Shown here: positions 1 to 64,000 of the stretch, one piece after another
Layout of the letters: each line of letters starts with the position of its first letter
How positions within the stretch are numbered: position 1 is the first letter of the stretch
NCBI GenBank assembly: GCA_951812775.1
Contig: OX638326.1
Coordinates: 694,335-758,334 of the forward strand
Direction of reading: 5' to 3'
Source: an uncultured Alphaproteobacteria bacterium
Lineage (GTDB): Bacteria > Pseudomonadota > Alphaproteobacteria > MPNO01 > UBA2964
DNA: 64,000 nucleotides
Position numbers and translations under genes: made by a program
The notes under the pieces: model-generated
What the model was told of the DNA's origin: nothing
What the model saw: the letters and a program-made list of their open reading frames with translations, nothing else
Databases searched by the model: none

Positions 1-72
1 CAACGCGACCCGAGACTTCCTTGCCGAATATCATCGGTTATTAAAATAGGCCTTTGAACGGAACCAACCCAC

Positions 73-792
73 TCAGTCAAACGTATCGCCGAGATGGCAG
101 ATGCCGTTGAAATAGTTTTCCCAGACAATGAGATTGCGGTGACAGGCCTCGATCACCTCGTCTTCGAGGTTCAGCTCTTCGGCATATTTCGCAACGTTGC
201 GCCAGCCAAGCTCGGAATGTTCCAGATCCGCCTCGGTATGAAGCTTGAAGAAATTTACATCTTCGTCTTCCAGCTCCCACATCTCCTGCCAGACGCCGCG
301 CACATGGCCAAACCAGCCGAGTTCCCTTGTCGGCCCCGTACCATAGCCCGGCACATTGACGCGCTCGGAACAGGTATTGCCGATCAGCCCTAGCAGCCAA
401 TGTGCATTGGTCATCAAACCGCTCCAGGCATCCCAGCTGAGCTGGGTCCATTTTGACGGCGTCGCGGCTTGAATTTCAGCGCGATCCATGCCGATCTTTA
501 CGCCGAGATCTTCCAAAATCTGCCAATGCGGCTTGCCGCCACCAAATTCATTATCGGCGATAATTTCCTGCGCACAGGCTTCAATGATATCGATCTTGAT
601 GTCCCAGATCGGGCAGTTGGTCGCGACCTTAAGCTTGAGTACCGAGTTACGGTGCCGCGTATTCTGGCGGTGCTGTAGGACAAAGGCGCGACAACGGTTC
701 TTGGTCCACGCATTGCCCTCATAAATTAGCGTCCGATTGACGAAATCATTGACCTCCTGATCAAGCCTGTCGATCACGTTCTTCTTTGCCAT
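73..792 (-). CDS. Heme-oxygenase-fold (TenA/PqqC-like) iron-containing redox enzyme family protein
   Basis: A 239-residue soluble, almost entirely helical protein with no signal peptide. The C-terminal third carries HTEADLEHSELG, the His-x(2)-Ala-Asp-x(2)-His pattern of one helix that binds metal in heme-oxygenase-like di-iron proteins (family knowledge). Other candidate ligands are the acidic and His residues around residues 125-180. Members of this superfamily include PqqC, TenA and diverse di-iron oxidases and oxygenases; the substrate here cannot be told. The ATG lies just after a GGGAGCAG-type ribosome site on the minus strand. The gene stands alone, with a repeat-rich 404-bp gap between it and the divergent ornithine cyclodeaminase-like gene. 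Superfamily assignment is fairly secure; the reaction is unknown. Confidence 0.7.
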   Translation of the reverse strand: MAKKNVIDRLDQEVNDFVNRTLIYEGNAWTKNRCRAFVLQHRQNTRHRNSVLKLKVATNCPIWDIKIDIIEACAQEIIADNEFGGGKPHWQILEDLGVKIGMDRAEIQAATPSKWTQLSWDAWSGLMTNAHWLLGLIGNTCSERVNVPGYGTGPTRELGWFGHVRGVWQEMWELEDEDVNFFKLHTEADLEHSELGWRNVAKYAEELNLEDEVIEACHRNLIVWENYFNGICHLGDTFD

Positions 793-873
793 CTGGCTGC
801 TCCCTGTCTCGCTTGTTATGTGTGCCGCGCATTGTCAGGGAATGGAAGACAAGCGTCAAATTCACTTCTAGCG

Positions 874-1116
874 TTGTCACCCCGGGCCACGACCCGAGGG
901 TCACCTTCGCAACTGTGCAGGCGTACGGTGGTTGGTTCCCGCATAATGTGCGGGATGACAAGTGAGGGGTAGGACGTGTCGTTTTCCCGTCATCAATCGA
1001 AACACCATAACGACAGATGTAACCAAAAATACCAGTGTTTCCGCGTCATTGCCGGACTTGATCCGGCAATCCAGGGCTTTTTACTTCTGGATACCCGGGT
1101 CAAGCCCGGGCATGAC
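874..1116. repeat. Cluster of four GTCAT/CCGG palindromic intergenic repeats
   Basis: The 404-bp gap 793-1196 holds no gene. It contains four short imperfect palindromes, each ending in GTCA(C/T) or ATGAC: 874-905 (GGGCCACGACCC core), 936-961 (CCCGCATAATGTGCGGG), 1045-1073 (TGCCGGACTTGATCCGGCA) and 1087-1116 (CCCGGGTCAAGCCCGGG). Three variants of the same elements recur at 47430-47540. They resemble the REP-like units common in alphaproteobacterial genomes. Either strand can fold into a hairpin, so they may act as bidirectional terminators or RNA stabilisers; that role is inference. Confidence 0.75.
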
Positions 1117-1196
1117 AAAAACCCCCTCCCATTTGATCACAACTGATTCAGGGCGCATGATCTCCTTAATAAAAATACGATCATAGGGAGGCCATT

Positions 1197-2273
1197 ATGC
1201 TGCTGATCACCAATGAGGATGTCGAGCAGATCATCAACATGCCGGAATGCGTGGCGACACTGGAAGAAGCTTATCGCGATTTCGGCAATCAGGACGCGGT
1301 GGAAATCCCCCACCACGATGCGATTGTCGATAATGAACGGCCTGAGGCAGTGCATGCCTTCAAGACCATGTCAGGGAGCTGGCCGCGCGCCGGGGTGACC
1401 GCTCTGCGGCTCAATTCCGATATCGTTTCCTGGCCGGAGGTCAATGGCACGCCGCGCCGGGTCAAGCTGCCGGTCTCGGAGGGTGACCGTTATAACGGCA
1501 TGGTACTGCTGTTCTCGACAAGCACCGGCCAGCTGCTCTGCACGTTCAATGATGGCTATACCCAGAAGACCCGCGTCGGGGGCTCCAGTGGCGTTGCCGC
1601 GAAATATTTGTCGCGGGAGGACAGCAAGGTGATCGGATTGCTGGGCTCGGGCTGGCAGGCCGGTGCGCAGATCGAAGCGATGTGCGCGGTGTGCGATATT
1701 GACCGACTGCAGGTCTATAGCCCCACCGGACAAAACCGCACGCTTATTGCCAATACCTATGCCGAGAAGCTGGGGATCGAGACGGTCGCGGTTGCGTCGC
1801 CCGCCGAAGCCGCCAAGGGTGCTGATATTCTGGTGTCGGCGACCAACTCAATGACGCCGACCATTACCCAGGAGCTGATCGAACCCGGCATGCATGTCAC
1901 CAGCGTGCGGGGCAGCGAAATCCCCACCGATGTCCTCCTTGGGCTCGACCGGCTGGTAGTCAATACGGCGACGCCGGTTTCCGCCAACGCGGCACGCGGC
2001 AAACCGTCGGAAATTCCCGAGTTTATCAATGGCGATTACAGCCGCCCGGATATGGATGTCATCGATTTCAGCAAGATACCCGAGCTGAAGGATGTTGTTG
2101 CCGGCCATGTCGGGGGACGCCAGTCGGCGGACGAAGTCACCGGGTTCCATAATTATAAAGGGCTCGGGCTGCAATTCGCGGCGATGGGGAGCCTGATCTA
2201 TCGCGGGGCGCAGGAACAGGGCCTCGGATTCGATGTGCCCAATCACTATTTCACTCAGGATGTGCATCCCTAA
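1197..2273 (+). CDS. Ornithine cyclodeaminase / mu-crystallin family protein
   Basis: A 358-residue cytosolic protein of the ornithine cyclodeaminase/mu-crystallin family. The Rossmann nucleotide-binding loop GLLGSGWQAGAQ is at about residues 148-159, followed by the family's VSATNS region and a VTSVRGSE segment. Members are NAD(P)-dependent cyclodeaminases, ketimine reductases or alanine/tauropine-type dehydrogenases, so the substrate is open. The ATG follows a good ribosome site (ATAGGGAGGCC at 1183-1193). The length is slightly above the usual 320-340 residues, with an insert around residues 85-105. It is followed after 85 bp by an unrelated exported protein, so it is probably monocistronic. 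Confidence 0.85.
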   Translation: MLLITNEDVEQIINMPECVATLEEAYRDFGNQDAVEIPHHDAIVDNERPEAVHAFKTMSGSWPRAGVTALRLNSDIVSWPEVNGTPRRVKLPVSEGDRYNGMVLLFSTSTGQLLCTFNDGYTQKTRVGGSSGVAAKYLSREDSKVIGLLGSGWQAGAQIEAMCAVCDIDRLQVYSPTGQNRTLIANTYAEKLGIETVAVASPAEAAKGADILVSATNSMTPTITQELIEPGMHVTSVRGSEIPTDVLLGLDRLVVNTATPVSANAARGKPSEIPEFINGDYSRPDMDVIDFSKIPELKDVVAGHVGGRQSADEVTGFHNYKGLGLQFAAMGSLIYRGAQEQGLGFDVPNHYFTQDVHP

Positions 2274-2358
2274 ACGCGGCACGATAAATTTGACCGCTGA
2301 TCTTGTTAGCGATTTGTGATGTAATGAACGACGAGTGTAGTTTGTCAGCAGGCGGAAA

Positions 2359-3603
2359 GTGGATTTAACACGCCGATCAGTTTTAGGAGGATTGGGCGCC
2401 GCAGGTGTCGGGGTTGGTGCCGCGGGAACAACCAGCGCCCTTGCTCAAAACAGCCTTACCCCCTCGCCGCTTCGCAATGTGCAGGTCGGGCTCAATATCA
2501 CCAGCGCGAATGATACCACACGCCCCTGGCTATCGATGGACCCGACCGCCATCGACCGAACATTCAGCCCGTTCAATTTCAACCTGACGCGCAAGGGCAA
2601 CGCCACCATCAATGATGGCGCCTACTACCACATAGGCGTCAACGTCACAGGCGGTGGTACTGAGGTCGACGTTGGCAATACCGCTTTGTTCTGGGAGATC
2701 AATACTGCCCATGAGGATGGCGATAGCCCGATCGATACCATGTATATGTCGACCAACTTCATCGATACATCCGGCGAGCGCATCAAGGTTCAGGAGATGG
2801 CCTTTAATCGCGAAAATGTCCGCGATAACGGTTTCAGCTTTATCTCCAATATCTGCAATCATTTTTCAATTCATGACAGCATCCCCGGCGAACCCCTGCG
2901 AGTGAAATTCGATTTCGCGTCGGCAAATAATTCGGCAAATAATAGGGTGTCGTGGATTGGCGGGTTGCAGCAACAGCACGACACCAATAATGCCGAGCCT
3001 CTTATGCAGGCGTCGACCGGCGGGCCCTATGCCTCGCTGATCAAGCTCAACGACCAGAACAATGTGAGTCTGCGCAGTGTCGGGCCGGTCAATAAAATCC
3101 AGTTCAACGCGCCGCTGCATTTCTCGACGACCCCGAAATTCAGCATGTATGCCGAAGGTCTAACGCCACAATTTGGTGACATGATCACCAAAACCAATGG
3201 CGTGGAAATTTGGGGTAACCACGACATGCTGCGGTTCCGCAATAGCAGTGCCCGGTTCAATATCCAGATGGGCAGGAACGAATGGGTTCTGCGCGACGAT
3301 GTTGCCGATGTAAAACCATTCCACGTTCAGACATGCGCCAATGACGATCAGCTCTTTATCCGCAGCAATGGCTATACCGAGATCAATTCCAATCTGCGGA
3401 TACAGGATGGCGGCTCAATTGCAGCCGGACGGGAGAACGGGCTCAAAATCAGTGAAAGCAAAACCCAGAAGATCGGGTTTTACGGAGCAACGCCGGTTTC
3501 TCCGCAGGTCATCACAGGATCACGCGGTGGCAATGAAGCGCTGGCCAGCCTTCTCGATGGTCTGCAGGCGCTGGGTTTGATAGAAAACAACACCACGCCG
3601 TAG
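2359..3603 (+). CDS. Tat-exported protein with phage tail-fibre-like C-terminus
   Basis: 414 residues starting at GTG, with a GGCGG ribosome site just upstream. Residues 4-32 are a Tat signal: twin-arginine TRRSVLGGLG, a hydrophobic stretch and a likely cleavage site after SALA. The mature part is rich in Asn, Gly and beta-strand-forming sequence and has no enzyme motif I know. The last 55 residues (KIGFYGATPV, then ALASLLDGLQALGLIE) match the C-terminal pattern common in phage and prophage tail-fibre or appendage proteins. No phage gene lies nearby. I infer a trimeric beta-structured surface or periplasmic protein built from a phage appendage module. The function is unknown; the Tat signal is clear. 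Confidence 0.6.
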   Translation: MDLTRRSVLGGLGAAGVGVGAAGTTSALAQNSLTPSPLRNVQVGLNITSANDTTRPWLSMDPTAIDRTFSPFNFNLTRKGNATINDGAYYHIGVNVTGGGTEVDVGNTALFWEINTAHEDGDSPIDTMYMSTNFIDTSGERIKVQEMAFNRENVRDNGFSFISNICNHFSIHDSIPGEPLRVKFDFASANNSANNRVSWIGGLQQQHDTNNAEPLMQASTGGPYASLIKLNDQNNVSLRSVGPVNKIQFNAPLHFSTTPKFSMYAEGLTPQFGDMITKTNGVEIWGNHDMLRFRNSSARFNIQMGRNEWVLRDDVADVKPFHVQTCANDDQLFIRSNGYTEINSNLRIQDGGSIAAGRENGLKISESKTQKIGFYGATPVSPQVITGSRGGNEALASLLDGLQALGLIENNTTP

Positions 3604-3632
3604 CTGGCGGGTAACGGATTAGAGGAAAGATT

Positions 3633-3923
3633 ATGGCATTCAGTATCAAGGTGGATCTCAACCTGCCCGATCCGGCGACTTATCATAAGATCGTTATTCT
3701 CCATATTGATGCCGAGCAGCCGGCCGTGGCCGGTGTCATCGCCTCCTATAAAAACAAGGCGCATCGTAATATGAAGAACGCCAACCCTTATGCGCGGAGT
3801 GAGTTTCAAATCCCACCGCAGGAATTGCAGGACCATAATTTCGACACAGGCGGCGATGTCTTTGCCCAAACTTATAAAATTCTCAAAGCGCGCCCCGAAT
3901 ACAAAAGCGCCAAGAAAGTATAG
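3633..3923 (+). CDS. Small conserved hypothetical protein
   Basis: 96 residues, no signal peptide and no membrane segment. It has a good ribosome site (GAGGAAAG at 3621-3628), which supports the ATG. The sequence is rich in Lys and Asn and shows no motif I recognise. It ends with TAG only 9 bases before the ATG of the MBL-fold gene, in the same reading frame, so the two are probably co-transcribed and translationally linked. It could also belong with the phage-tail-like gene 29 bp upstream. Confidence 0.6.
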   Translation: MAFSIKVDLNLPDPATYHKIVILHIDAEQPAVAGVIASYKNKAHRNMKNANPYARSEFQIPPQELQDHNFDTGGDVFAQTYKILKARPEYKSAKKV

Positions 3924-3932
3924 GGTGGCACG

Positions 3933-4841
3933 ATGATCCGCGTCATAATTCTCGGATCGGGAGGTCCTCAACCAGACCCGGATGCCGGCGGCTCCTCTAT
4001 CCTGCTCACGATTGATGACACCAACTATTTGATTGATTGCGGCCCCGGCGCAACCCACAGCATGGTTCGCGCCGGGATCAGCCCGGCCTCGATCAACCGG
4101 CTCTTTATCAGCCATCTGCATTACGACCATTGCCTCGACCTGCCGTTTTTTGTGCTGTCCTCCTGGATTGGCAATCGCGACGAGGCGCTCAAGGTATTTG
4201 GACCGGTGGGTACCAAAGACTTTGTCGGCCATCTGTTCCTTGGCGGCGCATTCGATGCTGACATCAAGGCGCGTTCACAATATGGGCGTCGCAAGGATAA
4301 TCTGTTTGCTGTCCAGCCTGAAGTTACAGAATTTGGCGACGGCCCGTTTTATGAGGACGAGCGGCTTAAAGTCCGCGCCGTCCCGGTCGATCACGTGCCG
4401 CCTGAAATCATGGGCTGTTTTGGGATGCGGTTTGATATCACGACCGCCGATGGCACCCCCAAATCAATGGTATTCTCCAGCGACACCGCACCGCTTGAGT
4501 CTGTCGCTGAGCTTTCCACCAATGTCGATCTCTTGATTCATGAGTGCGCTGTCACCGACGCCATCAAGGAACATCGCACGGCAACAGCGACCGCCATCGT
4601 GCACCATACGACTCCGAAACAGCTTGGCGAGCTCGCCGCCAAGGCCGGGGTTAAAAGCCTGATCGCCATTCATCAGGGCGGCAAGGAAACCACCAACCCG
4701 GTGATGCTCGACATGACACGTAACCACGCGCCAAAAGGGGCGCTCGGACCGGGTTATTTCGACCGCACGATCCAGGGCATTCGTGAGAGTTATGATGGAC
4801 CGGTCCGCGTCGCCCGCGACCTCATGCGGGTGGATTTGTAA
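3933..4841 (+). CDS. MBL-fold metallo-hydrolase
   Basis: 302 residues of metallo-beta-lactamase fold. The metal motif HLHYDH is at residues 61-66 (His61, His63, Asp65, His66), preceded by the family's IDCGPG turn at 35-39. A later conserved Asp is in FSSDTAP, followed by LIHECAV and the C-terminal LIAIHQGG. The layout (N-terminal LGSGGPQP, then LIDCGPG) is that of the RNase Z/arylsulfatase-like branch of single-domain MBL hydrolases, which act on diverse esters and phosphodiesters. There is no signal peptide, so it is cytosolic. It probably forms an operon with the 96-residue gene before it; the dihydrodipicolinate synthase-like gene follows after 66 bp. The substrate cannot be told. Confidence 0.85.
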   Translation: MIRVIILGSGGPQPDPDAGGSSILLTIDDTNYLIDCGPGATHSMVRAGISPASINRLFISHLHYDHCLDLPFFVLSSWIGNRDEALKVFGPVGTKDFVGHLFLGGAFDADIKARSQYGRRKDNLFAVQPEVTEFGDGPFYEDERLKVRAVPVDHVPPEIMGCFGMRFDITTADGTPKSMVFSSDTAPLESVAELSTNVDLLIHECAVTDAIKEHRTATATAIVHHTTPKQLGELAAKAGVKSLIAIHQGGKETTNPVMLDMTRNHAPKGALGPGYFDRTIQGIRESYDGPVRVARDLMRVDL

Positions 4842-4907
4842 AAATTGAATTTTTTCTGCCTTTCCCGTATGACTGCACCCACAAATACCTAGTTGCAGGA
4901 GCACTTT

Positions 4908-5870
4908 ATGCCGCGCTTTAAGGATTTCAGACCCGCAGGCGTTATTCCCGCCACCTTGTTGGCCTTTAATGATGACTTCTCCATCGATGAGGCCGCGACC
5001 CGGGCGCATCTCAGCCATATCGGCAATGTAGGCGGGATCAGCGCCATCACCGTCAACGGCCATGCCTCCGAAGTGCATGCCTGCTCCGATGATGAGCAAC
5101 AGCGCATTCTTGATATCTCCCTAGATGAAGTCGGTGACAAGCTGCCCTTGATCAACGGCGTGTGGGCCGATGGCAGCCATGAAGCGGCGCGTATCGCGAA
5201 ATGGTCGGAAGCCGCCGGCGCGTCCTGCCTGCTGGTGTTCCCGCCACAGCCCATCATGCTGATGCAGGGCCAGTTGAAGCCTGAGATGGGGATCGCCCAT
5301 TTCAAGACCATCGCCGATGCCACTGATCTGCCGATCATCGCGTTTCAGTATCCGGTCGAGCAGGCCTATCAGATGGAAACGCTGCACCGGATGATCGAGG
5401 AGATTCCCAATCTGGTGGCGATCAAGGACTGGAATATGGGTCAAATGCATGAGCGACATATCCGCGAATTGCAGGCCTCGCCCCGTCCCTTCAACGTGCT
5501 GACGACCAACAGTGCATGGCTGATGAGTTCACTGACAATGGGCGCCAATGGATTGCTATCTGGCTCCGGCAGCGTCATCGCTGATCTGCAGGTCGCCCTG
5601 TTCGAGGCCGTACAGCAAGGCGACCTCAAACGCGCGCAAGCTATCAATGATCGTATCTACCCAACGGCGCAGTGCTTCTACAGCCCGCCTGCAACGGACA
5701 TGCATAATCGTATGAAAGAAGCGCTTGTGCTGTTGGGTCGGATGCCAAAGGCGGTCGTCCGCCCACCTTTGGTGAAGCTGACAGATACCCAAATTGAAAG
5801 TGTACGCCTGGCCATCGAAGAGGCCGGGCTTACCTACGACGGCGCCGACATCCTGCAACGGGCAGCCTGA
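4908..5870 (+). CDS. Dihydrodipicolinate synthase (DapA)/N-acetylneuraminate lyase family aldolase
   Basis: 320 residues counted from the ATG at 4908, chosen because GCAGGAG lies 6 bases ahead of it; an in-frame TTG 15 bases upstream lacks this spacing. It is a class I aldolase TIM barrel: N-terminal GVIPATLLAF, the mid-strand ITVNGHASE (where DapA has a GTTGE-type loop), and VAIKDWNMG near residue 175, whose Lys is the expected Schiff-base residue. Relatives cleave or condense pyruvate with aldehydes. The divergent substrate loop (NGHASE) argues against true DapA of lysine synthesis and for a catabolic 2-keto-3-deoxy acid or 4-hydroxyproline-type role (inference). Confidence 0.8.
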   Translation: MPRFKDFRPAGVIPATLLAFNDDFSIDEAATRAHLSHIGNVGGISAITVNGHASEVHACSDDEQQRILDISLDEVGDKLPLINGVWADGSHEAARIAKWSEAAGASCLLVFPPQPIMLMQGQLKPEMGIAHFKTIADATDLPIIAFQYPVEQAYQMETLHRMIEEIPNLVAIKDWNMGQMHERHIRELQASPRPFNVLTTNSAWLMSSLTMGANGLLSGSGSVIADLQVALFEAVQQGDLKRAQAINDRIYPTAQCFYSPPATDMHNRMKEALVLLGRMPKAVVRPPLVKLTDTQIESVRLAIEEAGLTYDGADILQRAA

Positions 5871-5883
5871 TAAACCACCAGCG

Positions 5884-6562
5884 ATGACACGCGACACACC
5901 GCTCTTTGTCCATATCATCGGGCTGGAAGGGTGTGGTCATCATGGCTTGCACCCGGTTATAGAACAGGCTGTCCTTGAGACCCATGGTGGGGATCGCACA
6001 AATCGATTTTTCCGGACAGGGCTGCGCAATGCTTTCAACGGCATCTGGTGCCGCAACTATTCCAAACCAGACTGTATCCGGGGGCGCGCACCATTTTTTG
6101 GAAAAGGTACCGCGCGACAGCATCATTCTGGAAGACAATTCCTACCCTTCCGGTAAATATCGTGATGTTTCCAACCAGTGGGACATCCAGGAGATTTATC
6201 ACCTGTTGAAAGATCACTGTGAGGTGCGGTTCGCGCATCTCACCCGCAACATTTTTAACCTGGTCAATTCACGCCGCCAGTTCGATGACGGGTTAAAGGC
6301 CCACGCGGAAAAGATGGCGGAGATCGGCCACTACATCGACAGCAAAATGGCGGCATTGGAAGCCGACGGTGTGACGATAACCCAATTAAGTTATGACGAG
6401 CTGGAACAACAAACAGCCAAGATTGGCGCACTGATTGATTGTCCGGCAGATGCTGTCGACCGCGCGGTTCAGGATCAATTCAAGAAATCCACCAAGGACT
6501 ACCACGAAATCTTAACGGGTGAGGAAATTCAAGACATTAAGGACTCGTTTGGGATCGACTAA
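5884..6562 (+). pseudogene. P-loop sulfotransferase-like gene with a frameshift
   Basis: The first frame (from ATG 5884) begins TPLFVHIIGLEGCGHHGL, a P-loop of the sulfotransferase/nucleotide-binding type. The C-terminal two thirds are in the next frame, from about 6060 to 6562: an ILEDNSYPSG segment, then LTRNIFNLVNSRR, which resembles the PAPS-binding Arg/Ser segment of sulfotransferases. Both halves are free of stops over their own part, so a single-base indel between about 6000 and 6090 separates them. Joined, they give about 225 residues. It starts 14 bp after the aldolase stop, so the two may have been co-transcribed. It could be a real pseudogene or a sequencing error; no slippery site is evident. 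Confidence 0.6.
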
Positions 6563-6644
6563 CCGACATCTGATTTTTGTCACAGTTGCTTTCAAAAAAG
6601 TTTTGTAAAAGACTATGTTCCAGTTGGTCACAGAGGAAAATCTT

Positions 6645-7484
6645 ATGAGAACAAAGACGATCACGATCACCGCAGTCTGTATTGCTCTTCTAAGCCTCAA
6701 CTCGGTTCCAGCGGCTGCACAAGCAAAGAAAAAGGCACCTTGTCAGGCGAAGGCATTTAGCACTCTTTTGGAATCGATCAACCGGGGCAAAGCCGCCAAG
6801 GTCAACGCCTCAACTATCGCCGCCGGAAACTACATGTATGCCAGCGCAAAAAGACTCCGCGCTCAAAAGCGGCTGGGCATGTGTCAGAATGCGCTCCAGT
6901 CGGGCAATTACCTTTTGAACATGGCGCTTCGCATCAAAAAAGTGGCCAGCGCGCCGAAACCCGCCGTAAAGCGTCCCGGTACACTTCTCACCGGGCCCGC
7001 CCGCTTAGGCAAAGGAAAAATTATAGCGAAAGCATCCCAGATCAAACACGGCCAATCATTTGGCTATAGCTTCTGGATCAAGCCCACTAAATCCGCCCAG
7101 GATTGGACAGCCATTTTTCAAAAAGGCAGCAAGAACACCATGCGGGGTCCTGGCGTTTTCTTTATGCCGAAATCCACGCGACTTCATGCCCGATCCGCAA
7201 CAAAAAGAGCCTGGAATGACGGATGTAATGCGAAATCAAACCTCGTCGTCAATAAATGGTCGCATGTTTATGTTCGGTTCGCGCCTGGTTTTGCCTGGGT
7301 CTATATTAATGGCAAAGGCGATAATCGCTGCAAAATTGGCCAAAAATTACTGTTAAACAATGCTCCGCTCTATCTTGGGTCCCCTTGGTACAAACCAGCG
7401 AACGCCAATATCCGCAATTTGCGCTATCACAATGGACGTCTGACAATTCAGCAAATCCGGCAGGTTATGGGTAACAAGCTATAG
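6645..7484 (+). CDS. Secreted protein: one Cys-bounded helical module plus LamG-like domain
   Basis: 279 residues from ATG 6645, preferred over an in-frame upstream ATG because AGAGGAAAA lies just before it. Residues 1-25 are a Sec signal peptide ending SVPAAAQA. Residues about 30-95 are a helical module bounded by two Cys (PCQAKAFSTLLESINRG ... MCQNALQSG). The same module occurs three times in the next gene and once at 9150-9452. The C-terminal half is a concanavalin/LamG-like jelly roll, with the strand motifs SYGYSFWIK-type (FGYSFWIKP), WSHVYVRF and VYINGKGDN. The LamG part suggests carbohydrate or ligand binding in the periplasm or at the cell surface. The role of the Cys module is unknown. 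Confidence 0.7.
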   Translation: MRTKTITITAVCIALLSLNSVPAAAQAKKKAPCQAKAFSTLLESINRGKAAKVNASTIAAGNYMYASAKRLRAQKRLGMCQNALQSGNYLLNMALRIKKVASAPKPAVKRPGTLLTGPARLGKGKIIAKASQIKHGQSFGYSFWIKPTKSAQDWTAIFQKGSKNTMRGPGVFFMPKSTRLHARSATKRAWNDGCNAKSNLVVNKWSHVYVRFAPGFAWVYINGKGDNRCKIGQKLLLNNAPLYLGSPWYKPANANIRNLRYHNGRLTIQQIRQVMGNKL

Positions 7485-7545
7485 TCGGCAAACGCTGTCA
7501 GGATTTATCAAGTAAAATCAGCGAAAGACTGCTAATAAGCACTGT

Positions 7546-8298
7546 ATGAAAGCGGCATCAATACTCATTGCGATGATGGTTCTCGCGACCACCGTCATCG
7601 CAACTTCATTGACTCCGGCACAGGCGCAAAAACCTCGTCCGGTTTATTGTGAGAATAACGGCTTTGCCGTCCTGGCGGATAAGATCGCAAAGGCGCAGGA
7701 ATCAAACCTGCCCCCTGCCCTGATCGCCGCCGCTAAACGACGCTATGAACGTGCGCGGCGCTGGCGTATGCGGGCCCGGGCAGCCGAATGTGAAGGGTTG
7801 TTACGCAATGCGCTTGAAGATTTGCGACAGGCCCGAGCCGGCGTTGCTAAAAACACTGTCGGCATCCAGTGTGATACCGCAAATCTCGACCGTCTCGCCA
7901 AAGCGATCCGTAAAGGCCGAAAGGCTAAGCTAAACCATGCGCTGATCCGCTCCGTTCAGTCTCGCTATTTGATTTCCAGAAAACTGATGGCCCAGAACAA
8001 GCCCGAAAATTGTGCCCGACAAATTGCGATGGGTCTGCGGACCCTTAAAAAGGCCCATTCGACCCAAGCCGCCAAAGCCTTGGCACTAAGGCGCGGCGTG
8101 CAATGCAACGATAGCGGCTTTAGCGCCCTCAATGCCGAGATGCGCACCGCACGAATAGCCGACCTCGCCCCAAAGGCAATTAGTACTGCCAAAAAGCATT
8201 ATCGCAAGGCGCGTCGACTACGCCGGAAAAAGGATGCCACTGCCTGCGCGGATCAGCTCAATGCCGGTCTGAAGGCCATTCAAAACGCCCGCCAATAG
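7546..8298 (+). CDS. Secreted protein made of three Cys-bounded helical modules
   Basis: 250 residues. A signal peptide (residues 1-27, ending PAQA) is followed by three tandem modules of about 65-70 residues. Each has the pattern Cys-x(5)-F/L-x(2)-L, an amphipathic helix, RY-x(3)-R-x(4), a second Cys and a third helix ending L-x(2)-A. The module Cys are near YCENNG/ECEGLL, QCDTAN/NCARQI and QCNDSG/ACADQL. This suggests helical hairpins, each closed by one disulfide after export, and a very basic surface. I know no named domain matching it. It is adjacent and parallel to two other genes with the module. A function cannot be assigned. Confidence 0.7.
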   Translation: MKAASILIAMMVLATTVIATSLTPAQAQKPRPVYCENNGFAVLADKIAKAQESNLPPALIAAAKRRYERARRWRMRARAAECEGLLRNALEDLRQARAGVAKNTVGIQCDTANLDRLAKAIRKGRKAKLNHALIRSVQSRYLISRKLMAQNKPENCARQIAMGLRTLKKAHSTQAAKALALRRGVQCNDSGFSALNAEMRTARIADLAPKAISTAKKHYRKARRLRRKKDATACADQLNAGLKAIQNARQ

Positions 8299-8393
8299 CG
8301 CCGCGCGTCCAAAAGAATCCAATCAATTTGATATCTTCGGTGTGACAACCTTAATATGGGCGTCCTTGAGTTCACTACCAACAAGGTTTCACC

Positions 8394-9038
8394 ATGTTTG
8401 CGGAAAATCACGCAATGCCGCTATTTCCAACCTTTGTCTGGATGCATCGGCTTAAACCCGAAGATACGACACGTATAAATGACACGATCCGCCGCAAGCT
8501 GTTATTGATGCTGGAGCCAGGTGCCGAGAAAGTCGAAAACTTCAGACATCAGACCGAGCAAAATCTGCATACGCTGCCAGAATTTGAGGAGTTCAACAAA
8601 ATTCTTTTCGCCGCCACGAAGGGCGTAATGGATTTCATGCAGGTTGCGGAAGAAGGTATCGAGATCACCAGCTGTTGGGCCAATATCAATACTAAAGGCG
8701 GGCTTACTCAACCGCACACCTACCCAAATAATTATCTTGGCGGGGTCTATTATGTCGACACCCCGGAAAATTCCGGTTCGATTATGTTCGAAGACCCGCG
8801 TGCCCAACCAAAATTGATTTCGCCGCGTGTTCACAAATCCACTGGTGAAAATTCCGGCCACACAATCCTGAATGTCGAACCCGGCATGCTGCTGTTATTT
8901 CCTGCCTGGCTCGTCCACTCCGTAAAACCCAATCCCTCAGATCAACTTCGGATCAGCGTCAGCTTTAACCTGATGTTCAGCTCGTTTACGGAACGGGTGA
9001 GCCCGGTTAAATGGGAAGCAAATATCCCCACAACATAA
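8394..9038 (+). CDS. Putative 2OG-Fe(II) oxygenase (TIGR02466-like)
   Basis: 214 residues, cytosolic. It is a double-stranded beta-helix dioxygenase of the family annotated as putative 2OG-Fe(II) oxygenase. The candidate iron ligands are His108 (QPHTYPNN), Asp134 (FEDPR) and His175 (LVHSV), with Arg186 (QLRISVSFN) to bind 2-oxoglutarate. The segment GGVYYV after the first His is a family signature. Such proteins hydroxylate unknown protein or small-molecule substrates. It sits between two secreted Cys-module genes and is followed by a hairpin terminator at 9053-9086. Whether it modifies those proteins is only a guess. Confidence 0.75.
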   Translation: MFAENHAMPLFPTFVWMHRLKPEDTTRINDTIRRKLLLMLEPGAEKVENFRHQTEQNLHTLPEFEEFNKILFAATKGVMDFMQVAEEGIEITSCWANINTKGGLTQPHTYPNNYLGGVYYVDTPENSGSIMFEDPRAQPKLISPRVHKSTGENSGHTILNVEPGMLLLFPAWLVHSVKPNPSDQLRISVSFNLMFSSFTERVSPVKWEANIPTT

Positions 9039-9052
9039 AAACAAACGTCACT

Positions 9053-9086
9053 GCCCGAAGCGCTAGGGCAAAAATCGGGCTTTTTT
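9053..9086 (+). terminator. Intrinsic terminator after the 2OG oxygenase gene
   Basis: GCCCGA (9053-9058) pairs with TCGGGC (9075-9080) across a 16-base loop, followed directly by six T residues. It lies 15 bp after the oxygenase stop codon. Confidence 0.6.
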
Positions 9087-9149
9087 GAAACAATCCCGTC
9101 CCCCCGGTAAAGTTCAGCCCGCGGTCCCTTATCTCCAGCAGGTTAGTTA

Positions 9150-9452
9150 GTGCAACCCGTATGGAGGACACAATCGAAAACATCCTTCCTTGCTCTGGCA
9201 ACAGCGGCGTTCATTACGAGCGGCGTACCCGTCGGCGCCGCCAACCAGACAATTACCTGCGACACCGGTGGATTCAATGCTCTGCTAGGCGAAATAACCC
9301 GAGCCAAAGAGGGTAAGGCCAACCCGCAGCTAGTGGCGTCTGCGCAATCCCGATACGAGCTGGCGATGAAACTGCGGGCGCAAAAAAACATGCCAGCCTG
9401 CACACAACAGTTAAATGCTGGAATGAAAGTCATCAGCAAAGCTAAAAACTAG
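9150..9452 (+). CDS. Small secreted protein with a single Cys-bounded helical module
   Basis: 100 residues starting at GTG. A signal peptide (TSFLALATAAFITSG, cleavage near VGAA) leads into one module of about 65 residues with the same signature as the two upstream proteins: CDTGGFNALLGEI, then QSRYELAMKLRAQ, then ACTQQLNAGMKV. The match to the third module of the 7546-8298 protein is closest (both have QLNAG). It is the minimal member of the family and a good target for defining the domain. A strong terminator follows at 9481-9524. The start is somewhat uncertain because the ribosome site is weak. Confidence 0.65.
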   Translation: MQPVWRTQSKTSFLALATAAFITSGVPVGAANQTITCDTGGFNALLGEITRAKEGKANPQLVASAQSRYELAMKLRAQKNMPACTQQLNAGMKVISKAKN

Positions 9453-9480
9453 ATTGGGCAACCTCGCCTGACGGATACCT

Positions 9481-9524
9481 GACGCGCCGCCTCTCGCACC
9501 TCCCCAAACGGCGCGTCCCTTTTT
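9481..9524 (+). terminator. Intrinsic terminator
   Basis: A perfect 9-bp stem, GACGCGCCG (9481-9489) with CGGCGCGTC (9509-9517), is followed by CCTTTTT. It closes the transcription unit of the small secreted protein. Confidence 0.75.
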
Positions 9525-9579
9525 CTGATTTTCTGGAAAAATTCATCACTTTCGAAGAATTTCGAATTAGTGTCGGGGA

Positions 9580-10596
9580 ATGGATATCACGAGTTTTATT
9601 GCCAACATGCCAAAGGCAGAGCTTCATCTCCATATCGAAGGCACACTTGAGCCTGACATGATGATGAGCCTGGCTGAGCGGAACAACGTCTCCCTGCCCT
9701 ATTCAACCATTGATGAAGTCCGCGCGGCATATAATTTTGCCTCGCTGCAGGATTTCCTTGATCTCTATTATCAGGGCATGAACGTTCTGCAGACGGCTTT
9801 TGACTTCTACGACCTTACAAACGCATATCTGACACGGTGTTTCGCGCAGAACGTGACCCATGTCGAAATATTCTTCGACCCTCAGGGACATACATCGCGT
9901 GGACTGGCCTTTGAAACCGCCCTCGACGGAATAACTTCCGCGCTTGATGAAGCAGAACGATCACTAGGGATCACCTCAAAGCTAATCATGTGTTTCCTAC
10001 GTCATCTGCCAGAGGACGCCGCCTTTGAAACATTGGAATCAGCACTGCCGCACAAAGATCGTATCTTCGGAGTTGGTCTGGATTCTTCAGAGAAAGATCA
10101 CCCACCACCGAAATTCATGCGGGTGTTCAAGGCAGCGCGGGAAGCCGGATTTATCGCAGTAGCTCATGCCGGTGAGGAAGGTTCCGCCGCAAATGTAGCC
10201 GACGCCGTCGATTTGCTGGAAATATCGCGGATCGATCACGGCAACGCGGTCCTCGATGATGTCGTTTTGACTGATCGGATATCAGCCGCGCAGATACCGC
10301 TGACGATGTGCCCGCTATCAAATTTGCGGCTTTGTGTAGTCGATGATCTGGCCAACCACCCTGTCCGGTTGGCGCTGCAAGCGGGCTTGCTGGCCACCAT
10401 CAACTCGGACGATCCGGCCTATTTCGGTGGCTATATTTCAGAGAACTTCCACGCGGTGCAGCTGGCGCTCAATCTCTCATTCGAAGAGATTTGTCAGCTC
10501 GGTCGAAATGCTTATCTTGGTTCGTTTATGAATGACGAGCAGAAAGCTGCCGCCTTGGCCCTGTTCGATGCGTTTGCAGCAGATAACACGCCTTAG
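9580..10596 (+). CDS. Adenine deaminase (adenosine deaminase superfamily)
   Basis: 338 residues. It has the zinc-hydrolase motifs of the adenosine deaminase superfamily: His16 and His18 (ELHLHIEGTLEP), His196 and Glu199 (AHAGEEGS), His220 and Asp277 (NSDDPAYFGG). The variants GLDSSE and CPLSNLRLC, together with IEGTLEP, are typical of the Aah1-type adenine deaminases rather than of true adenosine deaminases, so conversion of adenine to hypoxanthine for purine salvage is the better call. It is cytosolic. The 3' end overlaps the convergent LysR gene by 4 bp. Other proteins of the superfamily act on other aminopurines, so the exact base should be regarded as likely, not proven. Confidence 0.85.
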   Translation: MDITSFIANMPKAELHLHIEGTLEPDMMMSLAERNNVSLPYSTIDEVRAAYNFASLQDFLDLYYQGMNVLQTAFDFYDLTNAYLTRCFAQNVTHVEIFFDPQGHTSRGLAFETALDGITSALDEAERSLGITSKLIMCFLRHLPEDAAFETLESALPHKDRIFGVGLDSSEKDHPPPKFMRVFKAAREAGFIAVAHAGEEGSAANVADAVDLLEISRIDHGNAVLDDVVLTDRISAAQIPLTMCPLSNLRLCVVDDLANHPVRLALQAGLLATINSDDPAYFGGYISENFHAVQLALNLSFEEICQLGRNAYLGSFMNDEQKAAALALFDAFAADNTP

Positions 10597-11459
10597 TTCA
10601 TTCCGATGAGCCATGTGCGGAATGCCTGGAAGGCTGGTTCATCCGCCCGAAAAGGCTTGTAGAGCAAGTGCCATTGGACGCCTTTGGGAACCGAAACCTC
10701 AAATGGTGCAACGAGTCTTCCCGCCGCAAGATCGTCATCAATATAGGGTCGGATCCCCATCGCAACGCCGAGACCATCAACCGCCGCCTGTTGCGCCTGA
10801 CCGTAAAAATCGAACTCCGGCCCCTTTGCTGAGAGCGTTTTGACGCCTGCCGCCTTTAACCAGAGCTTCCAGTCATCAAGTGAATGCGATACCCGAAGCA
10901 AGGTCGCCTTGCTTAATCCCGCCGCGGTTTTGAGTTTCCGGCCAACCGATGGTGCACAGACCGGCGTTAAATCTGCCGCGACGATTGCTTCCGAGGTCAG
11001 ATCCGGCCAGTTGCCGTCGCCCAGCGTGATCCCACAGTTCCAATCGTCGCTGAAGGGTGCCGCAACGCCGCCGGTCGCAATATGGACATCAATGTCGGGC
11101 GCGGATTTCTGAAAATCTGCAAGGCGCGGAATCAGCCATTTGGTCGCGAAGGTCGGCCCAACGCCGACGGTAAGAACCTGACGACCCGATAGCGACGTTA
11201 CCTGTTCGGTGAGATTAGACAACGCGTCAAAGATTTGCGTGAGACCCGGCTGATAGGCCTTTCCCGCCGGTGTCAGAAGCAATCGATTGGCGGTCCGCTG
11301 AAACAGTTTCACCCCGAGCCGTTCTTCGAGCAATTTGACCATCCGGCTCACCGCTGCCGGGGTCACATTCAGCTCGCCCGCGGCCTCCTTTATACTGCCG
11401 CGTCGCGCCGCCGCCTCGAAGGCCCGCGCACCATTTAGAAATGGAATTTTTCGGGTCAT
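10593..11459 (-). CDS. LysR-family transcriptional regulator (GcvA-like)
   Basis: 288 residues from the Met of MTRKIPFLNGARAFEAAARR; this start puts the winged-helix at residues 5-65 as usual, while longer in-frame starts add an unconserved leader. The HTH reads AAGELNVTPAAVSRMVKLLE, followed by the periplasmic-binding-protein-like effector domain (LTVGVGPTFATKWLIPRL at its start). The N-terminus resembles GcvA-type regulators that control glycine cleavage, beta-lactamase or transport genes. It is divergent from the TauE/SafE-like exporter gene with 89 bp between starts, so that exporter is its most likely target. Confidence 0.9.
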   Translation of the reverse strand: MTRKIPFLNGARAFEAAARRGSIKEAAGELNVTPAAVSRMVKLLEERLGVKLFQRTANRLLLTPAGKAYQPGLTQIFDALSNLTEQVTSLSGRQVLTVGVGPTFATKWLIPRLADFQKSAPDIDVHIATGGVAAPFSDDWNCGITLGDGNWPDLTSEAIVAADLTPVCAPSVGRKLKTAAGLSKATLLRVSHSLDDWKLWLKAAGVKTLSAKGPEFDFYGQAQQAAVDGLGVAMGIRPYIDDDLAAGRLVAPFEVSVPKGVQWHLLYKPFRADEPAFQAFRTWLIGMN

Positions 11460-11548
11460 TAGCATCAGTTTATTTAATGCTAACCCCAAAATCAACCAGT
11501 TTGTTTTTTGACATTTTTGAACTGCATAAAGAGTGCGGAGGTTTTCAT

Positions 11549-12292
11549 ATGTCTGTTCCCCTGCTCGCCATCATCTGTGCTGTGATGATCGCCACCTCAT
11601 TCCTGTCGGGATTGTTTGGGGTGGCGGGCGGACTCGTTCTGATCGGGGTGCTGCTCTTTCTGATGCCAGTCCCTGCCGCGATGGCGCTGCATGCCATCAC
11701 CCAGATCGCCTCCAACATCTGGCGCGCCGCTTTATGGTGGCGCTATATCCGCTGGCCTGCTGCGCTGGCCTATGCCAGCGGATGCCTCATCGTGCTCCTG
11801 GTCTGGAATTTTTATCAATATGTCCCAAGCGTCGCCGTCGCCCTGCTGCTCCTCGGAATTGTGCCCTTTATTGGGAAGATGATCCCCGAACGTTTTCTGC
11901 CGACACCCGACCGGCTTAGCCATTGTGGGCTGTTCGGGTTTATCGCGATGACCTTGATGTTGACCACCAGCGTCGCCGGACCGATCCTCGACCAGTTCTT
12001 CCTTAACGGCAAACTGGATCGCCGGGAGATCGTCGCCACCAAGGGAGCCTGTCAGGTCTTCGGACATTCGGTGAAACTCGCCTATTTCGGGGTATTGATC
12101 GACTAGGCCGGATCGATCCCGCTGCATGTCGCAGTACTTGCCATTATTGCTTCTTTTGCCGGGACCGCCTGGTCCAAGAAATTTCTGGAAGCGATGGAGG
12201 AAGCCCAATACCGCCGCTGGGCCGGACGCATTGTCACCGTTATTGCGGGATATTATGTCATCTATGGCGGTTATCTCGCCGTAACCGCCTGA
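11549..12292 (+). pseudogene. TauE/SafE-type sulfite/sulfonate exporter gene with an in-frame TAG
   Basis: From ATG 11549 (GCGGAGG ribosome site) the reading frame encodes a polytopic membrane protein with TSUP-family features: a first helix with LSGLFGVAGGLVLIG, a TQIASNIWRAALWW segment and several more helices. TAG occurs at 12104-12106, codon 186. The same frame then continues for 61 codons without a stop (AGSIPLHVAVLAIIASF..., helices and the usual C-terminus) to TGA at 12290-12292. The full length of about 247 residues fits the family. Either a nonsense mutation has inactivated it or the UAG is read through. The divergent LysR gene is its likely regulator. Confidence 0.75.
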
Positions 12293-12307
12293 ACTACGGA
12301 GGAATAC

Positions 12308-12547
12308 ATGTCAGGAAATCTCGAACCGTTGATGCTCGATCTCGTGGAGTGGGTGGCCACCAGCCCTCGTCCCTATTCAGAGGTGCTTCATGCCTGGCAG
12401 ACCTCATGCCCTCGCCTGACGGTGTTCGAGGATGTTACCGATCTCGGGTTGCTCAATCGCTATCACGACCAGAACGGCAAAACAGTCGTCGGTGCCTCAC
12501 CGGCGGGGCTGGCCTATCTAAGAGAAAAAGGCCGGACGACCCATTAG
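12308..12547 (+). CDS. Small conserved protein of unknown function
   Basis: 79 residues, soluble, with a good ribosome site (ACGGAGG at 12296-12302). It reads like a short winged-helix or MarR-like fold: helix MLDLVEWVATSPRPYSEVLHAW, then TSCPRLTVFEDVTDLGLL and GASPAGLAYLREKGR, which could be the beta wing. It begins 15 bp after the exporter frame ends, so it may be in its operon. Its last bases overlap the stop of the convergent GNAT gene. I do not recognise a named family. Confidence 0.6.
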   Translation: MSGNLEPLMLDLVEWVATSPRPYSEVLHAWQTSCPRLTVFEDVTDLGLLNRYHDQNGKTVVGASPAGLAYLREKGRTTH

Positions 12548-13032
12548 AGCTTCTGATACATGATCAGCGCATCGACAAAACCCAGCGAGGCATGGTTGAA
12601 GCCTTCCGGTACGGTGCCGATTACCTCGAAGCCCATCTTTTTCCACAACCCGACAGCGTTCTCATTGGTCGACACCACGAGATTGAACTGCATCGCGCGA
12701 TACCCCAGCGTCCTGGCGGCTTCCATCGAATGGTTGCACAGCGCTTTGCCAAGCCCCTGCCCGCGTGCTGCCTTGGCAACGATATAGCCGCAATTGCAAA
12801 TATGGCTGCCGAGCCCCGGCATATTGGGTTTTAGATAGTACACCCCCGCAATCCCGCTTTTACTCTCGGCAACACAGAGTAGCTCCGGCATTTCAAGCCA
12901 GTTCCGCCGCGCCTCTTTTTCATAAATTTTCGGGGGATAGGGATAGGTGTCTCCGGTTGCAAAGGCCTCCTTGAGGATCGGCCAGATTTGCGGCCAATCC
13001 TTGTCGGTGGCCTGACGGATATCGGCGGCCAT
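12544..13032 (-). CDS. GNAT-family N-acetyltransferase
   Basis: 162 residues. The acetyl-CoA-binding loop is the GNAT motif A region, GYIVAKAARGQGLGKALCNH at about residues 86-105. N-terminal RQATDKDWPQIWPILKEAF and C-terminal GLWKKMGFEVIGTVP complete the fold. The substrate is unknown; the closest style is the phosphinothricin/RimI-like broad group. Its ATG lies 3 bases after the TAG of the flavin monooxygenase gene, in the same frame, so the pair is tightly coupled. Confidence 0.9.
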   Translation of the reverse strand: MAADIRQATDKDWPQIWPILKEAFATGDTYPYPPKIYEKEARRNWLEMPELLCVAESKSGIAGVYYLKPNMPGLGSHICNCGYIVAKAARGQGLGKALCNHSMEAARTLGYRAMQFNLVVSTNENAVGLWKKMGFEVIGTVPEGFNHASLGFVDALIMYQKL

Positions 13033-13035
13033 GTC

Positions 13036-14127
13036 CTACTGCCGCAGCCCGAGCCGCTGCATGCGCGGCAATATCTCGTCGCGAATGACCGGCATATCAT
13101 CGACATAATTGACCAGCCCGATCGCCATACCGCTGAGCCCGCACCCGGCGAGGAACTTGAACTTCTCCGCGACCTCGTCGTAACTGCCGACCACCGGGTA
13201 GGTGCCGGTGCCGCTGATGATCGCCTCTTTCATCTTGGCGAGTTTTGGCCCGGAGGACGACCCGCCCTTGGTACGGATTTTCACCGTATGCTCCGCCGCC
13301 TCCCAGTCGCCATGTTCATGGACGATATAGTGATAATACTCTTCGGCTTCCTTCGCCGTGGGTTTGGTGATGACATGCCCACTGGCATAGATACCCGCAC
13401 CATCCTCCGGCGCCGTCTTGCGCAAATCCTCGACCTTCCCAGCCAACTCCTCGAGTTCGCGGATCGAGGTAAACAGACAGTCACAATGCCGCGCGGCAAA
13501 CGACTGCCCGACCGGCGAGTTCCCGGCACTGATCAGCCAAGGCCGGTCATTGCCGTAGGGCTTAGGTTTGCATTTTACGCCTTTGAGGTCGAAATATTTG
13601 CCGGAATGATCAAACGGTTCGGTTTCCTCCCAGATGCGTTTGACGATAGTGATCCATTCTTCGGAATATTCGTACCGCGCATCGTGATCGCGAATGCCGA
13701 CACCATGCATTTCATGCTCATCGACATTCCAACCGGAAACGATATTGAGCCCGAACCGACCCTGCCCGATATGATCCGCCGTCACCATCTGCTTGGCACA
13801 GAAGACCGGCCCGATCATCGAGACATGCACCGTGCCAAAAATGGAAATGCCTTCCGTCACCGCCAGCAAGCCGGAGGCCCAGGTCAGAGTCTCATAGGTC
13901 GAGCTGGCGGTATCGGTCACCCCGCCATAGCCGTGCCAGCGCCCGATGGGGAGAATAAACTCCAACCCCGCCTCATCGGCGAGCTGGGCGGCTTTCAGAT
14001 TGTTTTCCCACGACGCGTCCCAATATTCCGGCGCCAGCGTCATGGTCAGCCCACCCGAACAATTCATGCCAAACAGGCCCAGCTTGAACCTGTTCTCGTT
14101 ATACATGCGTGTGCCCTGCCGGCTCAT
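13036..14127 (-). CDS. LLM-class flavin-dependent monooxygenase (RutA/SfnG-like)
   Basis: 363 residues of bacterial luciferase-like TIM barrel. Characteristic segments are FGLNIVSGW (the signature seen in RutA, SfnG and SsuD relatives), the N-terminal LGLFGMNCSGG and the C-terminal VVGSYDEVAEKFKFL. The best-known relatives are RutA (pyrimidine ring opening) and SfnG (dimethylsulfone monooxygenase). It uses FMNH2 supplied by a separate reductase; the flavin reductase gene at 57491-57973 is a possible partner but is far away. An internal ATG at codon 8 is an alternative start. The GNAT gene follows at 3 bp. Confidence 0.85.
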   Translation of the reverse strand: MSRQGTRMYNENRFKLGLFGMNCSGGLTMTLAPEYWDASWENNLKAAQLADEAGLEFILPIGRWHGYGGVTDTASSTYETLTWASGLLAVTEGISIFGTVHVSMIGPVFCAKQMVTADHIGQGRFGLNIVSGWNVDEHEMHGVGIRDHDARYEYSEEWITIVKRIWEETEPFDHSGKYFDLKGVKCKPKPYGNDRPWLISAGNSPVGQSFAARHCDCLFTSIRELEELAGKVEDLRKTAPEDGAGIYASGHVITKPTAKEAEEYYHYIVHEHGDWEAAEHTVKIRTKGGSSSGPKLAKMKEAIISGTGTYPVVGSYDEVAEKFKFLAGCGLSGMAIGLVNYVDDMPVIRDEILPRMQRLGLRQ

Positions 14128-14211
14128 GCCCTGCCCTGTCTCTAGTTTGTTATTGGAATGATTTTAACGCCTGCGGACGGCATCAGCCAAGTGGGTGGCG
14201 AACATAAGGCA

Positions 14212-14248
14212 AAGAAAATCCCGGCCAGCGGTGATGCTGACCGGGATT
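14212..14248 (-). terminator. Intrinsic terminator of the RTX gene
   Basis: On the minus strand, AATCCCGGTCAGC pairs with GCTGGCCGGGATT around an ATCACC loop and is followed by TTTCTTT. It lies about 20 bp after the RTX stop codon. Confidence 0.7.
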
Positions 14249-14268
14249 GTTGAGGAAGGGACTAGTTC

Positions 14269-17200
14269 TTAGAAGATGAAGTCGTCGGCATAAAGGCTGG
14301 TCTTCGAAATACCAACAAGAACGATGAAATCATCACTATCCAATTCAATTTCGGTATCATTACCATTCTGGTTCATGCCGTTGTCTATGAAGTCAGCCAA
14401 ATCTGCGTATTGGCCAGTTCCGGTGCCGATAAGGTCAAACACACTAACATCAAGCTTATCATCCGTGCCTTGGCCAGCGGTGAAATCTGCTAACGTTCCG
14501 TTTTTAATGGTATCCGTTGAACCATTGTTTTCGAAGACGAATAGGTCATCACCAGCTTGCCCCCTCAGCGTATCATTGCCAGCGCCACCCACAAGAATTT
14601 CGTCACCGGCACCGGCGATCATGTTGTCATTGCCGTCCTGTCCATAAAGCGTATCGGCGTCATTACCACTGACCATCAGATCGCCACCGTCGCCGCCGTA
14701 GAGAATATCACTACCGTTTTCGCCCCACATTGTATCATTTCCGGCGCCACCATAGAGAATATCGTCACCACTACCGGCAAAGACATAATCGGAATTCTCC
14801 CCGCCATACAACGTATCATCGCCGTTTTCACCTCTAAGCGTGTCGGCACCGCCACCACCATAAAGCGTGTCATTGTCACCACCGCCATAGATGGTGTCGT
14901 TGTTGTTCAGGCCATAGATGACATTAGCACCGCTGTCGCCGGTCAGGGTATCGTTGAAGTCTGATCCGATGAGGTTTTCGATATTTAAGATTGTATCGCC
15001 GGCTGCATGACCACCTGAATGAACGCTGGTATTGAGGTTTACAGTCACGCCTGCATCCGAATTCTGATAACTTGCGGTATCATTGAAGTCATTGGCGCCA
15101 TCACCGCCATCGATGGTATCCCCGCCAGCGCCACCCTCGATGGTGTTGTCATTATCATCACCGGTTTAGCGTATCTCCTGTGGTTGTATTATTAGAACCA
15201 ATGAGGTTCTCGATGCTTGCGAGCGTGTCGCCTGCAGCATCCCCGCCCGACGCCGTCGGGCCGCCAGAAGCACCCAGATCAATGGTGACGGCTGCAGTCG
15301 AGTTCGCGTAGCTTGCGGTATCGGAGCCATAACCGCCGTTCAGCATATCACCGCCCTCATCACCAATTAGAATATCATCTCCACCGCCGTCCGATAGAAC
15401 ATCGAAGCCTGACGTTCCTTGCAGGCTATCATTGCCGGCATAAAACACAGCGTCGTATGGTGTGTCGGTAATGGCGAGGGGGACATACCCTACTTCACTA
15501 GGGACATAACCTGACTGACCGAAGTCCAGTGTCCTATCCGCTGCTATGCCCGTCGTAATATCACCGACGCCGGGATAAAAAGGCTCGTTCCCCAAATTGG
15601 TATAAGTAACAGCATTTCCGTAATCGCTACCGTTAATTTTAAATTGTATGGTTTGGGCATCGACATCTACCAAGACTTCATAATCATAGGTTGAGCCATC
15701 GAGGTATTTCGTCAAACCGGACTGGACTATACCTGCTTCGGTATGAATAGAACCTTCGAACGGATTAATAACCACACGAGCCGTATTGTCGGCGTTAAAA
15801 ATACCATCCCAGACGCGTGGAGCATCAACGTCTGCTTTCCAAGCATATTTACCCGCATCTGGAAATTCTAAGGTTGCCAAAGTGACGGGCCAACCACTCG
15901 TGCTGCCAACGACCTTCAACCCACCTTCAGAGACAGTGTTCCCTGCTTGGACGTGATTATTGTCATCTATCACCGCAAAGGTGTCTTGAGGATTGTCCAC
16001 GAGCTGATCAGGATCACCCACGACATCTACATTGTTGCCCTTGCCGGAAACGTCATTGCCAAGAGTAGCCGTCGTTGAATCGTCAGCAAAATCGAGCCGA
16101 AAACCATTGTCGCCATAGGCTCCCTCATACTCCTTGCCAACCCAATTGTTATTGCTATCCCGTTGGCCAAAATCCGAAGCCACCTTTGTCTCTCCGTCGA
16201 GAAAATGGACATCCGCAATTCGGCCGTCACCAAAATAGTCACCTGAGGAAGCAGCGGTACGGCCAAAAATTGAATGTTCTATTGACGAGTCATTGATGCC
16301 AAATTTCTGATCTTCGGCTATATTAGGTGCCTTGTCCCAGGTATCAATCCTGTCACCATTGACATGTAACTGGACACGGTCCTCTGGGTTAGAATTGTCG
16401 GAGTCCCATGTCAAAACGACGTGGTACCATTCTGTCGTGGAGTCAAAGGCAGCCGCTGTCTCAAAAATATTTTCGTTACCATTCGATAAAATTAGGCGAT
16501 CAAGACCCGCTCCTGACGTATTTGAACCGGAAAAAAACAAGTTCATATAGCTCTCAGACGAATTTCCGTAGGACGTGGTATCCGCCAGGAATAACGGCAG
16601 ATTGGGCACGTCCAATCCAACTTCGTCTCGTTTTACCCAGGCAGAAAAGGTCCAGTTCTCCCGATCACCATCCTGATCTGGCGTGAAAGTAAGTTGTTCA
16701 CTATTGGTTTCGTCAAAATTGATCGAATTACCGATCAACGTCCCGCCATGTACGTCTTCTCCAACCCCAACAAGTACGGTCCCCGTAGAGGAAATGCCGA
16801 ACTCGTTAGTCACCGTGTAGGTAAAGCTGTCCTGCCCGACACTTGAACCCGAGGTATATTCATATGTACCGTCAACAAAGACCTTTACGGTCGCACCAGA
16901 CATCAAAGATTTTTCGTAGTAATTATCCCCGTTATGAACGGTTGTTTCGGTCTCCCCATCAATCGAATAGATCAGGTCGCCGAACCCTCCGGAACCAGTC
17001 AACTTCCATTCCGCTGTGGTTGAAACCGGCACTTCGATGAGGCTGTCGGCTGCGACAAGCGGATCGCCCCCTTCTATATAAGCGCCATCGCCGAACTCCA
17101 GGTTTTCGATGTTCGTGAGGACATCAGTGCCATCAGGGGATGAAGCCCGATCATCAACTACCGTGTATTCATCGGTAGTTGAATTGTAGGTGATCGTGTA

Positions 17201-19356
17201 ATCAGACTCGTTTCCACTAAATCGCGCCGTATCAATGCCAGCGCCGCCGTCGAGGGTGTCGCCGCCGCCATTGCCGATCAACAGATCATCACCGAGACCA
17301 CCGTCAATCGAATCCGCAGCGCCTGAATCTTCCAGACTATCGTTGCCATCAGTTGAAATGACGCCCGAAGCTGTCGTAACCGACCCATAACCCGCAGGCG
17401 AATTGGTCATCGTTGACACGTCAAGGTTAACGGTCCAGCTTGTGAGATCGTCTTTTGACATATCTCCGACAACTGGTGCCCAGGGCCCATCTCCGGAAAG
17501 ATCAAATCCATTCGTCCCGGCCACCGGATCAGCGCCGTTTTGCCATGTGCCGTTAATGTTGACGTACATTTGTTTGGTTTGGGTGTCCCAGGCGACTCCA
17601 ATCGTGTCACCAGAGGCAAAACTGCTTCCATAGGAGAAGCTAGTCTCGTCCTGATCTATGTCGCCGTCCAGCCCCCGATAATGAGCTCCTGTGCCTTGAT
17701 GAAACCCAGGCCACCAATGAGAATCTGTGGCATCAAATATTGAGGAGCCAAGGCCAATAACACCACCCACGCCAGTCACCATGCCTTCAAAATAATATTT
17801 ACCGGACAAGGGCACGACATCCGCCACGACCGATCCATAAATTGAATCAACCGGATCGTCTTCAGGCGTGTTCACCTGAATCGTGCCATTCGAGGTGTTG
17901 TTAAAACTGACCGTCAAATTCCCATTCGAGAGGGTTGCGCCGCTGCTTGAATTATTTAGGTCAATCGTTGCGAAACTCGGCGTTGATGGTCCACCTGTCA
18001 CCGGCTCCCCGACACCAACAAAAACTGTACCGGAGGATTCGATACCCGTGCTGCTGGTCACCGTATATTCAAAATCATCCTGTTTTTCTGTGGAAATTAC
18101 CGACGCATCATACTCATAAGTTCCATCTTCAAAGACACGTACGGTTGCACCCCCAGCTGTGCTTGTTTCGTAATAATCGCCGCCGTTGCTAACAGTGGTC
18201 TTGGATACGCCATCAATCGAATAGGTGAGATCGCCCTCTCCTCCGGAGCCGGTCAGCTTCCATTCAACTGTTCCTGAAAGCGAGACCTCGATGAGGCTGT
18301 CCGCGGCAGTGGGAAGGATGTCGGCGAGCTGAACCGTCTTGTCGCTAAATTTTAGTGTCTCAATATTGGTGAGGCTATCAGTACCATCTGTCGGCGAAGA
18401 TTGATTGTCTTCAACCTCCCATGTGTTGTCACTTGCGTCATATGCGACAGTGTAGTCAGCACGGTTGCCAGCATAGACCGCGGTATCATTGCCTGCCCCG
18501 CCGTCCAGGTCGTCATTTCCGCCATCAAGCGTATCAACACCGGAGCCACCTTCCAGACTGTCATTTCCGAGATCATCGCCCCCGGTCACCGTCTGCCCAA
18601 CACCAATACGAACTGTCGCCGTAATCGTGTACGTGCCGTCGGAAACGCTGTAATCGAAACTGTCCTGTCCGGCGTTCGAATGACCATAGTATTTATAAGT
18701 TCCGTCCTCATAAATCCTGATTGTCGCCCTTAAAGCCGTATCCGCTTCTTCCCAAGAAAGTCCGCCTTCAGTTCCTGACGCCGTCACAGTTCCCACTACC
18801 GAGTGGCTTAGTGTTCCTTCGCTGCCTGCCGTGGTCAGCTTCCATTCCGCCATTTCAGAAACCGGCACTTCGACGGCGCTGTCCAGTGCCGACAGAAGCG
18901 TAATTTCCTGATCCGTAAATCTCAGATGCTTGATATTGCTAAGCGTGTCAGTGCCATCCGGTGACCCAGATCTGATATCCGTTACTGTCCAAGTCCCTGA
19001 TCCGCTATTATACGTAATGCTGTAGTTCGAATGATCCCTGTCATATGTCGCGATATCATCGCCGGCGCCGCCGTCAAGCGTGTCGTTACCGAGGCTCCCA
19101 CGCAACCTGTCATCCCCCGCACACCATCGAGGTCATCGGCACCATCATCGCCGGTCAAGTGATCATCACCGGCTCCGCCTAAGAGAATATCGTTTCCGGA
19201 ACTGCCGATCACGCGGTCATTACCATCCCCACCATCGAGATAGTCATCACCACTATGGCCATCCAAGCGATCTTTGCCGTCATTACCATAAATCGTATGG
19301 GCGCCTGCGCCGATGCCATGCAGAATGTCGTCTCCATTACTTCCGTTAGTCGCCAT
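14269..19356 (-). pseudogene. Giant RTX calcium-binding protein with SPRY- and LamG-like modules, two frameshifts
   Basis: The frame starts at ATG 19356 (GGGAGAG ribosome site, MATNGSNGDDILHG) and ends at 14269, giving about 1,695 residues if two single-base indels are corrected. Indel 1 is near 19120-19126: inserting one G restores LDGGAGDDRLRGSLGND. Indel 2 is near 15160: removing one A from CTAAACC restores the repeat run. Order: RTX nonapeptides (GGxGxDxLxG); three copies of an about 100-residue cadherin-like domain (EVPVS...WKLT...G, DGTYEY, VGVGE), each next to more RTX repeats; a SPRY-like domain (SGKYYFEGMVTGVGG, VYVNINGTWQNG-type); a LamG-like domain (WTFSAWVKRD, WYHVVLTWD) followed by FRLDFADDS...LGNDVSGKGN; a second SPRY-like part; a final RTX block and the usual ADDFIF end. 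It would be secreted by type I export and fold with Ca2+. No ABC/HlyD secretion genes are in the window. Confidence 0.75.
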
Positions 19357-19625
19357 GATCTCTCTCCCTTGGTTTGATGCGGTTTAAATTCGTGGCCTTA
19401 AACAAGATGCATACTAATCAACACCTTCGATTAAAGGTTGTGACGAGATCCGGACAAAGTGATGAGAAAACGTGGCGATACGGCGACAGAAATAAAACTT
19501 TCTATGGATATTAACCGTAAAAATACAATGCAAACGTTTGCTTAAATTTTCGGTGGATAAGTTTGAGACAGCAAACCGTACAGAAAATTGAAGAGTGCTA
19601 AAGAGGGTTACCGCAATCGCGTGCG

Positions 19626-20222
19626 TTAAGCCGCCTGGCTGACGGTAACGCCGAGATCGGTGATCAATCCGTCTCTCAAACTATAGACCCAACCATGGAC
19701 GCTAAGGTCCCGATCATGTTTCCAGGCATCCTGAACATAGGTGTTCTGGGCAACGTTCTGCACTTGATAGATGACGTTGAGTTCGCATAGCCGATTGAGG
19801 CGTTCTTTTTCATCAGTGAGGGTTTCGAGTTCCGCGCGATGCTGCTCGTACACATTGCGAATAGGATCCAGCCACTGATCGACCGGCCCGCTGAATCCCT
19901 CTTGCGTGGATGCCGCAACACCGCCGCAGCCGTAATGCCCGACAACCAGAATGTGCTTTACCTTTAGCTCGGCGACCGCATATTGCAACACCGACCCGGC
20001 ACTTATGTCCTGCGGTGGCGCGAGATTGGCAACATTGCGATGAACGAACAGCTCGCCCGGCGCCAGACCGACAATTTGATTGGCGGGGACGCGGCTGTCG
20101 GAACAGCCAATCCACAGATATTCGGGCGACTGGCCGTTTTCGTGCCGAGAAAAAAAGGTCGTATCTTCGGCGACACTTCCTTCTGCCCAAGCACGGTTAT
20201 TAGCCTTTAAGTGGTCGAGCAT
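19626..20222 (-). CDS. can: Beta-class carbonic anhydrase
   Basis: 198 residues. Zinc ligands Cys40 (CSDSR), His96 and Cys99 (GHYGCGG) and the Asp42-Arg44 dyad are all present, as are the GELFVHRNVAN and SVLQYAVAEL signatures of the plant-type/Can subgroup. It interconverts CO2 and bicarbonate in the cytosol. It lies 81 bp downstream of the selenoprotein gene on the same strand and could be co-transcribed with it. The 269-bp gap to the RTX gene (19357-19625) is AT-rich, holds no gene, and must contain the RTX promoter. Confidence 0.95.
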   Translation of the reverse strand: MLDHLKANNRAWAEGSVAEDTTFFSRHENGQSPEYLWIGCSDSRVPANQIVGLAPGELFVHRNVANLAPPQDISAGSVLQYAVAELKVKHILVVGHYGCGGVAASTQEGFSGPVDQWLDPIRNVYEQHRAELETLTDEKERLNRLCELNVIYQVQNVAQNTYVQDAWKHDRDLSVHGWVYSLRDGLITDLGVTVSQAA

Positions 20223-20303
20223 TTTACTACCGGTACTTCGTTCTCATATCACCGGCAACTTCCTAGCCCGCGTGATTTGTGTCAAGCCTGCCCAGCTTCC
20301 GTT

Positions 20304-21434
20304 TCAGCTCTTTTTTATTCTCGCTGTCTGAAAACTATCGAGGTCCAAGGCCTCGCGAAAATAGGCGGTTCGCTCCTCTTTGGACCCTTCCACCTCAATA
20401 CCGATGGCATCCGCGACACGGTTGATCGCATTGAACAAAGCCGCTACCGCCGCGGCGTCAGTTGCCGCCGCCGGACTGCATTGCTTGGCTAAGGCAACCC
20501 GCGCAGCAGAAATAGCCTCTCGCTCACCGCCCACCACCGCCTCGGCAAAAGCAATGAACAACGACGCCTCAGCTATGTCGGCACCATCTTCGTCCCCCTT
20601 TACCGCTGACAGGTCAGGCTGATCCTTGTCGCTTTGCAGGCTCGCACGGAGCCTGTCTGTATGGCTGACCGTTCAGTAAAAACACCCGTTCAGGGAAGAA
20701 ACACGTCCTGCCACCAGTTCAATCTGTGCCTTTTCAATCGCGCGGGGGTTAACCTCAACCTGCCACATCGCTTCGGGCGGCAGATACTGCACATCATTGA
20801 GACCAAAAAAGCTGATCGCCTCGCGCGGCACCAAACTCATCGCGCGGCGCACATTGGGCGCGTTAGGCGCATCACCGACATCGCTCGGGTAAATTCTTTG
20901 CAGCTCGCCGCTGGCCTTTTCCGGTGGCACGGTCGGCAACCACGCGACATCGACCGATGCCCCTTCTGACCGATTACGGGTCGGCTCGCCTGGCTGCGGC
21001 TCTGGCAACGCATGGCGTTCCACACCAATGCCGTCACAGAATGTATCGACGCACATCGTATGAGCCAGAACCGATACCATTTCGACATATTCGGTATCGG
21101 GCACACCGCCATCGAGCACAGACAGCACCCAGCTCTCGGTCAGGCGCGCCGGGTCGGTGGCAATCCGATGAATGGCTTCGACGATGTTCTCCGGAAGCGC
21201 GCCAAGGCTATCATGCGTTCCCTGAACGGCGTTGGGGGACAAAGCCTGTTTTCGTTGCTGGCAAAGAGAGCACCCGGCTGCATTCCGGGTCTCGGCGGCA
21301 ATCGCCACCCGCGTTTTGCCATCCAGCCAGGTGCCCGGCGCTGCTATATGCGCCCAGGCGCGACGATGGGCGGCTGTGATGTCGTCACGGATCGGAATGG
21401 GCGCGTTGTTGTATGAAACGTCGGTGCCAGCCAT
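20304..21434 (-). CDS. Double AhpD-like (CMD domain) selenoprotein with Cys-x-x-Sec active site
   Basis: Reading TGA at 20673-20675 as selenocysteine gives 376 residues in one frame; conventional calling splits it into 253- and 85-residue pieces. The N-terminal half has an AhpD-like CxxC (AAGCSLCQQRK, Cys55/Cys58). The C-terminal half has SSLNGCFY-U-TVSHTDRL, with Cys251, Sec254 and His258: exactly the CxxC-x(3)-H active site of AhpD/carboxymuconolactone-decarboxylase-like peroxidases with the second Cys as UGA. The frame stays open and protein-like for 122 more codons, to TGA at 20304. A hairpin of bacterial SECIS type follows the UGA (see 20637-20655). The expected role is a thiol/selenol peroxidase or disulfide reductase. 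The start ATG has GAGG 7 bases upstream. The selenocysteine machinery is not in the window. Confidence 0.88.
20637..20655 (-). promoter_or_regulatory. Bacterial SECIS hairpin for UGA recoding
   Basis: In the mRNA, 17 bases after the UGA, CAGGCUC pairs perfectly with GAGCCUG (7 bp) around a five-base loop CGUGC. The UGA-to-loop distance is 24 bases, inside the 16-37 range known for bacterial SECIS elements. The loop has G at its second position followed by U, as the bacterial consensus requires for SelB binding. Seen directly; SelB binding is inference. Confidence 0.8.
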
Positions 21435-21510
21435 AAGCAGACCTCTTCGGCGATGGAATACCCGCTGAGGGTATCACTGCTGTCTGAAAGGCCTCAACAG
21501 GATAACACGG

Positions 21511-22170
21511 TCAGGCGCGTCTGCGCCGCATCGCACCGATGCCCAGCAAGCCAAACCCAAAGACGATCAAGGTCCCCGGTTCCGGTAACTCTGCAAGGGC
21601 AGAATGCATGGTAAAGACCCGTACATAGTCGCCCGGTGAAGCCGCCGTCCAATTGACGTTGAGCCGCGTGGAGTCACTGCCATCAATGGACACGACATCA
21701 CCAGCTTCAAGACCCCGCAATGTCGGGTTTTCGTATGTCACCCCGGTATTGGCAAGAAAATCACTGTTATTCAGGTTGGCGGTCGATGTCGCAACGCCGT
21801 AAATATCCGCATCAAACAGGATATAACCAGTCTGGGTCGTTCCCGTGGACAATGGGTCGAAGAAAATATAGTGGCTCGCCACTACCTGACCGGCCGTCGG
21901 GCTCGTTCCGATATCGACAGCGACAGTACTCGTGAGGACAATGTTCTGTTCCTCGTTAAACCCGTAAAGATGAGGTGTCTGAAAATTATCGTCACCAACG
22001 GTATTGGTGGGTGTTGAAGAACTAAAAGGTACTGTCAGATTTATAAAAGTCCCGCCGAGGTCCAATGCAGAACCACCGGTCACCGCACCACTGATGATCG
22101 TTGCCTGTGCGGGGAAAATCGCGAAACACAATACAATCGCGGCAACAACAAGGCGGGGAAAACGCATCAT
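21511..22170 (-). CDS. PEP-CTERM sorting-domain protein
   Basis: 219 residues: Sec signal peptide (LVVAAIVLCFAIFPAQA), a beta-rich mature domain of unknown fold, and a classic C-terminal sorting signal, LPEPGTLIVFGFGLLGIGAM followed by RRRRA. The signal directs export, exosortase processing and probably surface or extracellular-matrix placement. It lies 55 bp downstream of the beta-helix PEP-CTERM gene on the same strand and is likely the last gene of a three-gene operon. No catalytic motif is visible. Confidence 0.8.
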   Translation of the reverse strand: MMRFPRLVVAAIVLCFAIFPAQATIISGAVTGGSALDLGGTFINLTVPFSSSTPTNTVGDDNFQTPHLYGFNEEQNIVLTSTVAVDIGTSPTAGQVVASHYIFFDPLSTGTTQTGYILFDADIYGVATSTANLNNSDFLANTGVTYENPTLRGLEAGDVVSIDGSDSTRLNVNWTAASPGDYVRVFTMHSALAELPEPGTLIVFGFGLLGIGAMRRRRA

Positions 22171-22225
22171 AACAAAGATCCAAACGGCAGTTTTCTTGCC
22201 ATTTTAAAGCAACGGCGGCGTCAAG

Positions 22226-24109
22226 TCATATGAGAAAAGCACATTTTTTGCCAAAGTGGCGTACCATAACAACAACTAGGATTCCGCTGATCAAGACGAG
22301 GAGCGTTCCCGGCTCCGGCACCTGGCTGGACACCACTTCAAGCCGCACTGAGCTTCGGCCATTGCCCAGATCATGCAACGACATGTTCCAGCCGAGATTT
22401 GCCGCCAGCGCGGCGTCAGAGAAATCGAATATCCACGAGTCAAAATCGACGACATTGATTGTGTCTGCGACCAGCAGGTCAAACGTATCGCCCAACCCAG
22501 CCAAGAAACCGGCAAAGAAATCGATATCAAAGATTGCCCCATCGGCAATCGTGGCAATGCCTTCGATTGCGCCGCCCGTTCCGACGTCATCGGTGACATC
22601 AATGACGTCATAGCCGCCAAGCTCAACGCCCGGTGTCAGGCCCGCGAGCTCAAACAGGGTCGTCAAGGACACGCCAAGATCGAGATTACCCATGATGTTC
22701 AGCAGCCCTGGAGAATTGCCTGCGCTGACGCTAGCACCACTATTGACCGCAACATCACCTTCCAGCGTGCCGTTCAGGGAGATGTTAGCGCCTGACTCAA
22801 TTACCACGTGTTCAAAATTCGAAATGACATTGCTGGCGATCGTCCCGCTGGTATTGCGGAAGGTTACAACATCATGGCCACCGGCACCGCCATCCATACT
22901 GGTAACGCCCGAGAAACCGGCACCATCGAAGGTCAATGTATCAGCGCCATTACTGAGATTGATGCCGCCCGTAATCGTACCACCGCTGGTAACTAAAACG
23001 GCATCCTGTTGGGCGCCCATATCGATATTACCGACAAAAGTGCCGCCCGCGACAGAGAGCGTATCCTGACCGCCCCGCGCAAAGACATCACCCGTTATAC
23101 TCCCGCCAGCATTGACCGTCAGGACCTCGCCCGTGCCATCACCAAGTGATATTCCGCCCGTGATACTGCCGCCATTTTCGACGGTCACCGCCGCCTCGAA
23201 ATCACCCGCCATGGTCATCGTAGCACCGGCACCGATATTGAGCGCTTCAAAACCAGTCAACTTGCTGTTCGTCACCTCGCCGGAGACATTGCGAAATGTC
23301 AGCGTATCAGTTCCAGTCCCGCCATCGAAATTCGTTACAGCGGAAAAGTCTCCGCCATTGAAGGTCAGGCTGTCACTGCCATCGCCAAGATTTATCACGC
23401 CGGTAACGCTGGCGCCGGAATTTACAATAACCGTTGAGTCACTCTCATTGTTGATGATCGCTGTTCCCTGTGAGCTGCTGACATCCGCCCCGGTATTCAA
23501 GGTGACATTGATCATCTCACCAGCAACCGCGTATGCCTGAATAGCCGCGCCGGTACCGCCGGTAACGACACCGCTCACCGTGACAGAAGTTGTCCCCGTG
23601 CCGCTATTGACCGCTTCAATCCCTCTAAAACCGCCATTAATGTTTACCGCATTGATGGTAATGGCTGAATTGTCGGAAACGTCCTCGGCTTGAATGCCGT
23701 GATTACTGACGCCGGTGACCGTCCCAGTCGTGGTAATGACGATCCCGCCACCTGACTCGTTGCGAACACGGACGCCGCGGTTGTGGCCACTAATCGTGGC
23801 ATTATGGTTGTCGACAAAGGAGGCGCCGCCCGTACCAATAATATTGAACCCGTTTGACGTCGTATCCAGACCGAACCCGGCAGTGGTACTCATATTAACA
23901 ACGATACCTGGAAAGAGAGGCGCCGCAAGCCCGCCATTGGTGGCATCGGTCCCCGCATTGGCCGCTCCGGAACAGCTGAAGGTGCCAACGACACCGCCAA
24001 CGATGCAGACCCCCGACGCAGCTGGTTTACCACCAGCCAGAATGACCAACAGCGTCGCGAGTGCCTGCCAGATCGACCGGACATACAGGTTATTTAGCAT
24101 AGAACTCAC
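22226..24109 (-). CDS. Autotransporter-passenger-like beta-helix protein with PEP-CTERM end
   Basis: 627 residues. After a signal-like N-terminus (WQALATLLVILAGG) comes a long run of Gly/Thr/Ser/Asn-rich repeats of the right-handed beta-helix type (ITINAVNINGGFRGIEAV, repeated LGDGSDSLTFNGG-type turns). Then comes a segment typical of the end of autotransporter passengers (SPGLLNIMGNLDLG...YDVIDVTDDV). The expected outer-membrane barrel is absent. The protein instead ends with PEP-CTERM: VPEPGTLLVLISGILVVVMV and a basic tail. The start may be GTG 24109 (GTGA overlap with the upstream stop) or ATG 24100. A second gene of the same plan is at 29049-30651. It is likely anchored by the exosortase system. 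Confidence 0.75.
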   Translation of the reverse strand: MSSMLNNLYVRSIWQALATLLVILAGGKPAASGVCIVGGVVGTFSCSGAANAGTDATNGGLAAPLFPGIVVNMSTTAGFGLDTTSNGFNIIGTGGASFVDNHNATISGHNRGVRVRNESGGGIVITTTGTVTGVSNHGIQAEDVSDNSAITINAVNINGGFRGIEAVNSGTGTTSVTVSGVVTGGTGAAIQAYAVAGEMINVTLNTGADVSSSQGTAIINNESDSTVIVNSGASVTGVINLGDGSDSLTFNGGDFSAVTNFDGGTGTDTLTFRNVSGEVTNSKLTGFEALNIGAGATMTMAGDFEAAVTVENGGSITGGISLGDGTGEVLTVNAGGSITGDVFARGGQDTLSVAGGTFVGNIDMGAQQDAVLVTSGGTITGGINLSNGADTLTFDGAGFSGVTSMDGGAGGHDVVTFRNTSGTIASNVISNFEHVVIESGANISLNGTLEGDVAVNSGASVSAGNSPGLLNIMGNLDLGVSLTTLFELAGLTPGVELGGYDVIDVTDDVGTGGAIEGIATIADGAIFDIDFFAGFLAGLGDTFDLLVADTINVVDFDSWIFDFSDAALAANLGWNMSLHDLGNGRSSVRLEVVSSQVPEPGTLLVLISGILVVVMVRHFGKKCAFLI

Positions 24110-24960
24110 ATACCCGACGAAAACGGGTATTTCATCCGCCGACGAATAAAGCCCAGCGCAAAAACACCGAAGCCAAACACAGCCAGCGGTCCCGGCTCCC
24201 GAACATGACCAGCAATATTATCCAACTGTCCACCGGCGCCGAGGAACGATGTCCAGACAGCGTTCCAGTTATTGACATTGTCGGCATCCGTCGCGGCGGC
24301 ATTCAGGCCCATATTGAGACCGGTGAGCCCGGCGACTTCCTGAAAGGCCGTTTCGAGCACCGCATCGGCCCAGGACACGGTTGCCTCGCCCTGGCCACCA
24401 TTGGCGGTGAAATCCATATCGACCTTGAGCCGCAGCCAGTTATCCGTTGTTACGAGGTTTGAGAGCGTGATTGCTGTTGCGGTACCCGTTGCGTCGAAGA
24501 ATCGAAGTCGATCCTGATTACGATCGGCAATAAGGACCATGCCTTTCTCATTGGCCTCATTTCGGCAAATTTTTCCGTTGCCACTCTGGTCATCGCCGAG
24601 TCCGACTTCGGTACCCCAGAAACTGGTCCTGAGATCGACTTGGAAAGAGGCGCTGGTTGCGACGCTGGAATAGTTAGGCAACGAGAAATTGGCATCATTG
24701 ACGTGCGTCGCGACAACTTCGTTACCGGCACTTGACGGCACACAGCAGATCGCCTGACTGCCATCCGGTCCAATGCCGGCTTGCACCTCGATATCCTGAC
24801 AGGTGCCGTGTTTGGCGGTCACCCAGCCTTGCTGCCCATTCAGGTCTCCGGGTGTAAGTGAATTAAAATCATAGATGACAGCGGCTCTGGCACTCATCGA
24901 GACATACCCGATGCACAACATCACCAGCAAGTATTTCAGCAATAAAATCTGGGCTTTCAC
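24106..24960 (-). CDS. PEP-CTERM-like secreted protein, probably a lectin-fold domain
   Basis: 284 residues from GTG 24960, chosen because AGGGAGAG lies 7 bases ahead and the signal peptide (LLLKYLLVMLCIGYVSMSARA) then starts at once. The mature part begins VIYDFNSLTPGDLNGQQGW, a common opening of concanavalin-like secreted domains, with paired Cys (TCQDIEV; ICCVPSS). The C-terminus is REPGPLAVFGFGVFALGF with RRR, a PEP-CTERM variant with REPG in place of PEPG, then an unusual 10-residue extension. It is the first gene of a three-gene PEP-CTERM operon; its stop overlaps the next start. Confidence 0.7.
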   Translation of the reverse strand: MKAQILLLKYLLVMLCIGYVSMSARAAVIYDFNSLTPGDLNGQQGWVTAKHGTCQDIEVQAGIGPDGSQAICCVPSSAGNEVVATHVNDANFSLPNYSSVATSASFQVDLRTSFWGTEVGLGDDQSGNGKICRNEANEKGMVLIADRNQDRLRFFDATGTATAITLSNLVTTDNWLRLKVDMDFTANGGQGEATVSWADAVLETAFQEVAGLTGLNMGLNAAATDADNVNNWNAVWTSFLGAGGQLDNIAGHVREPGPLAVFGFGVFALGFIRRRMKYPFSSGM

Positions 24961-25109
24961 CTTTTCTCTCCCTTGTTTTTCTTCTGCCACCCCCAAGCCC
25001 CCCCCGGTGGCAGCCAGAAACTAGCGGGAATCGGTGCGCGCCCGCGTCATCCGAACGGGTGATATTGACGAATAAAAAAGGGGGCGTGGAACGAGGGAAG
25101 TTGCGCGGG

Positions 25110-25556
25110 TTACCGCTGAGGTGCGAGCCGTGCCATGAGGTGGATCAGGATGACCAACGCGGCAACAGGAACAGCCACCACTGCATAAATCATGGGAATG
25201 CCCATAACCTCGGAGGACAGTTCCGCCGCCCGTGCCAGAAAGCCACGGCTGCTCGCTATAATTGGCAGCAAAAAGATCAACAACGCGATGGTCTGTATGA
25301 TGCGTGACAGCTTTTCCGAAAAGACATTGGCAATGATCGGATCGATGCCCGCCTTGAAAGCCACCGTCGCGCCAAGCAGCCCGGCCCAGATCATCGCATA
25401 GCGTGCCAGTTCTTCGGTCCAGGCGGGTGGGCTATCGATGCCATAGCGCACAACCACCTGGATCAAAACCGCAAGCAGCAGAACAATGAGCGCGCACCCC
25501 GCCACCGGGCGGCAGATCCTGTCCAGAAGATCGCTTATGGTGTGAAAAACACTCAT
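25110..25556 (-). CDS. TRAP transporter small permease (DctQ)
   Basis: 148 residues with four predicted membrane helices (CALIVLLLAVLIQVVVRYG; MIWAGLLGATVAFKAG; TIALLIFLLPIIAS; MIYAVVAVPVAALVIL) and the DctQ signature WTEELARYAMIWAGLLGA. It couples with DctM to import an organic acid with the help of the DctP protein. It begins 3 bp after the dctP stop and is the last gene of a minus-strand operon: LuxR regulator, dctM, dctP, dctQ. Confidence 0.9.
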   Translation of the reverse strand: MSVFHTISDLLDRICRPVAGCALIVLLLAVLIQVVVRYGIDSPPAWTEELARYAMIWAGLLGATVAFKAGIDPIIANVFSEKLSRIIQTIALLIFLLPIIASSRGFLARAAELSSEVMGIPMIYAVVAVPVAALVILIHLMARLAPQR

Positions 25557-25559
25557 CCG

Positions 25560-26534
25560 TCAGCGTGTCGCCTCTGCTGCATCAATCCAGATTTTGAGCT
25601 GCCCCGGTGACAGGACACCAGCGGTGTAGGCCGTACGGGCCCGGCGAGCAAATTCTGTCCGGGCGGCAGGGTCCAGACGCGTCACCTTTATCCCCGCCTC
25701 CCCCAGCCGACGAAGCATTCCGGGTTCGGCCTTTTTCAGCCATTGCAGATTGGCCGCAGTCGCTGTCCTTGCCGCTTGGTCGACGATAGTGCGTTGCGCT
25801 ACCGTCAAAGCGCGATACCAGCTTAGTGACGCCAGCACGACCCGCCCTCCGACAATCGCGCCCGCATCGGTGAAATGTTTGAGGAAACCGGTATGGCCGA
25901 AAATCAGGGGCGCAATAGATGGGTTGATATAACCATGCGCGACACCGGTTTGCAGCGCGTTCGGCACTTCCCGCCAGGAGACGATGGTGCCGGTTGCCCC
26001 CCACGCCTCGTAGAGCGCGATCTGCCCGGCATCGAGGGCGCGCATTCTCAGCCCTTTCATATCCGCCACCGTGCGGATCGGTCGCTTGGTATTAAAGATT
26101 CCGGCAGGCGAGCCAGGTCGTGTAAAGGCAAGTACACGTATTCCGCCTTTCTCCAGACTCTTATTGATTGCCACCGCCAACCCTGCCTGTTCCAGGGCTT
26201 TGATCTGGTGAGTGTTATTGTCAAACAGGTACGGCAAATAGAGGCCAAAGATTAATTTGTCGATTTTGTCCGCAGAGCGAACCGCCGCCATATTCACCTG
26301 AAGCAACCCCTGACGCGTTTGGTCGAGCCGCTCATCTTCATTGCCAAGCGCCCCGCGCGGATATTCAATCACCGCGATACCGTTGGCGCGAAGCGTGGTC
26401 GCAAAGCTGTGCGCCCAGACATAGGAACCAGATTTCCGGACATCCTGCGGGCTGTCGAGGGCGAGCTTGATCTCGGCAGCAGTAACACCTGTGGAAATTA
26501 AGCAAGTCACGATAAACGCGATGAGGTTTTTCAT
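25560..26534 (-). CDS. TRAP transporter substrate-binding protein (DctP)
   Basis: 324 residues. It has a signal peptide (LIAFIVTCLISTGVTAAE) and the DctP/SiaP fold: the ligand-binding strand DMKGLRMRALDAGQIALYEAWGA with the conserved Arg that contacts the carboxylate, followed by VPNALQTGVAHGYINP. It is periplasmic and presents a carboxylate substrate (unknown) to the permease pair. It lies between the dctM remnant and dctQ. The order M-P-Q is less common than P-Q-M. Confidence 0.9.
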   Translation of the reverse strand: MKNLIAFIVTCLISTGVTAAEIKLALDSPQDVRKSGSYVWAHSFATTLRANGIAVIEYPRGALGNEDERLDQTRQGLLQVNMAAVRSADKIDKLIFGLYLPYLFDNNTHQIKALEQAGLAVAINKSLEKGGIRVLAFTRPGSPAGIFNTKRPIRTVADMKGLRMRALDAGQIALYEAWGATGTIVSWREVPNALQTGVAHGYINPSIAPLIFGHTGFLKHFTDAGAIVGGRVVLASLSWYRALTVAQRTIVDQAARTATAANLQWLKKAEPGMLRRLGEAGIKVTRLDPAARTEFARRARTAYTAGVLSPGQLKIWIDAAEATR

Positions 26535-26543
26535 TCTTTTTTC

Positions 26544-27813
26544 CTAGCCCGACAGAAATCCTGCCCAGCGCGGCAACCATAATGTGATTTGTGGAAACAG
26601 GATCAAGCATCCAAGCACAAAAATCTCCGCAGCGACAAACGGCAAGACCGCCCGGGCAATTTTTTTATATTCAACATCGGCAATGGAGGCAGGCCCCAAA
26701 GGGCGGCGGCGTCAGACCGATACAAAGATTGAAACACAACACGATGCCGAGATGCGTGGGGTCGACGCCCTGCGCCAGCGCCAGCGCCAGCGGCGCAATC
26801 ACCGGCACCAGCAAAAATAATGCCACAGGCAAATCGAGCACCATCCCAACGATGAGAAACACGAGGTTGATCACTAAGAGCAATTCTAGTCCTGACAGGC
26901 CTGTCCCTGTCACCCACCCGGCCAGTGTCTGCGGCCATTGCAGCGACCCGGCGAGATAGCCAAAAACGGCAACGGCGGCGAGGATCATAAATACCGACCC
27001 GGTCAGGCGAATTGTGGCCTGAACCGCCTGCCAAAAGCTCTGTCGCGTCAAACCGTTCCTCAACTGACCGACAATCAGTGCTGCAACAACCGCAATCGCT
27101 GCTGCTTCGGTTGGTGTTGTCAGGCCAGCGATAATGCCGCCGACCGGCAGAGACAAGGCCGGCAGAGCGGTGACAAAACACTGCGCCAGATCAGCTGTAT
27201 TTTGCTGGCCGCCATCGGGGTGCCGACCGCGCTGCGCCAACAGCGCATTCATCGCGATCAACGCCCCCGCCAACAACAAACCCGGAACAATCCCGGCAAC
27301 AAACAATGCGGTGACCGATGTCTCCATCACTGCACCGTAGAGGATCGGTCTGATGCTGGGCGGTATGATCGGACCAATAATGGACGAGGCTGCTGTCAGC
27401 GCGGCGGCATAGGATCGGCGATAGCCGCGCTCGACCATGGCCGGAACCAATGTATTCGACAGGGCCGCCGTATCGGCAATCGCCGAGCCCGACACGCCGG
27501 CAAAGAACAGGCTGGTCAAAATATTCGCATGACCCAACCCGCCTCGGACTCGTCCCAACAACGCCATCATAAGATCGACAATGGTTCTGGTAACACCAGA
27601 TCGGTTCATGATTTCGCCCGTCAGGATAAAGAGCGGCAAGGCCATCAGGGCAAAGAGATCAAGCTGAGAGAAAATGCGCTGCGGCAAAACAGCGAGATAA
27701 ATATTCTGCCCTGCGGCGATAAAGCCGAGCACAGAACCCGCCCCGATCACATAGGCGATCCCGACACCGCCCAGCACAAACACAGCTGCGGCACCAAGTA
27801 CCAGCCAGGTCAT
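26544..27813 (-). pseudogene. TRAP transporter large permease (DctM) with frameshift near the C-terminus
   Basis: Starting at ATG 27813, a 380-codon frame encodes the multi-helix permease with DctM signatures (ALMALPLFILTGEIMNRSG; GVSGSAIADTAA; TPTEAAAIAVVAAL; LTPPPFG near the end). The frame stops at 26671. In another frame the missing end continues exactly: IADVEYKKIARAVLPF, then FPQITLWLP, to TAG at 26544-26546, 9 bp before the dctP start. A short deletion plus frameshift at about 26686 has removed a few residues after GACL. Transport may be lost or the base calls may be wrong; the neighbouring dctP and dctQ are intact. Confidence 0.75.
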
Positions 27814-27828
27814 GGGCTGGACAACCGA

Positions 27829-28971
27829 TCAGGAAACAATGGCATGCGCCCGCAGAACCATGCGCACCAAAGCGATCTGGCTCGCCGTTCCTGCCTTATC
27901 AAAAATGCGTTTAAGGTGGGTCTTGATGGTATTGATGGAAATTTCGTGCGACGCGCTGATTTCTTCCGTTGTTTCGCCCGAGACCAACGCCGCAACGATA
28001 CAGGCCTCACGATCCGTCAAACCAAAATGTGCACGCAATGCCTCCACGGAGACGGTCCAACGCCGGGCACTATCGGCAACAAAGACAAGAACCGTTGGCT
28101 GCGGCAATCCCGAAAAATGCGATGTCAGGATGGAACGCGTATCGGTCGCGGGCATCCAGGTCACCCAGTAAGGCGTATCCCCTGACGGCCGATTAACACC
28201 GAACATGTTAGGTGGCGGGTCGTCTTCCACCTCTTCCGCGCCACTACCAGTCTCGCTGTACAGGATGTGGCGCAAATGCGTGTTTGCCGTTGGCGCGTCA
28301 AAGGCAAGATGGTCTTTAACAATGGACACACCATCGTCATCCCCCAGCACGGCGTCTGCTTCGGAATTCGTCGCCAGCACCCGTCCCTCCCGGTCCAGGG
28401 TAAACATGCCAGCATTGATCTTTTCACCCAGCTCGTCTCGCACACGATAGGCCGCATCACGATCCTCAATAACCTCCCTGACCTTCAGGGCACGATGCGC
28501 ATGGCGCGACAAGATCGCGAGGCTTTGCGTTTCCTCAGGCGTAAAATCGCCTGCCGCTTTTTCGCGGATCGCCCCAAAGGTCGGCGCTTTGACATAATTG
28601 TTTTCCAGGATCGTGCCGCCGGTGTGGAACAGATCATGTTGCTTCATGAACTGGGCATAAAAGGTGCTGCGCTCGAACTCGTCGTCCGGCGTCAGTTCAC
28701 CGCCAGTGATCGATGACCCCGCCGGATGTTTCAGAAGGCGTTTGATGCGTTCATTTGCGCGATACATTTTGAGGTCGTAATCATCTTCGGTTACCACCAA
28801 TCCACGCGACGACAGGCGAAAAGTCGGTTTGACCTCGATAATATCATGCCCGGTAAAGAACGCGCCTTTTGAGGGAATCAGATCCTGAATCATTGAGAGC
28901 GGTTGCCGCCAATCACCATTACCGGCGGCCTACTCATAGATCACATCAATGACGTCGTGAATATCGGCCAC
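27829..28971 (-). pseudogene. LuxR-family regulator of the TRAP operon, early in-frame TAG
   Basis: The conserved gene starts upstream of the longest open frame. From GTG 28971 (GGCAGG six bases ahead) it reads MADIHDVIDVIYE, TAG at 28930-28932, then AAGNGDWRQPLSMIQDLIP..., in one frame with the remaining 354 codons. This N-terminal segment matches the usual start of such regulators (…IDxIYExA…W…L). Later come a PAS-like segment (FTLDREGRVLATNSEA) and a C-terminal LuxR HTH (FGLTDREACIVAALVSGE... ISINTIKTHLKRIFDKAG). Restart at the ATG at 28893 could still give a nearly full-length protein. It lies 15 bp before dctM in the same direction and probably autoregulates the operon. Confidence 0.65.
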
Positions 28972-29048
28972 GAAATGCCTGCCCAAATTTATTGTTGCGC
29001 AAACCTAGGACAGATTGGCCAAATAAAACAATCGGGTTTTTTTGAGGC

Positions 29049-30651
29049 TTAATGTGAGACGGGTGCCGGGGGCAGTGAATGCTGCCGCTGACGACGGTGA
29101 CGCCGCAACCGGTACAGACCAAACAGCCCGACGCTCAACGTCAGCATACTCGACGGCTCCGGAACTGGCGTATCATCGACGACCACCGTGAGACAGAGAG
29201 CTTCATCCGAACCGCCGGCAGCGACGAAGGACGCCTCCCAGCCGAGCCCAATGCCAAGGGCGGCACCGGAGAAATCAAATATCAGATCATTGTTATCGCC
29301 GATAAAGCTGTCTGCGATAACAATGTCAAAGAAATCGCCCAACGATGCTGTGAAGGCGCTGATAAAATCGACATCAAAGATTGCGCCGGCCGATAAAGTT
29401 ACGGCGTTCGCAACATCAATCTGGTCATATTGGGTGCTGGAGGTTCCGCCCAGCACGGCGAGCACGGTCGATCCCACACCGAGATCAGGACTGCCGGTGA
29501 TGTTGGACGCAATCGGTAAATTGCCGACACTTAGCGTGCCACCATTTTGCACCGTGACAGTATCGTGGCTCAACGCACCGGTGAAATGGACTGTGCCACC
29601 ACTGCCGATTGTAAGGCTTTCAACATTGACGATATTACCGCTGGTTCCGACAAACCCGTTTGTGATTGTCATGCTGTCCGTGCCACTACCACCATCGACG
29701 GTCCCAAAGCTGGTAAAATCTCCACCGTTGAAGGTGATCGTGTCTACTCCGCTCCCCATATTGAGAGAACCATTGACAGCAGCACCTGCATTAAAGGTTG
29801 CGGAATCCACGCCATCGCCCAAATTAATATCGCCGGTAACGACAGCACCATTATTGACAGTAACATTCGCCGTATTGATGTAGTTGAAAGCACCATTAAT
29901 ACCGTCAGAGATCACGACTCCGGACGTGGCACTGACATTCGCGCCATTATTCAAGGTAATATTTGTCGTCCCACCGCTCGTAAAGAAGTTGGAATCGATC
30001 CCTGCAACGCTGTTACCGGTAACGGATCCGCTTACTGTAATTGCGGCGGTCGAGGCGGCATTGACATAGGAGCGGATCCCAACCTGGCCACCGCTGACAG
30101 AACCTCCGGCAGCAACCGTGACCGACAGGCTGCCACCATTATAGGCTGTGCCAACGACACCGTAGTCGGTAGTACCGGTCACGCTACCATTGATCGTGAT
30201 CGTATTGTTGCCACTTCCGAGTGTATTCGCGAAAGACTCAATACCTCTCTGGTTTCCCGTAACCGTGCCGTTTGTCGTAATATCAATATTGTTCGCACTA
30301 CGGGCAGCAATACCGGATAACAAACCTCCGGATACGTCATTGGCGGTGATCTGGACATCACCGCCAGCTGCATAATTCTGCGCAACGATTCCGTTCACCC
30401 CACCCTCGATGTGGCCGTTGCTCGTGATCGTTATGTTTCCGCTACTTCCCACGATTTGCTGGGCGTTAATTCCCCCGTTACTACCACGAATGGTTGACAC
30501 ATTATTGTCAGTTATGCTGATCCCTGCCGTAACACTGCTAACGCTGCTTACCGCCATAGCTAAAGAGGACCCCAGCCATCGCCGTTGTCATGGCAAGCTG
30601 AACGCGCAAACTGTTCATCGGTCGTGAGGGTTTCAGGTCAGTGATGGACAT
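29049..30651 (-). pseudogene. Second beta-helix protein with PEP-CTERM-like end; signal peptide frameshifted
   Basis: The main frame (30557 to 29049, 502 codons) has repeated beta-helix turns (GVNGIVAQNYAAGG, GDINLGDGVDSATFN, GSGVDTITFNGG), the passenger-end segment and VPEPSSMLTLSVGLFGLY followed by RLRRHRR, as in the 22226-24109 protein, but with a His/Pro/Gln-rich tail. The signal peptide lies in another frame: ATG 30651 (GGAG 7 bases ahead) MSITDLKPSRPMNS...MAGVLFS. One extra T at about 30563 would explain the break, joining FS directly to MAVSSVSSV. It is isolated from other PEP-CTERM genes by the LuxR-TRAP operon. Confidence 0.65.
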
Positions 30652-30760
30652 TCGCTTCTCCAACAAGGAAATACTACTATTCAACGCCACCGACCCGGAT
30701 TTTTTGTATCAGAACAGTTGATGCTTCTCAATGAAATTGTTCTAAAGACAGCCTTAATCG

Positions 30761-30772
30761 CCCCCCCCCCCC
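30761..30772. repeat. Homopolymeric C tract
   Basis: Twelve consecutive C residues lie 22 bp upstream of the HIT gene start, in the gap between divergent genes. Such tracts are prone to slippage and could vary promoter or leader spacing; they are also a known source of miscalled length. Confidence 0.9.
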
Positions 30773-30793
30773 TTTTAATTGACGAGTTCCTTA

Positions 30794-31201
30794 ATGCCCG
30801 AATTCACCCTCAACGACATGCTCGCCGCTGATACGGTGGAGATAATACGCTGGCCGCTATGTCGCGTGTTGTTAATGAATGACAGCCGCTACCCCTGGCT
30901 GATCCTGGTGCCGGCGCGGGCAGATATGAAAGAAATTCTCGATCTCGACGTCGCCGATCAGGCATTGCTCATGTCGGAGCTTAATCGTGCGTCGCGCACC
31001 CTGACGGAATTATTCTCACCCGACAAAATTAATATCGGTGCACTGGGCAATATCGTCTCTCAACTCCACATTCACGTGGTCGCACGTTTTTCAGGGGATG
31101 ATGCCTGGCCGGGCCCGGTATGGGGTGCTCACCCGCCGGAACCCTATGCGCCCCTAGAGATCAAACAGTTAAGGGAAAAACTGCAAAGAGCGCTGCGCTG
31201 A
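30794..31201 (+). CDS. HIT-family (histidine triad) nucleotide hydrolase/transferase
   Basis: 135 residues from ATG 30794; an in-frame TTG 15 bases upstream seems less likely. The signature QLHIHVVARFSGD is at residues 90-102 with His92 and His94, preceded by LVPAR and INIGALGN. This is the subgroup in which the third His of the triad is replaced. It is annotated in relatives as HIT-domain or diadenosine polyphosphate hydrolase-like, acting on nucleoside phosphates. It ends 5 bp before the convergent TauD-like gene. Confidence 0.85.
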   Translation: MPEFTLNDMLAADTVEIIRWPLCRVLLMNDSRYPWLILVPARADMKEILDLDVADQALLMSELNRASRTLTELFSPDKINIGALGNIVSQLHIHVVARFSGDDAWPGPVWGAHPPEPYAPLEIKQLREKLQRALR

Positions 31202-31206
31202 CCGGG

Positions 31207-32055
31207 TCACACCGGCACGGTCCCCTCGATTAGCGTCCGGTGCAGATGCCGGATACCGGGTTCCTTGATACCACCCATACCTTTGTGAAGCGTGCAGCGA
31301 TTATCCCAGATGACAACATCACCCAGCCGCCATTTGTGGATATAGATGTGGTCTGGGTTTTGCTGCGTCGCAAACAGATCCTGCAACAAATCCTCAGACT
31401 CATCCGGGTCCATATCTTCGACATGCAAAGTATGGCGGGGTGAAACATACAGCGCCTTACGTCCAGTTTCGGGATGAGTTCGGGCAATGGGGTGAAACAC
31501 GTCAGGATGGCCGGTGTCGTACACACTTTTCCCGTCGCCATGCTGCTCGGGGACTTTCACACGCGGGTTGCGTAAACGGTTCCAGGAATTGACACCTTTC
31601 AGGCCGTCGAGGCGCACTTTGGTCTTATCATCCAGCGCCTCATAGGCAGCATAGGTGTTAATAAAGGCCGTCTCGCCATCTTCTTCGGGCACTTCCAATG
31701 CATGTAGCATGGTGCATTTACTGGGCTTCGCTGTGTATTGGGTATCCGTATGCCACTCATCGCCGGCATTGGTGGCCCCGACCCATTTGCCGTCCACCTT
31801 TTTGTTCGACAGGATCAATAACTCCGGGTGATCCTTATGCTTGTTCTTGCTGGAGATATGCAGATCAAGCTCACCAAAATTTCGGCTGAAATTCTTTTGC
31901 TCCTGAGGCGTCATCGACTGGTCACGAATAACGATCACCTGATGATCGAGAAACGCGCCCATAATGGTCTGCAGATCTTCGGCCGCCATATCATCGGTAA
32001 TTTTCGCGCCAACAATTTCCGCCGCAAAGCTGTCAGTGAGTTTGTTTATCTGCAT
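31207..32055 (-). CDS. TauD/TfdA-family 2-oxoglutarate-dependent dioxygenase
   Basis: 282 residues. The iron-binding His-x-Asp is in EWHTDTQY, the distal His in TLHKGMGG and the 2OG-binding Arg in IRHLHRTLIEG; the fold-starting LTDSFAAEIVGAKITDD and VIVIRDQSMTPQEQ are typical. Relatives hydroxylate taurine, 2,4-D or alkyl sulfates to release sulfite or alcohols. A VOC-family gene is encoded 17 bp upstream on the same strand, so they likely form a small catabolic operon. The substrate cannot be told. Confidence 0.9.
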   Translation of the reverse strand: MQINKLTDSFAAEIVGAKITDDMAAEDLQTIMGAFLDHQVIVIRDQSMTPQEQKNFSRNFGELDLHISSKNKHKDHPELLILSNKKVDGKWVGATNAGDEWHTDTQYTAKPSKCTMLHALEVPEEDGETAFINTYAAYEALDDKTKVRLDGLKGVNSWNRLRNPRVKVPEQHGDGKSVYDTGHPDVFHPIARTHPETGRKALYVSPRHTLHVEDMDPDESEDLLQDLFATQQNPDHIYIHKWRLGDVVIWDNRCTLHKGMGGIKEPGIRHLHRTLIEGTVPV

Positions 32056-32072
32056 TCCTGATGCCTCTCTAT

Positions 32073-32474
32073 CTAAGCGGGCTTGTTCAGCGCCATTTCA
32101 ATTCGGTTATTGTCGGGATCAAAGATATCAATCCGCCAGGAACCACCCTGCACTTCCGGTCCATAATCCTGGGTTAAACCGCGTTCGGCCAGCGTATCAA
32201 TCACGGTCTGGATGTCTTCGACATCATCCATCGCGACATTGATGTGCTGCATATTACCTTTTTCACGCTCGACCGGCACCCAGTCAGGATTGGGGCGCAG
32301 ATCAATCTGATTGTTAGGCCCGACGCGTACGGCAACAAAAGGCGTTTTGCCTGCCTGATATCTTTCTAGAGATTTCTGATCAATCTCCATCCCGAGCTTC
32401 TGATAAAATGCCATTGATGCTTCGAGATCACGCACCCAAATGACGACATGATCGATCCGGTTGAATGTCCACAT
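32073..32474 (-). CDS. VOC-superfamily (glyoxalase/extradiol dioxygenase fold) protein
   Basis: 133 residues forming two beta-alpha-beta-beta-beta units. Candidate metal ligands are His8 (FNRIDHVVIWVRDLEASMAF), the His in MQHINVAMDD and the Glu of NRIEMAL. It belongs to the vicinal oxygen chelate superfamily: glyoxalase I, methylmalonyl-CoA epimerase, extradiol dioxygenase or resistance proteins. Its pairing with the dioxygenase gene points to small-molecule catabolism. Confidence 0.85.
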   Translation of the reverse strand: MWTFNRIDHVVIWVRDLEASMAFYQKLGMEIDQKSLERYQAGKTPFVAVRVGPNNQIDLRPNPDWVPVEREKGNMQHINVAMDDVEDIQTVIDTLAERGLTQDYGPEVQGGSWRIDIFDPDNNRIEMALNKPA

Positions 32475-32714
32475 ATCGAGCCTCCCAGATTGCCCGTTCC
32501 GGTTTCACAGATTAGCAGCTAATTTGAGAAAACTCTGCCCTCTGAAAAATATTTTCATGACGGAACAGATTTTACTGGACTCTACCGGTTGAAATCCAAT
32601 ATATGCGCCATCCGCGTCGACCTGCCGTACCAAACGGTCGGGAACACGCTCCCGAAAATTGAAATGTTTGCCGCCTGTTTGGATGGCAAATGCGCCCGCA
32701 AAGGAACGGTCAAT

Positions 32715-34175
32715 ATGATTGAACTTGCCCCTGTCGATCCTACCAAACAGATATTTTTGGGCTGGGAAGAGTGGATTGCTCTGCCCGGATTGGGCATTCC
32801 CGCCATGACCACCAAGATCGATACCGGGGCACGCACCTCAGCGCTGCACGCCTTTGCAATTGAACCGTTTGGTTCCTCACAAAAACCTTACGTGCGTTTT
32901 GGAATTCATCCGATCCCGGATCGCCCGGATGTTGAAACTTTTTGCTCGGCGCCGCTTGTTGACCGCCGCGAGGTCACCAGCTCAAACGGTGAAAAGGAAT
33001 TGCGCTACGTCATCCGCACTTCGGCGCGGATTGGCGATCTTGAGTGGCCAATCGACATTACTCTGACCAATCGCGAGACGATGACATATCGAATGCTCCT
33101 CGGACGTTCCGCAATTGATGAACGCATGATCGTCGACCCGAACAATTCGTTTTGTCAGGAGAAGCTGTCATACGATTTATACGGCAAGCTCAAGCAAGCA
33201 CGCCCGATCGCCCGGCCCCTGCGGATCGCCCTGCTGACCCGCGAACCGAATAATTATACCAGTCGGCGGATCATGCAGGTTGCCGAGCAGCGCGGCCATG
33301 TCTGCGAGATCATCAACACCACGCGCTGCTATATGAATATTAACGCAACCGCGCCGCAGGTTATGTATGATGGAAGAGCCTTGCCGCGCTATGACGCCAT
33401 CATCCCGCGGATTGGTAGTTCTATAACGTCATACGGTATGGCGGTGGTACGTCAGTTCGACCTGATGGGGTCGTTTTGTGTCAATAAGGCGGCGGCAATT
33501 GGCACCTCGCGCGACAAGCTGTTCGCGCAGCAGATTCTGGCCCAGCACAAGATCAACATGCCGGTCACCGCCTTCGCCCATTCCCCACATGATACGTCGG
33601 AGCTTATTGAAATCGCCGGCGGAGCACCACTGGTAGTTAAGCTCCTTGAAGGTACGCAAGGGAAAGGGGTTGTGCTCGGAGAAACAGAAAATGCAGCGGA
33701 AAGCGTCATTGGAGCCTTCCGCGGCCTAAAGGCCAATTTTCTGGTTCAGGAGTTTATCAAGGAAGCTGCCGGGGCCGATCTTCGCTGCCTGGTGGTTGGT
33801 GGTCGGGTGGTCGCCTCAATGAAACGCCAGGCGCAGGACGGCGAGTTCCGGGCCAATGTTCACCAGGGTGGGAATGTTGTTGCGACAAAAATTACCCGAG
33901 CGGAACGATTAATCGCCTTGAAGGCGGCAAAGGTCATTGGGCTCGGTGTCGCCGGTGTAGATATATTGCGCTCCAACAATGGGCCCAAAATTCTCGAAAT
34001 AAATTCGTCACCGGGAATTCAGGGAATAGAACGAGCAACCGGCGCGGATGTGGCGGTCAAGATCATGGAATATATCGAAAAAAATGTAGGTCCCAAGATT
34101 CGGGGAAAACGTGGTCGCAAACCCTCGGCCGGAAAAGTTGAGAAGGCCATTCCAGAACCGGCAACTGCAGCCTGA
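32715..34175 (+). CDS. RimB-like retropepsin domain fused to RimK ATP-grasp ligase
   Basis: 486 residues from ATG 32715, supported by AAGGAA nine bases upstream; longer in-frame starts add unconserved sequence. Residues 14-155 are the RimB/retropepsin-like domain with the KIDTGARTSALHAF motif (catalytic Asp36). Residues 165-450 are a RimK-type ATP-grasp ligase: RIALLTREPNNY, YDAIIPRIGSS, VVKLLEGTQGKGV, LVQEFI, DLRCLVVGGRVV and EINSSPGIQGIE. RimK adds glutamate residues to ribosomal protein S6 and RimB trims them; separate genes are more usual. A basic tail (RGKRGRKPSAGK) follows. The gene is divergent from the VOC/TauD pair across a 240-bp gap. Confidence 0.85.
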   Translation: MIELAPVDPTKQIFLGWEEWIALPGLGIPAMTTKIDTGARTSALHAFAIEPFGSSQKPYVRFGIHPIPDRPDVETFCSAPLVDRREVTSSNGEKELRYVIRTSARIGDLEWPIDITLTNRETMTYRMLLGRSAIDERMIVDPNNSFCQEKLSYDLYGKLKQARPIARPLRIALLTREPNNYTSRRIMQVAEQRGHVCEIINTTRCYMNINATAPQVMYDGRALPRYDAIIPRIGSSITSYGMAVVRQFDLMGSFCVNKAAAIGTSRDKLFAQQILAQHKINMPVTAFAHSPHDTSELIEIAGGAPLVVKLLEGTQGKGVVLGETENAAESVIGAFRGLKANFLVQEFIKEAAGADLRCLVVGGRVVASMKRQAQDGEFRANVHQGGNVVATKITRAERLIALKAAKVIGLGVAGVDILRSNNGPKILEINSSPGIQGIERATGADVAVKIMEYIEKNVGPKIRGKRGRKPSAGKVEKAIPEPATAA

Positions 34176-34182
34176 AACGAGA

Positions 34183-35025
34183 CTAGTCAAACCCATATAA
34201 CCGCGCAGGATTATCAACGAGGGTCTTTTGTCGAGTTTCTGCATTCCCAGCGTAAAGGGGAACAAGATTGAGCAAGTCGCTGTCAGCGGTGGCCCGCGTG
34301 CCAACACCGGGGTGCGGCCAATCTGTTCCCCAGACCACCCGATCCGGCGCGAGCGACACAAAGGCCGCCGCGATCTCAACTGCGTCCTCGAATGGATAGG
34401 ATCGCCGCGATACCTTTTCGATTGCCGAAGTTTTTATCCAGCCCCGGCCGTTCGTTAGATGCTCGGCAACGAGTTTGAATGAGTCCTGCTCAATGCCACC
34501 AGTTGCCGGATCAATACTGCCAAAATGGTCTAGCACAAACCGGACCGGCATCTTTTCCAAAAGATCTGTGTATTCGAGGATAGCATTGTTCTTGAAATGA
34601 AGGAGCATATGCCAACCAAACGGTTTGATCCTTTCGGCCATCTCCAAAACCGCTTTCTTGTCGAGGGCACCGCCATCGAGTGTCGGGCTATATCGAACAC
34701 CGCAAAAACCAAGCCCGTTTAGTTCTTCCAACCTCACATCAGAAACAGAATAGTCAACGAGTGCGATCGCCCGGTATTCCTTGATCCCTTTCTGCATTGC
34801 ATCGATCGTAATCGCTAAGTCGGTTCCATGACCCGGCGGATGAACGATCACGCATCGGTCAATCCCGATAGTTTTGTGCATCGCCTCCAAAGCGGGCGCG
34901 GGTCCCTCCGGTGATCTATCACGATGGCTTTCGACAAAAGGATATTGGTCTGGTGGCCCATACACATGCACATGGCAATCACACGCCCCAGACGGTGGCG
35001 TGAAGCGAACGACCTCAGTCTTCAC
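34183..35025 (-). CDS. Amidohydrolase-2 family, 2-pyrone-4,6-dicarboxylate lactonase-like
   Basis: 280 residues, GTG start overlapping the upstream stop as GTGA. It has the LigI/PDC-hydrolase pattern: ACDCHVHVYGPPDQYPF near the N-terminus (His-x-His metal or substrate residues), FVLDHFGSIDPA, and VWGTDWPHPGVG with the catalytic Asp. Relatives open lactones in aromatic (protocatechuate 4,5-cleavage) breakdown; the exact substrate here is open. The 4-bp overlap with a secreted PEP-CTERM-like gene suggests translational coupling, an odd pairing. Confidence 0.85.
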   Translation of the reverse strand: MKTEVVRFTPPSGACDCHVHVYGPPDQYPFVESHRDRSPEGPAPALEAMHKTIGIDRCVIVHPPGHGTDLAITIDAMQKGIKEYRAIALVDYSVSDVRLEELNGLGFCGVRYSPTLDGGALDKKAVLEMAERIKPFGWHMLLHFKNNAILEYTDLLEKMPVRFVLDHFGSIDPATGGIEQDSFKLVAEHLTNGRGWIKTSAIEKVSRRSYPFEDAVEIAAAFVSLAPDRVVWGTDWPHPGVGTRATADSDLLNLVPLYAGNAETRQKTLVDNPARLYGFD

Positions 35026-35792
35026 AGATCAGACGTCTGCCGCCTGGCCGCAATCAGGCAAAGCATTATACTGAAGATCATCAGCGAACCGGGGGCCGAT
35101 AACGCCGTTGCTTCAAGATGAACAACATCGAAATCGACTTCCAGGTCAGGCAGGCTCGGCAAACCAGTTAGCTGGTTCAGGTTTACCAGCCGAATACCAA
35201 GGTCCTGTCCCAACTGTGCGTGGGCAGCCCCAACGTCAACTGTAAAAACCGAAGTCAGGAACTCGCCTTCCGGAATGAGACCTCCAAGCGTGTTGTTATC
35301 CTGTCCAATGACAACACCACCCGCCAGCAACTCGATCCGATAACCTGGAAATCCATCAAGATTAAAGAACTCAGCGTTGACGGCCGTTCCGCTGGCGATA
35401 TTACCGACCTCATATCGTGTATTGGCCTGGAGGGTTGCACCAAGCGTTTGCTCAAGACCGTACTCGCCAGCGCCTGTCGAACCATCGCGGTTAAATAAAA
35501 TAGCGACCTTGTTACCTTCGGGTACGGTGGCATTAAAGAAATCCGTGCCGTTAGGCTCCAGCGTGCCAAGAAAGACATCTGGACCGTTGCCCGACCCAAC
35601 AATTATGCTGTTAGGATCATATTGAACCCAACCGGTCGGTGTTCCGAAGGTGAATTCATTGAATGTGACCTGTCCGCTGGTGTCTTCGAATCCCGCATTG
35701 ATAACAGCGACAGGTGCCGCACGACTCGCCGTCATATTCAGCGACGCCGCCATCGCTATCATGAATATCCAACGTGCTATCAAAGAAATCAT
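35022..35792 (-). CDS. Secreted protein with PEP-CTERM-like C-terminus
   Basis: 256 residues: signal peptide (RWIFMIAMAASLNMTASRA), a beta-sandwich-like mature part starting VAVINAGFEDTSG (similar to carbohydrate-binding or HAF-type PEP-CTERM proteins), and a hydrophobic end SAPGSLMIFSIMLCLIAA with RR. SAPGS stands where PEPG is expected, so it is a divergent sorting signal. It overlaps the start of the lactonase-like gene by 4 bp. The function is unknown. Confidence 0.6.
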   Translation of the reverse strand: MISLIARWIFMIAMAASLNMTASRAAPVAVINAGFEDTSGQVTFNEFTFGTPTGWVQYDPNSIIVGSGNGPDVFLGTLEPNGTDFFNATVPEGNKVAILFNRDGSTGAGEYGLEQTLGATLQANTRYEVGNIASGTAVNAEFFNLDGFPGYRIELLAGGVVIGQDNNTLGGLIPEGEFLTSVFTVDVGAAHAQLGQDLGIRLVNLNQLTGLPSLPDLEVDFDVVHLEATALSAPGSLMIFSIMLCLIAARRQTSDL

Positions 35793-35979
35793 TCCGACCC
35801 TGTTGTTCTTGTTCGGATGAAAACCGAACCAGCCCTTCTCCCCGGAATGGCCTAAGGACAGTTCTACCAGCCGGGGATCAATGACTAAAGGCTAAATCCA
35901 CCATGGAGTCCTGCCCGGAAATTTGAGATCATGTCCGCAACGGGTATTCCACCCATTCGCTATACATTAAGGAAATACA

Positions 35980-37176
35980 ATGAGACGCGCCGCAATCGTT
36001 AGCCCTGTTCGCACCGCTGTAGGTACCTATGGCGGTACATTGAAACCGGTTCCTGTGGAAGAAATGTCTGCCGTCGTGATCCGCGCCATCCTCGAACGGA
36101 CCGAGATCGCGCCTGAAAAAATCGAAGAGGTTATCTTTGCGCAAAGCTATGCCAGTGGGGAGACACCCTGCATCGGCCGTTGGGCGGCGCTGCAGGCAGG
36201 GCTACCTATTGAAACCGCTGGCATGCAACTCGACCGGCGCTGCGGCGGCGGACTACAATCGGTCATCACCGCGGCGATGATGGTGCAAACCGGCGCGGCC
36301 GATGTCGTCATCGCTGGCGGTGTCGAAAGCATGAGCAATGTCGAGTACTACACCACCGATATGCGATGGGGTAAGCGCGCCGGTTCCGTCAAATTGCATG
36401 ATCGATTGGATCGTGGCCGCGAACGTTCTCAACCTGTCGACCGGTTTGGCGAAATATCGGGGATGATTGAAACCGCCGAGAACCTCGCCACCGAGTATCA
36501 GATTTCCCGCGAGGAAGCCGACGAATATGGCATGCGCAGCCAGAAACGCGCAGCAGCGGCGTGGGAAAACGGCGCATTCGCCGATGAGGTTGTGCCGATC
36601 ACTGTCCCACAACGGCGCGGCGACGATATTGTGTTCGACAAAGATGAAGGCGTCCGCCCTGATGTCGATATGGAAAAGCTCGCCAAACTCCGAACCATCA
36701 TGAAAGACGGCACGGTCACCGCCGGCAATGCCAGCCAGCAGAACGACGCGGCCGCCGCCTGTCTGGTTGTCGCGGAAGATGTTCTCAGTGATCTCAAGCT
36801 GGAGCCGATGGGTTACATGACGGGCTGGAGCGCGGTTGGTTGTCACCCCGCGACGATGGGCATCGGCCCGGTCGGCGCCGTCGAAAAGCTATTCTCAAAA
36901 TCCGATCTGTCGCTCGACGATATGGATCTGGTGGAACTTAACGAAGCTTTCGCCTGTCAGGTGCTGGCCTGTCTCAAAGGGCTGGGCTGGAATGATCCGG
37001 ACCGTCTAAACGTAAACGGCTCGGGGATTTCACTTGGTCATCCGATCGGTGCGACCGGTGTAAGGATCATGACGTCCTTACTGCACGAGTTGAAACGCCG
37101 AAACGGAAAATACGGCATGGAAACCATGTGTGTTGGCGGTGGACAGGGTGTTGCGGCCTTGTTTGAAGCGGCGTAA
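35980..37176 (+). CDS. Acetyl-CoA C-acyltransferase (thiolase)
   Basis: 398 residues. Complete thiolase catalytic set: nucleophile Cys88 (MQLDRRCGGGLQSV), His354 (GHPIGATG) and Cys384 (CVGGGQGV), plus the NEAFACQ loop. The type is degradative or biosynthetic thiolase (3-ketoacyl-CoA + CoA, or two acetyl-CoA). No other beta-oxidation gene is adjacent, so the chain length is unknown. The ATG follows TAAGGAAA. The 187-bp gap upstream must hold its promoter. Confidence 0.95.
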   Translation: MRRAAIVSPVRTAVGTYGGTLKPVPVEEMSAVVIRAILERTEIAPEKIEEVIFAQSYASGETPCIGRWAALQAGLPIETAGMQLDRRCGGGLQSVITAAMMVQTGAADVVIAGGVESMSNVEYYTTDMRWGKRAGSVKLHDRLDRGRERSQPVDRFGEISGMIETAENLATEYQISREEADEYGMRSQKRAAAAWENGAFADEVVPITVPQRRGDDIVFDKDEGVRPDVDMEKLAKLRTIMKDGTVTAGNASQQNDAAAACLVVAEDVLSDLKLEPMGYMTGWSAVGCHPATMGIGPVGAVEKLFSKSDLSLDDMDLVELNEAFACQVLACLKGLGWNDPDRLNVNGSGISLGHPIGATGVRIMTSLLHELKRRNGKYGMETMCVGGGQGVAALFEAA

Positions 37177-37189
37177 TCACGCCCTTCAG

Positions 37190-38466
37190 CTATTTCGTCA
37201 GCAGCTGATAGATTGCACCGTCTTTCCCACGACGCTTGGCATACTCCATCGCCGTGCGGCCCCATTTATCTTTTAGAGCCGGGCGCCCCCTTTCTTTTTG
37301 AGCGAGTAAGAGCGCCACGATTTTGGGGTGGTTCTTAAAAGACGCAAGAATTAGTGGCGTGACACCTTCAGAATCTACCCAGCCAGGGTCGGCGCCAACT
37401 TTTATAAGCAGTCGCGCGATTTGGGTTTGCCTGTCCCGTGCAGCAAAAGTCAGAGCTGTATTCCTGCCATCATCAACTTCATCAAGTTTGGCACCACTCG
37501 CGATCAATCGCCTCACCGCATCGGCATCATCGCGCAAAACCGCTGCAATGAGCGCCGGGTCTTTCCCAGGCCGTTGCAAGACTTTTGACAAAGGCATGAC
37601 ATGTAGCCCAGCTACCGGCATAAAGTTTGCGGTTCGCAATGTGGAGATGGATGAAAGCCTGTTTGGGCAAAATGCGTTTTTCCAAATGACCGCCCGATGT
37701 AAGCACCGCAATCCCTTTGTCCCATGATCCAGCGAGGACCCGGTTGTTCCGAGTAATAACGACCTCGGCAAAACTCTCCTTGTTCAAAAGCTTGCGCCAG
37801 CCTGTGTGTGACGAAAGATAGAGTCCTTTTCCGCTGGCGATAGCCCGCATCCCGCCGGACCCTGGCGTGATGGCGATTGCATTTGCCCCCTCTTTTGTGA
37901 AAATCTTGCGCCACTTTCCATTATTTGTTGGACGCTGATAGACGATTTTCTCAGGAGAACTCGCATAAAGCTGTCCGTTCGCAACAGTCAGCGACCAGAA
38001 AAAGTCGTCGCCGGGACCAATTGCTTTCCAGCTTTTTCCGTTATCCAGGCTTTTGAATACGCCATGACGCGCCGTAGTGGCGTAGATCGCGGATGTCAGA
38101 ACTTGGAAATGGCTTCACCCTGTCAAATTTTTGCCCGCCGTCGGTTGATCGATAAAGCCCATGTTTCCATGTTCCTGCGAGCAAAACCTTTTTCGAAACA
38201 GGGAGAACCGCCTGTACATCCGTTGCATTTGGGTGGAGCGGCCTGTTGCCATTAAGCGTCCTCCAGCTCTTACCGCCATCAAAACTTCGAAACACCAGCG
38301 CTGATCCAGCGGCTTTGGCTTTGTGCCCGACGAGAATATGGGCGGGATCATTCGCATCGATAGCCAACGCCCGAATGATCCGTCCTTTGAGAACATGAAG
38401 CGTCTCCGCCGTGATCGGTGGTGCCGCTATCAGAAAGACTATCGCCAGATACAGAACTCGAAACAT
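37190..38466 (-). pseudogene. Secreted BNR beta-propeller plus ankyrin-repeat protein, two frameshifts
   Basis: The gene starts at ATG 38466 with a signal peptide (LYLAIVFLIAAPPITAE) and BNR/Ycf48-like propeller blades (RSFDGGKSWRTLNG; GLYRSTDGGQKFDRV). The first break is near 38095: the frame shifts and continues HGVFKSLDNGKSWKAIG... through KLYAGSW. The second is near 37615: the frame shifts into KDPALIAAVLRDDADAVRRL... with about three ankyrin repeats (GRNTALTFAARDRQTQIARL; GVTPLILASFKNHPKIVALL) to TAG at 37190. Corrected length about 420 residues. The propeller/ankyrin combination is unusual. No slippery sequences were found. Confidence 0.65.
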
Positions 38467-38545
38467 GCCGAATATATGACACGAATTTGACCAACGCCGC
38501 AGATCAATTATGTAACATAATCGCGAGCTAAAAATGGGAGATGAT

Positions 38546-38965
38546 AATGGTTACGGGTGAAATGTTCTGGCTGGCACTGACTGTCGGTCTTTGTTTGATA
38601 ATCTGGATTCCCTATACGGCGCTGTATGGCGGCATTGTCGGTATAAAATCGGGAACTACCGAGTCGGTATAAAATCGGGAACTACCGACGTTCCCCCGAC
38701 CGCCCAATTGCCGGATTGGGCGCAGCGCTGTCACCGCGCCCATATGAACCTCATAGAAACGCTGATCCCGTTCGCCACACTGGTGATCATGTTGAAGGTG
38801 CTCGGCAAAGCAGATGCCGCGACGGCAACAGCGGCGGCAACGTTCTTCTTCGCACGGGTTGTGCATGTCATGGTCTATACGATGGGCGTGCCGTTTTTAT
38901 GGACACCGGCCTTTGCCGTCAGTTGGCTGGCCTGTCTCTATCTGCTGTGGCAGATATTGGCCTGA
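38546..38965 (+). pseudogene. MAPEG-family membrane protein disrupted by a 26-bp tandem duplication
   Basis: ATG 38546 (GGGAG upstream) reads MVTGEMFWLALTVGLCLIIWIPY...GGIVGIKSGTT, then a perfect 26-bp duplication (38637-38688) shifts the frame. After removing one copy it continues DVPPTAQLPDWAQRCHRAHMN, the MAPEG glutathione-binding segment, and three more helices to TGA at 38965. Restored length about 131 residues with four helices. Relatives are microsomal glutathione transferase-like membrane proteins. The duplication inactivates it unless expression starts downstream. Confidence 0.8.
38637..38688. repeat. Perfect 26-bp tandem duplication
   Basis: Two adjacent identical 26-base units, 38637-38662 and 38663-38688, each starting GTCGGTATAAAATCGGG and ending ACTACCGA. 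They lie inside the MAPEG gene and break its frame. Confidence 0.95.
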
Positions 38966-40147
38966 TCAGGCGGATTTCGCCACAGGGGCTGCGTCAGCAC
39001 AAAGCCGATAGGCCGGAAAGCGGAGACGGGAAATCAATCCTGTACTATCGTTTTCGCCGAGTTTTATATGACCAACATCAGCGTGCTTGCCGAGAAAGCC
39101 CACTATCATTTCTGAGGACATGCCCGGACCACTATCAACAATTTCGACATGCACCTCGCCAACACCGGCTTTTCGGATCCACAGCGAGATCCGTCCGTTT
39201 TCAGGCGTGAACTTGACCGCATTGTGAAGAAGATTGGTGAGCATTTGGGTGGTTAATGTAGGGTCGACGTTAAGACGGATCGTTTCATAGTCCTTGCTTA
39301 CTGCAATCGAAATATTTTTTTCAGCCGCCATATCTTCGACAGATTGAGCGCTGATTTTGAGCAAATCAGAGAGGCGACAATCCTCTTCTTTTATTGCGAT
39401 TTCACCCGTTTTTGAACGTGCCATATCGAGCATTCGATCAGCAACGCTTGATATATACTTTGCGGTCTGCCGAATGTCAAAGAGGTATTCGGGATACTTC
39501 GGATCGGAGAGCGGCCCAAACATCTGTTCATCAACAATTTGCGAAAGGCTCACCATGGTGGCGATGGGCGATCTTATTTCATGGGCAACCAATGCAAACA
39601 GATCGCGCCTCGCCTCTTCCGCTTCTTCGCTCGAATTTGGGAGAATTTCTGCTTCGATCAATCGACGACGCATTTCCAGAATTTCCATGGCCAACGTCGC
39701 AAAAGACGTCAACCGCGTCTGGTTTTCGGCACCAAATTGTTGCCGAGGTTCATAGTCGATGACACAGAGTGTCCCAAGCCGGAACCCTTCTGGGGTGATA
39801 AGAGGGGCACCAGCGTAAAACCGGATATGCGGGGCACCAATTACCAGATCGCTTTTGTGAAACCGGACATCATCCGCCGCATCCAGAACCACCAATGGAC
39901 CGTCCTGTAAAATTGCATGCGCGCAAAAGGCAACATTCCGTGGGGTTTCTTCAGCGTCCAACCCGTTGCGTGACTTAAACCATTGCCGGTCACCGTCGAG
40001 GATCGAGATCAACGCGGTCGGTGCATCAAAGGTTTGTCGAACGATTTCCGTGAGACCGTCAAACACCGATTCCGGAATCGTATCGAGAATGCGATATTTT
40101 TCAAGCGCCTCGAGGCGGCTGGCTTCATTAAACGGAACAGGATACAT
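38966..40147 (-). CDS. GAF-domain sensor histidine kinase missing its G2 box
   Basis: 393 residues from ATG 40147 (GAGAGGG six bases upstream). Residues 10-165 are a GAF domain (EKYRILDTIPESVFD, ISILDGDRQWFKSRNG, FCAHAIL, APLITPEGFRLGTLCVID). Then come the dimerisation helix with phospho-acceptor His189 (FALVAHEIRSPIA), the N box (TNLLHNAVKFTPENG) and the G1 box (VDSGPGMS). After ENDSTGL the sequence jumps to ISRLRFPAYRL; the GLGL...HGG (G2) part of about 20 residues present in relatives is absent. This looks like a small in-frame deletion that should impair ATP binding. No response regulator is adjacent. Confidence 0.8.
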   Translation of the reverse strand: MYPVPFNEASRLEALEKYRILDTIPESVFDGLTEIVRQTFDAPTALISILDGDRQWFKSRNGLDAEETPRNVAFCAHAILQDGPLVVLDAADDVRFHKSDLVIGAPHIRFYAGAPLITPEGFRLGTLCVIDYEPRQQFGAENQTRLTSFATLAMEILEMRRRLIEAEILPNSSEEAEEARRDLFALVAHEIRSPIATMVSLSQIVDEQMFGPLSDPKYPEYLFDIRQTAKYISSVADRMLDMARSKTGEIAIKEEDCRLSDLLKISAQSVEDMAAEKNISIAVSKDYETIRLNVDPTLTTQMLTNLLHNAVKFTPENGRISLWIRKAGVGEVHVEIVDSGPGMSSEMIVGFLGKHADVGHIKLGENDSTGLISRLRFPAYRLCADAAPVAKSA

Positions 40148-40231
40148 CGGCACCCTCTCAAAAACTGGCAACCGTTTACCATACGTTTAGAAAGATTAAA
40201 TAAACGTTAACGCTGTACCGAAGCCCCACAG

Positions 40232-40263
40232 AAAAACGGCGAGGCCCGTGAGGGCCCCGCCGG
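40232..40263 (-). terminator. Strong intrinsic terminator after the bicupin gene
   Basis: On the minus strand GGCGGGGCCC pairs with GGGCCTCGCC around TCAC, followed by GTTTTT. It lies 50 bp after the bicupin stop and isolates the downstream kinase gene. Confidence 0.85.
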
Positions 40264-40312
40264 TCGTAGGTTAGCGCTTCTTGTCGTTTTTATGAGCGCT
40301 TAATTCCAAAAC

Positions 40313-41434
40313 CTATTTGAACTGGGACTCGTCGATGAACTTACCCATGCCGGATTCAGCTCCGGCCTCTTTCATCGCCTCAAGGAACATTTCATGGACG
40401 CGCGGGTCCTGATCTTCATATTCGATCTGGGCGCCGCCTTTGTTCACATCGACATCCATGCCAAGGAAGATACGGCGTTTCTCTTCCATCAACGGATAGC
40501 GCAGACCTCCACAGGCGATGGCGAGATACCGGCTCGGTGTTGCCGCGGCATTGAAATGCTGGTGGAACATCATATCCGGCGGAGCGAACACGGTACCGTG
40601 CTTCCAGTCGACGCGGGTAAATTCTTCATCCCCATCATACCAGAGCAGTGAATAGCCATGACCCGTGATGCAGCTGACATGGAAATCCGCCCCATGACGG
40701 TGACCCTTCTTATAGGTGCCAACAGGCATTTCAGACATGTGCGCATGCATCGCACCATCAGCCAAAACAAACATCATGTTTGACCCACCGGCACCACGCG
40801 CTTCCCATTTTTGCAGCTCGAATGTCTGCAGATCAGGAATGAAGTTGGTTTCCCACATATGACGCCCCGGACGTTTTGGAATAAACGTCCCTTCACCGGC
40901 GTAGTAATCGGCAGTGCCTTCGCGCGCCGGGAAACGGAACGGGTTCTCAAAGACGAATTGATGATCATGGAACACGTTCATAATCATCGGCATGTTATTG
41001 GTCGATGACAGGCGCGCGGGTTCCTGGCCCGAGCCATTGAAATGCTGATATTTGGCGTTCAATGGCAAGGCGAACAAGCTACCCTTGCCCCATTCAAAAC
41101 TATGCTTGGTGCCGTCTGCGGTTTCAACCTGAGTACTGCCCTGACCGGACAGGCAATAGACAACTTCTTCAAACATATGTTGTTGCGGTGAGGTCGATCC
41201 ACCGGGCTCCAGTTCCAGAACAAAAACCGACAACCAGTCGCCACGGCCCTTTAAATGCGCGAAGCCACCATTGCAACCAAACCGGTCCCACTTCTTGACT
41301 GGAACGTCAGGAAGATGAATACCGAAATCTTCGACGATGGGGACGCCTTCCCCTTCAGCCCAATCGAGAAAAGGGTCTGCCAGAAAAGGCTTATCGCCTT
41401 CGGTTGATCGGAGTTCCTGTTCCAGCGTGTCCAT
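40313..41434 (-). CDS. Bicupin protein (gentisate dioxygenase-like fold)
   Basis: 373 residues with two cupin domains. The first has STSPQQHMFEEVVYCLSGQGS (about residues 80-100); the second has KKGHRHGADFHVSCITGHGYSLL-type metal residues (GHRHGADFHV) and FAPPDMMFHQHFN. Cytosolic. Related bicupins are ring-cleaving dioxygenases or oxalate decarboxylase-like enzymes, but sequence alone does not give the reaction. It is divergent from the alpha/beta hydrolase, monooxygenase and TetR genes, with a 258-bp shared region (41435-41692) that probably holds both promoters and the TetR operator. Confidence 0.8.
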   Translation of the reverse strand: MDTLEQELRSTEGDKPFLADPFLDWAEGEGVPIVEDFGIHLPDVPVKKWDRFGCNGGFAHLKGRGDWLSVFVLELEPGGSTSPQQHMFEEVVYCLSGQGSTQVETADGTKHSFEWGKGSLFALPLNAKYQHFNGSGQEPARLSSTNNMPMIMNVFHDHQFVFENPFRFPAREGTADYYAGEGTFIPKRPGRHMWETNFIPDLQTFELQKWEARGAGGSNMMFVLADGAMHAHMSEMPVGTYKKGHRHGADFHVSCITGHGYSLLWYDGDEEFTRVDWKHGTVFAPPDMMFHQHFNAAATPSRYLAIACGGLRYPLMEEKRRIFLGMDVDVNKGGAQIEYEDQDPRVHEMFLEAMKEAGAESGMGKFIDESQFK

Positions 41435-41692
41435 TACCTGCTCCTCAATTGTTTATCGGTATCCGAAATTTGCGGCATCCTAGTGGCGTAGCCCTAAGCC
41501 ACGCAAGATGAGTCCGAGAGTCATCCCCATTCGATACAAAAACTAATACGGCGATCAGCTTCAGCGCTGCAAGATATTGATTTAATTGACGAACTGAGAC
41601 CTCTTGCTGGCGAAGCGTTTATCCGCTTAAATTAGAATGACAATTCTGTTTTTAGGTTCCAGACCGATAAGATCAAGAGGGGGATCGAAAGA

Positions 41693-42478
41693 ATGGCCGG
41701 TCACAAGGCTGAAACAATTAACGTCAACGGATGTGCCACCGAAGTCCGCCGCGGCGGTAGTGGTGCACCACTTCTCTTTTTACATGGCGCCGGAGGGATC
41801 AGCGCCTGGGCACCATATTTAGACGCCCTTGCCAAGCGCTACGACGTCATCGCGCCAAGCCATCCGGGATTTGGTGGCTCCGATGACCCCGAGTGGCTCG
41901 ATAACATCTCCGACATGGCCTTTTTCTATCTCGACTTTATGGAAGAGTTCGGCCTCGAAGATGTCCACCTCCTGGGCAATTCCTTAGGGGGGTGGATCGC
42001 CTCTGAAATCGCTGTGCGCAGCACTGACCGGATCAAAACGCTGACACTGGTATCTGCGGCGGGTGTCAATGTCGTTGGTGTCCCGATGGGCGATATCTTT
42101 TTGTGGAGCAATGAAGAAGCCGCCCGCCAGATGTTCTTTAATCAGGAAATGGCCGAGCAGCGCATTGCCGCCGCCGAAGGCATGACCGACGAACAAAAGG
42201 ACGTTCAGTTGAAGAACTATTTTACGACCGGCAAGTTGTCCTGGAACCCGCGTTTTCATAACCCTGGTCTCGTCAAATGGCTGCATCGTATCAAGGTGCC
42301 CACCATGCTGCTCTGGGGCGAAAACGATAATATTTTTCCGCCGGTCTATGGCGAAGCTTATAGAGACGCCATTCCCGGGTCGGAACTATGGATCATTCCG
42401 GAATGCGGCCACCTACCCCATCAAGAGAAACTCGATGAGTTTCTCGCCGGGGTCGACGCCAATACATCCAAGAATTAA
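41693..42478 (+). CDS. Alpha/beta-fold hydrolase (meta-cleavage product hydrolase-like)
   Basis: 261 residues. Oxyanion motif HGAGGISAWAPYL, nucleophile Ser97 in LLGNSLGGWIA, Asp in LLWGENDNIFPP and catalytic His in ECGHLPHQEKL. This pattern is that of C-C or ester hydrolases such as those acting on meta-cleavage products. It precedes the flavin monooxygenase gene by 15 bp; both probably break down the same cyclic substrate. Confidence 0.9.
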   Translation: MAGHKAETINVNGCATEVRRGGSGAPLLFLHGAGGISAWAPYLDALAKRYDVIAPSHPGFGGSDDPEWLDNISDMAFFYLDFMEEFGLEDVHLLGNSLGGWIASEIAVRSTDRIKTLTLVSAAGVNVVGVPMGDIFLWSNEEAARQMFFNQEMAEQRIAAAEGMTDEQKDVQLKNYFTTGKLSWNPRFHNPGLVKWLHRIKVPTMLLWGENDNIFPPVYGEAYRDAIPGSELWIIPECGHLPHQEKLDEFLAGVDANTSKN

Positions 42479-42493
42479 CAGGGGAGCAGCTCA

Positions 42494-43657
42494 ATGCGAT
42501 TTTCCTTTTTCCATCTGATGCCTTACGGCGTCGTTGACCTCGACGCCATCGAACACACCGCCTGGATCAATTTTTCGAACAGCAATTACGATCCCAAAGA
42601 GGGCCACAAGCTCTACAATCGCTATCTCGACGAACTTGAATATGCCGATGAACTTGGCTTTGACGGCATTTGCGTCAATGAACATCACCAGACAGCCTAC
42701 GGTATCATGCCGCAACCAAGCGTGCTGGCCGGCGCTCTGTCGCGCCGTACCAAAAACGCCAAAATTTGTGTACTTGGCCGGGCCTTGCCGCTGACCGAGA
42801 ACCCGCTCTCGATCGCTGAAGAATACGCGATGATCGATAACGTCACCGGCGGCAGGCTCATCGCCGGTTTCGTTCGCGGCATCGGGTGTGAATACCACTC
42901 TTATATGGTCAACCCATCAAGCTCACTGGCCAAGTTCCACGAAGCGCATGAGCTGATCATGCAGGCCTGGACCCAGCCGGGCCCGACCTCCTTTGAAGGC
43001 AAATATTACCGCTTTCAATATGTAAATATGTGGCCGCGCCCCTATCAGGAACCTCATCCTCCGGTCTGGATCCCCTCACAGGGTTCCAGCGAGACTAAGG
43101 ATTGGGCATCGCACCCCGATCGCAAATACACCATGCTGATGACCTTCAGCCCCATCGCAAACGTCGTCCGCAACATGAACGCCTATTCCGACAAGTGCGA
43201 TGAGTATGGCTATAAATGTCAGCCGGATCAGCTGGGGTGGGCATTGCCGCTTTACGTCGCGGAAACCGATGAAAAAGCCATTAACGAGGCGCGCCCGCAT
43301 ATCGAAAACTTCTTTAACAAGTTTGTTCTCGCACCGACTGAATATCGGATGCCGCCCGGCTACTCCTCGATCAACTCCTACAAGATGATCATGGAAAACA
43401 AGATGAAGTTCCGCGAACAATATCTCACCATCGAAATGCTGATGGAGAACGGCATGTTCATCTGTGGCAGCCCATCGACAGTGGCTGAAAGGCTTGAGGG
43501 CTATCAGGAGCAGATGGGCTACGGCAATCTGGTCATTATGGGGCAGTTTGCCACCCTTGATCACGAGCACACCAAGAAAAGCATGCAGATGTTCGCCGAA
43601 GAGGTAATGCCCAGGCTGCGTCACATTGGAGAACCCAACGCTGCCGCTGCCGAGTAG
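42494..43657 (+). CDS. LLM-class flavin-dependent monooxygenase (luciferase-like)
   Basis: 387 residues. Luciferase-like TIM barrel: N-terminal FSFFHLMPYGVVDLDAIE, GFDGICVNEHHQTAYG, ALPLTENPLSIAEEYAMIDN, and GRLIAGFVRGIGCEYHSYMVNP. FMN-dependent; it needs a reductase not encoded here (57491-57973 is a candidate). The clear ribosome site (GGGGAGCAG) and 15-bp spacing point to an operon with the hydrolase and the TetR gene. It could be an aldehyde, terpene or alkane-type monooxygenase. Confidence 0.9.
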   Translation: MRFSFFHLMPYGVVDLDAIEHTAWINFSNSNYDPKEGHKLYNRYLDELEYADELGFDGICVNEHHQTAYGIMPQPSVLAGALSRRTKNAKICVLGRALPLTENPLSIAEEYAMIDNVTGGRLIAGFVRGIGCEYHSYMVNPSSSLAKFHEAHELIMQAWTQPGPTSFEGKYYRFQYVNMWPRPYQEPHPPVWIPSQGSSETKDWASHPDRKYTMLMTFSPIANVVRNMNAYSDKCDEYGYKCQPDQLGWALPLYVAETDEKAINEARPHIENFFNKFVLAPTEYRMPPGYSSINSYKMIMENKMKFREQYLTIEMLMENGMFICGSPSTVAERLEGYQEQMGYGNLVIMGQFATLDHEHTKKSMQMFAEEVMPRLRHIGEPNAAAAE

Positions 43658-43668
43658 ATCAGGACCCC

Positions 43669-44346
43669 ATGCCTGACACGATTGATCTCGACCGGGATCA
43701 CGGTCGTGCGCCACAACAAAGCCGCAGCCGGGAAACCCTGACCCGCATTGTCGATGCGGCTGAAGCGTTGTTCGCCGAGCGCGGCTATGACGGCACCACC
43801 GTCAACGACATCGTCGGCCGGGCGCACTGTTCAGTTGGATCGTTCTACGCCCGGTTTAAGGACAAGGAGAGCCTATTTCTCCACATCCACGACCAGCAAT
43901 GCGCCCTGCTCATTCAACGGATCGATTTCCTGGGCGACCTCGTGCGGGCGGAGAATGCGACACTGGAAACCGTTGTCCGGCAAAGCGTCCGCGCGCTCTT
44001 CCTGTTTGCCGGTCAACGCTGCGAGTTAACGCGGGTCTTTATTCAGCGTAGCAGTGTCGACCCTGAATTTCATGAACGCTATGCCCGGACGTGGGGGGCC
44101 GTTCGTGACCGGCTCCGTCCGGTAATGCTCTCCCGCAAGGCCGAGATCATTTCAGACAACCCGACCCGTGCCGTCGATTTTACCCTTCAGCTGATGCATA
44201 GCCTGTGGGCCAATGACGTGCTGCATCACAAGATGAAAGACATCACCGGCCAGGAAACCGGCGAAGCGCTGATCGAGGATTTGACAGATAGCTGTCTGGC
44301 CTGGCTGGGTTTGAAATCCGCTACCGGAAAAGCGCGACGCAGTTAG
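43669..44346 (+). CDS. TetR/AcrR-family transcriptional regulator
   Basis: 225 residues. N-terminal HTH at about residues 20-65: RETLTRIVDAAEALFAERGY, TTVNDIVGRAHCSVGSFYARF-type recognition helix, followed by the ligand-binding helical domain. It starts 11 bp after the monooxygenase stop, so it is the last gene of the catabolic operon and is likely to repress both it and the divergent bicupin gene (inference from position). Confidence 0.95.
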   Translation: MPDTIDLDRDHGRAPQQSRSRETLTRIVDAAEALFAERGYDGTTVNDIVGRAHCSVGSFYARFKDKESLFLHIHDQQCALLIQRIDFLGDLVRAENATLETVVRQSVRALFLFAGQRCELTRVFIQRSSVDPEFHERYARTWGAVRDRLRPVMLSRKAEIISDNPTRAVDFTLQLMHSLWANDVLHHKMKDITGQETGEALIEDLTDSCLAWLGLKSATGKARRS

Positions 44347-44422
44347 ATCAAATTTCCCTAGGCGGTTCAGGGAATTCCGTAGTAGGTTCGCCCGCTTTTT
44401 CGCCCTTTCCATGGAGTCCGCG

Positions 44423-44570
44423 ATGTCTTCGTCTGAAGCCTGGCCCGGGCCCGTATCGCTGCACGATAATCTTGTTTCTGTCGTACCGCTTGAACAAGCC
44501 CATTGTACCGACCTCGCGGAGGCCACAGCCGACGGCGAATTGTATAAGCTGTGGTATACGAGCGTCCCGG
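44423..44570 (+). pseudogene. 5' fragment of a GNAT acetyltransferase gene
   Basis: ATG 44423 (GGAG upstream) encodes about 50 residues, SSSEAWPGPVSLHDNLVSV... LYKLWYTSVPA, the typical start of RimJ/RimL-type N-acetyltransferases. After VPA the sequence changes abruptly into another frame that belongs to a PEP-CTERM protein. The rest of the GNAT gene, including the acetyl-CoA site, is missing. A deletion or recombination joint lies near 44565-44570. Confidence 0.7.
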
Positions 44571-44879
44571 CAAAACGCCTTCGCGATGAATTATCTCGAC
44601 GATGGCGATGTCAGCACCTTCTCGCTTAACTTTTTCGATGGGCTGACAAATGTGGGGAGCACAAGCTTTGTTACAGCGTCTATCGGTTCTGCTGAATTCA
44701 TAGGCTTTATCAGTACGGTGGCCTTTGACCGCGTTGAAGTCCGTGAAGATATAGGCGGGCTTACCAATGAGGCGTTCCAATTCTATTCGGCGGAGGCGGT
44801 CCCGGAACCGGGCTCACTCGCCATCTTCGGTCTGGGCCTGCTTGGTCTCGGCTACATGCGCCGTCGTAAAGCGGCCTAA
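44571..44879 (+). pseudogene. 3' fragment of a PEP-CTERM gene, paralogous to 44899-45522
   Basis: From NAFAMNYLDDGDVSTF onward the sequence aligns closely with the second half of the next gene (TAFAMDYVDTSIASTF): the same FFDG.TNVGSTSF, AEFIGF, VAFDRVE, then AVPEPGSLAIFGLGLLGLGY with RRRKAA. The 5' half with signal peptide is absent and replaced by the GNAT fragment in a different frame, so no exported product is expected. Confidence 0.8.
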
Positions 44880-44898
44880 TGAGTTCAAGAAAACTGTA

Positions 44899-45522
44899 AT
44901 GAAGAATATTGTAAAATCCCTTTTTGCCACTTTGCTTCTGATTGGATCATCAAATGCGTCTACAGCGGTGATCATTTCGACCAATACCGCCGACTTCAAT
45001 TTGACGGCGGAGAGCTTTCCCAGTACAGGCTTCACCAATTCCAACATTGTCAGCGTAAGTGGCAATATCTCGCTCGATAATGCCTTCGGCATTGGAACAG
45101 GTGCCGACAATACCGGGACCCATGCCTACACAAGCTTCACCGGTGCCCTTGCTGGAAACGAATACGTCCTCAATGGTGATGAAAATTTCAACATGATCTT
45201 TTCCTCCCAGCAGACCGCCTTCGCAATGGACTATGTTGACACCTCCATTGCCAGCACCTTCAACCTGACTTTCTTTGACGGCGCGACAAATGTTGGCAGC
45301 ACCAGCTTCATCACCTCGTCTTTCAACACCGCAGAATTTATCGGCTTTGTCAACTCGGTGGCGTTTGACCGGGTAGAAATCCGCGAAAATGACGGCACAG
45401 GCAACTCCGATGAATTTTTCCGGTTCTACTCAGCGGAAGCGGTACCCGAACCCGGTTCCCTGCTGATCTTCGGCCTCGGCCTTCTCGGTCTCGGCTACAC
45501 CCGGCGCCGTAAAGCCGCCTAA
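44899..45522 (+). CDS. PEP-CTERM sorting-domain protein
   Basis: 207 residues from ATG 44899. Signal peptide (VKSLFATLLLIGSSNASTA), a beta-rich domain of about 160 residues (repeated NFNMIFSSQQ... NVGSTSF... VAFDRVEIREN) and a textbook tripartite end: VPEPGSLLIFGLGLLGLGY then TRRRKAA. It is a tandem paralogue of the fragment just upstream. It probably acts in the extracellular matrix after exosortase processing. No catalytic residues are evident. Confidence 0.85.
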   Translation: MKNIVKSLFATLLLIGSSNASTAVIISTNTADFNLTAESFPSTGFTNSNIVSVSGNISLDNAFGIGTGADNTGTHAYTSFTGALAGNEYVLNGDENFNMIFSSQQTAFAMDYVDTSIASTFNLTFFDGATNVGSTSFITSSFNTAEFIGFVNSVAFDRVEIRENDGTGNSDEFFRFYSAEAVPEPGSLLIFGLGLLGLGYTRRRKAA

Positions 45523-45552
45523 TTGAAAGCAACAATAAGGCGGATGATTTAC

Positions 45553-46200
45553 ATGAAACGTCTTGCGGTAGTCGCGGTAGCTTCCTGTTTGTACGCATCG
45601 GCGGCAAATGCGGCCTTTATCACCTATACCAGCGAAAGTGCCTGGGATACGGCGGTCGGCGCGTCGACCGCGGAAGATTTCAACAGCATCACCACTGAAA
45701 CCTCCTTTCGGACATCCCCTGTCACCGTCGGTAACATGACTTTCAGTGGTTTCACGCCCTCAAATACCACGTTCAATGAAATTGCGCCAACAGACCCTCA
45801 TTTTGGCTTCACGACGACCAGTGTCAGAATTGCCACCAGCAGCTTTGGCGGCGATCAAGCGAGAATAGATTTTGTAACCGGCGTATCTGCCTGGGGCGCG
45901 GATATTGCGAACCTGGAGCCCGTTCGCTCCAGCTCGTTCACGGTATTTGACGCTGGCGACAATGCTTTGGGGACCTTTAACTCGTACACTGCCGGGACCG
46001 GCTTCCATGGTTTCGAGCTCACAGCTGGCGAAGTAGCATCCTATCTTGTATTCAACAGTACCACTCTCGATGAATTTTTTGGTCTGGACGACGCCAAATT
46101 TGTCACCTCGGAAGCGGCAGTGTCAGAACCGGGAACACTTGCGGTCTTCGGTCTTGGCCTTATTGGGCTCGGCTATGCACGTCGGCGTAAGTCGTCTTAA
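45553..46200 (+). CDS. PEP-CTERM sorting-domain protein
   Basis: 215 residues from ATG 45553 (AAGGCGG upstream; ATG 45544 is an alternative). Signal peptide (RLAVVAVASCLYASAANAA), then a beta-sandwich domain opening FITYTSESAWDTAVGASTAEDF, a form seen in many PEP-CTERM proteins. The end is VSEPGTLAVFGLGLIGLGYA with RRRKSS (SEPG rather than PEPG). It lies 30 bp after the previous PEP-CTERM gene and is probably co-transcribed. Confidence 0.85.
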   Translation: MKRLAVVAVASCLYASAANAAFITYTSESAWDTAVGASTAEDFNSITTETSFRTSPVTVGNMTFSGFTPSNTTFNEIAPTDPHFGFTTTSVRIATSSFGGDQARIDFVTGVSAWGADIANLEPVRSSSFTVFDAGDNALGTFNSYTAGTGFHGFELTAGEVASYLVFNSTTLDEFFGLDDAKFVTSEAAVSEPGTLAVFGLGLIGLGYARRRKSS

Positions 46201-46302
46201 TCGATTCTCTAATTGAAGTCGAAGGGCGGCAAACGGGCTGCCTTTTTTGACTCCGTAACGACGCCGCCTTCCTGTGTAATACAAAAGCCTTATGGCCTGA
46301 AT

Positions 46303-47409
46303 ATGCGGAAAAATATGGAAAGACGTCCTCCGACTTCGTTTCTTTTCACCGTCACCACTTTATTTCTCTTCACTCTTACTGCGGGCATTTCCCGTGATGT
46401 TCACGCCTTTGCTTACATTTTTGCTGGCGAAGCCAATGGCGTCGATGTCATCACCCATGCGCAGGGCTATAACGGCACGGGCGGAACGCTCACTGTTACG
46501 GTCGGCATAGACCCAACCAGCTCCTTCGCCGCGCAGATGGTGATCCCGACCCAGAATGTGGTGAATACCTGGAACGCCTTAGCGCCCACTACGGGTAATG
46601 TGGACAGTTCCGGGATCAGCGGCAGCCAGGTCGATTATGAATCTACATTGCTGCATGAGGTCGGACATTCCCCGGGACTCAGCCATGTCAATGCGGCTAC
46701 AGAATCTGGACTCTCGGGCAGCAACAGGAATTACACCAAGGCAACAGACGGCGCGAACAACACGTTTGATATCAACGCCGGATCCGACGGTATAATCGGC
46801 TCAGCGGATGATATCCGTGGCGATGACATCAACCTTAACTACTTCCGCAAAGCCGATAACAACCCCTTCAGCGTTCCGGGCGGCGGGATCGGAGTCGTGG
46901 ACTCCACGACTTATAGCCGTGATCTCGCCGACCTGCCGGTTGGTGATAATTTCTCCGCAAATGGGGCTCGTGCCGTCGCGGCTGCTTTGGGGTTTACCAA
47001 TACCGAAGCCGTTATGCAGCAGGGCGCCTTTTTCGGCGAAGTTCAAAGGGAGCTTACCGCCGCCGACGTTGCGGGCATCCTGTATGCCGGATCGGGTCTC
47101 GATGAAATTCGGGGCACTGCAGATGACTGCACCCCGGTATTACAGTTTCTTGGTCTGACAACGGGAGCCGATATCGTTATCGACATGGATAGCGCGCAAA
47201 CCGGCTTTGCGGTCTCACAATCAGGTGGTGTCTTTATATCAGGCGATCATATCGCGATCACAGATTCCGCGATCTAGTTCGACCCTACCGACAACTGGTT
47301 CTTTAATCAGGATTCCAACGCAACAAGCATCGCCGCGCCAGAGACTACGGCCATATTCGGCTTGGCAGTCTTCGCGCTAGCCTTATATCGAAGACGTAAC
47401 GCAGCCTGA
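46303..47409 (+). pseudogene. Metzincin-type protease with PEP-CTERM-like end, interrupted by TAG
   Basis: From ATG 46303: signal peptide (LFTVTTLFLFTLTAGIS), then a domain with HEVGHSPGLSH at residues 118-128, the full HExxHxxGxxH zinc motif of metzincin proteases (His118, Glu119, His122, His128). TAG is at 47275-47277 after DHIAITDSAI. The same frame continues 43 codons, FDPTDNWFFNQDS...APETTAIFGLAVFALALY with RRRNAA, to TGA at 47407-47409: a sorting signal, with PETT in place of PEPG. Thus the UAG separates catalytic domain and anchor. Termination would give a freely secreted protease; readthrough would give an anchored one. A plain nonsense mutation is equally possible. Confidence 0.75.
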
Positions 47410-47429
47410 CTTCTAAAACGAATTAATCC

Positions 47430-47540
47430 GTCATACCCGGGCGTGACCCGGCTATCCAGTGATCCATAAGACTGGTTTGCCGGATCAAGTCCGGCAATGA
47501 CACTAGGGTACTTGACCCCGCATCAAGTGCGGGATGACGG
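47430..47540. repeat. Three GTCAT/CCGG palindromic intergenic repeats
   Basis: Units at 47430-47459 (CCCGGGCGTGACCCGG), 47475-47501 (TGCCGGATCAAGTCCGGCA) and 47516-47540 (CCCGCATCAAGTGCGGG) belong to the same family as the cluster at 874-1116. They fill the gap between the protease gene and the convergent aldo/keto reductase gene, where they could serve as bidirectional terminators. Confidence 0.8.
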
Positions 47541-47553
47541 CCGATGGCTGTGG

Positions 47554-48489
47554 CTAATTTTTTCCAATGCCGACGATCTTATCAATCTCGGCCAACTCTT
47601 CTGCTGTCATCTTCCAGGAAGCCGCGGCCGCGTTCTGTGCCATTTGCTCGTAGCGCGTCGCACCAGCAATAACGCTCACTGTCACCGGTTGCGAGACCAG
47701 CCACGACACCGCCAAGGTGATCAAATCATGCCCCCGCGCTTTGGCAAAATCTTCTAGAGCTTCCAGCCGGTCAAAATCGGCACTGCCGAGACGGGCGTCG
47801 CCTTCCAGTCTGCTGCCATCAGGGGCGCCTTCGCCGCGACGGTATTTACCGGTGAGCAACCCCATTTCCAGCGGATAGAACGGCAGGACACCGATGTCGT
47901 TTTCAGCACAAACGGGGATCAGATCATTCTCGATATCACGCTGCAGCACATTCCATTTGTTCTGTGCCGTTACAAACCCCTGATATCCGGCGGACTTTGC
48001 AGCCGCAACTGCCTCTGACATCTGATCGCCGGAATAGTTCGAACAGCCAAACAGCCGAATCTTGCCCTCGGTCCGTAACTCGTCAAAAGCGCCAAATGTC
48101 TCTTCAATGGGTGTCGAGGGATCTGGGCGATGAAGTTGATAGAGATCAACATGGTCGGTCTGAAGCTGCTGCAGGCTGAGATCGATCGCCACACGAATAT
48201 TGTCGCGAGAGCCTTTGCCCTTCCCTTTTACGTGCAGCATATTGTAGCCGACTTTGGTCGCGATCGTGACCTGATCGCGTCGCCCCTTCAAAGCGTTGCC
48301 GATATATATTTCCGACAGCCCGCTGCCATAGCCTTCTGCGGTATCAAAGAAGGTGATACCGGCGTCCAGCGCGCCATTGATAACCTTCGTCGTGGCCTCA
48401 TGGTCAATGCGGCGGCCAAAAGCGTTACAGCCAAGTCCGACGACCGTAATATCGAAACCGGCATCACCACCAATCCTGCGTGTTTCCAT
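47554..48489 (-). CDS. Aldo/keto reductase
   Basis: 311 residues of NADPH-dependent aldo/keto reductase TIM barrel. Catalytic Asp-Tyr-Lys-His set: FFDTAEGYGSG (Asp, Tyr), IATKVGY (Lys) and LYQLHRPD (His); VIAGATRYEQMAQN is the cofactor-binding end. Reduces aldehydes or ketones; the substrate is not predictable. The N-terminal METRRIGGDAGFDITVVGLGC is typical of the AKR12/13-like bacterial group. Confidence 0.9.
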   Translation of the reverse strand: METRRIGGDAGFDITVVGLGCNAFGRRIDHEATTKVINGALDAGITFFDTAEGYGSGLSEIYIGNALKGRRDQVTIATKVGYNMLHVKGKGKGSRDNIRVAIDLSLQQLQTDHVDLYQLHRPDPSTPIEETFGAFDELRTEGKIRLFGCSNYSGDQMSEAVAAAKSAGYQGFVTAQNKWNVLQRDIENDLIPVCAENDIGVLPFYPLEMGLLTGKYRRGEGAPDGSRLEGDARLGSADFDRLEALEDFAKARGHDLITLAVSWLVSQPVTVSVIAGATRYEQMAQNAAAASWKMTAEELAEIDKIVGIGKN

Positions 48490-48568
48490 AACTTCTTTCC
48501 TGTTAACGGTTTGGCGCTATGCTAACATGTAGAGAACAAGTCGGAACCTGGCGGAGACAGGTAACTAT

Positions 48569-48853
48569 ATGCGTGTGCTGATTTTATTTTTGGTATTTGT
48601 CGGACTATCGACCGGTACGCGTGCTGCCGATATTACTTTTGGGACGGACTGGCGCGCACAGGCTGAACATGGCGGGTTTTACCAGGCGTTGGCCAAAGGG
48701 TTTTACGCGGAACACGGGCTGAATGTAAAAATCCGCCAGGGCGGCCCACAGATCAATCACGCCCAGCTGCTTGCCGCCGGTATATTGATTTACGCCGCCC
48801 TCAGCATCCTGTCGCGCTGGGCGTTGCGGCGCTGGCATGGCACTAATGCCTAA
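48569..48853 (+). pseudogene. In-frame chimera: ABC binding-protein N-terminus joined to ABC permease C-terminus
   Basis: 94 codons. Residues 1-20 are a signal peptide; residues 21-70 are the start of an NMT1/THI5-like substrate-binding protein (ITFGTDWRAQAEHGGFYQAL, KGFYAEHGLNVKIRQGGPQ). From about residue 71 (ILIYAALSILSRWALRRWHG) it is the final helix and tail of an ABC permease. A deletion of a few kilobases that took most of the binding protein, probably the ATPase, and most of the permease has left the two ends fused. It no longer encodes a working transporter. Confidence 0.75.
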
Positions 48854-48856
48854 GGA

Positions 48857-49507
48857 TTATTCGCGCCGGGCATTGCCACCGAGAATGATGTCGAAATTAC
48901 CGACCGGTGCATCAAACCCCTGTACCGGCACAAAGGCGACCTGAACACTTTGCCGCTCCGCTTCAGTCTCGATACCGGTAAACAGGAAATCGTCCTCATT
49001 ATTGGCATGGCCTTTGAGATACATCTGAGTGGTCAGCCGGTCGAAACCTCTACCGGAAATCCGGAAATGAATGTGCGGCACACGCCCTGGATAGGTCACG
49101 GGCTTGATGGTCCGGAACCGCCACGAACCGGATGAGTCCGCCATCGATTTTCCAACCCCCTGGAAATTCGGATCGGCGGGACCTCTTCCCTCTCCCGGAT
49201 GATGATAGCGACCCATCGCATCACATTGCCAGATTTCGACCTGTGCCCCTGGAGCGGGCTTACCGTTGATATCGAGCACCCTGCCAAGCAGATGAACCAT
49301 TTCGCCCGCTGCTTTTTGTGCGCGTCCGGCGACCTGAACCAGATCATTATCGTGATCGAGCGGAATCTTGACGGGATAAAATGGCCCTTCATTCTGCGGC
49401 GGGGTCGCCAGAAGAGCCGCTGATGCCGGCGCACCTGTTACCATCGCTACCGATGTAACAACGCCGCGGGCGAACTGGCGGCGCGATATCAGTTTCTTCA
49501 AGGTCAT
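48857..49507 (-). CDS. Tat-exported intradiol ring-cleavage dioxygenase-like protein
   Basis: 216 residues. Tat signal at residues 8-31 (SRRQFARGVVTSVAMVTG). It has the non-haem Fe(III) ligands of the protocatechuate/catechol intradiol family: Tyr101 (GRYHHP), Tyr139 (TYPGR), His145 and His147 (PHIHF), with NEGPFYP and VEIWQCDA motifs. Intradiol enzymes cleave catechols between the hydroxyls; exported relatives are of unknown substrate. It is divergent from nothing close; the ABC chimera ends 3 bp away on the other strand. Confidence 0.85.
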   Translation of the reverse strand: MTLKKLISRRQFARGVVTSVAMVTGAPASAALLATPPQNEGPFYPVKIPLDHDNDLVQVAGRAQKAAGEMVHLLGRVLDINGKPAPGAQVEIWQCDAMGRYHHPGEGRGPADPNFQGVGKSMADSSGSWRFRTIKPVTYPGRVPHIHFRISGRGFDRLTTQMYLKGHANNEDDFLFTGIETEAERQSVQVAFVPVQGFDAPVGNFDIILGGNARRE

Positions 49508-49549
49508 ACGTTTACCACGGGAATAACGCGAGCTTTCCGTCGAAGCGGG

Positions 49550-50530
49550 TCAGCGCTTGGTCGATTTATTGTTGATACAGCGATAAGTCGAAATATCGGC
49601 TTCCAGCATTTCCGCAACCATATAGCGGCCACGCCCGCCCGCCCGGCAGAACCAGTAAATCATTTTGTCACGCCGCGCCGAGACACTAATCGTTACACCG
49701 GTATAAAGCAGACCGAGATAAAATGCCGCGCGTTTACTGCCGCCCCGTGCCGCATCAAGCATCCGCTGCATCCCGCCATAATGGTTTTCCGGCAGCAGAT
49801 TCCGCATGCCGTTGGGGGCAAAAGGAAAGACCTGGAGGCGCCCCAGAAGGGCCATCGCTTCCAATGAGCCGGCACGATCGCCTTTGTAAAGATAATCCAC
49901 CGCTTTCGAATAGTTCTTGGCGTCAGACATTACCAGAAGATACGCACTGGCAATCGAGGCATAGGCATCAATATTGCCGCGCTTGAGCGCCATCTCGCCC
50001 CATTCAAGTGCCTCCCTACGTTGCGCCTCATTCATGCGCCCCACATGTCTGGGTAATTCTGATTGCGCCTGTAGATGTCCTTTGCGTGCAGCCACGAACA
50101 TCAGCTCTCGCCCTTCACGGCGACGGCCTCGCCCCCAGGTTTTCAAAAGCGCCTTTCCCTTGATAAAGGTGGCGGCGAGATATCCATTATCATGTGCTGA
50201 CTTCAAGTATGGCAAACCGGATGATCTCACCCAGCGGGCCCGCGGCTTACCATCCAGCAACATGCCGAGCAGAAACTGTAGACGGGGATGATTGGGATAT
50301 TTCGCTACCGCCGCGCGGCAGGCTTCTATCGCCTTGGCTGTGTCTTCGATATTCGCAATCGGTGGTGCGACACGTTTGTAATCATGTGGATGGGAGGCAA
50401 GACGATCACACGCTGTAACACCGGGATCAGTAACGCCCACGGCGCCTGCCGGAAGTGATAGTGATATATGTGCGGCAACTGCCGTAACGACTATACAGGC
50501 AAGACGCCGCCGCCTGTGTTTCGTGTCCAT
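49550..50530 (-). CDS. Exported Sel1/TPR-like repeat protein
   Basis: 326 residues. Signal peptide (RRLACIVVTAVAAHISLSLPAG) and helical hairpin repeats of Sel1 type (LPYLKSAHDNGYLAATFIKG; ELMFVAARKGHLQAQSE; GDRAGSLEAMALLGRLQ; AARGGSKRAAFYLGLLYTG). Likely a periplasmic scaffold for protein interaction. It is downstream of no operon partner; the intradiol dioxygenase gene follows after 42 bp in the same direction. Confidence 0.75.
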   Translation of the reverse strand: MDTKHRRRRLACIVVTAVAAHISLSLPAGAVGVTDPGVTACDRLASHPHDYKRVAPPIANIEDTAKAIEACRAAVAKYPNHPRLQFLLGMLLDGKPRARWVRSSGLPYLKSAHDNGYLAATFIKGKALLKTWGRGRRREGRELMFVAARKGHLQAQSELPRHVGRMNEAQRREALEWGEMALKRGNIDAYASIASAYLLVMSDAKNYSKAVDYLYKGDRAGSLEAMALLGRLQVFPFAPNGMRNLLPENHYGGMQRMLDAARGGSKRAAFYLGLLYTGVTISVSARRDKMIYWFCRAGGRGRYMVAEMLEADISTYRCINNKSTKR

Positions 50531-50582
50531 ATAAAAATAGTAACCGCAGATATTGGATTCCGCGAGTCAAAATCACGCGAGA

Positions 50583-50750
50583 TCAGGGCAGCGTCTCGGT
50601 CGCCAGCTTCATTTTTTCCGGATTGTAATAGGCGTCCTTAAAGGATTCGAGCTCAGCCATCCCTACCGGATCAAGGTCAAATGCAGGTTCTTTATTCAAC
50701 CTCCAATGGCCTGGGGTGTTTTCGCCGGCAATCGGTCGTGTCGCGAAGGT
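50583..50750 (-). pseudogene. C-terminal fragment of an unidentified gene at a resolvase junction
   Basis: About 50 codons, NTPGHWRLNKEPAFDLDPVG... YYNPEKMKLATETLP, end in TGA and look like a genuine protein C-terminus. Upstream the frame runs into resolvase-derived DNA at about 50755 with no start codon of its own. The rest of the gene seems lost or displaced by the insertion. I do not recognise the family. Confidence 0.4.
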
Positions 50751-50754
50751 GGTG

Positions 50755-51314
50755 GAATATCCTATTTGGTTACGAGCAAGGAGGGGAACCAAAGTTCTCT
50801 TTGAGTAGAGGCGAGAACGGGAAGATACGCCCCAAAGAGAATGGATTGCGCTATGCCCTGTTGGAGTTTCTGCGGGATGGTGACGAACTGGTGGTCACAA
50901 GGGTGATAGGTTGGCGAGGTCAATCCGTGACCTCCAAAACATCGTCTATGACCTTGATAAGAAGGGTGTGACGATAAGAAGGGTGTGACCCTATCGGCGA
51001 CAGAACAACCGATTAACACCCGGACGAGTGCGGGGAAATGTTTCTTGGATATGTTGGGGGTCTTTGGCGAGTTTGAGACAAACCTTCGCAAAGAGAGGCA
51101 GATGGAAGGCATCGCAAAAGCAAGGGAAAAGGGTGTCTATAAGGGTCGCAAACCCTCTGTGGATGTAGAGAAGGTCAAGGAACTGCGTGATAGTGGTTTA
51201 GGGGCGTCAGCAATAGCAAAAGAGATGGGAATAGGTCGGGCGAGTGTTTATCGGGCACTCGGTTGGATTCTACTCAACACCCTTTGTATTTCTTACGGAC
51301 ACATTCAAGGGTAA
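50755..51314 (+). pseudogene. Serine recombinase (resolvase/invertase) pseudogene
   Basis: Recognisable parts in several frames: RYALLEFLRDGDELVVTRV, then SKTSSM/IVYDLDKKGVT, then EQPINTRTSAGKCFLDMLGV, FGEFETNLRKERQMEGIAKA, REKGVYKGRKPSVDVEKV and the C-terminal HTH ASAIAKEMGIGRASVYRALG. These are the Tn3-type resolvase core and DNA-binding HTH. The N-terminal catalytic Ser region is missing or degraded, one base is lost near 50904, and a 17-bp tandem duplication (50956-50989) breaks the frame. Base composition is lower in GC than neighbouring genes. A remnant of a mobile element. Confidence 0.8.
50956..50989. repeat. Perfect 17-bp tandem duplication
   Basis: Two adjacent copies of GATAAGAAGGGTGTGAC (50956-50972 and 50973-50989) inside the resolvase pseudogene; removing one copy restores its frame. 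Confidence 0.95.
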
Positions 51315-51651
51315 GTTTCTGTGCAGCAGAGATGTCGGCGGGGGTCATTTTCTTCTCAACGGAATCTCTCAACTCCGTACCTGACTTATTTCCATCCGTC
51401 GCAGCAATATTTCCCCACATATGGGCACGGACATAATCCTGTGGAACACCCCGTCCTTGGTGATACATCAAACCCAGATTGTACTGGGCACGGGCATCCC
51501 CCTGTTCGGCAAGAGGTTCCAATTCACGCAGAGCAGTTGCGTAGTCACCACTCTCGTATGCGGCAGCACCCTTTTGGTAATCAGCAGAGAACGCAGATGT
51601 TCCCACCAACAGGGTTAGGAGCAGGACAGGAAGGATGAGTAATCTGTTCAT
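51274..51651 (-). CDS. Small secreted Sel1-repeat protein
   Basis: 125 residues. Signal peptide (LLILPVLLLTLLVGTSAFSA), then Sel1 repeats (YQKGAAAYESGDYATALREL, ARAQYNLGLMYHQGRGVPQD, YVRAHMWGNIAATDG) and a C-terminal part with two Cys (LECVRKKYKGC). Likely a periplasmic protein-interaction module. Its 3' end overlaps the resolvase remnant by 41 bp, and another resolvase 3' tail lies beyond its start (51720-51752), so it is enclosed by recombinase scars and probably arrived with them. Confidence 0.8.
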   Translation of the reverse strand: MNRLLILPVLLLTLLVGTSAFSADYQKGAAAYESGDYATALRELEPLAEQGDARAQYNLGLMYHQGRGVPQDYVRAHMWGNIAATDGNKSGTELRDSVEKKMTPADISAAQKLTLECVRKKYKGC

Positions 51652-51719
51652 ACGGAAAGTCTAGCAGGGAATGTCCGGAATGGGTAGAGAGAATGGGGTG
51701 TGATGGTTTTTGGGAGCGT

Positions 51720-51752
51720 AGCGCATCGGTCTATCGGGCACTTGGGTCGTAG
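51720..51752 (+). pseudogene. Second resolvase 3' tail
   Basis: GCATCGGTCTATCGGGCACTTGGGTCG then TAG reads ASVYRALGS and stop, the natural end of a Tn3-type resolvase. It is a diverged copy of the ASVYRALG end at 51238-51263. Only about ten codons survive. Confidence 0.5.
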
Positions 51753-51763
51753 GGGGAAAGATA

Positions 51764-52142
51764 ATGGACCGGAGTTTATTGCTTCGTTTCTTCACCAATA
51801 CAATAATCTGCGTGTCGTTGGTTATTGCGGTTCCACAAGTGGTCAGGCGGTTGTTCCCTGTCTTTTGGGGTGAGGACTATATGGGACTGACTTTTGGGTT
51901 CAAGTTGGTTTATGTGTTCGTTTCTTGGGGGTTTTTGGGGTGGCGGGATGTCCTTCAGTATCACCCGGAAGACCAGGGTTTCACAGGTTATGGATATGGT
52001 CGGACTTGCCATCGACCTTGCCGGTGGCGATATCGGTGCCGGTTTCTATGTGATGTCAATTCTGTTCACCTTTGGCGCCGCCGGTATTGCCTATCTCGCT
52101 CTCCGTTCAACGAACATCAGAGAGTCATTTACGGAAAAATAA
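51764..52142 (+). pseudogene. Small membrane protein gene with a frameshift
   Basis: The first frame, from ATG 51764, encodes helices LRFFTNTIICVSLVIAVPQV and LTFGFKLVYVFVSWGFLG. Near 51940, in a G/T-rich run, the coding signal moves to another frame: GGMSFSITRKTRVSQVMDM, then DLAGGDIGAGFYVMSILFTF and AAGIAYLALRSTNIRESF to TAA at 52142. Joined, it would be about 126 residues with three or four helices. No family recognised. Composition resembles the adjacent resolvase island. Confidence 0.55.
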
Positions 52143-52210
52143 CTTGGCGTGGCGGAGATTTCATGGATGATGCCGCGCAATGATCAATTTATTGCCATCT
52201 GGGGGATAAG

Positions 52211-53500
52211 ATGACTGACAGCAAAAATCCGGAAACCATCGCGCTGCACGCTGGCTGGCGCAAAGACGAAGCAACCAACTCGGTTGCGGTTCCGATTTAT
52301 CAGACCACGTCCTATCAATTTGATAGCGCGGATCACGCCGCCAAGCTGTTTGCGTTGCAGGAATTCGGTAACATCTATACCCGGATCATGAATCCAACGA
52401 CCGATGTGCTGGAAAAACGTGTCACCGCGCTGGAAGGTGGCGCCGCGGGTCTTGCGTTAAGCTCTGGCCAGTCAGCAGCGTTTATCGCAATCACCAACAT
52501 CGCGCATGCAGGCGACAATATCGTCAGCTCGACCGATCTTTATGGCGGTACCTACAATCTGCTGCAGAACACACTGGCCACGATGGGCATTGAATGCCGG
52601 TTCGTTGACCCGGCAGACCCAGAGGCTTTCCGGACGGCTACTGATGAAAAAACCCGCTGCTATTTCGCCGAAACACTGCCGAACCCCAAATTGCAGATGT
52701 TTCCGATCGGAGAAGTCGCGGCCATCGGACGTGAGCTAGGTGTCCCCTTGATCGTCGATAATACGGCAGCACCTATCCTGTGCCGACCGTTTGAGCATGG
52801 TGCGGCCATTGTCATGCATTCGACGACCAAATTTATCGGCGGTCACGGCACGTCGATCGGCGGTATCATAATCGATGGCGGCAACTTCGATTGGGAAGCC
52901 CATGCTGACCGGTTCCCGATGCTTAACCAGCCCGACCCGAGCTATCACGGGGCTGTTTGGGTAGAGGCTGTCAAACCGATCGGTCCTGTCGCTTACATCA
53001 TCAAGGCCCGGGTCACCCAACTCCGGGATCTCGGATCGGCCATGAGCCCTGCCAACGCCTTTCAGTTCATACAGGGAATGGAAACGCTGGCGCTGCGCAT
53101 GGAACGCCATTGCGAGAATGCACGGAAGGTTGCTGAGTTCCTGTCAGGTCACGACAAGGTGAGCAATGTGATCTATCCCGGCATCATGGAAGGTGACTCC
53201 CGCGCCCGCGCCGATAAATATCTCAATGGCGGTTATGGTTCACTGATTGGATTTGAAGTGGCCAGCGGTGCTGACGGCGGCAAGAAGTTCATTGAAGCGC
53301 TGCAGATGTTCTATCACGTCGCCAATATCGGTGATGCCAGAAGCCTCGCCATCCATCCGGCCACCACAACGCACTCGCAACTATCGCCAGAAGAGCAGAT
53401 TGCATCGGGTGTGACTGAAGGATACATCCGGTTATCCATCGGTATTGAACATATCGATGACATCATCGCTGATCTCAGCCAGGCGCTTGATGCGGCGTAA
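52211..53500 (+). CDS. O-acetylhomoserine aminocarboxypropyltransferase/sulfhydrylase family (PLP)
   Basis: 429 residues. Cys/Met metabolism PLP enzyme: N-terminal ETIALHAGWRKDEATNSVAVPIYQTTS-like region, cofactor Lys207 in VMHSTTKFIGGHGTSIGG, SGQSA near residue 86, and the C-terminal TTHSQLSPEEQ and EGYIRLSIGIE. It makes homocysteine (or methionine) from O-acetylhomoserine and sulfide or a thiol. It lies 6 bp upstream of the hemB gene, on the same strand, so the two share a transcript. Confidence 0.9.
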   Translation: MTDSKNPETIALHAGWRKDEATNSVAVPIYQTTSYQFDSADHAAKLFALQEFGNIYTRIMNPTTDVLEKRVTALEGGAAGLALSSGQSAAFIAITNIAHAGDNIVSSTDLYGGTYNLLQNTLATMGIECRFVDPADPEAFRTATDEKTRCYFAETLPNPKLQMFPIGEVAAIGRELGVPLIVDNTAAPILCRPFEHGAAIVMHSTTKFIGGHGTSIGGIIIDGGNFDWEAHADRFPMLNQPDPSYHGAVWVEAVKPIGPVAYIIKARVTQLRDLGSAMSPANAFQFIQGMETLALRMERHCENARKVAEFLSGHDKVSNVIYPGIMEGDSRARADKYLNGGYGSLIGFEVASGADGGKKFIEALQMFYHVANIGDARSLAIHPATTTHSQLSPEEQIASGVTEGYIRLSIGIEHIDDIIADLSQALDAA

Positions 53501-55001
<1,501 letters not shown>

Positions 55002-55154
55002 GTGGGTTATCCCATCACCGTTATCGAACCGCCTCCCCCGATGCTTTCGAAACATCGCCAAGTTATCAAATTTACTAGGGATTAAGCAATATCAAAACAG
55101 GCGGTACGGATTGAGGAGACATTTAGCATATGCACCCGCTAACATGACCTCATC

Positions 55155-57494
55155 ATGGTAACAAAATGGCTTGGGCGCGGTGTCGCCATCATCTTTGTCA
55201 TAATTATATTAGTTGTCGCGAGCGGTTGGATTTGGCTCCGGACATCACTCCCGGTTACTGACGGGGCCCTATCTTTCAATGGTCTAAAGGATCGTGTCGA
55301 GATTACGCGAGACCTTAATGGCGTTCCCCACGTCACGGCAAAATCAGAGCATGACGGCTATTTTGCCCTCGGTATTGTTCATGCACAGGATCGCCTGTGG
55401 CAAATGGATTTCCAGCGCCGTTTGGGGGCCGGGCGCCTTTCCGAAATTCTCGGTGAAGCGACAATGCCGACCGACCGCTATATGCGAACGCTCGGCCTGT
55501 ATCGACTGGCAAAACAATCCTTCAAACACTTAGATACTGGCACAAAGAATGCGCTGACCGCCTATACCAAAGGCGTGAATACCTGGCTGGAACGGCAACG
55601 CGAGTCCTGGACACGCGCCTGGCCATTAGAGTTTTATCTGCTGCGCTATCGTCCGGAACCTTGGACAGCCACCGACTCACTCGTCTGGGGTCGCATGATG
55701 GCGATCTTCCTTTCACGGAATTCGCGTACCGAAATACTCCGGGCACAGCTTAAGGAAACGCTCGACGACGCGGCGGTGCAAACCCTCCTGCCACCCTACC
55801 CGTCTGATGGACCCCGCAGCTTCGCAAGCCTATTTGGCGAAGTGCCTTCGCCCCTCGCTGTCAGCTCGGCTTCCAACAGCTGGGTGCTGTCTGGATCACA
55901 CTCCGCCACCGGCAAACCGTTTCTGGCCAATGATCCGCACCTACGGTTCCGCACACCGGCTTTATGGTATCTCGCCAGCGTTACGACACCGCAACGCACG
56001 CTCACCGGCGCGACGGTCCCGGGCTTGCCTTTTACTGTGCTCGGACAGAATGGCGATATCGCCTGGGGGGTCACCGCCGCTGAAACCGATGTGCAGGATT
56101 TGTTTATCGAAAAACTCAACCCGGCCAATGAAAATGAATATCTAACGCCGGGGGCCAGCAAACCGTTTAAAACGATTACCGAAACCATCAGGGTTAAAGG
56201 AAAAAAAGACGAACAGGTCAAAATCAGGATGACGCGCCACGGTCCGGTCCTGTCCGATCACAACCCCGCTCTCGCCAGATTGGCCGGAAAAGGGAAAGTA
56301 ATAGCCCTGCGGACTCCGGCCATCGACCCTATCGATAAGACAGCGGATGCGCTTTACGGCATTAATCAGGCGAAAGACTGGGATAGCTTCAAAGCCGCCT
56401 TACGCAACTGGCATGCCCCCCATATGAATATCAGCTTTGCGGATCGTTCGGGTAATATCGGGTTAATCGCACCAGGGCGTGTCCCTGTTCGAAAACCTGA
56501 CAGTGGCCTCGTGCCAGCGAAAGGCTGGACCGAAGCCGCCGATTGGCAGGGCTATATCCCGTTTGAAGAATTGCCAAATCTGTACAACCCCGCCTCTGGC
56601 AAGATCGCCAATGCCAATAACCCTGTGCCGACCGGCGACTATAAATACCCACTTGGCCAGTACCGTGCGCCGGGCTACCGCGCCAAGCGGATTGATCAAA
56701 TCCTTACGCCGCCCCGCGCCTACAGCGTGGATGATATGATCAGGCTGCAATCAGACTCTGTCTCCGCCATGGCGCAGGAGCTCCTGCCGCTGATGATAGG
56801 CCAGACGCCATCATCGAAGGTACTGGAGGCAACGCTCAAAATGCTCAGGAGCTGGAATGGCAGGATGGCACGCGATACCGCAGAACCGCTCATCTTTCTC
56901 GCCTGGCTCCGTGAATTCAATCGCCAGGTCTTTCAAGACGAATTGGGAAAGACGTTTCAAGCCTATTGGGGATTACGACCACTCACCATCAAACGCATCC
57001 TCACCAGAGAACCGAAATGGTGCGATGACACGTCAACCGAAACCGTTGAAAACTGCGAGGCGGTTTTAGCCAAATCCCTAAAAATGGCATTGGCCGGGCT
57101 AACCAAACAATACGGCGCCGAGTCAAAAAACTGGAAGTGGGGCACAGCGCATTTTGCCAAATTCGACCACCCGGTATTGGGGCGTATTCCAGTCATCGGA
57201 AAGTTCTTCAATGTCCGCCTGCCCTCGAATGGCGGGCCCTACACCGTCAATCGCGGGAATACGCGCGTCCGAAACCCACGGACCCCTTTTACCAGTGTGC
57301 ATGGTGCTGGATACCGCGCGGTCTATGATCTCGCTGACCCAACAAAAAGCCGTTACATCGTCGCCCCCGGCCAATCCGGCAACTGGTTTTCCGCCCACTA
57401 CAAGGACCTCGCCAATCGCTGGCGAGATGGTGGGTTTATCGAATTGGAAAATCGTGACGGAAAGACTTTAGAGTTAAAGCCTGCGACCCCTTAG
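55155..57494 (+). CDS. Penicillin acylase family protein (Ntn hydrolase)
   Basis: 779 residues. N-terminal membrane anchor or signal (GVAIIFVIIILVVASGWIW), alpha-chain region with ITRDLNGVPHVTA and GIVHAQDRLWQMDF. The autocleavage site and nucleophile is Ser240 in SASNSWVLSGSHSATG; then come FLANDPHLRF and the Asn of the oxyanion hole in the following chain. Substrate candidates are acyl-homoserine lactones, penicillins or other N-acyl compounds. It sits periplasmically. The single-copy gene ends by overlapping the convergent flavin reductase stop by 4 bp. Confidence 0.9.
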   Translation: MVTKWLGRGVAIIFVIIILVVASGWIWLRTSLPVTDGALSFNGLKDRVEITRDLNGVPHVTAKSEHDGYFALGIVHAQDRLWQMDFQRRLGAGRLSEILGEATMPTDRYMRTLGLYRLAKQSFKHLDTGTKNALTAYTKGVNTWLERQRESWTRAWPLEFYLLRYRPEPWTATDSLVWGRMMAIFLSRNSRTEILRAQLKETLDDAAVQTLLPPYPSDGPRSFASLFGEVPSPLAVSSASNSWVLSGSHSATGKPFLANDPHLRFRTPALWYLASVTTPQRTLTGATVPGLPFTVLGQNGDIAWGVTAAETDVQDLFIEKLNPANENEYLTPGASKPFKTITETIRVKGKKDEQVKIRMTRHGPVLSDHNPALARLAGKGKVIALRTPAIDPIDKTADALYGINQAKDWDSFKAALRNWHAPHMNISFADRSGNIGLIAPGRVPVRKPDSGLVPAKGWTEAADWQGYIPFEELPNLYNPASGKIANANNPVPTGDYKYPLGQYRAPGYRAKRIDQILTPPRAYSVDDMIRLQSDSVSAMAQELLPLMIGQTPSSKVLEATLKMLRSWNGRMARDTAEPLIFLAWLREFNRQVFQDELGKTFQAYWGLRPLTIKRILTREPKWCDDTSTETVENCEAVLAKSLKMALAGLTKQYGAESKNWKWGTAHFAKFDHPVLGRIPVIGKFFNVRLPSNGGPYTVNRGNTRVRNPRTPFTSVHGAGYRAVYDLADPTKSRYIVAPGQSGNWFSAHYKDLANRWRDGGFIELENRDGKTLELKPATP

Positions 57495-57973
57495 GACGCG
57501 ACGTCGTTATAGCCGCCGCGATAATAGAGCAGCGGTTTGATATCTTCGCCGGCGGATGCCATGCATTCGACTTCACCAATAACGATGACATGATCGCCGC
57601 CATCCATGATCGAGTCGCCACGGCATTCCAGATTGGCTAGGCAGCCCGGAATGATCGGCACGCCATTATCCCAGGTATCGTATTTAAAACCGTCCCATTT
57701 CTCCGGCCCGCTCTTGGCGAACCGGTTTGAGACATCCATCTGGTCAGCGGCCAGGATATTCACCGCAAAGGGTTTATCGACGGCAAAAGACTCGAAGCTC
57801 GCTACCTTGCGGTCTAGGCAGAACAGCACCTTTGGCGGGTCGAGGGAGACAGAGGTAAAAGAGTTTGCGGTCAGGCCAATCGGTGCGCCATCAGCGTCCA
57901 TTGTTGTAATAACGGTAATACCTGTCGCAAAGCAGCCAACCGTGTTCCGAAACTCTCTTGGGTCGATAGTCAT
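57491..57973 (-). CDS. Flavin reductase family protein (FMN-binding)
   Basis: 160 residues of the HpaC/RutF-like split-barrel family: CFATGITVITTMDADGAP-type start, LTANSFTSVSLDPPKVLFCL (FMN-binding), PFAVNILAADQMDVSNRFA and the C-terminal GDHVIVIGEVECM. It supplies reduced FMN to two-component monooxygenases; the two LLM monooxygenases at 13036 and 42494 could use it. The downstream hot-dog thioesterase is oriented the same way at 62 bp. Confidence 0.9.
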   Translation of the reverse strand: MTIDPREFRNTVGCFATGITVITTMDADGAPIGLTANSFTSVSLDPPKVLFCLDRKVASFESFAVDKPFAVNILAADQMDVSNRFAKSGPEKWDGFKYDTWDNGVPIIPGCLANLECRGDSIMDGGDHVIVIGEVECMASAGEDIKPLLYYRGGYNDVAS

Positions 57974-58035
57974 TATTGGGGCCCTTACCCGTCAATTATT
58001 GCGTTCTTCAATCATGGCGTGGCCCGCGACTATTG

Positions 58036-58482
58036 TCAAAACCGGGCCAGAAATTTCACCTGTTTTTTCAGGGCGCCCGTGAAATAGAGACCGCGGCCAC
58101 TGGCAACCATCTTGCCATCACCATCGAACACTTCGGCTTCTGCGGTAGAAAACGTGCCGCCGAGTCGGACAATTCTGCCAACCGCTTTAAGATCACCCGG
58201 CATTGCTGCGCGATGATAATCCACCCGCATATCGACCGTTGGAGCCGGTGCCCCCGCTTTGGCGGCAATCATAAAGTCAGCTGCAACATCGACCAGTGCG
58301 CCAAGGATACCGCCATGGGTCACCCGCGCTTTCGGATTGGAAATCATCTCTTCGCGCCAGGTCATGGTGATTTCGATCTTGTCTTCATCAAGACCAACGA
58401 TCTTGAGCCCCATCCACTCATTAAAATGGTTGGCGACAAGACGTGTTTGCAATTCGTCGGCGGTTTTTACGTTCTCGGGCAT
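58036..58482 (-). CDS. PaaI-type hot-dog thioesterase
   Basis: 148 residues. Hot-dog fold: RVTHGGILGALVDVAADFMIA contains the HGG and catalytic Asp (ALVDVA) of PaaI-like thioesterases; VDMRVDYHRAAMPG and FSTAEAEVFDGDGKMVASG follow. Hydrolyses acyl- or aryl-acyl-CoA. It precedes the flavin reductase gene in the same orientation. Confidence 0.9.
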   Translation of the reverse strand: MPENVKTADELQTRLVANHFNEWMGLKIVGLDEDKIEITMTWREEMISNPKARVTHGGILGALVDVAADFMIAAKAGAPAPTVDMRVDYHRAAMPGDLKAVGRIVRLGGTFSTAEAEVFDGDGKMVASGRGLYFTGALKKQVKFLARF

Positions 58483-58689
58483 CCCTAACTCTTCTCCTTA
58501 AGATGGCCGCTAAACTGTCCTGCGCACCCGTCCGCGTCAAGGGCCTCATCCAACGATCATCTTTACCGCAATAATTATTGTAGCCATTGATTTTGCTAAT
58601 AAATAGACCTTGATCGGTTAACTGGTTCCTAACCCAAATGCGTCATCTTAACCATCAACCCTGGTGAAGAGTCTGTCTGAGGTCCGAAT

Positions 58690-59563
58690 ATGTTTGTGAT
58701 AATCGGCATCGTTGTCGTGTTTGCCTGTGTTCTTGGCGGTTATGTAGCGATGGGCGGTAAGCTTTTCGTTCTATGGCAACCCTTCGAGGTCGTCATCATC
58801 GTCGGCGCGGCGATCGGTGCCTTCTATTATTGGCAATCCTGAAACAGTAATCGGCCGCACGGCAAAATGCTTCGGCGACGCCATGAAAGGCCCGAAATTC
58901 ACCAAGGATAATTATGTCGAACTGCTCTCCCTGATGTATCAGATATTCAAGCTGGCAAAGAGCAAGGGCATGCTGGCGCTGGGAGCCCATGTTGAGAACC
59001 CTGAAGAAAGCGACATCTTTTCCGAATTCCCCGAGTTCAGCTCTGATCATCATCACGTCACTTTTCTCTGCGATTATCTCCGGATGATCAGTCTCGGGAC
59101 CGAAAGTCCACACGAACTTGAAGCGTTGATGGATGAAGAGTTGGAAATTCATCACCATGAACAACATCAGATATCCGGTGCAGTTCAGGCAATGGCCGAC
59201 GCCCTGCCTGCCCTTGGGATTGTTGCGGCGATGCTCGGTGTTATCAAAACGATGGGATCGATTTCTGAACCCCCGGAAGTTCTTGGTAAGCTAATTGGTG
59301 GCGCCCTCGTTGGAACGTTCCCCGGGGTGTTTGTCGCCTATGAATTCTGCGGACCGCTCGCCACGACGCTGACGGCAAAGTACGACGCTGACAGTAAATA
59401 CTTCTCCTGCATGAAGGCCGGAATTCTCGCCTATCTCGCAGGTCATGCCCCGGCGGTTTGTGTTGAGTTCGCCCGCAAGGCGTTGATGAGTGATGTCCGT
59501 CCCTCCTTCTATGAAGTTGAAGAAGCGGTCAACGAATTGCCATCCATTGGCTGGGGCAAATAG
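58690..59563 (+). pseudogene. motA: Flagellar stator protein MotA, single-base frameshift
   Basis: From ATG 58690: [24 protein letters not shown], then [16 protein letters not shown]. One extra T at about 58826 shifts the frame; without it the sequence continues [18 protein letters not shown], with ALGIVAAMLGVIKTMGSI and PGVFVAYEFCGPLATTL as expected for MotA. Restored length about 290 residues, four helices. Proton-driven torque generation is lost unless the base call is wrong. motB follows 31 bp downstream. Confidence 0.85.
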
Positions 59564-59594
59564 CTAATACAATGGCCAATTGGCGGAGAAATCC

Positions 59595-60218
59595 ATGAGC
59601 GATGACGTCATAATCATCAAAAAGGTCGTTAAAGGTGGCCATGGTCACCATGGCGGTGCCTGGAAAGTTGCCTATGCCGACTTTGTGACGGCAATGATGG
59701 CGTTCTTTTTGCTGATGTGGCCCCTCAACGCAACGACGGAAGATCAGAAAAAAGGTATTTCCGATTATTTCTCGCCGGTAAGCGTCTCAACCGGTACCGG
59801 CGTATCTCTCAAATTGGAGCCAACGACCGGGGCGCAGGCTGGTGATGCCGAAGAAGAAGGCGGGGCAAACGACAAGGCGGCGACGGCTGAAGACTCCAGC
59901 GAACGGGCCCAGGCCAGCCGCCGCGTGCTGGCGAGCACGGGTCTGTTCCCTGACCGAATTTCTTCTGTTGCCGGACGCGCTGCACTTGACCCATTGCTGC
60001 CCGATGACACCAGGTCGCCTCGCAACCGCCGGATAAGCATTCTGCTGCTGCGACGGAAAGTCACCGAGAAGGCCGAAGCCGTCAAGAAAGCCGAGGTCGC
60101 AAAAGCCCGTCGAACAGCGAAAAGGAAAAAGCCAGTACCGGTTGCACCAAAACAGGATTGGACCGGTCCCCGCATTCGCCAAGCGATTGTGCCAGCGATC
60201 TCAAACATGCTCGCTTGA
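59595..60218 (+). CDS. motB: Flagellar stator protein MotB with internal deletion
   Basis: 207 residues from ATG 59595 (GGCGGAG upstream). N-terminus GHHGGAWKVAYADFVTAMMAFFLLMW, containing the proton-binding Asp (YADF), is intact, followed by SDYFSPVSVSTGTGV. The linker then jumps to EDSSERAQASRRVLASTGLF...NRRISILLLRR, the last part of the OmpA-like peptidoglycan-binding domain. The middle, including the region usually carrying GHTD, is absent, so the normal 280-330 residues are shortened in frame. It should not anchor to peptidoglycan. Together with MotA it suggests lost motility or heavy sequence error. Confidence 0.8.
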   Translation: MSDDVIIIKKVVKGGHGHHGGAWKVAYADFVTAMMAFFLLMWPLNATTEDQKKGISDYFSPVSVSTGTGVSLKLEPTTGAQAGDAEEEGGANDKAATAEDSSERAQASRRVLASTGLFPDRISSVAGRAALDPLLPDDTRSPRNRRISILLLRRKVTEKAEAVKKAEVAKARRTAKRKKPVPVAPKQDWTGPRIRQAIVPAISNMLA

Positions 60219-60274
60219 CGTGAAATTCCAGCGATTTATGGTGGCGCTTTATGTGTGATGTTAAGTAGCCTTCA

Positions 60275-60994
60275 ATGAACCGGCCTGTCGAACTCCGTCC
60301 GCACCGATTTTTTATGGGAACCCGCGCCCTGCCGTGCCCCTATATTCCGGGACGCGTCGAACGCAAGGTTGTCACTGACCTCGCGACACCGAATTCGATG
60401 GAACTCTATGACAATCTGTCACGCGCCGGGTTTCGTCGTAGTCACAGCCTCGCTTACCGGCCCGCCTGCCCCGGCTGCACCGCCTGTGTACCGGTTCGTA
60501 TTCGTGTGGAGGATTTTGGCTGGTCGCGGTCATTCCGGCGCATCGTCAATCGCAATGCCGACCTGACAACACGCGATATGGCGGGTCATGCCACCATGGA
60601 ACAATATCGGCTGTTCACACGCTATCAGCGGTCGCGTCATTCAGGCGGTGAAATGTCGAGCATGAGTTTCCGCGATTTTCGGGCGATGACTGAAGACAGC
60701 CCGATCGATACCCGCATCATTGAATTCCGGGATCCCGAAGGCAACCTTGTCGCCGTCATGCTGGCTGACCGTCAGATGGATGCAATGTCTGCTGTATACA
60801 GCCTGTTTGATCCTGAACTGGATAAGCGCAGTCTCGGCACCTATATGGTGCTTTGGCTTATCAAACAGGCCGAAGAGAACAAGCTGGCACACGTCTATCT
60901 GGGTTACTGGATCGAAGAGAGTCCCAAAATGTCCTACAAAGCACGTTTTCGTCCCCTCGAAGGACTGACGCCCGACGGCTGGAAAATGCTTTAG
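60275..60994 (+). CDS. bpt: Aspartate/glutamate leucyltransferase (Bpt)
   Basis: 239 residues. Bacterial arginyl/leucyl-tRNA-protein transferase: N-terminal Cys motifs PCPYIPGRVERKV and CPGCTACVPVRI, then RRIVNRNADLT, and the GNAT-like C-terminal half with YLGYWIEESPKMSYKARFRP. Adds leucine to N-terminal Asp or Glu and so marks proteins for ClpAP degradation (N-end rule). Good length and all motifs present. Confidence 0.95.
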   Translation: MNRPVELRPHRFFMGTRALPCPYIPGRVERKVVTDLATPNSMELYDNLSRAGFRRSHSLAYRPACPGCTACVPVRIRVEDFGWSRSFRRIVNRNADLTTRDMAGHATMEQYRLFTRYQRSRHSGGEMSSMSFRDFRAMTEDSPIDTRIIEFRDPEGNLVAVMLADRQMDAMSAVYSLFDPELDKRSLGTYMVLWLIKQAEENKLAHVYLGYWIEESPKMSYKARFRPLEGLTPDGWKML

Positions 60995-61097
60995 GCACTT
61001 GCAGGAAAGCCGTCTTGCGCACGGCTTACCCCCCCGATAACATCTTTATGGAATCTCCGAGCCCGATTTGGAGAAACTAATTAATGGGGGAAAAACA

Positions 61098-62228
61098 ATG
61101 AATCGTCGTGATTTTGTTGCCGGTGTAACCGGTGCCGTCGTTGGTGGCGCAGCTACCTATGGCGTTTTAAAAGGCAAAAGCAAACCGGCCGAGAAAAAAT
61201 CGGCCATGCCCGCGCCTGCCGTCAATAAAGGCCTCAAGGAATGGCGGCTGGTAACAACCTGGCCCAAAAATTTCCCCGGTCTCGGAACCGGCGCCAACCT
61301 TTTGGGAGAATTGATCACCAAAGGATCAGATGGCCGCCTTACCGTTAAAGTGTTTGGTGCCAAGGAAGTTGTCCCGGCTTTTGAATCCCTGGATGCGGTT
61401 GCCAACGGCACGGTGCAGATGGGTCACGGCGCTCCCTATTACTGGAAAGGCAAGCAGGCGGCGGCTCAGTTCCTCGCCTCGGTGCCGTTTGGCATGACGG
61501 CCCAGGAAGTGAATGCCTGGTATCAATGGGGCAACGGCCAGAAGCTAGGGGACGAAGTTTACAGCAAAATGGGCTGTAAATTTTTCCCGAGCGGAAATAC
61601 CGGTGTTCAGGCCGGTGGCTGGTTCAATAAGGAAATGAACAGCCTCGACGATTACAAGGGACTCAAGATGCGTATCCCCGGCCTCGGCGGCGAAGTCGTC
61701 AAAGCAGCAGGCGGTAACGTCATCAACCTGCCGGGTGGTGAAATTCCACCGGCGCTTCAGTCCGGCGCCCTTGATGCCACGGAATGGGTTGGTCCCTACA
61801 ATGACCTGGCCTTTGGTCTCTATAAGAGTGCCAAATACTATTACTTCCCGGGCTGGCATGAGCCCGCAACAGTGCTCGACAACTTCATCAATATGAAGGC
61901 CTGGGAAAGCCTGCCAGGCGACCTCAAGGCAGTCGTTGAATCGGCAAATGCCGCAGTGAACCAGATCGTTCTCAGCGAGTTTGTTGCCCGTAATAACGCG
62001 GCGCTCAGCACGTTGGTCAACAAGCACAATGTTCAATTGCGCGGCTTCCCGGATGAAGTCCTCAAGGGACTTGGTGGATTGGCCAAACAGGTCATGAACG
62101 ATATTGCGTCAAAAGACCCGTTGAGCCGCAAGGTCATGGATGACTACATCAAGTTCCGCGCCGATGCGGCGGAATGGTCGTCACGCTCCGAAGGGGCTTA
62201 TTTGCCCGCGCGGCAAAAAGCGCTTTAA
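61098..62228 (+). CDS. TRAP transporter substrate-binding protein (TakP/DctP family)
   Basis: 376 residues from ATG 61098, inside a longer frame; a Tat-type leader begins MNRRDFVAGVTGAVVGGAAT. Mature domain: WRLVTTWPKNFPGLGTGANL, GKEV-type strand VKVFGAKEVVPAFES, KMRIPGLGGEVVKAAGGNVI and ATEWVGPYNDLAFGL, the TakP group that binds 2-oxo acids or carboxylates as a dimer. Followed by a strong terminator. Convergent TRAP permease genes lie downstream. Confidence 0.9.
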   Translation: MNRRDFVAGVTGAVVGGAATYGVLKGKSKPAEKKSAMPAPAVNKGLKEWRLVTTWPKNFPGLGTGANLLGELITKGSDGRLTVKVFGAKEVVPAFESLDAVANGTVQMGHGAPYYWKGKQAAAQFLASVPFGMTAQEVNAWYQWGNGQKLGDEVYSKMGCKFFPSGNTGVQAGGWFNKEMNSLDDYKGLKMRIPGLGGEVVKAAGGNVINLPGGEIPPALQSGALDATEWVGPYNDLAFGLYKSAKYYYFPGWHEPATVLDNFINMKAWESLPGDLKAVVESANAAVNQIVLSEFVARNNAALSTLVNKHNVQLRGFPDEVLKGLGGLAKQVMNDIASKDPLSRKVMDDYIKFRADAAEWSSRSEGAYLPARQKAL

Positions 62229-62249
62229 GCGCCGACAGTGAGAATTAAA

Positions 62250-62277
62250 GCCGGCGGGGCAACTCGCCGGCTTTTTT
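62250..62277 (+). terminator. Intrinsic terminator after the TRAP binding-protein gene
   Basis: GCCGGCG (62250-62256) pairs with CGCCGGC (62265-62271) around an eight-base loop; six T residues follow. It lies 21 bp after the stop codon. Confidence 0.9.
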
Positions 62278-62289
62278 ATTTCAGATCAA

Positions 62290-62481
62290 ATGTTTCACGC
62301 CGATCACAGCGCCTTGCAGATCCTCGCCCATGCGATGATCGCCTTCACAATTCTGGCAAACGTTCTCTATCACGATTTCTGGAACAAAAAGGGCGAGTGG
62401 GCCGAGCGTAACCGGGCGCTCTACACATTTTGTAACAATATTGCCGTCATGGGCGGTTTATTGCTGGTGGTAACGAGCTAA
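62290..62481 (+). pseudogene. C-terminal part of a DoxX-like membrane protein
   Basis: 63 codons. ILAHAMIAFTILANVLYHDF then NIAVMGGLLLVV match the end of DoxX-family proteins (normally about 130 residues); the first two helices are missing and there is no ribosome site. It lies directly after the terminator hairpin, so a deletion probably brought the fragment here. Confidence 0.6.
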
Positions 62482-63860
62482 CCGAAGAGCTGCTTCGGCA
62501 ACCATGTCGCAAGACCCGGCCAACAGGCGACAATCGCCAATCCGATCACCTGAATAATCACGAAGGGAATAATCCCGCGATAGATGTCCATCGTCGTCAC
62601 GCTCGCAGGCGCCACCCCTCGCAGATAGAACAGCGCGAAACCAAAGGGCGGTGTCAGGAAGCTGGTTTGCAGGTTGATCGCGATCATCACTCCAAACCAG
62701 ATCGGGTCCAGCCCCATCCCTAGGAGGATCGGTCCGACGATCGGCACGACGACGAAAATGATCTCGATGAAGTCGAGAAAGAAACCCATGAGAAACATCA
62801 ACGCCATGACCGCAAACATCGCGCCGAAGGCCCCGCCCGGGATGTCCTTGAGGATATCCGCGACCATATCGTCACCGCCAAAGCCCCGGAAGGTCAGTGA
62901 AAATATCGAAGCGCCCAACAGGATGACAAAGACCATCGAGCTGATGCTCAGCGTTGACCGCATAACATTGCGTAATATCTCAAGATTAAACTGTCCACGA
63001 CCAGCAGCGAGAGCCATGGCGCCAACCGCCCCGACCGCGGCGGATTCTGTTGGCGTTGCCGCACCAGCCAATATTGACCCCAGAACGAGAACGATCAGAA
63101 TTGCTGGTGGAAGCAATACTGAAAAAAATCGTCGGGTCATGTCGTCGGGTCGTCCTGACTCATCCACCAAAGCTGGGCAGGATTTGGGGTCTATCAGCGC
63201 CTTGAACAATATCCAGGTGACATAAAGCCCAACCAACACCAGTCCCGGAATAAAGGCCCCGGCAAAGAGATCGACCACGGATACGGGATCGGGGGCAAAA
63301 TTGCCTTTGGCAAGCTGTGCCTGGGTGTTTGCGCCCTGCAATATATCGCCGAGCAGAACCAGGACAATTGAGGGCGGTATAACCTGACCTAATGTTCCTG
63401 AGGCGCAAATTGTTCCGGTGGCAAGTTTGGGATCATAACCCGCCTTCAACATGGCCGGCAGGCTGAGCAACCCCATGGTTACAACCGTCGCGCCAACGAT
63501 TCCTGTCGACGCCGCGAGCACAGCGCCGACAGCAATGACTGACATGCCAAGGCCACCGCGCAATCGACCAAACATCAACCCCATCGTTTCGAGCAATTGC
63601 TCGGCAATGCGCGAGCGCTCCAGCATGACGCCCATAAACACAAAGAGCGGTACGGCCACCAGCACCTCATTGGTCATCACCCCGACGAAGCGCGACGGCA
63701 CGGCACCGAACAAGAGGTTGAGATCAAAGACGCCGAGCAACGATCCCAATACGGCAAAGCTGAGCGAAACGCCCGCCAGCGTGAAGGCGACCGGAAACCC
63801 CAGAAGCAATACGCCACAAGTTGTGACAAACATTAAAAGAGCGAGGGCACCAGCTTCCAT
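62478..63860 (-). CDS. TRAP transporter large permease (DctM)
   Basis: 460 residues with about 12-14 helices. DctM motifs: VLVAVPLFVFMGVMLERSRI, GVVGATVVTMGLLSLPAML-like TIVGATVV (the sequence reads STGIVGATVVTMGLLSL), VIPPSIVLVLLGDILQG, ATPTESAAVGAVGAMALA and LTPPFGFALFYL near the end. Unlike the copy at 26544-27813 it is intact. It probably works with the TakP-like binding protein at 61098 and the DctQ just upstream (63863-64000). Confidence 0.95.
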   Translation of the reverse strand: MEAGALALLMFVTTCGVLLLGFPVAFTLAGVSLSFAVLGSLLGVFDLNLLFGAVPSRFVGVMTNEVLVAVPLFVFMGVMLERSRIAEQLLETMGLMFGRLRGGLGMSVIAVGAVLAASTGIVGATVVTMGLLSLPAMLKAGYDPKLATGTICASGTLGQVIPPSIVLVLLGDILQGANTQAQLAKGNFAPDPVSVVDLFAGAFIPGLVLVGLYVTWILFKALIDPKSCPALVDESGRPDDMTRRFFSVLLPPAILIVLVLGSILAGAATPTESAAVGAVGAMALAAGRGQFNLEILRNVMRSTLSISSMVFVILLGASIFSLTFRGFGGDDMVADILKDIPGGAFGAMFAVMALMFLMGFFLDFIEIIFVVVPIVGPILLGMGLDPIWFGVMIAINLQTSFLTPPFGFALFYLRGVAPASVTTMDIYRGIIPFVIIQVIGLAIVACWPGLATWLPKQLFG

Positions 63861-63862
63861 GC

Positions 63863-64000
63863 TCAGCCCTCCCCGCCTTCACTGACAACGGGCGGGAGCA
63901 GATTTTTCTGCCCACGTAATGTCAAGAATGAGCGTGCCACTAGAGATGCTCCCTGCAAACCAATACAGAGACAAAATCCCCACAACACTGTTTTGAGGAG
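63863..64000 (-). CDS. TRAP transporter small permease (DctQ), partial
   Basis: The last 45 codons lie in the window: LLKTVLWGFCLCIGLQGASL then ARSFLTLRGQKN, the final helix and tail typical of DctQ. The stop lies 2 bp before the dctM start, showing an operon. The N-terminal part is beyond the window edge. Confidence 0.75.
   Translation of the reverse strand, partial: LLKTVLWGFCLCIGLQGASLVARSFLTLRGQKNLLPPVVSEGGEG

Follow-up and report, generated by a model that had tools for sequence, protein, structure and literature searches.

Table 11 gene calling leaves two separate pieces on the reverse strand of the window (the whole stretch of 64,000 nucleotides analysed here), the first of which ends at a TGA at codon 254. 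The locus therefore raises the question of whether it holds a gene broken by a stop codon or one selenoprotein gene in which the TGA is read as selenocysteine (Sec). A preliminary description had joined the two open frames into one gene broken only by the TGA, had placed this codon at the second Cys position of an AhpD-like CxxC motif, and had named a hairpin just downstream as its SECIS element. In this study, we report that the window gene is very probably a real selenoprotein of family NF041238, which looks broken by a stop but would make one redox enzyme. This high confidence covers the selenoprotein assignment, and the proposed peroxide chemistry is graded separately below.

Reading frame and conservation at the TGA

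Translation with TGA as U gave a single gene of 376 codons with exactly one in-frame TGA, in the context LNGCFYUTVSH. The terminal stop of the gene, at 20306-20304 (-), is also TGA. The union of the two frames was confirmed with exact coordinates, both the frame and the similarity continuing downstream of codon 254. For annotation, the consequence is that taking this TGA as a stop splits an AhpD-related gene in two. The features of the locus and of the Sec machinery are listed in Table 1.

Table 1. Features of the AhpD-related gene, its recoding element and the Sec-related genes of the genome (window positions where so marked; all other positions are on the single contig of the genome, C1, or on locus L017)
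Feature	Location	Strand	Remarks
AhpD-related selenoprotein gene (NF041238), predicted	window 20304..21434	-	376 aa including one Sec; own stop is TGA
In-frame TGA, putative selenocysteine 254, context CFYUTVSH	window 20673..20675 (read 20675-20673)	-	TGA in 61/61 aligned homologues
Putative bacterial SECIS hairpin CAGGCTC-CGTGC-GAGCCTG	window 20637..20655	-	7-bp stem; loop CGUGC at 20648-20644
Predicted catalytic motif E239-x11-C251-x-Y253-U254-x3-H258, C-terminal half	window 20661..20720	-	E, C, U and H invariant; Y in 60/61
First-half C55-x-x-C58, without a following His	window 21261..21272	-	Cys55 in 55/61, Cys58 in 56/61
selC	C1:3246515-3246606		67.6 bits, over the Rfam cut-off
selB	3246687-3248564		468 bits, over the curated cut-off
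selA-like ORF, 474 aa	overlaps selB start		recognised by reading the ORF and by position, not by family search
selD	3188058		307 bits, over the curated cut-off; away from the selC-selB-selA locus
Deiodinase-like gene, in-frame TGA in SYTUPPFR	L017:12038-12712 = G000:C1:3250037-3250711	-	adjoins selA; second selenoprotein family in the genome
Prx-like (AhpC/TSA) gene, in-frame TGA in HWUPYC	L017:12823-13287 = G000:C1:3250822-3251286	+	in the sel locus of this genome; adjoins the deiodinase-like gene

In a protein search over 143 relatives, homologues spanning the full length turned up in many genera, and almost every one had a single TGA. In a set of 385 genomes from the class, all 48 matches listed over the NF041238 cut-off had exactly one. 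Sixty-one full-length homologues, from many genera and down to 27% identity, were aligned. TGA254, Cys251, Thr255, His258 and Glu239 were invariant, and Tyr253 was found in 60 of the 61. The position claimed for the codon was borne out, since TGA stands in CxxU, Cys251 precedes it and His258 follows it in 61/61 homologues. Homologues ending at the TGA, or with neither Cys nor Sec at this position, had been named beforehand as the observation that would speak against the proposal. None of the 61 stopped there and all read on beyond it; all carried TGA, and Cys was found in this column neither among them nor among the 48 matches listed over the cut-off in the class. One copy in a relative seemed free of the stop and was considered as a possible Cys form, but its sequence departs from the others shortly before the motif, close to the end of a contig, and it says nothing on this point.

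That standard gene calling ends at codon 254 would be expected if the TGA were a genuine stop codon or had arisen by a sequencing error, leaving a pseudogene or a 253-residue first part only, but the same codon is TGA throughout the alignment, across many genera and at identities as low as 27%. Moreover, the protein is conserved beyond the TGA (H258, R339, G345 and R360 in the 61 homologues), and in orthologues synonymous changes outnumber non-synonymous ones downstream of it (55 v 25 and 49 v 28 codons). We consider a true stop or an error to be highly improbable.

This genome holds two AhpD-related copies, at 714641 and 3868421, neither of them at the sel locus, and the second paralogue (G000:C1:3868421-3869506) is 48% identical and has one in-frame TGA. 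An unusual expansion of the family was observed in five genomes of the same order, with 5-6 matches per genome, most of them with TGA. Elsewhere, a contig search of related genomes returned two same-genus orthologues only, 398 genomes sampled from the phylum yielded only the copies of the window genome itself, and tblastn against plasmids gave no match.

Selenocysteine machinery and the SECIS hairpin

The genome (4.149 Mb, single contig) was searched for selA, selB, selC and selD, a check proposed in the preliminary description, and all four were present, selA as a selA-like ORF; selC, selB and selA are grouped in one locus. Absence of this machinery from the genome was the other observation named beforehand as speaking against the proposal. 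A tRNA-Gln(ttg) of 97 nt reported by ARAGORN at window 8132-8228 (-) was rejected as a selC candidate; its anticodon is TTG, Rfam gave nothing there, and it is probably false. The AhpD-related family was found in 28 of 42 selB-positive relatives versus 1 of 101 selB-negative ones (Fisher p 3e-18, a value overstated because related genomes are not independent), and the sole selB-negative genome with a family gene is an assembly that is 67% complete.

The hairpin lies where it had been described, its stem beginning 17 nt and its loop 24 nt after the TGA, with G at loop position 2, and it is conserved across homologues. Folded alone, it forms part of the minimum-energy structure, with a z of -1.5 against shuffles that is only mildly better, so that the hairpin in one sequence alone is not decisive. 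Judged from the aligned genes, the hairpin is constrained at the RNA level well beyond chance. Leu262 is encoded by CTC in 60/61 homologues, whereas elsewhere in these genes CTC accounts for 27% of Leu codons; Arg263 is CGT in 58/61, against 10% of Arg codons. The inner-stem columns are almost invariant, and 85% of stem cells are paired versus 45% or less in slid controls. For the outer pairs, 16 double-change cells were counted versus 6.0 in shuffles, one slid control reaching 14, and the covariation of the outer stem suggested by these sequences is moderate. RNAalifold on the alignment retained just the three innermost pairs, which suggests that the outer stem is variable in length. An Rfam scan of the SECIS region gave nothing meaningful.

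The residue inserted at UGA is not told by sequence alone, and a general suppressor placing, for example, Trp at this codon would also produce a full-length protein; however, the complete sel machinery and the near-exclusive occurrence of the family with selB speak against such a reading, as do the SECIS-like hairpin under RNA-level constraint and the location of UGA at the second Cys position of AhpD. TGA is moreover the terminal stop of this very gene, so that UGA keeps its stop function in other positions. Insertion of another residue is in our judgement scarcely credible, and decoding as Sec is preferred: SelB with Sec-tRNA, acting on the hairpin just downstream, would decode UGA254 as Sec, as the machinery and the element suggest.

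No in-frame TGA interrupts the formate dehydrogenase gene of this genome, and that enzyme is therefore not the reason that the Sec system is kept. The AhpD-related family is a good candidate for that reason, being UGA-only in the sampled genomes, multicopy in some, nearly constantly accompanied by selB, and neighboured by a Prx-like selenoprotein gene in some relatives.

Family identity, gene neighbours and predicted chemistry

The window protein matched NF041238 at 445.4 bits (cut-off 175) over model positions 1-356 of 357, with the motif context CFYUT at 251-255. This family, AhpD_rel_CFYUT, is the AhpD-related CxxU protein formerly called 'hypothetical protein 1' of the Sargasso Sea selenoproteome (2026 review, PMC13188914). 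It was first seen in that selenoproteome in 2005 (PMC1088965), at which time it was given neither a COG nor a Pfam domain. The family is thus already described and catalogued by NCBI, and the window gene is a new member and not a new kind. The literature cited on the family (PMC1088965, PMC13188914) gives no function for it. Scores against the canonical AhpD model TIGR00777 (18.1 bits, cut-off 191.95) and the peroxidase-related AhpD-like model TIGR01926 (42.6 bits, cut-off 81.8) were below threshold, and the CMD domain PF02627 barely reached its gathering cut-off (23 v 23 bits) in the C-terminal half.

Seven genomes, from two related families, have a gene for a Prx-like selenoprotein (HWUPFCRRQ or similar; PF00578) at 38-196 nt downstream of the AhpD-related gene and in the same orientation; two of the seven then have a deiodinase-like selenoprotein gene (SYTUPPFR; PF00837) after it. 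In five genomes of another family, the downstream gene was recognised by reading its sequence as thioredoxin-reductase-like. No such linkage to a Prx-like gene exists for the window copy; the gene that comes after it encodes a beta-carbonic anhydrase, in an order conserved in two same-genus genomes. A pair of Prx-like and AhpD-like genes has previously been found on one marine read, with a different AhpD-like family (PMC2398784).

Several other observations were made around these loci. In one relative, the Prx-like gene downstream of the family gene has two consecutive in-frame TGAs at the active site (GHUUPFC), which could be a double Sec or an assembly error. Near the sel locus of this genome lies a CMD-family-like ORF (L017:13344-13889, +), by eye without CxxC. 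PEP-CTERM-like C-termini were noticed in window ORFs 21511-22170 (a PF07589 match), 22226-24109 and 24106-24996 (-), the latter two by eye. A large protein with RTX-type calcium-binding repeats and bacterial Ig-like domains is encoded at window 15158-19105 (-), and in one relative the orthologous locus is likewise followed by a large protein of similar type.

By analogy with AhpD, the Sec254 selenolate would be the nucleophile, activated by a Glu/His relay, and may reduce a hydroperoxide or the oxidised centre of a partner. Cys251 would then resolve the selenenic form to a selenenylsulfide, which would be reduced by a thiol system. The neighbour genes of relatives suggest the Prx-like UxxC selenoprotein and the thioredoxin-reductase-like protein as candidate partners. 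In mycobacteria, AhpD serves AhpC. In the published AhpD scheme, a sulfenic acid is followed by a disulfide with a nearby Cys (PMC4674687). The first half of the window protein has the normal CxxC (Cys55/Cys58) noted at the outset, where a resolving or electron-relay role had been suggested for it, and this motif is conserved in most homologues. It is lost in a small divergent clade that retains Sec, and hence the Sec site does not depend on it in every member; it may be an auxiliary or structural site.

The same Sec protein of AhpD fold might instead be a thiol-disulfide or dehalogenase-like reductase acting on an organic substrate and not in peroxide defence. The CMD/AhpD fold covers varied chemistry, with the debrominase Bmp8 among the fold matches (Z 13.1), and some relatives carry several divergent paralogues in a single genome, which points to different substrates; yet the proton relay described for AhpD-like peroxidases (PMC4674687) has its match in the invariant E/C/Y/U/H set, and Prx-like and thioredoxin-reductase-like genes are neighbours in relatives. 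We regard a reductase of this type as possible but rather doubtful, and peroxide chemistry by the Sec enzyme, as argued by analogy, as somewhat probable. The latter reading gives a concrete, testable two-selenoprotein peroxide pathway.

Predicted fold and comparison with known proteins

An AlphaFold2 model built with 43 family members (pLDDT 91.8, pTM 0.93) predicts that the chain forms two helical, AhpD-like halves packed against each other as a pseudo-dimer; a single-sequence model of the N-terminal half alone was poor (pLDDT 41) and was left out. The C-terminal half matched the AhpD-like structures 6k40, 2oyo and 2prr (Z about 14.5), and the best whole-chain fold match was human Sestrin2 (Z 16.9, rmsd 3.2 A over 239 residues, model 1 to 347), on which Foldseek superposition was poor (rmsd about 15 A). 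Profile comparison of the halves aligned C55-x-x-C58 with C251-x-x-U254, but support for this was weak (probability 39%, pairwise E 3e-4). The two AhpD/CMD-like halves proposed from the sequence are accordingly supported by the model and the Sestrin2 match, and weakly by sequence.

Sestrin2 is twofold pseudo-symmetric, for which duplication of an AhpD-like monomer has been suggested, and has its active site in the N-terminal half, with a relay of Tyr127, His132 and His113 and a single Cys (PMC4674687). In the predicted model, as in Sestrin2, a single chain holds two AhpD-like halves that are similarly arranged; identity is about 12%. However, the active half of the window protein would be the C-terminal one, with CxxU, and Y253, H258 and E239 correspond to Tyr127, His132 and His113. 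The Sestrin-type layout of an active N-half and a degenerate C-half was thus not found, the E/C/U/H set being in the C-terminal half. A sequence profile search of the PDB did not find Sestrin, so the relation is one of predicted fold only. It is unlikely that the family is a bacterial counterpart of Sestrin, arisen by intramolecular AhpD duplication and with a Sec catalytic half serving a Prx-like selenoprotein; if true, the Sestrin-peroxiredoxin relation would have in it a possible prokaryotic model or a distant relative. As a structural lead, the double architecture of Sestrin2 type is useful and, with the neighbour selenoproteins, among the parts that specialists may find useful.

Among selenoproteins of marine metagenomes, AhpD-like 1 (COG2128) and AhpD-like 2 (PF02627) share CxxU in an AhpD/CMD domain with the window protein (PMC2398784), but are catalogued as families separate from hypothetical protein 1. 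With NF041238 itself the full-length match, CxxU and SECIS are the same, and nothing sets the window protein apart. With Mycobacterium tuberculosis AhpD and the AhpD-like proteins 2prr, 6k40 and 2oyo, it shares the predicted fold and E-x11-C-x-Y-C/U-x3-H in the C-terminal half, whereas it differs from them in the putative Sec in place of the second Cys and in its extra N-terminal AhpD-like half.
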